Assembly: GCF_000379805.1 (NCBI RefSeq)
Contig: NZ_KB903541.1
Location: 144,267-182,616 of the forward strand
Reading direction: 5' to 3'
Source of the DNA: Lewinella cohaerens DSM 23179
Lineage (GTDB): Bacteria > Bacteroidota > Bacteroidia > Chitinophagales > Saprospiraceae
DNA length: 38,350 bases
The notes under the pieces were generated by a model. That model ran no database searches, had not been told where the DNA came from, and saw only the letters and a list, made by a program, of their open reading frames with translations. Shown here piece by piece: positions 1 to 38,350 of the stretch (within the stretch, counting starts at the first letter, position 1; each line of letters opens with the position of its first letter). The translations under genes and the position numbers were made by a program.

Positions 1-2118
1 AATGGTGCCTAAGTCGAGTTCGTACTGTCCGTTGCCCAAGTCGGTGAAAGGAACGTCCGCATCCATCAAGGTCATGAAGGGGTCTAAGTTAATGGTGATG
101 GAGGCATCTTCCGCCGTCAGGTTTGAGTAGTTGGCGTAGTTCAGGTACAGTTGGTTGTCAAAGCAACGCCGCAGGAAGGGCGCTGATACATCAACCGTGA
201 GATATGTACAGTCATCTACTAATATCGCCGGGAAATCGATGGTGTTAATGGATTCGGTGACTTCGGGAATGGTAATACTGGACACACAGCCAGAGGTAAC
301 GCCTGTAGGCAAGAGAAGCTGGACTTCTACATTGATTAAATCATCGCCAAACCAGTTGAGGAAGGCGGTGTAAGTACCCTCTGTGTTGGTGGTGGCGAGG
401 AAGGTGCGGTTGGAGTTGGTACTGGAAATGAGGACTTGCCAGCCGCCGAGGCCTGTTTCGCCGGTATCCAGGTCACAATTTTCGTTATCATCGAGAAATA
501 CTTGGCCGGTAAACAGGCTGAGTACCCCTTCGACAGTGATTACACTGAGGCAGTAATTGGCGTTTCCGCTGGCATCTACAGCCCACATTTCAACAGGATA
601 ATTACCTGCAATCGAAGGGATTGTTATAGGCCCTTCGGGGGGTAAAGTACCATCCGAGTCAGCTTCTAATATGATGCGAAGCTCTACATCACTACACCAG
701 TCGAAACTCCCTGCGTTGATGTCTTCGGCCCAAATGACGAGGTCTTCGCTTGGGTTGGCGTAAACATTAATTTGGCTGGTGCAAACTACGATAGGAGCGG
801 TATTGTCATTTTCGCAGTCGCCGCCCAGTGAATTAACCGTGACAACGGTGACGCAGGAGCTACTGTTACCAAAGTTATCGGTCGCCCAAACTTCAACGGG
901 ATATTCACCGGTCTCGGAGAAGGCCATTTCAAAGTTGGAAGTGGGGGCACCGGTGCTTTCAACGAGTAAATTGAGGCTAAGGGTAGGAGTGACGGTACAA
1001 TTGTCGGCGTAGATATCTAAAAGCTCAAAAGCATTGACAAAGGTAGCACTTGCACCTGGGTTGATGGTCGCAGTGGGCGAAGGCTCACATGTGATTACGG
1101 GAGCTTCGTCATCAGTAGTACAGTCGTCATTGTTCAGGTCGATAACGCTCACATTGGCAAAGCAGCTACTAAAATTACCACTGGCATCTTCGGCATAAAT
1201 CACCACTACGTAATCATCAATAACAGGAGGAAGTTGTAAGGAGGTAGTGGTAGGAGGAGTACCCGTGTTATCGGTATCGAGATTGATGGTTAGCTGCACG
1301 TTTCCACAGTTGTCGTAAGAACCTTCATCAATATCTTGTGCCCATAGGATGACCCCAAAATCAGGGATAGCACTCAGGGTGAGGCCGTTCTCACATATAG
1401 CTACAGGCGACTCCTCGTCGTTATCACAAGGATCGTCGGCACCTTCAATTATCTCAACGTAAGTGGTGCAAAAGGTGGCATTTCCTGCATCGTCAACGGC
1501 CCATACTTCTACAGGGTATTCTGCTGCAGCGTTGAATGTGATATCTATTTCGTTTTGCGGAGCACCTGTACTTTCGGAAACCAGGTTGATACTGAAATCG
1601 GGAGAGGTGTCACAATCTTCTGTGAAACTTTGGATAATATCTTGGGCGAAGATCGTGGCAGTACCGGTGCTGCCACTCAAGGCTGCCACGAGACCATTGA
1701 TGCAGAGGATTTCTGGTGCTTCGTTATCATCGCTGCAATCACCGTCGTTGACGCCGGTTATATTGACTTCACTGAAGCAGTTGCTCCAGTTGCCGGAGGG
1801 GTCAATGGAGTATACAATCACGTAATAAGTGCCAATGGCGGGAGGGATAGTTACCGAAGTTGTTGCAGGAGGTGTACCTGTATCGTCGGCGGGGGTGGTT
1901 AAACGTAGCGTTACCGGCCCACAATCATCGAAAGAGCTTTCGACGATATCGGTAGTGGAAAGGGTGATGTCGCTGCCTTCGGTGGCAATGAGGTTGATAT
2001 CGGTGTTGCAAATGACGACGGGACCAATAACATCGTTGTCACAATCCTGTGCTTGCAGGAAAGAAGAGCCAAAAAGCAGTAAGAAGAAAAAAGTTAATAG
2101 TTCGTTTTTGCTTTTCAT
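1..2118 (-). CDS. Large modular secreted protein, C-terminal part cut by window edge
   Basis: The frame is open from the ATG at 2116-2118 (minus strand) to base 1, giving 706 visible residues without a stop. It begins with a signal peptide (MKSKNELLTFFFLLLFGSSFLQAQ) and then has five Cys-containing repeats of about 100 residues. The repeats share the pattern D-[ND]-[ED]-x-P-x-[IV]-x-C near their start and [VA]-x-D-x-[SAF]-G-N-x-x-x-C near their end, for example PVEVWATDNFGNSSSC. This resembles HYR/Ig-like adhesion repeats. Next comes a Cna-B/SdrD-like module starting about residue 535 (FTGQVFLDDNENCDLDTGE), then a domain like those between surface repeats (about residue 620 onward). Such proteins in Bacteroidota are usually T9SS cargo with a C-terminal sorting tail; that end lies outside the window. 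A weak promoter candidate (CACTTTTG at 2190-2197, with TTTG upstream) would give a leader of about 70 nt. Role: probably cell-surface adhesion or structural (inference). Confidence 0.85.
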   Translation of the reverse strand, partial: MKSKNELLTFFFLLLFGSSFLQAQDCDNDVIGPVVICNTDINLIATEGSDITLSTTDIVESSFDDCGPVTLRLTTPADDTGTPPATTSVTIPPAIGTYYVIVYSIDPSGNWSNCFSEVNITGVNDGDCSDDNEAPEILCINGLVAALSGSTGTATIFAQDIIQSFTEDCDTSPDFSINLVSESTGAPQNEIDITFNAAAEYPVEVWAVDDAGNATFCTTYVEIIEGADDPCDNDEESPVAICENGLTLSAIPDFGVILWAQDIDEGSYDNCGNVQLTINLDTDNTGTPPTTTSLQLPPVIDDYVVVIYAEDASGNFSSCFANVSVIDLNNDDCTTDDEAPVITCEPSPTATINPGASATFVNAFELLDIYADNCTVTPTLSLNLLVESTGAPTSNFEMAFSETGEYPVEVWATDNFGNSSSCVTVVTVNSLGGDCENDNTAPIVVCTSQINVYANPSEDLVIWAEDINAGSFDWCSDVELRIILEADSDGTLPPEGPITIPSIAGNYPVEMWAVDASGNANYCLSVITVEGVLSLFTGQVFLDDNENCDLDTGETGLGGWQVLISSTNSNRTFLATTNTEGTYTAFLNWFGDDLINVEVQLLLPTGVTSGCVSSITIPEVTESINTIDFPAILVDDCTYLTVDVSAPFLRRCFDNQLYLNYANYSNLTAEDASITINLDPFMTLMDADVPFTDLGNGQYELDLGTI

Positions 2119-2282
2119 GATTGAAGTTTTTGTTCTGGGATTCTAATTAAATAGATAGGTATTTTAACCTATTATTAAAACTTACAATGCAAAAGTGATG
2201 CAAATGAAGGGTAATTACAAAGACAAAAAATAGTAATTGTAGAGTAGTTTATAGTAGATTTTATGTTTAAAAAATTGATATT

Positions 2283-3731
2283 GTGTATGTTGAGAATAAT
2301 ATAATTATGGCTAATAAAGGAGAGAGTGTTTTTGACTCGCAGTTGTTTCAGCTATTAATGCAGCTAAATAAAAGAGAATTGACCGCATTTCGGCAATTTT
2401 TGGCATCCCCCTATTTCAATCAGCGAGAGGATGTATTGTCTTTGTTTAATGGTTTTTACCCTTTTCTGGTTGATGAGGGAGCGCCCACGAAAAGAGAACT
2501 TTGGCGTTGGGTTTACGGTGACGACGACTTTAATGATCAGAAATTACGCCTTTTGATGAGCTATCTGTCTAAGCTCATTGAACAGTTTATTGCGGTGGAA
2601 ATGACCCTTGCTGATGATTTTGAAGTAAAGATGAAGGTTGCTAACCAGTTGAGGTCTCGTGCCGATAGTCAGCTGCACGAACGTTTTTTAAAAGGGTCAA
2701 AGCGTATTTTGGAAAAGCAGCCCTTGCGTAATGCCGAGTACTGGTTACATAATTATCGTCATCAGGAAGCGGCTTACAGGCAGGCGTTTTCGCGACGACC
2801 AGAGCAGAATGATAATTTTGCGCTCCTCAGTGAGTCCTTTGATAAAGCCTTTCTGGCGCTGAAGCTGAGGCAGAACATGTGGCTGTTCAATCACGAGCAA
2901 CTCTACAAGTGGGGCTATCAGCCTACTGCACTGGACCGTTTTATTGAGCAACTTGATGAGGCTACGCTTACGCGAGAGCCTGCTTTGTCACTCTATTACT
3001 TTGGGATGCAGGTATTGCAGTCTCCTACCGATGAGAAGGTCTTCCAGCAGTTTACCCAAACACTTTTTGCATACAGTGCTTTATTTCCAGAAGAAGAAGC
3101 GCGTGACCTTTATTTGTTGGCCATCAATTTTGGGGTGCGGCAGGTCAATGAAGGCCAGCGCAGTTATTTTCCTAAAGTGATGGAGCTTTACCGCAACGGC
3201 CTGGAGCAGGGGTATCTCTTGCGCAATGGCGTACTGTCGCGTTTTACCTACCATAATATAGTGACGACGGCCCTCCAAATTGGTGAGTTGACCTGGGCGG
3301 AAGTATTCATCGAAGAATGGACCAATAAGCTGGAGCGTCGCTTCCGAGACCGGATGTATCACTTCAATCGCGCCAAAATTGCCTATGCGGACCAGCGTTA
3401 TGACGAAGCATTGCCACTCTTGCAACAGGCCAATTATCATGATCCATTGCTCAACCTGGGCGCGCGAACCTTACTGCTCAAGATTTATTTTGAATTGGAA
3501 GAATGGGAAGTGTTGCAGAGTCACCTTGACGCTTTTCAAAATTACCTACGCCGAAAAGAGGGCATCACTTACCATAGAACCAACTACCGCAACCTCATTC
3601 GGTTTACCCGACAGTTACTCAAAGCTCAGCTGGGCAGCAAATTGCAACGGACGAAACTCCGTGATCGGATTCTTCAGGAGATCACCCTGACAGAAAAGGA
3701 ATGGTTGTTGAAGCAATTGGGGGATGATTGA
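2283..3731 (+). CDS. Hypothetical helical protein, possibly TPR-like
   Basis: This 482-residue cytoplasmic-looking protein has no signal peptide or membrane segment. It is rich in Leu, Gln, Arg, Tyr and Phe, as in an all-helical fold. The stretch about 350-430 (from RMYHFNRAKIAYADQRYDEA) looks like degenerate tetratricopeptide helices. I do not recognise a named family and assign no function. Two starts are possible: the ATG at 2283, or the ATG at 2307 (MANKGESVFDSQLF), which follows an A/T-rich tract like many Bacteroidota start sites. The shorter form loses only eight residues and may be the real one. The gene stands alone, divergent from the secreted protein on its left and followed by a long repeat-bearing gap. 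Coding is supported by the long uninterrupted frame and protein-like composition. Confidence 0.85.
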   Translation: MYVENNIIMANKGESVFDSQLFQLLMQLNKRELTAFRQFLASPYFNQREDVLSLFNGFYPFLVDEGAPTKRELWRWVYGDDDFNDQKLRLLMSYLSKLIEQFIAVEMTLADDFEVKMKVANQLRSRADSQLHERFLKGSKRILEKQPLRNAEYWLHNYRHQEAAYRQAFSRRPEQNDNFALLSESFDKAFLALKLRQNMWLFNHEQLYKWGYQPTALDRFIEQLDEATLTREPALSLYYFGMQVLQSPTDEKVFQQFTQTLFAYSALFPEEEARDLYLLAINFGVRQVNEGQRSYFPKVMELYRNGLEQGYLLRNGVLSRFTYHNIVTTALQIGELTWAEVFIEEWTNKLERRFRDRMYHFNRAKIAYADQRYDEALPLLQQANYHDPLLNLGARTLLLKIYFELEEWEVLQSHLDAFQNYLRRKEGITYHRTNYRNLIRFTRQLLKAQLGSKLQRTKLRDRILQEITLTEKEWLLKQLGDD

Positions 3732-3740
3732 TTTTTTATG

Positions 3741-3862
3741 CTTTGGGGCCATAGCGGAGCTGCGCTAGCTACCACTTCATTCCCGATCTTTCATCGGGAT
3801 CCTTAGTTCCCGACTGAAAAGTCGGGACGCCTCGTGCTCCGGCCTCACGGTCTTCGCAAAAG
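3741..3862 (+). repeat. GC-rich intergenic repeat R1 with two hairpins
   Basis: The block begins CTTTGGGGCCATAGCGG and ends CGTGCTCCGGCCTCACGG, then TCTTCGCAAAAG. The minus strand at 29240-29383 has the same two ends around a different middle, so these are two members of a dispersed repeat family. The middle of this copy holds two perfect hairpins: TCCCGAT 3781-3787 with ATCGGGA 3793-3799, and TCCCGACT 3808-3815 with AGTCGGGA 3820-3827. It lies directly after the stop codon at 3731 and may also serve as a transcript end, but there is no T-run. Confidence 0.6.
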
Positions 3863-3929
3863 AAAATACGTCAAGATGGGGAGGAATAGGAGTTAATGGC
3901 TAGGGAAAAGGCATAAAATGTTTTTTTGT

Positions 3930-3960
3930 TTTGAAATAAAAACAAAAATGTCTATATTTG
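3930..3960 (+). promoter_or_regulatory. Bacteroidota-type promoter of element A
   Basis: TTTG at 3930-3933, a 19-nt spacer and TATATTTG at 3953-3960 match the Bacteroidota primary sigma consensus (-33 TTTG/TTG, -7 TAnnTTTG). The nearest gene starts 340 nt downstream, so the promoter would drive the structured element at 3961-4149, either as a free RNA or as a very long leader. Confidence 0.6.
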
Positions 3961-4149
3961 CGATGGAATTATTCCCTATCATAGGTAAGTACCCCCATTT
4001 CTTGGGGCATTCAGAGGTATAAGTTTGGATATTGCGCGGCACTCGCTTCAGTGAGTGCATAAAGTACTATGGCTATGCCCCATGGTTTTGGGGATGGTCG
4101 ACGGCGACTGAGGCCTGGGTGGGTTGACCCTCCAGGGTCCGCCGATAAC
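3941..4149 (+). repeat. Structured element copy A (putative ncRNA or non-autonomous element)
   Basis: This 209-bp block recurs in inverted orientation at 28622-28830 with about a dozen substitutions and one 1-nt indel; the last 55 nt (4095-4149) are identical. Predicted hairpins are CCCCA 3993-3997 with TGGGG 4003-4007, and GCACTC 4039-4044 with GAGTGC 4053-4058. A third is CCCCA 4078-4082 with TGGGG 4089-4093. The fourth is compound: GGCGAC 4103-4108 with GTCCGCC 4137-4143, CCTGG 4114-4118 with CCAGG 4132-4136, and GGG 4121-4123 with CCC 4128-4130. Changes in copy B keep the second hairpin through G.U pairs. No reading frame is conserved. No T-run follows, so the 3' end is unknown. It does not look like tmRNA, RNase P or SRP RNA. 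Confidence 0.6.
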
Positions 4150-4221
4150 GCTGCCTCCGATGAAAATTCACCATCATCAGAACTATCTCACTCTACAAAG
4201 GTTAACAAGTAACAATTCTCG

Positions 4222-4256
4222 TTGAGCTTCAAATTATCGATGTTTGTTTAGATTTG
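4222..4256 (+). promoter_or_regulatory. Candidate promoter of the WD40 gene
   Basis: TAGATTTG at 4249-4256 matches the TAnnTTTG -7 box. A TTG at 4222-4224 lies 24 nt upstream, slightly long for a -33 element. Transcription would start near 4263, leaving a leader of about 37 nt before the ATG at 4300. This gives the WD40 gene a promoter independent of element A. Confidence 0.4.
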
Positions 4257-4299
4257 TCATCAACATTTCTATTTACACTCAGGAATTACTAAAAAGATC

Positions 4300-5256
4300 A
4301 TGTCTCCACTCAATATTCGTAAAGTTCATCAACTGACTGGCCACAATGCGGCGATCTACGCCTTGGTACCTGGGCCTCAGCCAGGGACTTTCCTTTCGGC
4401 AGCAGGAGATGGTTGGATTGTGCAATGGTCGCTCAATGATGCTACTGAAGGAGAAGAATTGCTAGGGAAGCTGGTAGCCAAGGTCGATACACAGGTTTTT
4501 AGCCTAGCATATTTACCCGTCACCAATACCGTCGTTGCTGGAGACATGAATGGTGGTGTTCATTGGCTAAACCTGTCTGAGGATCGCCCAAATCGTCACT
4601 TGGCACATCACCGTAAAGGTACCTATGGAATCGTCATCGCGGGTGATCAACTGATAACTTTAGGGGGCGATGGTGTCATTACACGTTGGGATACCTTGCG
4701 GCAGAGTAGTGTGGAAAGTTTGCAATTGAGCAATAAGGCTTTACGAACGGCAGTATACCGGGAGGAAGAAGCGGAGTGGCTCATTGGGGCTAGTGATCAC
4801 CATATTTACCGCTTGGATGCTGCTGATTTTTCCATCAAGGAAAAAATTGCAGCTGCTCACGAAAACTCTGTTTTTTGTATTCAGGAACACCCTAAAGAGA
4901 GTAATAAATTCTTCAGCGGCAGCCGAGATGCTTTGCTAAAAGTATGGCAAATAGGAGAGGAGGGAGCACCCACTGCGCTACTCGATTCCCAACCCGCCCA
5001 CTGGTACACTATTAATGACCTGCTTACTAGTCCGGATGGTAAACACTTGCTTACGGCGAGCCGGGATAAGACTATCCGCATCTGGGATACGGCTACCTAT
5101 AAGTTGATCAAAACCCTGGATGCAGCCCGTGATGGTGGTCATGTCAACAGTGTTAATCGATTGCTATGGGTACCAGGTACCTCTTGTTTTGTAAGTGCCA
5201 GCGATGATCGATCAATCATTGTATGGAACGTAGAGGTTTTGCACCGCAACGTTTAA
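4300..5256 (+). CDS. WD40-repeat protein
   Basis: The 318-residue protein is built almost wholly of WD40 blades, each with the alternating GH...D...W pattern. Clear blades start at TGHNAAIYAL (about residue 13), with GDGWIVQWSL; at about 110-130 with GDGVITRWDT; at about 188 with AHENSVFCIQ and SRDALLKVWQ; at about 228 with AHWYTINDLL and SRDKTIRIWD; and at the end with GGHVNSVNRL and SDDRSIIVWN. The length fits one seven-bladed propeller. There is no signal peptide, so it is probably cytoplasmic. WD40 propellers are protein-protein scaffolds and no enzymatic motif is present; the partner is unknown. It converges on pcm with a 37-nt gap. Confidence 0.9.
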   Translation: MSPLNIRKVHQLTGHNAAIYALVPGPQPGTFLSAAGDGWIVQWSLNDATEGEELLGKLVAKVDTQVFSLAYLPVTNTVVAGDMNGGVHWLNLSEDRPNRHLAHHRKGTYGIVIAGDQLITLGGDGVITRWDTLRQSSVESLQLSNKALRTAVYREEEAEWLIGASDHHIYRLDAADFSIKEKIAAAHENSVFCIQEHPKESNKFFSGSRDALLKVWQIGEEGAPTALLDSQPAHWYTINDLLTSPDGKHLLTASRDKTIRIWDTATYKLIKTLDAARDGGHVNSVNRLLWVPGTSCFVSASDDRSIIVWNVEVLHRNV

Positions 5257-5293
5257 CCCGCCGCACACTATCCATCTGCTGAATCTGAAATGC

Positions 5294-5893
5294 CTATGCC
5301 GTTCCCGGCAAAAAAGGTACAAATCTAAAATCTCCGTGATCTTCGGTTTCCCATTCTGTTTTTCCCCGGCGTATGATGCGCAACATACGTTGGTCTTTGT
5401 CTCCAACGGGGATGACCAGCATTCCTCCGATAGTTAGCTGTTCTTTTAAGGCTTGTGGCACTTCCGGCGCTCCTGCCGTGACGATTATCCGGTGAAAGGG
5501 CGCCATTTCTGGCAGGCCTTTGTATCCATCACGATGGTAACAGCGTACCCCTTTTAGCCCTAATAGCTGAAGCATTTTTTTAGCCTTCAAGTGCAAGGGA
5601 CGATGCCGCTCAATAGTAAAAACACGTCCGCCAAGTAAGGCCAAAACAGCAGCTTGGTAGCCACTGCCTGTACCGATTTCCAGTACTTTGTCTCGCTTAT
5701 TTACCTCTAGTAAGGTACTTTGAAAAGCAACAGTATAAGGCTGAGAAATCGTTTGTTCACAACCAATAGGAAATGGTTTGTCCTGATAAGCCCAATCCGC
5801 AAAAGCTTTCTCCAAAAAGAAATGCCGAGGTACTCGACCAATCGCTTCCAGCACCCGTTCATTACGGATACCCTTCTCACGTAGCACTTTCAC
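5294..5893 (-). CDS. pcm: Protein-L-isoaspartate O-methyltransferase, unusual start
   Basis: Pcm methylates L-isoaspartyl residues in aged proteins with S-adenosylmethionine, starting their repair. The SAM-binding motif I is VLEIGTGSGYQAA (about residues 70-82). The substrate-site signature QTISQPYTVA (47-56) and the motif VPRHFF (21-26) are typical of the family. Coordinates start at a GTG (5891-5893). However, the frame stays open upstream and encodes LQDSYQHQGQRRQLV directly before it, which matches the N-terminus usual in Bacteroidota Pcm. No ATG, GTG or TTG lies between that segment and the in-frame TAA upstream, only CTG (5933-5935) and ATT (5936-5938). Either translation starts at a rare codon or the protein is N-terminally shortened. 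It converges on the WD40 gene. Confidence 0.9.
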   Translation of the reverse strand: MKVLREKGIRNERVLEAIGRVPRHFFLEKAFADWAYQDKPFPIGCEQTISQPYTVAFQSTLLEVNKRDKVLEIGTGSGYQAAVLALLGGRVFTIERHRPLHLKAKKMLQLLGLKGVRCYHRDGYKGLPEMAPFHRIIVTAGAPEVPQALKEQLTIGGMLVIPVGDKDQRMLRIIRRGKTEWETEDHGDFRFVPFLPGTA

Positions 5894-6095
5894 GAGTTGC
5901 CGTCGTTGCCCTTGATGTTGATAGGAGTCTTGCAGAATTGAAGTTGTTTACAATGATACTTTGTAAGTGTATGCCGTAGGGGTGGCTATGCCAAAAGCTG
6001 GGTAAATGTGTGTGATGGTGTAAGCGTTGGGTAAGTGTAAGGGGGTAAAAGTTGTTTTAGATAAACGGAACCCTTACAGCCCCAAAATAGATTTT

Positions 6096-6136
6096 ACCAT
6101 CAACCATCAACCATCAACCATCAACCATCAACCATG
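6096..6136. repeat. Heptanucleotide tandem repeat ACCATCA
   Basis: Five perfect head-to-tail copies of ACCATCA from 6096 to 6130 are followed by a partial sixth (ACCATG). The array sits just downstream of the phosphoglucomutase stop codon at 6139, so it would be in that mRNA's 3' end. Copy number may vary between strains through slippage. Confidence 0.85.
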
Positions 6137-6138
6137 CT

Positions 6139-7881
6139 TTATACTCCCAAGTCTTTCATGATATTGTCCAGTTTTGTGTCCAGCGTTTGCTCTACGGTGG
6201 GAAACTGGATTTTATCATTTAACGGAGCATTGACACTACAGTAGAATTTGATTTTCGGTTCTGTTCCTGACGGGCGAGCAGAAATGATGCTGCCATCTTC
6301 TGTGAAGAACTGTAAAACATTGGAGCTTGGTAAGTCAATAGGTGCAGTGCTTCCGTCAGCGACGTGGTGCGCGGTGCTACTTGCGTAATCCATGATCGTG
6401 GTTACCTGTGAGCCTCCAAGGACGAGTGGTGGATCTTTACGATACTTGTCCATCAGTGCTGCAATTTCCTCAGCGCCGCTTTTGCCTTTCTTGGTAATGG
6501 CAATCAGCTTTTCCTTGTAACAGCCATATTCTACGTAAATATCCAATAGTGCATCGTAGATACTACGTCCTTGGTCTTTGTAGAAGGCGGCCATTTCAGC
6601 AATCATAGCACAGGAAATAACAGCATCTTTATCGCGAGCGTGTTCGCCTACCAGCAAGCCGTAACTTTCTTCGCCACCAGCAAGAAAGGTCTTTTTTCCT
6701 TCAAGTTCTGTCATGATTTTACCAATCCACTTGAATCCGGTAAGTGTATTGAAGCATTCGATACCTTTGGATTCGGCCATCTTATCAATGAGGTAAGACG
6801 TTACGATTGTCTTGATCACGTATTCTTTACCGGTCAGTTTACCACTTTTCTCCCAAGCAGTCATCACATAATTGATCAGCAGTGCTGCGGTTTGATTACC
6901 GTTGAGAAGAATAAATTCCCCGTCATTATTGCGCACAGCAATTCCTACACGGTCAGCATCAGGATCCGTAGCCATTACCAGTTCGGCACCTTTGGCTTTT
7001 GCCTGATCCATGGCCATGGTGAGGGCTTCTTTTTCTTCAGGGTTGGGGTAAATGACCGTTGGGAAGTTGCCATCTACGACCATTTGTTCTTTTACAAGAT
7101 GAACATTGGTAAACCCAAATTGCTCCAGCGCAGGTGGTACCATCACGCCGCCTGTTCCGTGAATAGGGGAGAAGACGATAGGTAGGTCGTGTTGCCTTTT
7201 GATGGCATCGCGCGAGATGGAAAGCTTAAGCAATGCCGCGAGGTATTGTTCGTCCATCTCTTTACCGATGGTTTCGATCTTGTCTTCCTGAGGGGTAAAC
7301 TTGATCTCATCGACGCTGTTGATCTTATCTACTTCGGCCATGACATTCACATCATGAGGGGCGGTAAGTTGCCCGCCATCGTCACCATAAGCTTTGTAGC
7401 CGTTGTACTCTTTGGGATTATGTGAGGCCGTAATCATTACCCCACTTTTGCAACCCAGTTCTCTGATTGCAAACGATAATTCGGGAGTAGGACGTAAGCC
7501 GTTAAAGAAATAAACGTAGATGCCGTTGGCCGAAAACACTTCGGCTACCAAGCGGGCAAAAGTGTCTGAGTCGTTGCGGCAATCGTGCGCTATAGCCACT
7601 TTTATTTCCTGATCAGGATATAGCTGCAGCAGGTAGTTGCTCAAGCCCTGGGTAGCCATACCAAGGGTGTATTTATTGATTCTGTTAGATCCAACGCCCA
7701 TAATGCCCCGGATTCCACCCGTACCAAACTCTAAGTCTTTATAAAAGCTATCTGTTAGCTCCGTATGTTTTTCCTCCTCAATTAGCTGACGAATGTATTG
7801 TTTACTTTCTTCGTCGTAATTTCCGTTCAACCATTGGTTGATGTTTGCTTGTACGCTGGAATCCAAAGATACTAATGACAT
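6139..7881 (-). CDS. Phosphoglucomutase/phosphomannomutase (alpha-D-phosphohexomutase)
   Basis: This cytoplasmic enzyme interconverts hexose 1- and 6-phosphates through a phosphoserine. All four family signatures are present. The active-site serine loop is GVMITASHNPKEYNG, the metal loop is TDPDADRVG, the sugar-specificity loop is GGEESYG, and the phosphate-binding loop near the C-terminus is RPSGTEPK. The start used is the ATG at 7881 (MSLVSLDSSVQANINQWLNG, 580 residues). An in-frame ATG at 7911 would add ten residues but lies inside a TAACTTTG promoter box. The length fits the long Bacteroidota type of about 570-580 residues, closer to PgcA/Pgm2-like enzymes than to short ManB. It is monocistronic and is followed by the heptamer repeat. 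Confidence 0.95.
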   Translation of the reverse strand: MSLVSLDSSVQANINQWLNGNYDEESKQYIRQLIEEEKHTELTDSFYKDLEFGTGGIRGIMGVGSNRINKYTLGMATQGLSNYLLQLYPDQEIKVAIAHDCRNDSDTFARLVAEVFSANGIYVYFFNGLRPTPELSFAIRELGCKSGVMITASHNPKEYNGYKAYGDDGGQLTAPHDVNVMAEVDKINSVDEIKFTPQEDKIETIGKEMDEQYLAALLKLSISRDAIKRQHDLPIVFSPIHGTGGVMVPPALEQFGFTNVHLVKEQMVVDGNFPTVIYPNPEEKEALTMAMDQAKAKGAELVMATDPDADRVGIAVRNNDGEFILLNGNQTAALLINYVMTAWEKSGKLTGKEYVIKTIVTSYLIDKMAESKGIECFNTLTGFKWIGKIMTELEGKKTFLAGGEESYGLLVGEHARDKDAVISCAMIAEMAAFYKDQGRSIYDALLDIYVEYGCYKEKLIAITKKGKSGAEEIAALMDKYRKDPPLVLGGSQVTTIMDYASSTAHHVADGSTAPIDLPSSNVLQFFTEDGSIISARPSGTEPKIKFYCSVNAPLNDKIQFPTVEQTLDTKLDNIMKDLGV

Positions 7882-7908
7882 AAGTTGATTCTTTTTTTGT
7901 GGATGGAA

Positions 7909-7916
7909 CAAAGTTA
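7909..7916 (-). promoter_or_regulatory. Candidate -7 box for phosphohexomutase gene
   Basis: On the minus strand the sequence reads TAACTTTG, an exact TAnnTTTG match. It is 27 nt upstream of the preferred ATG at 7881. No clear TTTG is seen at the expected -33 distance. Its position argues against the alternative start at 7911. Confidence 0.4.
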
Positions 7917-7960
7917 CCGATCAGGAATTAATTCTCTTTGGTTTTAGAAGCGCAATTTTT

Positions 7961-8176
7961 TTTTATCTTTATGACAATATACAAAAGGTATACCCGTTAA
8001 GGAAGGGTAACTTGCGAAAACAATCATCAACTTTTTTTTCGTAAAAAGAAATACTGTTTACTGCTTGCTCCATCATCATCTACTTTTTAGCAAGCGTAAA
8101 AAATCAGTTTAAGATTAATAACTGGGGTTTAGTTTTCTATTTTGAAAGTGCAGTTTACTGCACTTTCTTTTTTTTT
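7961..8176 (+). ncRNA. Putative small RNA ending in an orphan terminator
   Basis: No gene on the plus strand precedes the strong plus-strand terminator at 8144-8176; the flanking genes both run on the minus strand. Something on the plus strand must end here. The region has no convincing reading frame. It does contain a second hairpin, GCTTGCT 8063-8069 with AGCAAGC 8089-8095, enclosing a 19-nt pyrimidine-rich loop (CCATCATCATCTACTTTTT) that could act as an antisense or protein-binding site. The 5' end is a guess from a promoter-like TATCTTTA near 7961. Size would be about 150-215 nt. Confidence 0.35.
8144..8176 (+). terminator. Strong rho-independent terminator, orphan
   Basis: A perfect stem GAAAGTGCAG (8144-8153) with CTGCACTTTC (8158-8167) and a TTTA loop is followed by nine T residues (8168-8176). 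The T-run is only on the plus strand side, so it ends a plus-strand transcript. On the minus strand the hairpin is followed by AAAATAG. Confidence 0.8.
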
Positions 8177-8220
8177 ATCCCATTCAAAGGCTATTTCATT
8201 AGTAAGCCCTGTCTAAGAGC

Positions 8221-9822
8221 TTATTGTCTAAGTAATTTCCCAGTAATAGGTAATTGATCAGGAATTTGTGATTGGTAATAGTACAAGCCAGGTAAGAAGT
8301 TGTCTATCGGTAATGCCCACTTTCCATCTGTCATTATCTCGGAATAGTGCGTAAGCATTTTGCCGGTTGAACTGAAAAGGGATAATGTAAATGCTCCCGT
8401 ATAAGGATGATCTAATTTTAGCCATGCCTGCTGCTGGGCGGGTTGAGGGACGATCTGTGCTTTTGTAGGTACAGTATTAGAGGTGTGTTCGCGATTAGTA
8501 GAGGTTAGTGTTCTATCTAGGTCACGAGATTCGTTTGTTAGGTAAATATTTTCATCAAAGAAGAAGAAACTCGAATCAATTGCTGCGCCACAGAAATTGC
8601 TAGCGATGATTTCGAGGCGGTAACAGTTGCCGTCTACCTCTTCAGGGTTATCTCGAAAATAGCCTTGGACACCGTTAATTTCTAAGCTATTAAAATTATA
8701 AAAGGCATTAGGGCTAGTGGGAAATTGGTAACTCGATTCTTCGAGCAATGGAGCCTCCATATCCTCTCCAGTGATGCAGTCTATCTGCTGGATAGTGACT
8801 CGAATAGAATCAATGTCGCCATTGGTACTTAAAATACCAAACGCTCCGCCTTGGTTACCTAGCGCACTGGCATTTTCTACTTCTGTTACTTCCTCATAAA
8901 CGGAAATACTGCCACTGGCTAGTCTCAATTGAATCGATGATGTTGTAGGAGCGCCAGTAACTCTAAAATAGCCCACTTCGCTCACTTGTCTTCCACAAAC
9001 GGATTCTTCTAGGATAATACGAACTCGAAAGAGTCCTCCCAAATATTCCGCAAATAGATTGCAATCGATTGGATCAGCTATACAGTTGAGATCAATAAAT
9101 TGACCACTAGTCACCGTGAGTGTGGTAGAAAAATCCAAATAATCACTCCCGTAAATCGGTGCGCCATAATTAGGGTTAATACTAACGATTTCCAAAAAGG
9201 CATTATCGTATTCTCCACTTGCAGTGAAACTCAGCACAATAGGTTCACAATCAAAAAAGGTCTCGAATTGATCTACTTGTGGCGGGAAATTAAGGCTAAG
9301 GTCGTTCGGAAGAGATTGAGCAGCGGCAAATACCTGGAAATAACCTTCCTGCCAAGGTATACTAACACAATCGTCTCCTGCCAGAGAGATCGATATTTGA
9401 AACGTTTGTCCTAGGTAAGGTTCAAATAGCCTGCATTCCACAAAGTCTGTCAAGCATTTTAGGCTTATTTCACCTTCACCAGTTGGATGAATAATTTGAA
9501 AATCGAGATAAGAAGGACCGTAAATAGGGATACCAGTCAGAGGGTCAACGGTTGTTAAAGAGAATTCTAGGTAACTACAGCCCGGCATTTCTGTAAAAGC
9601 GAGAGAAAGTGGATCACAGGATTTAAAAATGGGAGCTAATTCTACTTGGTCTGAGAGTATTATTCCGTCAAGGCTCAGCCCTGTTAATAAAGCGAAGTTT
9701 TCTTTTTTTGCAATCGTCGCACCATGCAGACTCAAGGGGCTAAAAACGATCATGAATATAGATAGAGCGATCAATGGAAACCGGCGTATTGCTTGGGTAG
9801 AAAAAGAGCAGAGAGTAGTCAT
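8221..9822 (-). CDS. Secreted T9SS cargo protein with two internal repeats
   Basis: The 533-residue protein starts with a signal peptide (RRFPLIALSIFMIVFSPLSL, then HGA, cleavage near 35). Its C-terminal tail of about 75 residues fits the type IX secretion type-A sorting domain: a beta-rich region with FSSTGKMLTHYS, LPGLYYYQ and the basic end GKLLRQ. Between them are two related Cys-containing units of about 100 residues, at about 45-165 and 180-290. The first carries IPIYGPSYLDFQ, KCLTDFVECRLFEPYLGQ and EGYFQV. The second carries APIYGSDYLDFS, NCIADPIDCNLFAEYLGG and VGYFRV. A third non-repeated domain follows (about 300-420, with Cys at QIDCITGED and ASNFCGAA). I do not recognise the repeat family. 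It is probably surface-anchored or released; binding target unknown. No clear promoter box was found in the divergent region. Confidence 0.88.
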   Translation of the reverse strand: MTTLCSFSTQAIRRFPLIALSIFMIVFSPLSLHGATIAKKENFALLTGLSLDGIILSDQVELAPIFKSCDPLSLAFTEMPGCSYLEFSLTTVDPLTGIPIYGPSYLDFQIIHPTGEGEISLKCLTDFVECRLFEPYLGQTFQISISLAGDDCVSIPWQEGYFQVFAAAQSLPNDLSLNFPPQVDQFETFFDCEPIVLSFTASGEYDNAFLEIVSINPNYGAPIYGSDYLDFSTTLTVTSGQFIDLNCIADPIDCNLFAEYLGGLFRVRIILEESVCGRQVSEVGYFRVTGAPTTSSIQLRLASGSISVYEEVTEVENASALGNQGGAFGILSTNGDIDSIRVTIQQIDCITGEDMEAPLLEESSYQFPTSPNAFYNFNSLEINGVQGYFRDNPEEVDGNCYRLEIIASNFCGAAIDSSFFFFDENIYLTNESRDLDRTLTSTNREHTSNTVPTKAQIVPQPAQQQAWLKLDHPYTGAFTLSLFSSTGKMLTHYSEIMTDGKWALPIDNFLPGLYYYQSQIPDQLPITGKLLRQ

Positions 9823-9966
9823 GAATTTGAGTTTAAAGTGTAGTGATACTAGTCATTTTTTTTAACGGATTGTATGCTTATCCTGTATGGATTGTTCAGT
9901 TTTAACATTCAACAAAACAGGCTATAAAGTCTATTTTCCTATCTTGGCCAATCAAATAATTCTATC

Positions 9967-11079
9967 ATGGTTGTACGCCCTTTTGCTGCTACTTTTTCCC
10001 GCCCTGAGCAAATTCCCGATCTAGCTGCCTTTCTGGCCTCCGTTAAGGAAGATTTTAAAGTGTTTTACGAGAAAGAGTATTTTTCAGCTCCTCAGCCAGC
10101 AGCCATGTATATCTATCAAGTTAAGGCAAATGGTCAGGAACGCACAGGCTTGATTGCCGCGGTTTCTATCCAGGATTACCTCGAAGAGCGGGTTCGACGA
10201 CATGAGCATACACTGGTAGCTAAAGAGGTAAGGCAAGCGGAGCTTTTACATCAACGAGGGGCGGTTGTTAAGCCGGTATTGTTAGCGCATCGGCACCACC
10301 AGGCACTGGCTGATCTTTTGGCGGCACACGCTCAGATTCATGCACCATTTCAGGAGTTACATTTAGCCGATCCCGAGGAAACACACCGTTTTTGGGCGAT
10401 CACTGAACCCCAGGAGATAGAACAAATACAGTACTACTTCGGTCGGTATATTCTTAATACTTATATCGCAGATGGTCACCACCGATTTAGTGCCATCGCG
10501 CGTTTGTATCAGCAGCGGGAAGAGCACCACGAACCCAATCCTTTTGGCTACCTCATGTGTGCGCTTTTCCCAAGTACTTCACTAGAAATCCATAATTTCA
10601 ATCGGGTAGTAAAAAACACCAACCCCGATTTGAGTTGGTTGGCCCTGATGGCCCGTATCTCTCAATTTGCGGATGTCGAACCCCTTTCAGTAGCCCGTCA
10701 GCCCAAAGGGCAGCATGAACTTACAATGTTCATTCAAGAAGAGTGGTTTCTTCTCCGTTGGCGGCCGGAGACGCTAAAGAAAAATATTGATGCTGGCCTA
10801 CCAACGCTCGACGTCTCCATGTTGAATTATTACCTCCTGCAAAAAGTCCTTGGTTTAGAAGACATTCGCAACGATAAACGTATCAAATACGTCGACGGCC
10901 CTGCTGGTCTGACAGCCCTGGTAGCGGCTTGTGAAAATCGCCCTGCGGTCGCTTTTTGTCTGCACCCACTCAGTTGGGAGGCCTTCTTCCGCGTAATTGA
11001 TCATGGCCTGGTCTTGCCCCCAAAAAGCACCTGGTTTGAACCACGTATGCGCAATGGTGTGGTGGTGCAGATGGTGTGA
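9967..11079 (+). CDS. DUF1015 family protein
   Basis: The 370-residue soluble protein matches the DUF1015 family: MVVRPFAATF at the start, the segment YLEERVRRHEHTLVAKEVRQ (about 72-91), and the conserved YIADGHHRFSAIARLY (about 169-184). Family members are often called conserved hypothetical proteins or HTH-domain-like; their biochemical role is not established, and the conserved His/Arg residues suggest an enzymatic pocket. In many genomes the family neighbours serine or aminoacid metabolism genes, but here it is alone, so context gives no help. It is convergent with the metallophosphoesterase-barrel gene, with a shared hairpin between them. Confidence 0.88.
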   Translation: MVVRPFAATFSRPEQIPDLAAFLASVKEDFKVFYEKEYFSAPQPAAMYIYQVKANGQERTGLIAAVSIQDYLEERVRRHEHTLVAKEVRQAELLHQRGAVVKPVLLAHRHHQALADLLAAHAQIHAPFQELHLADPEETHRFWAITEPQEIEQIQYYFGRYILNTYIADGHHRFSAIARLYQQREEHHEPNPFGYLMCALFPSTSLEIHNFNRVVKNTNPDLSWLALMARISQFADVEPLSVARQPKGQHELTMFIQEEWFLLRWRPETLKKNIDAGLPTLDVSMLNYYLLQKVLGLEDIRNDKRIKYVDGPAGLTALVAACENRPAVAFCLHPLSWEAFFRVIDHGLVLPPKSTWFEPRMRNGVVVQMV

Positions 11080-11101
11080 GTGGTTGCTGAAATAGAAAAA
11101 T

Positions 11102-11153
11102 GAACCACCAAAGGCACCTAAGATATCCTCCACTTAAGCACCTTGGGTGGTTC
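11102..11153. terminator. Convergent-gene hairpin of a dispersed repeat type
   Basis: GAACCACC (11102-11109) pairs with GGTGGTTC (11146-11153), with partly paired inner arms AAGG...TAAG and CTTA...CCTT. It lies between two convergent genes and probably ends both transcripts. A close relative sits at 22621-22681, so the hairpin belongs to a dispersed AACCAC...AAGGCACCTAAG repeat type. There is no long T-run. Confidence 0.5.
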
Positions 11154-11162
11154 AAAAGCCCA

Positions 11163-14100
11163 TTAAAAATTCGTCCCCAAGTTAAGATCAATAATGCCCG
11201 ATTCTTCCTCTGAAAATCCGAAGAGAACAGATAAGGTGTATGACCTGGAGAGCGGGATAATATAGAGACCTCCACCATACGCTTGTTTGAAATCAGGCTT
11301 GGGCGTTTCGTCCATCGTCACGTAGCCATTGTCATAAAAAGCTCTTATTCCGATAACTACTGGTAGGAAAGCATTGCGCCATAGCGCCACCGGACAGCGC
11401 AACTCGGTATTGTAATAGAAATAGCCATCGCCTGTAAATCGGTTGCGTCGGAACCCTCGTAGCCCCTCTTGTTGGCCAATGCTGGGGAGTTTGTAAAAAG
11501 GTACTTTGCCTTGGCTTTCTGCCCAACCAATGCGGGCAGCTAAAGTAATTGGAAAGCGGCGCGTACTCAGAAAAAATTCTCCGGCAGCACTGGTGATCCC
11601 AAATTCAGCTTCCGTGCCTTTGGCCCATTCCTGACCAGCCATTAATCGCATCCCTTTAGAGGGAAATACTTGATGGTCTCGCAAGTCAATGGTGAGGTTT
11701 GGGCGAAGATAAAACCAGCTCAAATCTCCGGTGCCATAAAAAGGAGTTACTGTATCAAGGATGGTATTCTGTGTCTCAACGGTTTCGTTGTTTTCGTAGC
11801 CCATTTGCAGGGTAAATTCACTCTGGCGGCGAAATTTTCGGCGAAGTGTACTACTGAAGTCTACCCTCCGCAGCCGTATCTGGTTGAAACCATCGCGAAA
11901 AGCATCGTCGTCTTTTGTACTGTTGTTGCCCAGGCCAAAGAAGAAGTTGTAAAAAGAAGGGCGTTCAACATTTGCTTCAGCTAGCACATCCCACTTATGC
12001 AATACGTGGTGCCAGTCGGCTGCGTATTGCAAACTAATATTACTTAGTGTACTTACGGCTCCACGGATGCTGTGTTTACTACTGTAATCACGACGGGTAA
12101 AACTCCTTTGCGTAAAAGTGATTCCTGTTCCTAATGTTACGCCCGAGAAAGAGTTAAACGTAAGGTTAGCCAATGGTAGGTAGCTGTTGTATTCATAGGC
12201 GTCACGCTGATAAAAATAGAGTTCGTCTCGCCAGTTTTTTACTTGCTTGCTTCCTTTGTTCAAGATGATCTTCGCATCCGGGTCATTCTCGTAAACCAAG
12301 ATGCTTGTGTTGCTTCCGTTATCACCACTGTCAATGATATCATCTTTGCCGGGGCCGCCAATAATACGGACGGTAATTGCTCTGGAGCTAGAGCCTGTTA
12401 TTTCAAAAGTATCATCATCACCCAGGCCATAGATGCGTATTTCTTTGGTTTCAGAAGGCCAGAACAAGCGATCGTAAAGAACGCGCCCTCGCTGGTCTCC
12501 CTTGGGGTCAGTCACGGTCACGCGGGTGTTGGCATTGGGCAGACGAGTGATGAGGAAATGTTCTTCTTTGTTGGTACCGACAACGTCTACTACCTTGGCA
12601 TGGAGTTCATAATAGGTATTCGCATATTCTTCGAGGTCTTGGATACGCTGATCAAGTTTGTTGGCAATCGTATTCCCCGAAAAGGCAAGGGTTTCCTCAG
12701 GTAGGGTTTGAATGGCCGCTTGTATTTGTTGTGGACCAATATGCTGTTGTAGAAAGCTCACCTCCTTCAGGAAGTCTTCTCTACTCAGCGGACTGAGTAA
12801 CAGTCGATCCATGTGTCGAGCTTGGTAAGTGAGAGATCGCACATCCTGAATTTTATAATCAAAATGCTCAAGATTAGGCACTGCCCAGCGGCGGCTGGCT
12901 AACCAGGGAATAAAACCATCTAGCTGGGAAAAGGCATGGTCGCGATCCCGAGGGATAGGACGCACGAGTAGCTGGTCTTTGTCTTGCTTGAAGACGGCCC
13001 ATTTCCAGTTGTCTTCATGCTTGCTCCAGTCGCCGATGAAAATGTCAAAAAGGCGGGCACGGGCAAATTCATGATGGTCTATTTTTAAGTCTTGATCGTC
13101 GTAGCGTTTATCAAAGAGTTCGAAACTTTTATAGATTTTGTCGGCTCCAAACGTTCCTGTCCGATTCGATTTTGCATTTTGGGGACGTTCTTCCAACATA
13201 CCAAGCATATTACCGTAGTCCCCTCTGAATCTACCCAAGCGGGGAATGTTTCCTAGCACATAAAGCTTTGGAGAAGCATGTAGAATATCTACTTCGTTAA
13301 GTAAAGCAGCTACAGGTAAAGCACCATAAGGATGCTGGGTACTGGTCTGATCTCTGGTAATATCGGCGATGATTGTATTCCGCAGTTCCAGACTCAAGGC
13401 ACCAGCAGGGTCTTTGTCTACCGACCGGAAGACAAAGCGTTCTCCAGTGGCAGTTTCCAGTTTTAGGGATTTTGTTTGCCGCCCACCGCCGCGTTTGGTT
13501 GGCCACAGTCCACCTTTTATAGTATCGAGGTCAAGTACGGGTACTACTACAGGGACCAGCCAGGTTGCCCGATAGTGATCTCCTAAGAAGAAGCGCTTGG
13601 TTTTACCTGCTCCATAGCGAGTTCCTGCTGCCGTAATAATAGTAGCAGGTAAGATCGGCTTGATCAAGGCCAGCGAGTCTACTTCTTTGAAACAAGGCTG
13701 ATAATTGGGATTGGCCGGAACATTGGAACCTGTGACAGGATTGCAGGCCTGATCAAATAGCATAAGGTCTTTCGACAAAATGATACCATCTTGTAGTACC
13801 TCATAGAATTGATAACTGGCCTGGCCGTTAGCGTCAAAAGTTAACACAGTGAACCCGGGAAGCGTACTGGTGAAAATAGCTGGCTTGTGTTTCGCTACCC
13901 ATCGTCCTTTACTGGGGGCGCCACTATTGATAATATAGTTGCCTCTGTAGTCGATTAGTTGTTGATTGGGCTCATGCCCACCAAGGAAGAAAATACCTTG
14001 ATTTTGGGAGGCAATGTCCTTCATTTCGTCCAGAAATGGCTCGTAGTATTGATTATGGATATCCTTTGGGCCACCAATATTCTGTCGATAAGCAATTTTG

Positions 14101-14789
14101 AAACTACCTAAGATGGGCGTAGAGAAATGGTCGCTGATAGGGAATTCGCCGCCATATCTTCCTTGTGATTGTAATGGGAAATGCCCGGCAATGATGATGT
14201 TTTTATCCAGGTTTTCTTCTACTGCATCATGGATTTCCTCCATGACAATAGAGGGCTCTGAATAGTCGCAAACGGCATCAGAGGGGGTAGGTTTACGATG
14301 AGGGTGGTTCCACCACTGTGTATTAAGGGTAATGAGTAGGGTAGAGGGGGAAAGCTTTTCTACATCAGGCCCAGGGCAGCCCTGATCAAGGGTCCAGAGG
14401 AGGTTATCAATGTCCTGGTCTTCTATATATTTTTCCAAGGCTTTTACACATTCCCAACCCACCTTGCCAGAGGAGGCCCAATCCCTATCGCCTGGAAGAA
14501 GGTAACTTTTTACTCGAGGATTGGCTTTGACAACATCAAGCAGCAATTGCAGATGTGAAAAATCGTGTTCTTTATGTTGGTCATGGCATTTGTGATCCGT
14601 GAGGTCTCCATTGATAATCAAAGTTGTTTGTTCATCCGCTGAAGCAAGAAACCCTTGTAGTGCTTCAAAAAAAACAGGATCAGCATCGGCGGTATTTCCA
14701 ACAGTGACGACTTGGGTCTGGCTATAAATTAATGGACAACCAAGTATATTTAGGGTCAAAAAAACGGAGAACTGGAGTACGTATTTCAT
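11163..14789 (-). CDS. Metallophosphoesterase-like domain fused to outer-membrane beta-barrel
   Basis: About 1208 residues. A signal peptide (MKYVLQFSVFLTLNILGCPL...YSQ, start at 14789; ATG 14804 would add five residues) leads into a calcineurin-like region (about 30-335). Recognisable motifs are INGDLTDHK, LLPGDRDWA, NTQWWNH, IIAGHFPLQSQGR and FLGGHEPNQQL. Compared with active family members, the GNHDW motif reads GDRDW, the first Asp motif reads GNTADAD, and the last GHxH reads GHEPN, so metal binding may be impaired. The middle (about 400-850) is a family-typical domain of unknown role. The last roughly 350 residues look like a BamA/Omp85-type surface-antigen barrel: LRPNLTIDLRDHQVFPSKGM, SIGQQEGLRGFRRNRFTGDG and a terminal Phe. 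Active relatives in Bacteroidota are periplasmic/outer-membrane phosphatases. This one could be enzymatic with altered metal ligands, or a structural or transport protein. Confidence 0.88.
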   Translation of the reverse strand: MKYVLQFSVFLTLNILGCPLIYSQTQVVTVGNTADADPVFFEALQGFLASADEQTTLIINGDLTDHKCHDQHKEHDFSHLQLLLDVVKANPRVKSYLLPGDRDWASSGKVGWECVKALEKYIEDQDIDNLLWTLDQGCPGPDVEKLSPSTLLITLNTQWWNHPHRKPTPSDAVCDYSEPSIVMEEIHDAVEENLDKNIIIAGHFPLQSQGRYGGEFPISDHFSTPILGSFKIAYRQNIGGPKDIHNQYYEPFLDEMKDIASQNQGIFFLGGHEPNQQLIDYRGNYIINSGAPSKGRWVAKHKPAIFTSTLPGFTVLTFDANGQASYQFYEVLQDGIILSKDLMLFDQACNPVTGSNVPANPNYQPCFKEVDSLALIKPILPATIITAAGTRYGAGKTKRFFLGDHYRATWLVPVVVPVLDLDTIKGGLWPTKRGGGRQTKSLKLETATGERFVFRSVDKDPAGALSLELRNTIIADITRDQTSTQHPYGALPVAALLNEVDILHASPKLYVLGNIPRLGRFRGDYGNMLGMLEERPQNAKSNRTGTFGADKIYKSFELFDKRYDDQDLKIDHHEFARARLFDIFIGDWSKHEDNWKWAVFKQDKDQLLVRPIPRDRDHAFSQLDGFIPWLASRRWAVPNLEHFDYKIQDVRSLTYQARHMDRLLLSPLSREDFLKEVSFLQQHIGPQQIQAAIQTLPEETLAFSGNTIANKLDQRIQDLEEYANTYYELHAKVVDVVGTNKEEHFLITRLPNANTRVTVTDPKGDQRGRVLYDRLFWPSETKEIRIYGLGDDDTFEITGSSSRAITVRIIGGPGKDDIIDSGDNGSNTSILVYENDPDAKIILNKGSKQVKNWRDELYFYQRDAYEYNSYLPLANLTFNSFSGVTLGTGITFTQRSFTRRDYSSKHSIRGAVSTLSNISLQYAADWHHVLHKWDVLAEANVERPSFYNFFFGLGNNSTKDDDAFRDGFNQIRLRRVDFSSTLRRKFRRQSEFTLQMGYENNETVETQNTILDTVTPFYGTGDLSWFYLRPNLTIDLRDHQVFPSKGMRLMAGQEWAKGTEAEFGITSAAGEFFLSTRRFPITLAARIGWAESQGKVPFYKLPSIGQQEGLRGFRRNRFTGDGYFYYNTELRCPVALWRNAFLPVVIGIRAFYDNGYVTMDETPKPDFKQAYGGGLYIIPLSRSYTLSVLFGFSEEESGIIDLNLGTNF

Positions 14790-14819
14790 AAATAACTTGG
14801 TCAAGTTTGAGGGACTAAG

Positions 14820-14894
14820 CTACTAAACCTACTAGATTTAGTAGAAACTGTCTAAGTTTTTTTTGCTGTAAATGAGCGAGAAAATTTTAGACAG
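14820..14894. repeat. Inverted repeats upstream of the metallophosphoesterase-barrel gene
   Basis: CTACTAAA (14820-14827) pairs with TTTAGTAG (14837-14844), and CTGTCTAA (14849-14856) with TTAGACAG (14887-14894). They lie 30-105 nt upstream of the minus-strand start at 14789 and could be leader hairpins or an operator. An eight-T tract (14857-14864) lies between, not directly behind a stem, so I do not call a terminator. Nothing else was recognised between 14895 and 15012. Confidence 0.35.
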
Positions 14895-15012
14895 CTTCAA
14901 CATAGAAATCTTCCATGTTAGCTAAATGTTTGCTAAGTAAGTCAACCACCTTTTATTTGTCGTGATCTTTAACAAATCCCAAGCGTTACCTTTATATAAA
15001 AGGAATAACACT

Positions 15013-15020
15013 TACCTTTG
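15013..15020 (+). promoter_or_regulatory. -7 box upstream of the thiolase gene
   Basis: TACCTTTG matches TAnnTTTG exactly. A TTTA at 14991-14994 is in the -33 position (18-nt spacer) but imperfect. Transcription would begin near 15027, right at the leader hairpin 15030-15070. Confidence 0.45.
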
Positions 15021-15029
15021 CAGCCCCTT

Positions 15030-15070
15030 AGAGCTTGTTTTGCAGTAGGAACAAGTCCCAAACAAGCTCT
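15030..15070 (+). promoter_or_regulatory. 5'-terminal leader hairpin of thiolase mRNA
   Basis: AGAGCTTGTTT (15030-15040) and AAACAAGCTCT (15060-15070) are perfect 11-bp arms with a 19-nt loop. It would sit at the very 5' end of the thiolase transcript, as 5' stability hairpins do. The loop contains a second partial copy (AACAAGTCCC) of the arm. Confidence 0.45.
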
Positions 15071-15097
15071 TAACCATTCAACCAAATTTTTATTAAG

Positions 15098-16276
15098 ATG
15101 CAAGAAGTATATATCGTATCGGCACTCCGCACACCACTAGGAAGTTTCGGTGGGGTCCTTTCAAGTTTATCCGCTATAGAGTTGGGGTCTACAGCCATTA
15201 AAGGCGCTTTAGAAGCAGCTGGCCTGACGCCAGAGCAAGTAGAAGAAGTATATTTTGGCAATGTTTGTTCGGCAAACTTGGGCCAGGCTCCTGCTCGCCA
15301 AGCAGCATTGAAGGCTGGTATTCCAATGAATGTACCCTGCACTACTGTTAATAAGGTCTGTTCTTCAGGAATTAAAACAGTAATGATTGGCGCTCAGGCA
15401 ATCATGTCTGGACAGCAGGATATTATTGTTGCCGGAGGTATGGAAAGCATGTCCAACGTGCCTTATTATGCACCCAATGCCCGCTGGGGTAGCAAATATG
15501 GCGATAGTAGCCTAATCGATGGTTTGGCCAAAGATGGCTTAAAAGATGCTTATGACGGCCAGGCAATGGGCGTTTGTGCAGATGCAACGGCTGCCAAGTT
15601 TGGTATTAGTCGCGAGGCCCAGGATGCTTACACCATTAGTAGTTACGAGCGGGCCGCTAAAGCGACCTCCGAAGGGTGGTTTGCCAAAGAGATCGTACCT
15701 GTCAGCGTACCTCAACGCCGAGGTGATGCTCTTGTGGTTACTGAAGACGAAGAATATAAGCGCGTAAAATTTGAAAAAATCCCTCAGCTGCGCGCAGCTT
15801 TCACTAAAGACGGAACTGTTACCGCAGCCAATGCTTCTACCATTAATGATGGTGCTTCTGCAATTATCCTGGTAAGTAAGCGGAAGATGGAAGAACTGGG
15901 ACTGAAACCAGTTGCTAAAATTGTAGCTTTTGCTGACGCGGCTCAGGAACCTCAGTGGTTCACAACCGCTCCAACACTAGCTGCCCCTAAGGCATTGAAG
16001 CTCGCCGGTATGGAAATGAGTGATGTCGACTTTTTTGAAGTCAACGAAGCCTTTGCCGTTGTAAGCATGGCCTTTGCACAAGAGATGAAGATTGACCGTG
16101 AGAAAATGAATGTGTTTGGTGGATCCGTGGCTATTGGTCACCCACTAGGAGCGTCTGGTGCCAGAATCTTGACTACACTTAACAATGTATTGACTCAAGA
16201 GAAGGGCAGTGTAGGTATGGCCGCTATTTGTAATGGTGGTGGTGGCGCTTCGGCTTTGATTATTGAAAAGGTTTAG
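15098..16276 (+). CDS. Thiolase (acetyl-CoA C-acetyltransferase type)
   Basis: The 392-residue enzyme is a full-length thiolase that condenses two acetyl-CoA to acetoacetyl-CoA or runs the reverse thiolysis. The catalytic set is complete: nucleophile Cys88 in NKVCSSG, His348 in GHPLGASGAR and Cys378 in CNGGGGA, at the same positions as in well-known biosynthetic thiolases. It begins MQEVYIVSALRTPLGSFGG, the normal N-terminus, so the start is secure. The biosynthetic (AtoB/PhaA-like) subtype is favoured by length and the GGMESMS motif, but a role in beta-oxidation or amino-acid breakdown cannot be excluded because no CoA-transferase, HMG-CoA synthase or acyl-CoA dehydrogenase is adjacent. The gene has its own promoter box and leader hairpin. 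Confidence 0.95.
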   Translation: MQEVYIVSALRTPLGSFGGVLSSLSAIELGSTAIKGALEAAGLTPEQVEEVYFGNVCSANLGQAPARQAALKAGIPMNVPCTTVNKVCSSGIKTVMIGAQAIMSGQQDIIVAGGMESMSNVPYYAPNARWGSKYGDSSLIDGLAKDGLKDAYDGQAMGVCADATAAKFGISREAQDAYTISSYERAAKATSEGWFAKEIVPVSVPQRRGDALVVTEDEEYKRVKFEKIPQLRAAFTKDGTVTAANASTINDGASAIILVSKRKMEELGLKPVAKIVAFADAAQEPQWFTTAPTLAAPKALKLAGMEMSDVDFFEVNEAFAVVSMAFAQEMKIDREKMNVFGGSVAIGHPLGASGARILTTLNNVLTQEKGSVGMAAICNGGGGASALIIEKV

Positions 16277-16313
16277 CCCCCTTTTTGATTAAACAAAATC
16301 ACTTTTTATTTTC

Positions 16314-16405
16314 GTGCTGTTCCTAAGTTAACCCGTTTTTAGGAACAGCACAAAAATAAATAGAACGTGACTTAGCAAAAAATAAGATTTGTTTCGTCAC
16401 GCTCT
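16314..16405. repeat. Two hairpins in the thiolase-M23 gap
   Basis: GTGCTGTTCCTA (16314-16325) pairs perfectly with TAGGAACAGCAC (16340-16351); it lies 38 nt past the thiolase stop and is probably the transcript's 3' end, although A-rich rather than T-rich sequence follows. AGAACGTGAC (16362-16371) pairs with GTCACGCTCT (16396-16405) with one mismatch. The rest of the gap up to 16672 holds a promoter box at 16536 and nothing else recognised. Confidence 0.5.
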
Positions 16406-16535
16406 AAAGCCGAACAAAAGTGTAAAAAGGGATGTTTTGAAACTTTTTTGGTGTCAATTGTTTTAAATTTACCATAAAAGTGACATTAGTTTTCCACATT
16501 AGCGTTAAAATTTTAGGAAAATGATGGCTTTATGT

Positions 16536-16543
16536 TACATTTG
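16536..16543 (+). promoter_or_regulatory. -7 box upstream of the M23 peptidase gene
   Basis: TACATTTG matches TAnnTTTG exactly. A T-run near 16511-16514 is at the -33 distance. The leader to the ATG at 16673 would be about 120 nt. Confidence 0.4.
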
Positions 16544-16672
16544 CCCAAGCCACTTGAAAAAACACCCCGATTTGTAACAGGCTAATCCGCTTTAGAGAGC
16601 TTTGAGAAAAATGAATTGTCCCTAAAACCTATTAACTGCGGATAGCTATTTATTGGCTAATGTCAAACACTA

Positions 16673-17656
16673 ATGAGAAGAGAACGTTACGTTTTTAATA
16701 AACAAACGCTCCGTTACGAGAAAGTAGTTGAACCGTTAAGTACGACCCTCCTAAGGGTATTTGGTTTTACTTGTGCTGCGTTATTTACCGCATTCGTATT
16801 TACGTTGATAGCGCATAAGTACTTCCCTTCTCCTAACGAAAAAGAACTACAAGCAAAAGTTGAGCGACTGGAAACATTCATCCAGACCGAGTCAGAACAG
16901 ACTTTGGGGGATATGCAGAAAGCCGTTGATAATTTGCAAAAGCGTGATGCTTACGTACACCGCATGATTTTCGGGATGGATCCCATCGACGAAAATATCT
17001 GGACGGGTGGTATCGGAGGGCATGATGCTTACGGAGAATATGAGATTTACGGAGAGTCTGGAGAGATCATGTCTGACATCAAGTCTCGCATTGATCGCCT
17101 AAAGCACCAGGTCAACCTACAGTCCAGATCCTTAGACACAATAGTTGTGTTGGCAAAGGATAAGGAAACATTACTGGCTACCATGCCGACGATCAAGCCT
17201 GTCCGTTCGGATATGCTTTCCAAAGATTTACGATTACTATCTGGTTTTGGGCCTCGCTTGCACCCTGTTTTCAAGGTGATGCGGATGCACAACGGTATTG
17301 ATTTTACCGCTAAATCAGGTACGCCGATTATTGCTTCTGGCGACGGTGTTGTACATCGTGCAGAGCGTGCTGGTGGTTTTGGTAACCTTGTTGTTATCAA
17401 GCACGGCAATGGCTACGAAACGTACTATGCACACATGAGTAAGATCAATGTGAAAAAAGGTGATAAGGTAGAACGTGGCCAAGTTATTGGTTTGGTGGGT
17501 AGCACTGGTACCTCTACTGCACCACACTGTCACTATGAGGTGCATTACCACGGCCAACCCGTTAACCCGCTAAGTTTTGTAATGGATGGATTAACCCCTG
17601 CCGAATACAAAGCACTTACGGAAGCAGCCGAAACCGTCAATCAATCCTTGCACTAG
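16673..17656 (+). CDS. M23 family metallopeptidase (murein-cleaving, membrane-anchored)
   Basis: This 327-residue protein is anchored by one transmembrane segment (about 24-48, LLRVFGFTCAALFTAFVFTL) after a basic cytoplasmic N-terminus. A coiled coil (about 54-95) and a second helical stretch (about 135-165) follow, then a C-terminal LytM/M23 domain (about 185-305). The zinc ligands are present: His206 and Asp210 in MHNGIDF, and His287 in HCHYEV, with His254 (YYAHMS) and His285 as catalytic histidines. It most likely cuts peptidoglycan cross-links in the periplasm during growth or division. MRRERYVFNKQTLRYEKV is a conserved start in Bacteroidota homologues. The gene ends 37 nt before a strong terminator. 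Confidence 0.95.
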   Translation: MRRERYVFNKQTLRYEKVVEPLSTTLLRVFGFTCAALFTAFVFTLIAHKYFPSPNEKELQAKVERLETFIQTESEQTLGDMQKAVDNLQKRDAYVHRMIFGMDPIDENIWTGGIGGHDAYGEYEIYGESGEIMSDIKSRIDRLKHQVNLQSRSLDTIVVLAKDKETLLATMPTIKPVRSDMLSKDLRLLSGFGPRLHPVFKVMRMHNGIDFTAKSGTPIIASGDGVVHRAERAGGFGNLVVIKHGNGYETYYAHMSKINVKKGDKVERGQVIGLVGSTGTSTAPHCHYEVHYHGQPVNPLSFVMDGLTPAEYKALTEAAETVNQSLH

Positions 17657-17692
17657 GATGTTGTTGTGCGGATAACAATACGAAATACTGCC

Positions 17693-17724
17693 AAAAAGGC
17701 GCTTTCCTCGGAAGGCGCCTTTTT
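17693..17724. terminator. Bidirectional-looking rho-independent terminator
   Basis: AAAAAGGCGC (17693-17702) pairs with GCGCCTTTTT (17715-17724). The stem carries its own T-run on both strands. It ends the M23 peptidase transcript just before the permease gene. Confidence 0.8.
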
Positions 17725-17768
17725 GCGTTTGAAGCAAAAAATAATATCCTTTCATAAAACACCAGCTC

Positions 17769-18836
17769 GTGCCTAATTTGTCAAACCGTTCACCAAACAT
17801 TCGCCATGGGTTCTTTATCAGTCTGTTATTACTGGTAAGTGCCGCTTTTGCAGGGCTGATACAGCCTTTTATAATGGCATTTTTTTGGGCAGTAGTACTG
17901 GCCATTGTTTTCCGAAAATCGTTTCGATACTTGCGATTCTGGTTAAAAGGGAAAACCAATTTAGCGGCAGCCCTAACGACAGCGTTCATTATCGCCATTG
18001 TTGTTATTCCTTCTTTTTTGGTGCTGCTGGCGCTCGTCAAGCAAGGGCAGGGCGTGGTAGAGAATCTTCGTTCTGGCGAGTGGAATGTAGCAGGGATTGT
18101 TGATTACTACGAAGGCCAGGCCCCTCGTATTGAGGCTTTTCTGCAAAAGGTAGGAATTACACCGGAGCGTGTTAGTAATGATATCAGTACGTTTGTTACT
18201 AAAGTAGCCAATGTGTTGGCCGACCAAGCTTTGAGTTATACCCAGGACGCGATTGCTTTGACCGCCGAGTTTTTCCTGATGCTGTATTTACTGTTCTTCT
18301 TTCTTCGTGATGGTCGCTCCATTGTTCGTACCATTGTCAATGTGGTGCCAATGGGAAATAGCCGTGAATATACGCTAGTCAATCGCTTTGCCAGTGTAGT
18401 ACGCGCTACCTTAAAAGGGACGGTCATTGTGGCTGTCGTTCAGGGCGGACTAGGTGGATTGTTGTTTGCCATCTTGGGGATTGAAGGCGCGTTCTTCTGG
18501 GGTGTTGTGATGACATTACTTTCTTTTCTCCCCATTGGAGGGAGTACCCTGGTATGGGGGCCGGCAGCTATTTATTTTTTGGTGCAGGGGCCTTTTTGGA
18601 AAGGGATCGTTTTGATTGCTGTAGGTTCCCTGGTCATTGGTTTGGTCGACAACCTACTACGGCCAATGCTTGTAGGGAGAGATACCCAAATGCCTGATTA
18701 TCTGATTCTTTTAGCGACTTTAGGAGGAATTACCTGGTTTGGCTTGTCTGGTTTTGTTTTGGGACCAGTGATCGCCGCGCTGTTTATTACCTGTTGGGAA
18801 ATGGCGGGCACTAGCTATGGTGGAAGGGAAAACTAG
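17769..18836 (+). CDS. AI-2E family transporter (PerM-like permease)
   Basis: The 355-residue inner-membrane protein has about eight hydrophobic segments. It begins at a GTG (17769; PNLSNRSPNIRHGFFISLLL follows). A pair of N-terminal helices (about 14-55), another at 58-82, a soluble middle (about 85-150) and the C-terminal membrane block (about 200-345) follow the family layout. The segments FFLRDGRSIV, FLPIGGSTLVWGPAAIYFL, VDNLLRPMLVGRDTQMPDYL and GLSGFVLGPVIAALF are characteristic. Family members include TqsA (autoinducer-2 export) and Na+/H+ antiporter-like proteins; the substrate here cannot be told. It lies downstream of a terminator, so it is probably transcribed separately from the peptidase. 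Confidence 0.93.
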   Translation: MPNLSNRSPNIRHGFFISLLLLVSAAFAGLIQPFIMAFFWAVVLAIVFRKSFRYLRFWLKGKTNLAAALTTAFIIAIVVIPSFLVLLALVKQGQGVVENLRSGEWNVAGIVDYYEGQAPRIEAFLQKVGITPERVSNDISTFVTKVANVLADQALSYTQDAIALTAEFFLMLYLLFFFLRDGRSIVRTIVNVVPMGNSREYTLVNRFASVVRATLKGTVIVAVVQGGLGGLLFAILGIEGAFFWGVVMTLLSFLPIGGSTLVWGPAAIYFLVQGPFWKGIVLIAVGSLVIGLVDNLLRPMLVGRDTQMPDYLILLATLGGITWFGLSGFVLGPVIAALFITCWEMAGTSYGGREN

Positions 18837-19003
18837 GCAGGTTTAAAGTACCCAGTAAAGTGACCATTTTCACCACCACATATTAACGGATGTCATTATC
18901 GCTTGATTAAGCGTAGATTAATTTTACAGCAATGAGTAGTTGTTTTGTAGGTGAATTTCCTACATTATGATTACTTTTCATGCTGATCATAACAATTGCG
19001 AAT

Positions 19004-19852
19004 ATGTCCACTATTCTTTTTCCTACTGATTTTTCGGATGCGGCTACGCGTGCGTTTATTTACGCTTTACAGTTAGCAGACCGGTTGGAGGCAAAAATCA
19101 TCACGTTGCATGTATTTGAGAAGCCAGATATTAGTGGACTTATCCAGGTTCCCAAAAACTTGGAGGAGTTTTATAATAGCATTGATCTCTATGAGTTTGA
19201 TAACTATAAGGATGCTGTTCCATTGTTAGATAAAATACAGGATGAGCAAGGACTCAATCACCTGTCTGTTGTTCATACTTTGCATGAAGGTGATACAGAG
19301 GAAACTATTTTGGAACGCGCTATAGCAGAAAAGGCAGATTTCATCGTCATGGGTACTACTGGTGCACGCGGGCTGAAGGAGATCATTTTGGGTAGTGTTG
19401 CTGGTGAAGTCTTGGAAAATGCTTCTTGTCCGGTTTTAGCTATTCCAGAGCAGGCTGTTTTTGATGGAAAAATTGACAATATCGCTTTTACCACCGCTTT
19501 TCAACCTCAAGAAAAGAAAGGACTTGATAAGGTATTACAGTTGTTTGAGGCATTCTCCCCTCAAGTTCATTGTGTAAACGTTGATTTGGCACATACCGAA
19601 GAATACCATCACCGGATGGATGTGTTCAGTGCTGATTTCGTAGAAAACGATAATGTTGCCTTCCATGTTTTGGATGGTACAGATTTTCAAACGGTTCTGA
19701 CCAAGTTTCTTGAAGAAATGGAAATCGACATTGTTGCAATGGTAACCGAAAAACGCAGCTTCCTGGAAGAATTGTTCCACTACAGCAAAACCAAAGCACT
19801 TTCTTACCACAGTAGAACGCCTATTCTTAGTTTGCCTGCGGTTAGTTTGTAG
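19004..19852 (+). CDS. Universal stress protein, two UspA domains
   Basis: From the preferred ATG at 19004 (MSTILFPTDFSDAATRAFIY) the protein has 282 residues; an in-frame ATG at 18980 would add a short hydrophobic lead with no family match. The first UspA domain (1-about 140) has the conserved ATP-binding motif GTTGARGLKEIILGSVAGEV and ends NASCPVLAIP. The second (about 148-282) keeps the fold outline but lacks the glycine-rich nucleotide motif, so it is probably non-binding. Tandem USPs are common in Bacteroidota and respond to stress, starvation or redox state; the exact role is unknown. The palindrome GTAGG...CCTAC (18947-18963 region) lies upstream. A strong terminator follows. Confidence 0.92.
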   Translation: MSTILFPTDFSDAATRAFIYALQLADRLEAKIITLHVFEKPDISGLIQVPKNLEEFYNSIDLYEFDNYKDAVPLLDKIQDEQGLNHLSVVHTLHEGDTEETILERAIAEKADFIVMGTTGARGLKEIILGSVAGEVLENASCPVLAIPEQAVFDGKIDNIAFTTAFQPQEKKGLDKVLQLFEAFSPQVHCVNVDLAHTEEYHHRMDVFSADFVENDNVAFHVLDGTDFQTVLTKFLEEMEIDIVAMVTEKRSFLEELFHYSKTKALSYHSRTPILSLPAVSL

Positions 19853-19901
19853 GGTTTTGAACACCCAATAGTTTACGAGGGAGCAACCCTCAACGGCGGA
19901 T

Positions 19902-19949
19902 ATAAATGGCGTAGCGATGTATAGTTGCTACGCCATTTATGCTTTTTTT
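19902..19949 (+). terminator. Rho-independent terminator of the USP gene
   Basis: The perfect 14-bp stem ATAAATGGCGTAGC (19902-19915) with GCTACGCCATTTAT (19927-19940) is followed by GC and seven T residues (19943-19949). The T-run touches the stop codon of the convergent sulfatase gene. Confidence 0.85.
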
Positions 19950-21237
19950 ATTGCCTTATATTTAATAGCTCCGCCTCTAATGCTGCTTTAGCACTTAGTT
20001 GAGCGCTTGATAATGTTCCGTTCAATAAATTGTTTTGTTCGTAAGGATCGTTGTTCAGGTTGTAAAATTCATCACTGCCATTGGCACTTTTGATAAGTTT
20101 ATAATCACCATTACTTATAGTCCAAAGGTCATTGGTGCCATCTTCTTTTTCAGCGTATTGAAAATTTCTTATCGTTGAAGATTGTGATAATAATGGTTTG
20201 AAGCTTTGACTGTCGTGAATTTTATTGACAGAAACTCCTGCCAGTTCTGAGATGGTGGCAAACAAATCTGTACTTGTAATTAGGTTGTCATCATTTCCCG
20301 TTCTTGAAACCCCTTTCCCCGAGATAAACATGGGAACATTTATACCACCTTGATTCAAAGAACCTTTTGCAGTAAGAAAGGTATATGGAGCTTGTGCTAC
20401 TTGATTGGGCGTTCCATTGTCACCAATAAAAATGATAATGGTATTTTCTCTTTCCTCTAAAGGAATATTGTCTAACATCCTACCTATTTGAAAATCCATA
20501 GCTTCAATGGCCGCCATGTAATAGGGCATTTCATCCATTCCATTTACATAAGCGGGGAGGCTTCCTTGGGAGTGCATTTCATTTGGCGGCACGTGAAATG
20601 GAGTGTGAGGAGCATTGTAAGCCAGCCACATAAACCAGGGCTTTTCTTGTTGATCTATCCAGTCTATGGCTAAGTCTGTAAATTTAGTAGTCGTGTAATC
20701 TGTTACAATATTACCTGCTCCGTCTTCGGTCAACAGCCAGTTGTAATAACTTTGGGATTCGCCTCGGATAAGGCCTGCATAATAATCTATTCCGAATACC
20801 TCGGGGTTGAAAGTACCATTACTCCCAGATAGATGCCATTTTCCGACGATGGCAGTTGAATAACCGCTATTAGTTTGGTCGTTTATGTATTTCTGCAAGC
20901 TCGTTTCCGACAAATCGAGTTCATCTGATGCCCATTTTACACCTGTTCTATAACCATATTTCCCTGTAAGGATAGAGGCTCTTGTTGGCGAACAAGTTGG
21001 ATAAACCCAGAAATTGGCAAAAGATATTCCTGAGGTTCTAATGGCATCAATATTTGGCGTGTTTGGTTTGATGCTCCCTTCTGAAAATCCACTAATAGCA
21101 TCTTTGCCCAAATCATCTGCGATGATCAGTAGGATATTTGGAGTATCCTCCGTAGGGTTAGGCATATCAGTCATTCCATCATCGTCATTGCAGGCAAGCA
21201 ATGAAAAGAGGAGGGTTATAAGAAGTAATCGGTTCAT
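19948..21237 (-). CDS. Sulfatase lipoprotein (formylglycine-dependent)
   Basis: The preferred start is the ATG at 21237 (MNRLLLITLLFSLLACNDDD), a lipoprotein signal with lipobox Cys16. An upstream in-frame ATG at 21297 would overlap the previous gene and bury the signal, so I reject it. The S1-type sulfatase core is clear: NILLIIADDLGKD (metal Asp41/Asp42) and the formylglycine site CSPTRAS (Cys82). ILTGKYGYRTG, WHLSGSNG, a GDN metal motif (FIGDNGTPNQ) and the C-terminal DPYEQNNLL are also present. It hydrolyses sulfate esters, probably of sulfated glycans, at the cell surface. Maturation needs a formylglycine-generating enzyme, not present here. It starts 32 nt after the di-heme peroxidase gene and is probably co-transcribed with it. 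Confidence 0.93.
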   Translation of the reverse strand: MNRLLLITLLFSLLACNDDDGMTDMPNPTEDTPNILLIIADDLGKDAISGFSEGSIKPNTPNIDAIRTSGISFANFWVYPTCSPTRASILTGKYGYRTGVKWASDELDLSETSLQKYINDQTNSGYSTAIVGKWHLSGSNGTFNPEVFGIDYYAGLIRGESQSYYNWLLTEDGAGNIVTDYTTTKFTDLAIDWIDQQEKPWFMWLAYNAPHTPFHVPPNEMHSQGSLPAYVNGMDEMPYYMAAIEAMDFQIGRMLDNIPLEERENTIIIFIGDNGTPNQVAQAPYTFLTAKGSLNQGGINVPMFISGKGVSRTGNDDNLITSTDLFATISELAGVSVNKIHDSQSFKPLLSQSSTIRNFQYAEKEDGTNDLWTISNGDYKLIKSANGSDEFYNLNNDPYEQNNLLNGTLSSAQLSAKAALEAELLNIRQ

Positions 21238-21268
21238 GTTTTTTATACTATTATTTTGGTGTTGTTCC

Positions 21269-22480
21269 CTATTCAAATGGGTCGCTATATTTCTCATCAG
21301 CCAGCATTTGGCTGTCTGTTAGTGTGTTTAAGAAAGCAACTAAGGCATCTTTTTCTTCTTGCGTAAAATTAAATTGCCCAACTTCCCCATCTGAATTTAC
21401 CAAAGGGGTGATTAAGTTTGGGTGGTTTTGAATACCTGAACTATAGTGGTCAATCACTTCTTCTAAAGTTGCAAATCTGCCATCGTGCATATAAGGTGGC
21501 CGAATGGCGATGTTTTTTAAAGAAGGGAATTTAAACTTCCCAATATCTCTAGTATTCCCTGTTGCTTCATTCACGCCTAAATCGGTCGTCGACATAGCAT
21601 CTAAGCCATTGGATGTGGCAAAGGTGGTAAGTGGGCCAGGATTACTTGGAAGAGGACCTACAAAAGCTTCCGTTTGATGGCAACTAACACAGTTTCCATT
21701 CACACCATTCGTAAGTAAACGAGGTAAATAAAAAAGTCGTTTCCCTTGATTTTCTAATGCTGTAAACCCTGGGAAATCTGTAATGGGAGATTGAACCTCG
21801 CTCCTTGCTTGGTCGTATTTTGAGGTCGTACTCACAAGGCTTCTTACAAATTGTGCCAAAGCTCTTGAAATTCTGTCACTTGTAATAGTTTCATCTCCAA
21901 AAGTATCTTCAAATAAGGGCGGGTAATAAGTTTGTTCACTTGCTATATTGACTAAGGCTGAAATTGTTAAACCCATTTCTACATCATCCTGAAAGGGCAT
22001 CAAAACTTGCTCTTCTAAAGTTTCTGCTCGTTCATCCCAAAAGAATTGTCCATCAGCATAAAATCGAGCATTAACAATTCCCATGGAATGTCTTCGGGTA
22101 TGTTCACCATCAAAACCTTCGCTGAGTATTTCGGGGTCAGAAAAACCGTGTTCCGCTTTATGGCAAGAGGCACAAGAAACGGTACCATTGGCGCTTAGCT
22201 TTTTATCATAAAAAAGCACTCTGCCTAATGTCGCTCCTGCATCTGTAATTTGGTTGTCAATAGGCGTATTATCGTATTCAATAGCTGGCTGAAACTGAAA
22301 TTGAGCAGGAAACCGATTTGTTGTATAGTGGATGGGGAGTTGAATATTGGCATAGTTGAAATGTTGTTCGGGCAAATTCAACTCGGCAAATGGGTCAACG
22401 GGAATTTCAATATCATCTTTGGAACAGGTGGCGATTAAAACGGCTGCTCCTAAAATCAATGTTGCGATGGTCTTATTCAT
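21269..22480 (-). CDS. Di-heme cytochrome c peroxidase / MauG family lipoprotein
   Basis: The 403-residue exported protein has two c-type heme motifs: CASCH at 103-107 and CVSCH at 264-268. Between and around them are family hallmarks such as GRVLFYDKKLSANGTVSC, HTRRHSMGIVNARFY, FFWDERAETLEEQ and PYMHDGRFATLEEVIDHY. Members reduce hydrogen peroxide with electrons from small cytochromes, or oxidise protein or small-molecule substrates as MauG does; which applies is undecided. The N-terminus (MNKTIATLILGAAVLIATCS) fits a lipoprotein signal with Cys19, although Thr at -1 is atypical. A TACATTTG promoter box lies 50 nt upstream. The sulfatase follows at 32 nt. Confidence 0.93.
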   Translation of the reverse strand: MNKTIATLILGAAVLIATCSKDDIEIPVDPFAELNLPEQHFNYANIQLPIHYTTNRFPAQFQFQPAIEYDNTPIDNQITDAGATLGRVLFYDKKLSANGTVSCASCHKAEHGFSDPEILSEGFDGEHTRRHSMGIVNARFYADGQFFWDERAETLEEQVLMPFQDDVEMGLTISALVNIASEQTYYPPLFEDTFGDETITSDRISRALAQFVRSLVSTTSKYDQARSEVQSPITDFPGFTALENQGKRLFYLPRLLTNGVNGNCVSCHQTEAFVGPLPSNPGPLTTFATSNGLDAMSTTDLGVNEATGNTRDIGKFKFPSLKNIAIRPPYMHDGRFATLEEVIDHYSSGIQNHPNLITPLVNSDGEVGQFNFTQEEKDALVAFLNTLTDSQMLADEKYSDPFE

Positions 22481-22529
22481 TGGTCTGGTAACTTAGCGAC
22501 AGTTAGTAATTCGCCGTCGCTTACTTTGA

Positions 22530-22537
22530 CAAATGTA
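22530..22537 (-). promoter_or_regulatory. -7 box for the peroxidase-sulfatase pair
   Basis: The minus strand reads TACATTTG, an exact TAnnTTTG match 50 nt upstream of the ATG at 22480. No exact TTTG at -33. The leader contains a small stem GCGAC...GTCGC. Confidence 0.45.
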
Positions 22538-22620
22538 GGATTGACATCTATTCCATGCTAGGGTTTAATTTTTTTGCATGAAAATTGACTACAACTTTTT
22601 TTGCGCAACACTTAATTTTA

Positions 22621-22681
22621 AACCACAAAGGCACCTAAGAAGATCCTCCTCTTAAGTGCCTTTGCGCCATACTTGGTGGTT
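22621..22681 (-). terminator. Hairpin terminator-like repeat after the 1434-residue gene
   Basis: AAAGGCACCTAAGA (22627-22640) pairs with TCTTAAGTGCCTTT (22650-22663) with one mismatch, flanked by AACCAC (22621-22626) and GTGGTT (22676-22681). It lies 18 nt beyond the stop codon of the large gene and probably ends its transcript. Its sequence resembles the hairpin at 11102-11153. Confidence 0.5.
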
Positions 22682-22698
22682 CAAATTATTCTATTCCA

Positions 22699-25600
22699 TC
22701 AATCCCGTACTCTTACCACACGTTGTTGTACCACTTCGCCGTCATGGAAGCGTACCCGAATGAGGTAGACGCCGTCATTGATAGCCCGTAGCTCCACCGG
22801 TACAGGATTTCCTTGGAAGTCGGCATCCTGGCGGTGGTTGATTTGCCCTTGTGGGGTGATCACTTCAATCGCCGCCCGCCCGCTGCGGTTGACGCTAATG
22901 TGTACCTGGTCACGGGCTGGGCTGGGGTAGGCATTCATCACCGTGAGGCCCATCGTTTCTTCGCGGAAGACGGTGATTTGATTGCTAGGAACCAGCGCAC
23001 CACCTGTCGTAATACCCAGGATTTGGTAGTAAAGGTTACCCACCGAGCTAGTAACCCGCAAGAAGTTGTATTGATCTAACCCGGTAGCAGACAAGAAGGC
23101 TACCTCCTGGAAAGTACTCCCTTCGTCAATAGATTCTCGCACGACAAAGAAGTCGTAATTATCTGGAGCATCACTTAAGCTCCAATCCAGGTTTACGCCG
23201 CCTTGCACGGGGTCTCCGCTAAGGATAATCACACCGGTATCGTCAAATACAGGATCACAGGGCCCTTCGGTCCAGTTAAAGATACCCGCATTTTCTGCGT
23301 AGCAGATATTGGCATAAGTTCGGCCATCACAACCACAAACCGGGTCATAAATTTGGGTGCAAAGTTGTTGTTCTACCTCTAGCACAGGACAGGGTAAATC
23401 CGGCAATTCATCACACGGTAACAAGGTCACACAGTGCGTAGCATAACAGCACGTGATATTGATCGCATCACCAATGATTTGTCTTAAAACGATGTCGAAG
23501 CAGACCTCATCGCCGGGTTGGCCGCTGAGTTGCACAGGTAGACTACCACTGTAGGTTCCTCCAGGAGGCACGGTAGTATTCAGCATGTATACGCCAGGGT
23601 TACCAACGGCACCGGGGTATCCACTAGCATCGAGTAATGATACCGCGTTTACTCCAAAAGGAGAGTTGTTGACAAAGCTAAACTGATAAATATAGTCGCC
23701 GTTAGCCTCACAGTACAACTGGTCTTCCACTACTGTTAAACAGTACGGACAGTAGACCGCTACCGTATCTCGGCAGATCACAGAGTCGGCATTGAGCCAG
23801 TTGATTTCGATCCGGATAGAATCTGTGCTGGTAACACCTTCTACACAAAAGTCAAACAGGTTATAGTTGGTGTTATTGGGCACGACACCGCTGCTATGGT
23901 TCCAACTAATGGCCGTAGGTGCTGCCGGATTATCAAAGTTGGGCGTCCAACCATCAAGAATGGCAGGTAGCGTACTGAGGCCATCGTAAGTGACGCCGGG
24001 CGTGATGATATTGGTCTGAACGCTGGTAAAGAGGTTAGGATCAAGGTTGAAAGTATCCGTGATCAGTAATTCAAAACAGCAATATTCCGATTGATCATCA
24101 GTTACAGGTCTCACTTCGGCACTCACATCGGGGCATGGGTCACACAGCGGAAACGGAATACAAGCCTCGTAAGCGAAACAACAGAGGCGCTCTTCTTCGT
24201 CATCGTGTGCAGTAATGGCTACGCAAAGCGAATCCCCATACAGGTCCGCTGACGTGTTGATCGTGTACGTCAGCGTGACCTGATCACCGGGCTGCAGCTT
24301 GGGATTAAAAGTATAGCCGGTGGGGGAAATACTCGCGCCCGCAGGCAACGTGTTGGGATTAAGGTTTAAGTCGATGTAGCCGATGCCGCCAGGGATGTCG
24401 CTGCCCGGTGGTACCTCAAAGTCAATGGTGTAGAGATAACCCGCAGTGTCACAAACCAGGCTGTCGCTGAGGTATTCCAAACAAGGAGCCTCTGGCGGAC
24501 AAGTAAAGGTGAGCGTATCGGTACAGAAAATTTCGTAGTTCTGGTCCAGGTAGTTGATGACCATGTATTGAGGCGTAGCGTACACGTTTTGTAAACAAAA
24601 ATCGAGTAAGCCATTGATGTTATTCGGCATTGCCCCCAAAGCAGTAGGGATAATCACCATGCTACTGTCTGTGTAGTTGGGCGTACTATAACCGGGAGGG
24701 ATAACGTATCCGTGCTGGAATTCAGCGCCGTCCAATAGGTTGAAACTGATGCCAAAAATATTTTGAGACCCCGTATTAATGAAGTCCAGAATATGGCAAC
24801 AACCACCTACTCCTTGAGGATTTTCTGGTGAAGAAGGGATGATTTCCAGACCATTTTCGGCAGCACAATCTTCAATAGGGCAAGCACAATCGTAGATATC
24901 CACATCACCCATTGTTCCTTTCACGTAGATCGATCCATCCGTACTGCCGTCGGTGTCAATAGCAATGGTATTCAAATCGGCGTAAGTTCCCGGAGCATTA
25001 CCCGTACTGGGCACAAGTCCAAAGCCATAAGTGTACTGCCCAGAGACCATGATGAGGGCATTAGAGGTAATCGCAATTTCGGTATCACAACCACCTTCAG
25101 GTGGGGTCTCGCCCGTGAAGCTATCGTAGCCATAATCGACACCACCCGCCGAGTTGGTGTGAATGGCCCCTAGCTTGCCAATGTATATTTGCTGAGGTGC
25201 AGACCATCCCGGGCCGGTGCTGGTGTACTGAAAAATACTGGAAGCGTGCGCACCTCCTCGTTCTGCAACAACCATCTTGCTGCCATCGGCAGTTAGGGAA
25301 ATATCCGATACGCGGTTGTTTCCTACACTAAATTCTAAGGCTTCTGTTCCAGTGATAAGTCCCGTGGCCGGATTGACGGTCAAGGAATAAATTTGGGTAA
25401 AGCTGCCTACCGGGTCGCGAGAAAAGTATACTTCGCCGCCTTGGTAAGCAATCCCGAAAAGCTGCTGTCCACTACCGATTTGACCAGCAAAAGTAGGATC
25501 GAAAACCTGCATCACGGTTCCTGGCGTCGCAGAAGTATTGGCAAGGCCGGCAATGACGACAATGGTTTCGTCTGCACGATTGGTCAGATACAGTACTTCG

Positions 25601-27003
25601 TTGTCACCGTTATAGGTGATGTTACCGATGCCTGAGCCATTGTTAAATATCTTATTGGTACCAACAGTAGTGGCACCGGCGTCAGCCAGCACAAAATCGG
25701 TGACTTGCCCGGTATAGGCATTGATCCAAAAAACTTCAGCATTACCGTTGGTGATAGGGTAGCTGCCCCAGAAGAGACTGGGTGCTGAGGTGGCAAAGGC
25801 GTGAAATTCACTGTCAGTCGTCAAACCAAAGACCGATCCCATCGTGCTTTGCCGCCAATCGGGGTGATCAATATCGGTAGGGTTCCAGCTCACATTTACA
25901 CCGCGTGGTGCGGGGGCATGGTTCCTAATGTCTTTCACCGTCAATACTCGGCCGGGTACCAGCGCATTGTTCACCGGACTGAAGCTATGAATCGCCATAC
26001 CACAGTGGAAGCGCTTGTTGCGCGGGTTCAGGTAGAACGGCCCACCTTGCACCGTAGCATCTATTTCTACACTCTGCGTATAAGTGGTAGGGGTTGTAGG
26101 CTCAAATTCTGCTGGGTCATAAACGACTTCTAGTTGGTATTCACCGGCGGGCAACCCTGTGAGGCTATAAGTACCATTAGCGTCAGACTGAGTGGTTGCG
26201 ACCACTTCGCCTTGTAGGTTCAACAGGCGGATGTCCACTAGGCTAATACCTCTTTCCAATACCGGATTTATCGCACCATCAGCATCGTAGTCGTAGCAAA
26301 CCTGGTCACGGATATTACCAAAGCCAGGCGCAGTGACGCGGTAAAAAGCCAGGTCATTGCGTTCTTGTCCGGGCGCCAATCCCAAGTTAATCAAGGTAGG
26401 ACTTCCCCACAAGGTGTTCGGGCTACCTCCGGCTACCGAAAGCTCATAGTCGTCGGCTGAAGGGAGGCCATTAAAGAAGAATCGTCCATCCGGGCCCGTA
26501 GCCTGTACAACACCTGCCGGCATACCGCCGCCGCTTAGAATCACAGTGGTATTAGATAAAATAGGCTCCGTAGCATCATAGCTGCCATTGCCATTCAAGT
26601 CAAAAAAGACCAAACCACTGATGCTCCCCAGTTCACTGGGCCTAATGATGGCAAAATTTTGCTCTGGCACATCGCCACTCCCTTCGTAAATAATACTGAT
26701 GATGGGAGGCACAGACACCTGGTCAGCTCCCATTACTTCTACCGCAAAATAAGCGGTGCCTTCCTGGATGTCACAAAATTCGTACTGTCCATCCATATTG
26801 GTGGTGGTGCTTATGCTCATGCCGTCGTTCAATACCGCATTTACGGTCCACCCAAAAAGTCCCGGTTCACCGGCATCCTGTAGCCCGTTGTTGTTATAAT
26901 CTTCATACACCGTGCCAGAGACACACCCCTGACTGTAGAGACTGCCCGCTAGGAGGAAAAAAGAGCAGCATAGCAACATTATCTTCGTTAGGTGTAGCTT
27001 CAT
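22699..27003 (-). CDS. Large T9SS cargo protein with SdrD-B, propeller-like, Kazal-like and sorting domains
   Basis: 1434 residues. Signal peptide (MKLHLTKIMLLCCSFFLLAG, cleavage near SLYSQ). Three Cna-B/SdrD-like modules follow at about 26-95, 126-200 and 228-315, with signatures such as GTVYEDYNNNGLQDAGEPG and GLVFFDLNGNGSYDATEP. A region at about 330-700 without cysteine clusters is rich in short beta repeats (NNGSGIGNITYNGDNEVLYL) and may be a propeller. Several Cys-rich Ig-like segments come next (about 710-1200). A Kazal-like six-cysteine domain sits at about 1205-1250 (core DPVCGCDGRTYANICYAENA), then a fibronectin-III-like domain (1257-1355). A T9SS type-A tail (last 79 residues: YPSPARDQVHISV, NDGVYLIRVRF) ends the protein. 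Probably surface-exposed or released. The C-terminal half is paralogous to the protein at 29445-31223. Function unknown; the Kazal-like domain may inhibit serine proteases (inference). Confidence 0.9.
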   Translation of the reverse strand: MKLHLTKIMLLCCSFFLLAGSLYSQGCVSGTVYEDYNNNGLQDAGEPGLFGWTVNAVLNDGMSISTTTNMDGQYEFCDIQEGTAYFAVEVMGADQVSVPPIISIIYEGSGDVPEQNFAIIRPSELGSISGLVFFDLNGNGSYDATEPILSNTTVILSGGGMPAGVVQATGPDGRFFFNGLPSADDYELSVAGGSPNTLWGSPTLINLGLAPGQERNDLAFYRVTAPGFGNIRDQVCYDYDADGAINPVLERGISLVDIRLLNLQGEVVATTQSDANGTYSLTGLPAGEYQLEVVYDPAEFEPTTPTTYTQSVEIDATVQGGPFYLNPRNKRFHCGMAIHSFSPVNNALVPGRVLTVKDIRNHAPAPRGVNVSWNPTDIDHPDWRQSTMGSVFGLTTDSEFHAFATSAPSLFWGSYPITNGNAEVFWINAYTGQVTDFVLADAGATTVGTNKIFNNGSGIGNITYNGDNEVLYLTNRADETIVVIAGLANTSATPGTVMQVFDPTFAGQIGSGQQLFGIAYQGGEVYFSRDPVGSFTQIYSLTVNPATGLITGTEALEFSVGNNRVSDISLTADGSKMVVAERGGAHASSIFQYTSTGPGWSAPQQIYIGKLGAIHTNSAGGVDYGYDSFTGETPPEGGCDTEIAITSNALIMVSGQYTYGFGLVPSTGNAPGTYADLNTIAIDTDGSTDGSIYVKGTMGDVDIYDCACPIEDCAAENGLEIIPSSPENPQGVGGCCHILDFINTGSQNIFGISFNLLDGAEFQHGYVIPPGYSTPNYTDSSMVIIPTALGAMPNNINGLLDFCLQNVYATPQYMVINYLDQNYEIFCTDTLTFTCPPEAPCLEYLSDSLVCDTAGYLYTIDFEVPPGSDIPGGIGYIDLNLNPNTLPAGASISPTGYTFNPKLQPGDQVTLTYTINTSADLYGDSLCVAITAHDDEEERLCCFAYEACIPFPLCDPCPDVSAEVRPVTDDQSEYCCFELLITDTFNLDPNLFTSVQTNIITPGVTYDGLSTLPAILDGWTPNFDNPAAPTAISWNHSSGVVPNNTNYNLFDFCVEGVTSTDSIRIEINWLNADSVICRDTVAVYCPYCLTVVEDQLYCEANGDYIYQFSFVNNSPFGVNAVSLLDASGYPGAVGNPGVYMLNTTVPPGGTYSGSLPVQLSGQPGDEVCFDIVLRQIIGDAINITCCYATHCVTLLPCDELPDLPCPVLEVEQQLCTQIYDPVCGCDGRTYANICYAENAGIFNWTEGPCDPVFDDTGVIILSGDPVQGGVNLDWSLSDAPDNYDFFVVRESIDEGSTFQEVAFLSATGLDQYNFLRVTSSVGNLYYQILGITTGGALVPSNQITVFREETMGLTVMNAYPSPARDQVHISVNRSGRAAIEVITPQGQINHRQDADFQGNPVPVELRAINDGVYLIRVRFHDGEVVQQRVVRVRD

Positions 27004-27085
27004 TGTACTAGGTTTTGTTTCCCTCTATTGCACCAGCAAAAGGAATCTTACCCTAGCAATGAATATTTTTAAAATTATTTTTTTG

Positions 27086-27210
27086 AGGCATCCCCCCGTA
27101 CCTGACGGTCGGGGCCAGGCTATTCGCTCTCACCTTCGGTACCGCTACTATCCTTGGCTGTTACGGCCCTGCCGGCCCGTCGGGCTCCGAGCGCTGCTCT
27201 GCGCACTAAA
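27086..27210. other. GC-rich repetitive intergenic block R3
   Basis: An abrupt GC-rich stretch between two A/T-rich flanks. It starts with a hairpin (CCCCGTACC, then GGTCGGGG) and contains GGGGCCAGGCTATTCGCTC, GCTACTATCCTTGGC and GGGCTCCGAGCGCTGCTC. Phrases such as GGGGC...CGCTAC...GGCTCCG recall R1 and R2, but I cannot align it end to end. Probably another intergenic repeat. Confidence 0.35.
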
Positions 27211-27338
27211 CTGGAAAAAGGTATATTCGCAAAATCTAATTTATGCCTCTTATGAATTTTCTTGCACTAGCTCCTTGTAGTCCCCAGACTACAAGGATAT
27301 ATCCCACTGGCCTCCCGACCAGCAGGTTGGATGCAGAG

Positions 27339-27407
27339 ATGCGCTGCATCAAAACTGCCGTGGCGACGCGCTGCATCAAAAGAACCTTGGCGACGCGACG
27401 CATCGTG
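27339..27407 (+). repeat. 27-bp tandem repeat at the start of the nuclease/phosphatase gene
   Basis: Units at 27339-27365, 27366-27392 and a partial third at 27393-27407. All carry [AT][CT]GCG[CA][TC]GCATC, followed in the first two by AAAA. Twenty-seven is a multiple of three, so the repeats stay in frame and encode nine-residue units: MRCIKTAVA, TRCIKRTLA, TRRIV. The core GACGCG...GCATC resembles dispersed intergenic repeats seen in Bacteroidota genomes (from general knowledge). Confidence 0.7.
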
Positions 27408-28217
27408 TCTCTACTATTGGTATTCAATGGCCTTCTCTTTGTTATGCAGGCGCAGGAATTCACCTTACTTACCTGGAATATCCAGAACCTGGGCCAAAGC
27501 AAAGATGAAGTCGAAATCCGCAACATAGCAGAGGTCATCAATGAATTTGACCTTGTTGCAGTACAGGAGGTCGTCGCTAAAGATCCCCGCGGAGCACAAG
27601 CCGTAGCCCGACTCGCAGACGAACTCAACCGGATGGGCGACCGCTGGGACTATCGGGTTAGTAATCCTACACGTAGCCCTTCTGCCCATATCAGCGAACG
27701 CTACGCTTTCCTTTGGCGATCTTCCAAAATACAGTTGGTCGGCCGCCCTTATTTGGATAGCGAACTGGCAGATGAATGCGACCGAGAACCCTATCTGGGG
27801 CAGTTTCGATTAAAAGCTGGGGGTGCTCCTTTTTATATTGTAAATGTTCATGCCCGTACCCACGATAAGCAACCAGAAAAGGAGATTGCCCATTTCGAAT
27901 CCTATCAAAAACGTTTAGCTACAGAGTTGGTATTCTTGGCTGGAGATTTCAATCTTACGGAAGATCATCCCGTTTGGATGTCCTTCTATGAGGTGGGGTA
28001 TCAACCTTCCATATCTGATATGGCGACAACCCTCAAGAGGAAATGTGCCCGTGGCAATTACCTGAATCATTCTATTGATAATATCTACTACGATGAGGAC
28101 GTGGTCGAACTTTCCCGTTCGGGCCGGGTAGATTTTGTAAGAGACTGTGAGCTACTAGAGGAGAGAAGAGGACTGTCCGACCATTTACCTGTTTTTTTAG
28201 CGTGTAGTATCAGGTAG
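27339..28217 (+). CDS. Secreted endonuclease/exonuclease/phosphatase (EEP) family protein
   Basis: The EEP fold motifs are all present: LLTWNIQNLG (Asn), DLVAVQEV (catalytic Glu), VNVHARTHDK, GDFNLTEDHP (Asp and Asn), and the terminal SDHLPVFLAC (Asp-His pair). Such enzymes are Mg-dependent phosphodiesterases, including DNase I-like nucleases and lipid phosphatases; the substrate is not evident. A signal peptide (VSLLLVFNGLLFVMQA, cleavage before QEF) suggests export, with an unusually long basic leader encoded by the 27-bp repeat. I chose the ATG at 27339 (about 292 residues). The frame is open from an ATG at 27243, which would add 32 residues without export character, and a GTG at 27405 is possible too. 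The N-terminal boundary is therefore uncertain; the enzyme domain is not. Confidence 0.88.
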   Translation: MRCIKTAVATRCIKRTLATRRIVSLLLVFNGLLFVMQAQEFTLLTWNIQNLGQSKDEVEIRNIAEVINEFDLVAVQEVVAKDPRGAQAVARLADELNRMGDRWDYRVSNPTRSPSAHISERYAFLWRSSKIQLVGRPYLDSELADECDREPYLGQFRLKAGGAPFYIVNVHARTHDKQPEKEIAHFESYQKRLATELVFLAGDFNLTEDHPVWMSFYEVGYQPSISDMATTLKRKCARGNYLNHSIDNIYYDEDVVELSRSGRVDFVRDCELLEERRGLSDHLPVFLACSIR

Positions 28218-28247
28218 GCAAGTACTCTCAAAGGCGACTATTTTAGG

Positions 28248-28374
28248 CAGGATAGGCCACGGCTTTAAATCTGTGTAAACGCTGAGGAGTTTGCGACAAC
28301 TCTGAGGAACGAGGTGACAACTCTGAGGAGCTTACGACGATCAGCGAAGCTAATCTGCGTTCTATCCTGTTTTT
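28248..28374 (+). repeat. Terminator-like structured region with three 20-21-bp repeats
   Basis: CAGGATAG (28248-28255) pairs with CTATCCTG (28362-28369), followed by TTTTT (28370-28374). Within it CGCTGA (28280-28285) pairs with TCAGCG (28341-28346). Between these arms stand three tandem units of 20-21 bp, each starting CTGAGGA and ending in CGACAACT, TGACAACT and CGACGATC. It follows the EEP gene by 30 nt and may end that transcript. The sequence from 28375 to 28621 shows nothing I recognise. Confidence 0.5.
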
Positions 28375-28621
28375 AGAGGCTTCTCTCTTTTTGATGCGTT
28401 TGCCCTGGTTCCCATATTATTTTGCTGGCCAAGGACCTTGCGTAGCAGAATTTCCACTGAGTGGTTAGAATTGGCGGAGCTTTGTGGCTAGATACCTAAT
28501 TGATTTGCTGCAAAATGGGGTGCAAATAAGGGAGAGAACACTTGAAAAATGTAAACTTTAGGAGGCTAGATTCTACCAGAGGAATGTTGAGAATAGGCTC
28601 TAAAAATGAATGCGGGCCATA

Positions 28622-28830
28622 GTTATCGGCGGACCCTGGAGGGTCAACCCACCCAGGCCTCAGTCGCCGTCGACCACTTCCCAAACCATGGGGCATGGCC
28701 ATAGTACTTTATGCACTCACCGAAGCAAGTGCCACGCAATATCCAAACTTATACCTCTGAATGCCCCAAGAAATGGGGGTAGTTACCTATGATGGGGAAT
28801 AATTCCGATGCAAATATAGTATTTTTGTTT
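28622..28830 (-). repeat. Structured element copy B (inverted relative to copy A)
   Basis: Read on the minus strand this is the same block as 3941-4149, with about a dozen substitutions. The compound GGCGAC...GTCCGCC hairpin and its flank are unchanged. In the middle hairpin, C-to-T and A-to-G changes keep pairing as G.U. The third hairpin is weakened to CCCA/TGGG. The ATG that opens a 19-codon frame in copy A is TCG here. No gene follows downstream on the minus strand (the EEP gene is convergent), so this copy is not a leader. This favours a stand-alone RNA or a mobile repeat. Confidence 0.6.
28811..28818 (-). promoter_or_regulatory. -7 box of element copy B
   Basis: Minus strand TATATTTG, identical to the -7 box of copy A, with the conserved AAACAAAAAT just upstream (28821-28830). 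The -33 TTTG seen in copy A is not conserved here, so this copy may be weaker or silent. Confidence 0.45.
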
Positions 28831-29239
28831 GTATTAAAAAATAAAACAACAATTTGAATTGATGATATTTGCTTCCGATAACGTAATCTGGACTTTCGGC
28901 AAAAGTCCGTAGAGGGATAACCTTCGGTGATCGTCCTTTCAGTCCTCAGAGTTCGGCTTGCTTCGCGCGCCTATGGTACAGGGTACAGGGATCAGAAAAC
29001 GCAGAAGGATCAATTCCCAACAAGGGCGTAAAAAAGCGGAAGTTGGAAATTAAACGGTAGCCATTCTCCTTCGGTTTCAAATCCCTATACCTTCTACCTT
29101 TAATCCTTCTACTACTTTCGGCATTCGCCGAAAGTCAAGCTCTAAGCTTTTATTTAACGTGAAATGTAAACCTTGAAGATATTATGCAGTAGAAGCATTT
29201 GCTATTGCGTTAGCAGTGACGAAGTGAGACCTTAAGTTT
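28831..29239. other. Intergenic stretch without recognised genes
   Basis: No convincing reading frame. Two hairpins share the motif ACTTTCGGC: GGACTTTCGGCAAAAGTCC near 28890-28910, and the perfect ACTTTCGGC 29114-29122 with GCCGAAAGT 29127-29135. A short direct repeat GGTACAGGGTACAGGG lies near 28975-28995. It separates repeat R2 from element copy B; in the copy A block the corresponding spacing is only about 80 nt. Confidence 0.4.
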
Positions 29240-29383
29240 TGATGCGCAGGCCTTTAGGCCGGAGCACGGTGCCAGGATGGCGCAAGGATAAGCTGGTGAA
29301 GCGGTAGTGCGCTGCGCAGCAAGCACTAAGAGCGGAACAAGCGGTAGCGCACCGCCTAAGCGGGGCCGCTATAGCCCCAAAAG
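29240..29383 (-). repeat. GC-rich intergenic repeat R2 (relative of R1)
   Basis: On the minus strand it begins CTTTTGGGGCTATAGCGG and ends CGTGCTCCGGCCTAAAGGCC, then TGCGCATCAAAA, matching both ends of R1 (3741-3862). The middle differs and is rich in GCGCTACCGC, GCTGCGCAGCGC-type palindromes. Like R1 it lies upstream of a structured element copy in the same relative orientation. Confidence 0.55.
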
Positions 29384-29444
29384 GAATAGGAACAATGAGA
29401 TCATGGAATTGTTAAAAAGCACCTTATTTCTTTTGTCCAAGTAC

Positions 29445-31223
29445 TTAAGAATGGATAACAACTACCCGCTTTCGCCACGAATGCCCCGCAATGTTACTGG
29501 TCAGCAAATAGCAGCCTGCGGGTAAATGAGCGGTAGATAGCTGGAAAAAACCATTATGGTCTGTTTGAAATTGTAGGAGGAGTTTTCCCTGGGAAGTCCA
29601 TAACTGAAGGGCGATTGATTGGGACAGAGACAGGGAAATATTGAGATAGTCACCCGCAGGGTTAGGCCATACTTTGCCATCATTACTATCGGATGGAGAT
29701 TGGGTAGCGACTAGGCCAATTACCCCAAGGTTACTGATGACGACCTTGCCCGGCCAGGTGACACCAACAATTCGGTAGACCACGTTCGGGAGCAGTGGGG
29801 CGGTGTCTAAATAAGCAAAAGTGGCATTACTGACCTCGGCAAGTGTCAACCAGGGGCCATTGGATACTCGTCGTTGTACCAGGAAATAGCGATAGTCGGT
29901 CATGCCTGGATTGGTCCATGAAAGTTGTACCTGAAGGTCGTCGTTTAATTCCGCGATCAATGGGATACTGTCTACGGGAGGGTCGCCACAAGGGCCGTTG
30001 GTCCACTCCTGGATACCCGACCAACTGAGGGCCGCACAGGCGTTGAGGTAGGTCATGCCGTCGCAACCACAGACGAGGTTTACGAAATTGGGGCAACTGT
30101 CCTCCCAATTGATTTGATCAGGGTTGGTACATTGGTCACAGTCGAAATAGAAAGTTTCACAAGTAGTGAGACTGGCCGTTTCATAGCAATTTTCACCGTT
30201 ACGATCCCGCCGGGTGGCAGTCATACATATTTCATATTCGGTGTCTTCTGCCAAGCCACCAAAAGTGATGGCTTCGTTACCGTCTACGGTTCCTGCGCCT
30301 AGACCAGTGAGTGTGAAGACCACTTGGTCGCAATCGTTTAAAGCATTTGCTTGCAGCCGAATTTGCGTGTTCTCGCAATCAATAGCCAGTGAAAATCCCT
30401 GTTCTGTATCGATGATAAAGTCTTCGTAAGCGGTACAGCAATGGTCACAATCTGGTATTGGAAAGCAGTAAGTTGCGGTACAGCATTCTACCACAATACC
30501 CGTTTCTAAGTATCGCTTGGGGCTTAAGGAAAAGCAAATCTCCTCAAGGGAAGCGGCATCAGCACGGAAGTGTAGTGCCAAACCAGACTGACTGTGCCCA
30601 GGAGGTAAGCTACCGGACAGAGAAAGGGTTTCTTCAAAGACTAAATCTTGCCCATCGGGCTCGCGAACCTGAATTTGATCGACGGTAAAAGGGCTATTGT
30701 TTACAAAAGTAAAAAGATAGCGATAGCTGCTATCCGGCAGGCACTCAAAGGAATAGTCGGCGGCTTGCCAGCAGGTTCCACAGGCTAGTTGTAGGGTGTC
30801 TCGCTGCACAATATTATTGCCACTGCGCCATACAACTGCCAAGGAAATACTATCTGTGGTATTCCAGCCTGCCAAGCAAAACTGGAAGAGATTTTGATCG
30901 CCGGGAGGGAGTTCACCGCCTTGCCAGGTCCAGCGTAACCGTTTTTGTTGTTGAAGAACGGTTTGTTGCCAACCACTGCCTAAGGGATAGTCAATGCCAG
31001 AAAAAGTAATATCGGTACCGATTAATTTGGTTTCAATACTGGTGACCCCTTGGGGGAGATTGTAGGTATAATCAAACTGAAAACAACAGTCTCCTTCAGT
31101 AGCAGTAGCATAAACGCTGTTACTCAGTTCTTGTGCGGGCAGTACACAGTGTGTTCCTCCACTAAGAAAAAGTAGAAACAGGAGGCATAAACGCAACTGG
31201 AAGGAGGTAGTCGTTGATTTCAA
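29445..31223 (-). CDS. T9SS cargo protein with Kazal-like domain, paralogue of the 1434-residue protein
   Basis: 592 residues. The signal peptide is LRLCLLFLLFLSGGTHCVLP (cleavage near AQ|ELSN). Cys-rich Ig-like segments (about 35-365) follow. A six-cysteine Kazal-like domain (about 366-413, core NLVCGCDGMTYLNACAALSW and EWTNGPC), a fibronectin-III-like domain (about 420-510) and a T9SS type-A sorting tail (about 517-592: VWPNPAGDYLNISL, LPAGCYLLTSN, RKRVVVIHS) complete it. The order matches the C-terminal half of the protein at 22699-27003. Shared phrases such as FVNNSPF and CCTATYC/CCYATHC confirm recent common origin. It lacks the SdrD-B and propeller-like N-terminal half. Probably surface-attached or released; function unknown. 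It lies downstream of bioB but a 190-nt gap with a strong hairpin suggests separate transcription. Confidence 0.9.
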   Translation of the reverse strand: MKSTTTSFQLRLCLLFLLFLSGGTHCVLPAQELSNSVYATATEGDCCFQFDYTYNLPQGVTSIETKLIGTDITFSGIDYPLGSGWQQTVLQQQKRLRWTWQGGELPPGDQNLFQFCLAGWNTTDSISLAVVWRSGNNIVQRDTLQLACGTCWQAADYSFECLPDSSYRYLFTFVNNSPFTVDQIQVREPDGQDLVFEETLSLSGSLPPGHSQSGLALHFRADAASLEEICFSLSPKRYLETGIVVECCTATYCFPIPDCDHCCTAYEDFIIDTEQGFSLAIDCENTQIRLQANALNDCDQVVFTLTGLGAGTVDGNEAITFGGLAEDTEYEICMTATRRDRNGENCYETASLTTCETFYFDCDQCTNPDQINWEDSCPNFVNLVCGCDGMTYLNACAALSWSGIQEWTNGPCGDPPVDSIPLIAELNDDLQVQLSWTNPGMTDYRYFLVQRRVSNGPWLTLAEVSNATFAYLDTAPLLPNVVYRIVGVTWPGKVVISNLGVIGLVATQSPSDSNDGKVWPNPAGDYLNISLSLSQSIALQLWTSQGKLLLQFQTDHNGFFQLSTAHLPAGCYLLTSNIAGHSWRKRVVVIHS

Positions 31224-31357
31224 ACCAAAGCTTTTTATTCGAAATGAAAAGATGCTTTGGTATAGATACCGGGGAAGAGGGAAATCTTACCTTTTAGTGT
31301 TCACTGTATTTATGGTTTGTTGCACTCGCAGAGGTACTCGCTAGGCTCGTATTTGTG

Positions 31358-31404
31358 TTCGCTGGCGTTCATCCAGAATTTTCGTCGGGATGAGCGCCAG
31401 CGAA
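31358..31404 (-). terminator. Long hairpin after bioB
   Basis: TTCGCTGGCGTTCATCC (31358-31374) pairs with GGATGAGCGCCAGCGAA (31388-31404), a 17-bp stem with one wobble pair. It begins 10 nt after the bioB stop and likely ends the biotin operon transcript, though no T-run follows. The loop side GTCGGGATGAGCG resembles the hairpin repeat at 35732-35752. Confidence 0.5.
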
Positions 31405-31414
31405 ACGATCACCT

Positions 31415-32488
31415 TTACTTCTTATTTGCGTAAGCTACATTGGCTTCAATCTTATGACTTGGACGAGACCATTTGATTTGGCGTTCTGCTGCTGGCTTTT
31501 CTGTTTCTGCCTGAGGTTCTCTTTTTTCGTGCTTACTATAAGCTTGAGTGGGTTGGAGGCCCAACAAGTCGAACATATCTAAATCCGAATGTAAGTCTGG
31601 ATTAGGAGTCGTAAGAAGTTTGTCACCTGCAAAAATAGAACCTGCACCTGCCATGAAGCAGAGGGCTTGCCCTTCGGTAGACATTTCAGTACGGCCAGCG
31701 GAAAGGCGTACGGTGGCACGGGGCATTACGATGCGGGTGGTAGCGACCATGCGAACCATTTCCCAAATGGAAACAGGGTGTTGCTCTTCCAAAGGTGTCC
31801 CTTCGACAGCTACCAATGCATTGATGGGAACTGATTCCGGCTGTGGATCCAATTGAGATAGGGTGAGCAGCATACCGCAGCGGTCTTCTGCTTTTTCGCC
31901 CATCCCCACAATACCACCCGAGCAAACGGTGATGTTGGTTTTTCGAACATTATCCAAGGTTTTCAAGCGATCTTCATAGCCTCGGGTAGAGATGACTTCC
32001 TTGTAATACTCCTCGGAGGTGTCGAGGTTGTGATTGTAGGCGTAGAGGCCGGCGTTTTCCAAGCGTTTAGCCTGGTTTTCGGTGAGCATGCCGAGGGTAC
32101 AACACACTTCCATATCGAGTTTGTTAACGGTACGTACGAGGTCTAGTACATGCTCAAACTCCTCATTGTCTTTGACGTTGCGCCAGGCTGCTCCCATACA
32201 TAAGCGGGAAGCTCCACTGGCTTGGGCACGGATAGCTGCTTCCGTGACCTGGTCTACAGTCATGAGGTCATTGGTTTCAATATCCGTATGATAACGAGCT
32301 GCTTGTGGGCAGTAACCACAATCTTCGGGACAACCGCCTGTTTTGATGGAAAGGAGTGTACTGATTTGCACTTCTCTCGGGTTGTGATGCTCACGGTGTA
32401 CCGTTGCTGCTCGATAAACCAGCTCCAGGAGAGGAGAATTGTAAACGGCTAATACTTCTTCGAGTGTCCAATGCTTTGTTGCGCTCAT
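31415..32488 (-). CDS. bioB: Biotin synthase
   Basis: BioB is a radical-SAM enzyme that inserts sulfur into dethiobiotin, the last step of biotin synthesis. The 4Fe-4S triad is Cys53, Cys57 and Cys60 in KTGGCPEDCGYCPQ. The 2Fe-2S ligands are visible in LCMGAAWR, EVCCTLGML and VCSGGIVGMGE, with the Arg in ATVRLSAGR. At 357 residues it is a full-length enzyme; the last 40 residues form a charged extension (KHEKREPQAETEKPAAERQ) beyond the usual domain, as in several Bacteroidota. It starts 16 nt after the ketoacyl synthase stop and is the last gene of the biotin operon. Confidence 0.97.
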   Translation of the reverse strand: MSATKHWTLEEVLAVYNSPLLELVYRAATVHREHHNPREVQISTLLSIKTGGCPEDCGYCPQAARYHTDIETNDLMTVDQVTEAAIRAQASGASRLCMGAAWRNVKDNEEFEHVLDLVRTVNKLDMEVCCTLGMLTENQAKRLENAGLYAYNHNLDTSEEYYKEVISTRGYEDRLKTLDNVRKTNITVCSGGIVGMGEKAEDRCGMLLTLSQLDPQPESVPINALVAVEGTPLEEQHPVSIWEMVRMVATTRIVMPRATVRLSAGRTEMSTEGQALCFMAGAGSIFAGDKLLTTPNPDLHSDLDMFDLLGLQPTQAYSKHEKREPQAETEKPAAERQIKWSRPSHKIEANVAYANKK

Positions 32489-32504
32489 GCTAAAGTCTTT
32501 TTCG

Positions 32505-33662
32505 CTATGGTTTTGTGATGATTAGGCTGATGGCATTGCCACCAAAGCCCAAGGCGTTGACCATTATGCTACGAATGTTCTTCGGTGGCACGGTCGGTGT
32601 AAGGTAGGGGATAGGTAGGAAAGTTTGGTGTTCTAAGAGCAGTAGGGCGAGTTCCAGGCTAAGTCCTCCAGAGGCACCCAGGGTGTGGCCCAACTTCCAT
32701 TTATTGGAAGTCAAAGATGGCATATTTTCCCCAAATACGCTACGAATAGCCCGCGATTCGCTCAGATCTCCCAAGCGGGTGCCGGGGCTATGACAAATAA
32801 CGACATCTACTGTTTTTTTTCCTGCTTCCCTTAGTGCCTGACCCATAGCTTTTTGTAGGGCTAGGCCGTTTTTAGAGATGGCTGTTAAGCTTGCAGTATC
32901 CTCTCGGGCGTAGCCCAAGCCGCTTATGTGAGCCAAGGGCTTAGTTGCCGCTGTTTCCAGCGCAAAAAGAGCACTGCCTTCCCCAAGCACCATCGTGTTT
33001 TCGGTTTTGTTTAGATCCAGGGCGCGGTTTGGAAATGGGGTGCCGGAAAGGTTGGAATATATTTTCAAAGCGTTCATTTGGGCGAGGGTGAAAGGCGTTA
33101 ACGGTGCCTCTGTACCTCCTGCCAGAAACTGGCTGTAACGCCCGGATTCTAACCATGCTACAGCATTCGCAACAGCATGCAAAGCAGTACTACAGGTGAT
33201 AGAGTTGTCGGAAGTGAAGCCGTGTATACCCAGGTGTTGGGCGGTATGCGTGGCGAGGTTTCCCGCTGTCGTCAATGGAGAACTTTGGGGAGATAACCGC
33301 TCCTTTTGGTCGTGGAATTGTTGAAAATAAGCTTCCCAGCTACCTGTAGCTCCCCTGGAAGAGCCAAGGTAAAGTCCACTTTCTACTCCTTTGCTTTTCC
33401 AGTCTGCCCGCTGTAGTGCTTGTTCCCCGGCCAACATGGCCAGCAGTACGGAACGATCGAGGCGATGATAGCCTTTTTCTTGTTGACTTAAGCTGTGAAT
33501 ACGGTCTTCTGTATTAGCCGGTAGGCTAGCTACCCAACTATCATCACGTTGCTTGATCGCCGTTTTTGGCTGGAGGTAGGCCTGCCAAATATCTTCCGGG
33601 AGATGGCCTAAAGCGGAGGTACTTCCCCAGCTTACGATACCTATTCTTTTCGATTGCTTCAC
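32505..33662 (-). CDS. Beta-ketoacyl-ACP synthase-like enzyme in the biotin operon
   Basis: The 385-residue protein has the thiolase-fold layout of FabB/FabF condensing enzymes with the catalytic triad intact: Cys157 (SITCSTALHAV), His291 (VICHSPGTRLGDLSE) and His326 (KWKLGHTLGASGG). It is shorter than housekeeping FabF (about 410), and motif wording differs (CHSPGT for AHGTST), suggesting a specialised substrate. It begins at GTG (33660-33662), which overlaps the bioA stop by four bases (GTGA), so the two are translationally coupled. Bacteroidota biotin operons are known to carry such a gene (general knowledge). Inferred role: chain extension or condensation towards pimeloyl-ACP, since no bioC or bioH is nearby. 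It might instead be a fatty-acid enzyme that happens to be co-transcribed. Confidence 0.9.
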   Translation of the reverse strand: MKQSKRIGIVSWGSTSALGHLPEDIWQAYLQPKTAIKQRDDSWVASLPANTEDRIHSLSQQEKGYHRLDRSVLLAMLAGEQALQRADWKSKGVESGLYLGSSRGATGSWEAYFQQFHDQKERLSPQSSPLTTAGNLATHTAQHLGIHGFTSDNSITCSTALHAVANAVAWLESGRYSQFLAGGTEAPLTPFTLAQMNALKIYSNLSGTPFPNRALDLNKTENTMVLGEGSALFALETAATKPLAHISGLGYAREDTASLTAISKNGLALQKAMGQALREAGKKTVDVVICHSPGTRLGDLSESRAIRSVFGENMPSLTSNKWKLGHTLGASGGLSLELALLLLEHQTFLPIPYLTPTVPPKNIRSIMVNALGFGGNAISLIITKP

Positions 33663-34957
33663 GCGGGAGTAGCTGAGGTTGATATTATTTGTATACTTTC
33701 TTCAATCGCCAGATAGACTTCTTCCAGCTGCGTTTCGGTCATGCAATAAGGCGGTAAAATGTAGATGACGTTGCCCAAGGGACGGAGGAGAATGCCCCGT
33801 TCTAAAAAGAAATAGTACAATTTGTCCCGGAGGTCATTGAAATAAGAAGTGCCTTCGGGGGTAGCAAACTCCAACGCAATAATGGTGCCCGTTTGTTGAA
33901 CCCTGCGCAAGGCTGGATGCGATATAATTTTGGTTCGGAAAGCAGCATGTTGTTTCACGATCCTTTGAATATTCGCTTGGGTTGCTTCACTTTCGAGTAA
34001 GTCGAGACTGGCCAAGGCTGCTGCACATCCTACGGGGTTAGCCGTGTAGCTGTGACCATGAAAGAAGGCTTTGAGTTTGTCTTCAGAGAGGAATGCTGAA
34101 AATATTTTTTCACTGCAGGTGGTAATGGCCAATGGTAGTGTTCCACCCGTAAGCCCTTTGGACATGGCCATGATGTCGGGCTGTTCTTGGAGTTGATTAC
34201 TGGCAAAGGTTGTACCCGTACGGCCGAAGCCCGTCATTACCTCATCCGCAATACAGAGCACATCATAGCGATGGCATAGCGCGATAAGTTGATCGAGCAC
34301 TTGGGGTGTATACATCAGCATACCTCCGGCTCCCAAAATAAGGGGTTCGAAAAGAAAAGCGTAGACTTCGCCAGTCTGGAGGTGGCGTTCTAACTGTTCG
34401 AGCGCTTTCTGAGTACGCTGTTCATCCACAGGGGCGGGAATCCTCCAAACCTCAAAGAGATCGTCGTGAAAGGCCCGGTTGAAATCATGATCGCCGCTGG
34501 CAGCCATCGCACCGAATGTCTCTCCGTGAAAAGCCTCGTTAAAAGCGACGAGCTTGCTACGCTTTTTACCTTGGTTGTAGAAATATTGGCGGGCCATTTT
34601 GATGCCAATTTCTACTGCAGTAGAGCCGTTGTCTGAATAGAAAATACGTGCCTGCTGATCAGGAAGGTGCGTAAGCAAACGTTCTGCTATTTCTACCGCC
34701 GGAGGGTGTGTAAACCCCGCAAAAATAACGTGCTCCAGCGTGAGCAACTGGGCGTAAATTTTCTCTGCGATATAGGGATGACTGTGCCCGTGGAGATTGA
34801 CCCACCAAGAAGAAACCGCATCAAGGTAGCGTTCTTCGTTTTCGCCTATCAGATAAGGGCCTTCGCCGCGAACGATGGGAAGGGGAGGGGCAGCCGTTTT
34901 TTCTTGGGTATAGGGGTGCCAGATGACTCGTTGGTCTCGTTGGGTGAGGGTAGACAT
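33659..34957 (-). CDS. bioA: Adenosylmethionine-8-amino-7-oxononanoate aminotransferase (DAPA synthase)
   Basis: BioA transaminates 8-amino-7-oxononanoate to 7,8-diaminononanoate, usually using SAM as amino donor. The 432-residue class-III aminotransferase has YLDAVSSWWVNLHGHSHP near residues 44-61, typical of BioA (Trp51/Trp52). It also has FYSDNGSTAVEIGIKMA, the PLP-phenol Asp238 in IADEVMTGFGRTG and PLP lysine Lys267 in MAMSKGLTGG, then HGHSYTANPVGCAAAL. The start at 34957 (MSTLTQRDQRVIWHPYTQ) fits the family, and a 29-nt gap separates it from bioD. It overlaps the ketoacyl synthase by four bases. Confidence 0.96.
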   Translation of the reverse strand: MSTLTQRDQRVIWHPYTQEKTAAPPLPIVRGEGPYLIGENEERYLDAVSSWWVNLHGHSHPYIAEKIYAQLLTLEHVIFAGFTHPPAVEIAERLLTHLPDQQARIFYSDNGSTAVEIGIKMARQYFYNQGKKRSKLVAFNEAFHGETFGAMAASGDHDFNRAFHDDLFEVWRIPAPVDEQRTQKALEQLERHLQTGEVYAFLFEPLILGAGGMLMYTPQVLDQLIALCHRYDVLCIADEVMTGFGRTGTTFASNQLQEQPDIMAMSKGLTGGTLPLAITTCSEKIFSAFLSEDKLKAFFHGHSYTANPVGCAAALASLDLLESEATQANIQRIVKQHAAFRTKIISHPALRRVQQTGTIIALEFATPEGTSYFNDLRDKLYYFFLERGILLRPLGNVIYILPPYCMTETQLEEVYLAIEESIQIISTSATPA

Positions 34958-34986
34958 TTTAAGGTACTTTGTACAAGGTGAAAAGA

Positions 34987-35631
34987 CTAATGCATTAGGG
35001 TGTCAATAAGTTGAGGCTTGATGAGACGAGCAGCTTCATCAATGGCGGGCAAAGATAGTTCACTCAGTTCGGGAATACGAAACAGAAAAGGAACTTTGGT
35101 CATTTGCAAAATGATACTCTCGGTGCTAGGAGTGGAAGGGCCATTGAAAACAACACCAGCAATAGGTACTTCTGCCTGTCGTAACTGGGCAATACTGAGC
35201 AAGGTATGATTGATGCTACCGAGATAGTTGCGGGAAACCAAGATCACTGGTGTTTGTAAATCACGCATCAAATCCAAGAGCGTGTCTTGTTCATTGAGGG
35301 GAACCATTAAGCCACCAGCACCTTCAATAATAAGCGTTTTATCGGTGGTTGGCACCTGGAAATCATTTAGTTTAATATGTACACCATCAATCTCAGCAGA
35401 AGCGTGTGGCGACATAGGCTCGGTCAATCGGTGTGTTTCCGGATGAAAACGAGGATGGGGGAGAGCCAAGCCATTCCAGGCGGCTACTTTCATACTGTCG
35501 GTGTTGTGCAAGTCGCCGGATTGAACGGGCTTCCAGTAGTCCGCTTCGAGGGCTTTGACTAAAATAGCGGAACAAACAGTTTTTCCTATTTCGGTACTTA
35601 TACCGCTGACGAAGAATTTTTTGGGTAGCAT
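34987..35631 (-). CDS. bioD: Dethiobiotin synthetase
   Basis: BioD makes the ureido ring of dethiobiotin from diaminononanoate, CO2 and ATP. The 214-residue protein shows the P-loop GISTEIGKTV (10-19), the following YWKPVQSGD (32-40) with the substrate-binding Lys, and VLEGAGG-like IIEGAGGLMVPLNE (about 100-113). The wording GISTEIGKT differs from the textbook GTDTGVGKT but keeps GxxxxxGKT. It lies between bioF and bioA; 187 nt separate it from bioF, including a repeat hairpin, and 29 nt from bioA. Confidence 0.95.
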   Translation of the reverse strand: MLPKKFFVSGISTEIGKTVCSAILVKALEADYWKPVQSGDLHNTDSMKVAAWNGLALPHPRFHPETHRLTEPMSPHASAEIDGVHIKLNDFQVPTTDKTLIIEGAGGLMVPLNEQDTLLDLMRDLQTPVILVSRNYLGSINHTLLSIAQLRQAEVPIAGVVFNGPSTPSTESIILQMTKVPFLFRIPELSELSLPAIDEAARLIKPQLIDTLMH

Positions 35632-35689
35632 ATTTTTTTGGATTAATTTTTGTCTGAAATTTTTCTTCTGTGGCAGAAAGTACTGCGCT

Positions 35690-35760
35690 ACGCGCGAGCA
35701 TTAGCGAGCACTCCCACGAACGCTAGTGAGCATCCCGACGAAAGGTCGGGATAAGTGTAA
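35690..35760. repeat. Hairpin repeat between bioF and bioD
   Basis: ATCCCGAC (35732-35739) pairs with GTCGGGAT (35745-35752), preceded by two related arms GCATTAGCGAGCA and CGCTAGTGAGCATCC. It resembles the TCCCGA...TCGGGA hairpins in R1 and the side of the bioB hairpin (31383-31396). It may attenuate or process the biotin transcript, but is more likely an inserted dispersed repeat. Confidence 0.5.
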
Positions 35761-35818
35761 CGAACACCTCCTGCCAAGCGTGGAAACAAAACATAAAGCT
35801 CCTCCCCACATCGCTTGT

Positions 35819-36925
35819 TTACACAAGATGACTAGCAGCCAGGACATTTAACAACTTATCGATCTCTTCGTTCGTGTTAAAACTATGAAGACAAATACGG
35901 ATGCGCTCTGCACCTTGAGGCACAGTAGGATAGCGAATAGGAAGGATGGCGAAATTGTTTTCTTGAAGATGAGTAGCTAGCTTCATTACTTGTGTGTTTC
36001 CCGGACAAATGAGAGCCTGGATTGGTGTGGCGCTAGGAATAAGGATCTTGCGTAAACCAGGGGGGCAGTTGGTTAGAAAATAACGTACCCGTTCTTGCAA
36101 AAGAGCTACTTCTTCGCCCAGTTCGAGTGCCGAATAGGCCGCTTGAATACTAAGTAAAGTATGGTCGGGAAGTGCTGTTGCATAAATGAAAGATCGCGCA
36201 AAATTGAGGAGGTAACTTTTCAATAATTGACTGCCCACAATGGCGGCACCATGGCTGCCGATAGCCTTGCCGAAGGTATGTACACGCGCCCAAATTTGAT
36301 CTCCTAAACCAAGTGAACCGACCAAGCCTTCTCCTCTTTTGCCAATAACACCAGTGCCGTGCGCTTCATCTACAATGAGAAGAGCGTCATACTGCTGGCA
36401 AATATTAACGATATCTGTCAATGGCGCTTGGTCGCCATCCATAGAGTAGACGCTTTCTACGACGACGAAAGCCTGCCCTTCTGTGCTTTGCAGTTTTTTA
36501 ACTAAATCCGCCAAGTCGTTATGGATAAAACCCAATGCTTTGGCTCGACTCAGGCGGATACCATCTCGCAGAGAGGCGTGTATAAGTTTATCGTAAACAA
36601 TGGTGTCACCTCGCCCGGCTACTGCCGGTAAGAGGCCGATGTTGGCTGCATATCCGGAAGGAAAAAGCAGTGCAGCTTCGGTACCATGGAATTCAGCAAT
36701 CTGTTGTTCCAAAGCTTCCGCCAAAGCAGAGTTTCCACTAATCAGCCTTGAACCTGTAGCTCCTCCACTGGTAGGAGCAACGACCCTCAACGTATGAGCA
36801 AATCCCAGATAGTCATTGGAGCAGAAATCAATCCGTTCACCAATAGGTGTGGGCAACTGGCGGAGTAAGCCCTGTGCTTGTCGGGCATCCAACGCGTCTT
36901 GCATTTTTTGTAGGAAGGAACTCAT
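35819..36925 (-). CDS. bioF: 8-amino-7-oxononanoate synthase (KAPA synthase)
   Basis: BioF joins pimeloyl-ACP/CoA and L-alanine to make 8-amino-7-oxononanoate. The 368-residue enzyme is an alpha-oxoamine synthase: FCSNDYLGFA (34-43), GATGSRLISGNS (55-66) and VVVESVYSMDGDQAPL (154-169). DEAHGTGVIGKRGEG (186-200) and the PLP lysine Lys220 in HTFGKAIGSHGA are also present. It is somewhat shorter than E. coli BioF (384). Location at the head of the biotin genes favours BioF over glycine C-acetyltransferase. The ATG at 36925 follows a TATCTTCG promoter-like motif at 36931-36938; no BirA operator was recognised. Confidence 0.94.
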   Translation of the reverse strand: MSSFLQKMQDALDARQAQGLLRQLPTPIGERIDFCSNDYLGFAHTLRVVAPTSGGATGSRLISGNSALAEALEQQIAEFHGTEAALLFPSGYAANIGLLPAVAGRGDTIVYDKLIHASLRDGIRLSRAKALGFIHNDLADLVKKLQSTEGQAFVVVESVYSMDGDQAPLTDIVNICQQYDALLIVDEAHGTGVIGKRGEGLVGSLGLGDQIWARVHTFGKAIGSHGAAIVGSQLLKSYLLNFARSFIYATALPDHTLLSIQAAYSALELGEEVALLQERVRYFLTNCPPGLRKILIPSATPIQALICPGNTQVMKLATHLQENNFAILPIRYPTVPQGAERIRICLHSFNTNEEIDKLLNVLAASHLV

Positions 36926-37087
36926 GGCGCGAAGATAGGGAGATCTAAATGGGAATATTAGGCAATCAAAAAAAAACGGATATGAGGATGTGTGAATTAT
37001 TTTTTTTAAAAAAAACTAAAAAAAACTAGTCACCTTTTTTTAGCTCAACTCACCAACGGTATGAAAGCAAATATGATGCTTTTGAAA

Positions 37088-37117
37088 TTTGAAAAAAAAT
37101 ATTGACACTTAAATTTA
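37088..37117 (+). promoter_or_regulatory. Candidate promoter of the 208-residue protein
   Basis: TTTG at 37088-37091, an 18-nt spacer and TAAATTTA at 37110-37117, one base off TAnnTTTG. Transcription would start close to the ATG at 37124, implying a leaderless or nearly leaderless mRNA, so this call is weak. Confidence 0.3.
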
Positions 37118-37123
37118 ATTATT

Positions 37124-37750
37124 ATGAAAATTTTATCCACGTTCCTTGCTTGTTTGATGTTGTTTAGTACTTCTGCTAATGGTGCCATTTTAAATAATGC
37201 CCCAGTTTCGCCTACGTCTAATATTGTTGAGGATTTTGTTGAACTACCCGCTTATCATATCGAAGAGGATATTCGAATCGAACTAGATGGAAATGAATAT
37301 ACATTACGAGCTGGAACAGCAATTATTTTTGAAGCTGCACAAAATTACAATTCAAAAAATTTGAATGTTGGTCAAACCTTAATGGTCAGGGTGAAGTACA
37401 ATGTAGTGGTTCAAAAAAATACACTTATTCCCGCAGGAGCACTTGGTAGTGCGATTATTTCAGAAATTGAAAAACCTAAAAGTTTTGGAAGAGCAGGGAA
37501 AATGGAAATACAGGTGCAAAGTGTGCAAGTTGTGGATGGGCAGCAGGTACAAGTAAGCGGTATTCCAATGATTTATGAGGGCCAGGATAAGAAAGGTATG
37601 GCTTGGGGAATTGCAATTGGTGCTGGCTTATTGACTTCTGGCCTTGGAATTGTTGTAGGATTCTTTATCAAAGGAAAGACCGCTGATTTAAGAGCTGGCA
37701 CTTCTATGAATGCTTCGGTTGCTTCTGATACGGAGGTAGAGGTAGAATAA
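37124..37750 (+). CDS. Small exported protein with a C-terminal membrane segment, unknown function
   Basis: 208 residues. A signal peptide (MKILSTFLACLMLFSTSANG) precedes an acidic linker, then a beta-rich domain (about 45-145). The domain pattern is IELDGNEYTLRAGTAIIFEA, then a GQTLMVRVKYNVVVQKNTLIPAGA segment (about 75-98), then AGKMEIQVQSVQVVDGQQV. This resembles small domains found in many bacterial exported proteins whose wording runs GT-x-I-x(n)-G-x-x-V-x-F-x-V-x(n)-I-P-A-G-A. A hydrophobic stretch (about 160-182, GMAWGIAIGAGLLTSGLGIV) followed by KGK suggests an anchor. No function is assigned. The gene stands alone, with a perfect terminator hairpin 100 nt downstream. Confidence 0.85.
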   Translation: MKILSTFLACLMLFSTSANGAILNNAPVSPTSNIVEDFVELPAYHIEEDIRIELDGNEYTLRAGTAIIFEAAQNYNSKNLNVGQTLMVRVKYNVVVQKNTLIPAGALGSAIISEIEKPKSFGRAGKMEIQVQSVQVVDGQQVQVSGIPMIYEGQDKKGMAWGIAIGAGLLTSGLGIVVGFFIKGKTADLRAGTSMNASVASDTEVEVE

Positions 37751-37777
37751 AAAAGCCTTGTGTAATTATAAAAAGAT

Positions 37778-37820
37778 GAGTCACTACGGATTTTGATGAC
37801 AATCAAAATTCGGGATGACC
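37778..37820. repeat. ATTTTG/CAAAAT hairpin repeat, copy 1
   Basis: ATTTTGAT (37790-37797) pairs with ATCAAAAT (37802-37809), flanked by GAGTCACTACGG and TCGGGATGAC. The same arrangement recurs at 37944-37986. It is probably a dispersed hairpin repeat. Confidence 0.5.
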
Positions 37821-37846
37821 AACCGTTAAATTTATAATTAAAAATG

Positions 37847-37884
37847 AAACCCCATGATTTCACTAATAGAAATCATGGGGTTTT
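37847..37884. terminator. Perfect 15-bp hairpin terminator
   Basis: AAACCCCATGATTTC (37847-37861) pairs with GAAATCATGGGGTTT (37869-37883), giving a T-run of four on the plus strand and AAAC at the start, so it can act in both directions. It probably ends the 208-residue gene's transcript. Confidence 0.65.
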
Positions 37885-37943
37885 CTACAAATAGTCGGAT
37901 AAATCACATTATTTCAGCTGTTTAATGACTCTTTTAAAATTAA

Positions 37944-37986
37944 AGTCAGTCTGGATTTTGCCTCAGCCAAAATTCGGAATGACTCA
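37944..37986. repeat. ATTTTG/CAAAAT hairpin repeat, copy 2
   Basis: ATTTTG (37955-37960) pairs with CAAAAT (37968-37973), flanked by AGTCAGTCTGG and TCGGAATGACTC. It is related to copy 1 at 37778. The rest of 37987-38120 is A/T-rich with no gene seen; the end of an insertion sequence probably lies near 38108. Confidence 0.5.
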
Positions 37987-38120
37987 TGTTTGTCAATTTA
38001 AATCGTAGTTTTTTTAAAAAAAATATAAGTAGCAAGGTCACCATTTTTAGATACTGCGCACTAATAGTAAAAATCAAATATACTTTCACTTTAAACCTAT
38101 TGCTATTCAGTAGTGTCCGG

Positions 38121-38350
38121 TTATAAGTCAAAGATATTCAATTGGTTATGACTTCCGGGGTTCTGGTTTTTGGATTCAATTTTCATAATCAACTGATTTA
38201 CAGGCGTTTTGTCAAAAGCAGAAACGCTCATTATTTGTAAAATTTCGTTCAAAGAGTGTAGACTTTTCAGCCTATACTTCAGAATAGCGACCAGCACAAA
38301 GGTGCAGACCGCGATCCAGATTTGGGTTTTGACAGCGTTGGGGCTTTCTC
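38121..38350 (-). CDS. IS4-type transposase, C-terminal fragment cut by window edge
   Basis: Read on the minus strand from the right edge, the frame is open for 75 codons to TAA (38121-38123). The visible peptide has SPNAVKTQIWIAVCTFVLVA, then KYRLKSLHSLNEILQIMSVS, then FDKTPVNQLI, ending NQLNIFDL. This is the characteristic C-terminus of IS4-family transposases of Bacteroidota (VKTQIW..., FDKTP...L, ...FDL). The catalytic DDE residues lie outside the window. The element's terminal repeat is probably CAGTAGTGTCCGG at about 38108-38120, ten bases beyond the stop; this is inferred, since the other end is not visible. Whether the copy is intact cannot be told. Confidence 0.8.
   Translation of the reverse strand, partial: ESPNAVKTQIWIAVCTFVLVAILKYRLKSLHSLNEILQIMSVSAFDKTPVNQLIMKIESKNQNPGSHNQLNIFDL

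Follow-up and report, generated by a model that had tools for sequence, protein, structure and literature searches.

The nearest published kind to the RNAs described here is the FopS/GibS family of Bacteroides thetaiotaomicron, which comprises 14 paralogous sRNAs that have their own promoters and act on susC-like mRNAs (PMC11697453). The present family, from the same phylum, is likewise multi-copy and mostly intergenic, and both appear to use canonical housekeeping promoters, in our case as judged by motif only. Compared by description, FopS/GibS has 14 members and a base-pairing seed, whereas here there are 19 to 40 matches per genome, of about 190-240 nt, with many covarying hairpins and a loop-loop contact. 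Another point of reference is given by GOLLD, ROOL and OLE. These are also bacterial RNAs with elaborate folds of unclear role (PMC12286853), but the family studied here has no Rfam match and many copies per genome. 6S RNA (RF00013) resembles the family in being free-standing, structured and of similar length. A 6S-like RNA had been considered in the preliminary description of this DNA and was rejected, since RF00013 matched nothing in the genome even at E 10 and the RNA folds as a chain of hairpins instead of the one long rod of 6S RNA; in 14 control genomes the same model found matches in 8, above the cut-off in 4. HEARO/IscB omega-RNAs are structured, present in many copies and often without an adjacent protein gene; the family departs from them in having no Rfam match, no guide-like segment by eye and its own -7 box at a near-fixed place. 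To our knowledge, most bacterial structured RNAs occur in one or few copies. In the open-licence literature on paralogous or multicopy sRNAs, Saprospiraceae RNAs, kissing-loop or candidate structured RNAs and GOLLD/HEARO/ROOL, none of the entries listed (for two of the topics the first 15 of 1,983 and the first 10 of 242) describes this family, as judged by title and beginning of abstract.

The first two copies lie in a stretch of 38,350 nt from Lewinella cohaerens DSM 23179 (contig NZ_KB903541.1), hereafter the window. Copy A (positions 3965-4152, plus strand, the core used in the models) and copy B (28619-28806, minus strand) were placed by BLAST and covariance models, belong to what we call subfamily I and are 93% identical. 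BLAST of positions 3930-4160 against the same genome returned the self match, the inverted copy (93% over positions 6-220 of the query, E 1e-85) and, on another contig, a third one (78%). Two other genomes of the genus contained three and two similar copies, respectively. The -7 box TATATTTG, of a type common in the family, is directly upstream of both A (3953-3960, plus strand) and B (28811-28818, minus strand), and the final 55 nt, up to GATAAC, are the same. Thus, the inverted match, the shared box and the identical last 55 nt, as previously noted, were all borne out by BLAST and by the sequence of both copies. The preliminary description had the element present twice, which holds for the window, but it overlooked that the genome as a whole contains 32 matches, these two included. 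A possible -33 element of copy A, TTTG, is found at 3930-3933 (plus strand), 19 nt before the -7 box, in line with the consensus TTTG-N19-21-TAnnTTTG. Copy B and the next sizeable ORF (27243-28217, plus strand) are convergent, and therefore this copy has no close downstream gene on its own strand, in agreement with the earlier observation.

In what follows, G000 is the genome of the window and G001, G002 (a single contig) and G003 are the other genomes of the genus. A covariance model built from eight copies (R1: A, B, the third copy and the three and two from the sister genomes) found ten more matches, divergent yet full-length, all in the same genus. Seven of these ten were used for a second model, R2, which at E<=1 had 32, 10, 19 and 35 matches in G000, G001, G002 and G003, respectively; 91 of these 96 make up our set of loci with flanks. 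From the 91, 57 copies were hand-picked for an alignment (A5) and a third model (R3), which exclude all of subfamily I as well as the majority of the near-identical copies of G003 and numerous fragments, but keep the 5'-truncated L142 and L143. At E<=0.1, R3 gave 32, 27, 19 and 40 matches in the same order, some of them fragments, mainly in G003. E-values were at or below 1.4e-13 for all 32 matches in G000, at or below 4e-12 for all 19 in G002 and below 1e-6 for 36 of the 40 in G003. Inspection of three of the four weaker G003 matches (C31:87368 being the one outside it) indicated that L247 and L248 look like real fragments and L238 like a chance match. The 17 weakest of the 27 G001 matches (E 3.6e-6 to 0.055) were counted as real because all of them carry either GGG[TA]GGG (15 matches) or the form GGGGCGGG (the other two). 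A subfamily of G001 (L221-L233 and L243-L246), many members of which have a longer 5' region and in which helix P3 is GGATT/AATCC, is at the limit of what R3 detects; the true copy numbers of G001 and of other genera may therefore be higher.

Among 298 Saprospiraceae genomes (112 genera), R1 matched only the four genomes of the genus. R2, run over 395 genomes of the phylum, matched the genome of the window and four others (E 7e-4 to 8e-3); these four are about what chance would give for 395 genomes at E<=0.01, and the one that was aligned shows little of the family. With R3, the 298 genomes gave the four of the genus and weak matches in four others, of which those in G243, G027 and G042 were rejected for being without the GGG(U/A)GGG end; the fourth, in G115, is the only one that merits further attention. 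A Gammaproteobacteria contig (L193) that matches a short pattern was also attributed to chance. The covariance-model search proposed in the preliminary description thus returned strong covariation, copies throughout the genus and at most weak matches in the remainder of the 298 family and 395 phylum genomes. Distant relatives elsewhere could be missed, since the wide searches were more strictly filtered and much of the G001 set reaches only 17-30 bits with R3. Two other repeats were seen along the way. G115, from another genus of the Saprospiraceae, has an element of about 160 bp in two copies 82% identical (L239, L240), which ends in GGGTTGGGTCCCTCCC and a hairpin like those of the RNA family and shares a 16-base identity with L107 and L143; its 5' part differs, and it may be a distant relative. 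In G243, a 90-base sequence with GCGAAGCGAG blocks occurs twice in direct orientation at a distance of 539 bases (L197), and is apparently unrelated to the RNA family.

The elements of the fold follow one another as P1, the linker AUCAUmGGUA, P2, AUUCAgcGG with a U-run, P3 around P3a, P4, GGCGAUCnGGC, GGG(U/A)GGG and P6. In copy A (plus strand), the 5' hairpin P1, which is short in subfamily I, is assigned to 3965-3975 from its covariation in other subfamilies, while P2 (3993-4007) and P4 (4071-4099) are assigned by covariation. Between these two helices are a linker, CATTCAGAGG, recognized by its conservation in the alignment (4008-4017), and P3a (4039-4058), with 99.8% of its cells paired in the 57-row alignment. 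The GGGTGGG motif (4117-4123) precedes the terminal hairpin P6, GACCC-TCCA-GGGTC (4126-4139), defined by comparison of hairpins across copies; in copy B the motif was located at 28648-28654 (minus strand) from the sequence and the same comparison. Among the 91 copies, 84 have GGG[TA]{1,2}GGG, and in 83 of these 84 a CCC comes within 4 nt after it, so that pairing of the CCC with the GGG may be an alternative to P6.

A seven-row alignment already showed two-sided changes in 13 of 47 pairs, against 7.2 in shuffles. In the 57 rows of A5 they were present in 46 of 53 pairs (594 cells against 172), counts that lean toward the model structure because A5 was fitted to it, and the covariation score was 0.531 against 0.200 when shuffled and at most 0.090 when slid. 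In a ranking of column pairs that made no use of the structure, the first 17 places all fall within the proposed helices. The sequence of P6 varies widely with its pairing kept (GCCCT/GGGGC, CCCTC/GAGGG, CCCGC/GCGGG, CCCCCAAC/GTTGGGGG, GACCC/GGGTC), partly by construction, as the best hairpin per copy was chosen for this comparison. The hairpins and compensatory changes of the preliminary description are therefore real; the two copies on which it relied are insufficient as proof, which is supplied by the wider family. Folding of single sequences did not significantly surpass that of shuffles (z -1.54, -0.69 and -1.87). Unpaired columns are about as conserved as paired ones (0.69 and 0.67). From sequence comparison, it can be taken as established that the family is one of conserved, structured, multi-copy RNA genes under purifying selection.

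Covariation also supports a kissing contact between GAC(N) in the P1 loop and (N)GUC in the P2 loop. At its fourth position, which is variable, 38 of the 55 copies that could be parsed have a Watson-Crick pair, against 16.2 expected and a level that none of 20,000 shuffles reached, and all four pair types occur there; the 36 unparsed copies of the 91 include subfamily I and G003 copies with GCC in the P2 loop. The score is lowered by the fact that in some rows, such as L094, the script took a GAC of the stem and not that of the loop. Copies A and B, like the rest of subfamily I, are without the GAC/GUC loops, and in one group of G003 many copies lose one of the kissing pairs through a GCC in the P2 loop.

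Each copy seems to be equipped with its own promoter. A -7 box of the form TAnnTT(T/G/A)(G/A/C) was found within -40 to +12 in 74 of the 80 untruncated copies (11 truncated ones of the 91 being omitted), against 31.0 expected from base shuffles, and 56 of these boxes start at -13 to -17, a near-fixed distance before the first hairpin. With regard to gene context, the RNA is followed by a same-strand gene at 53 loci and by an opposite-strand gene at 34, with none available at 4, counting overlapping ORFs; when these are left aside the figures are 50, 36 and 5. Some of the same-strand genes begin within 70-180 nt. By simple ORF calling, an ORF of at least 90 aa overlaps the RNA at 31 of the 91 loci and one of at least 150 aa at 9; 7 of these 9 are same-strand downstream ORFs of uncertain start position, and two orthologous copies, L102 and L139, have a frame that stays open across the entire RNA. 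Most copies thus appear intergenic by this calling, and some may overlap the start of the downstream gene. The proteins encoded downstream at 20 loci of G000 have no common theme by eye, and Pfam assigned families, all of ordinary kinds, to six of ten proteins of the window. Only one tRNA was adjacent among 32 loci.

Rfam 15 gave no match at gathering score in the whole window nor in 20 of the 91 loci, and at relaxed E-values there were either no matches up to E 1 or only chance-level ones, to microRNA and plant-virus models for example. With 32 copies, covariation and this null result, the earlier suggestion of a multi-copy structured RNA that is not simply a leader and belongs to no recognised class is strongly supported. 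As to possible protein partners, Hfq was found in 0 of 60 genomes tested. TROVE/Ro proteins are present in 5 of the 60, namely G000, G002 and three genomes of other genera, and TROVE/Ro was rejected as a partner by co-occurrence, since only two of the four genomes of the genus have it (G001 and G003 do not).

Comparison of G000 with G002 indicates that the copies are mostly old residents of their sites. Sixteen of the 19 G002 copies, including the inverted pair of the window, are at places matched in G000: 15 pairs share, within 3 kb, flanking genes that agree in side and strand (supported by three or more ORFs in 13 pairs, by two in one and by a single ORF in one), and L119 is the sixteenth. 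In 13 of these pairs (L119, which was found late, and the two in which one partner is truncated being omitted), mean identity is 0.85 for the RNA, 0.70 for the 50 nt upstream and 0.62 for positions +10 to +110 downstream, and the RNA is better conserved than the downstream stretch in 12 of the 13, L104 being the exception. Some copies have been reduced or lost. The G002 partners of L107 and L098, which are L143 and L142, are without the 5' half, while the G000 copies themselves are complete. At the G002 site of L120 only a 3' remnant persists, and the absence is therefore attributed to deletion, while L121 has no trace at the aligned place. Other sequence is found in G002 at the sites of L113 and L114, and no region matching that of L122 was found in the G002 stretches compared. 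Truncated copies with the 5' half gone and the 3' domain kept (L142, L143, L170, L176, L179, L206) were seen repeatedly, to which detection bias of the models may contribute.

G003 has undergone a burst of similar copies. In ten of them picked for comparison, mean identity is 94% in the core from ACTCATCGG to P6, 80% in the promoter and 77% in P1, and 62% in the 50 nt downstream of P6. G003 also contains a repeated element, inverted at its ends (CAGGGCTGTCGAATC...), that interrupts RNA copies at or near the motif GGGTGGGCCCC (L150, L173, L174, L181, L236, L237 at its left end; L248 and L180 at its right end). Junctions of different interrupted copies suggest, by eye, a duplication of about 10 bases. 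This element resembles an insertion sequence with a preference for this RNA gene, with no transposase identified.

According to these data, A and B are probably genes that belong to an extensive and rapidly diversifying family of structured RNAs, free-standing and about 190-240 nt long, that would act in trans, probably as ribonucleoproteins; this is the explanation we lean toward, with reservations. A FopS-like family of base-pairing sRNAs, in which unpaired seeds bind the start regions of mRNAs and the copies differ mainly in promoter control, is less likely and still deserves some weight. It has a precedent in the phylum, the 14-member paralogous family with its own sigma-ABfr promoters (PMC11697453), and conserved unpaired segments do exist in the present RNAs. 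However, for the one segment searched (AUUCAGCGGUUU / AUUCAGCGG, one mismatch allowed), complementary sites in the genome are hardly in excess (73, compared with 52 when the segment was reversed as a control; the RNA copies themselves account for 13 of the 73), and the covarying fold seems more elaborate than a seed sRNA would need. A guide or scaffold RNA of an RNA-guided effector, akin to omega-RNA or HEARO, is highly improbable: HEARO does include structured RNAs that occur in many copies without a protein gene beside them, but the loci searched have no Rfam match at gathering score and the aligned copies have, by eye, no unpaired hypervariable segment of guide length.

The dispersed copies, the burst in G003, the 5'-deleted copies and the traceless L121 could also be accounted for by a non-autonomous mobile or selfish element, with RNA structure kept for its own spread, as the preliminary description had offered among its possibilities. 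We regard this as improbable, because 16 of 19 G002 copies hold G000-matched places, which leaves recent movement unsupported, and one of the absent copies left a 3' remnant. Moreover, inspection by eye of 22 burst copies in alignment revealed neither terminal inverted repeats nor target duplications; phage records had no match for copy A or L091, plasmid records none for L091 or L158, and viral contigs none for two sequence patterns. The promoter is also inside the repeat, and copying at the RNA level would lose it. An older spread of the family at the DNA level may have taken place. As for a cis-acting leader, riboswitch or attenuator, with GGGUGGG and P6 as parts of mutually exclusive hairpins, the same-strand next genes (53 of 91, some of them close) and the CCC that trails the motif would permit it, but the opposite-strand genes at 34 of 91 loci, copy B among them, the unrelated downstream functions of the 20 loci read by eye and the RNA's own -7 box make it very unlikely. 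Interpretation as 6S RNA, as a cis-leader or as a recently mobile element is disfavoured.

If the RNAs are indeed free-standing and trans-acting, each copy would be transcribed from its own -7 box promoter, and the fold would display the conserved unpaired segments AUCAUmGG, AUUCAgcGG with its U-run, GGCGAUCnGGC and GGGUGGG to a protein or RNA partner. The family might then set the dose and timing of a ribonucleoprotein or titrate its partner. Such a role is favoured over base pairing because much of the variation is in helices that keep their pairing, no guide-like variable segment is apparent by eye and, for the one segment searched, complementary sites are hardly in excess; the preference is mild, since conservation differs little between unpaired and paired columns.

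As judged from sequence, the finding is real and larger than first noted: each genome examined in one genus has dozens of genes for ornate RNAs. So many divergent paralogs that show strong compensatory evolution, so far in a single genus, are unusual, and they provide natural mutational data in sufficient depth for a fold to be derived from sequence alone. We put forward only tentatively that this is a new class of bacterial RNA, a large and fast-evolving paralogous family with one fold that serves as scaffold of an RNA-protein or RNA-RNA assembly. If so, its copy number would be nearer to the snRNA and snoRNA repertoire, as generally understood, than to that of the bacterial sRNA families known to us. 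The question raised for the biology of these organisms is which protein or process needs some 30 versions of one RNA.
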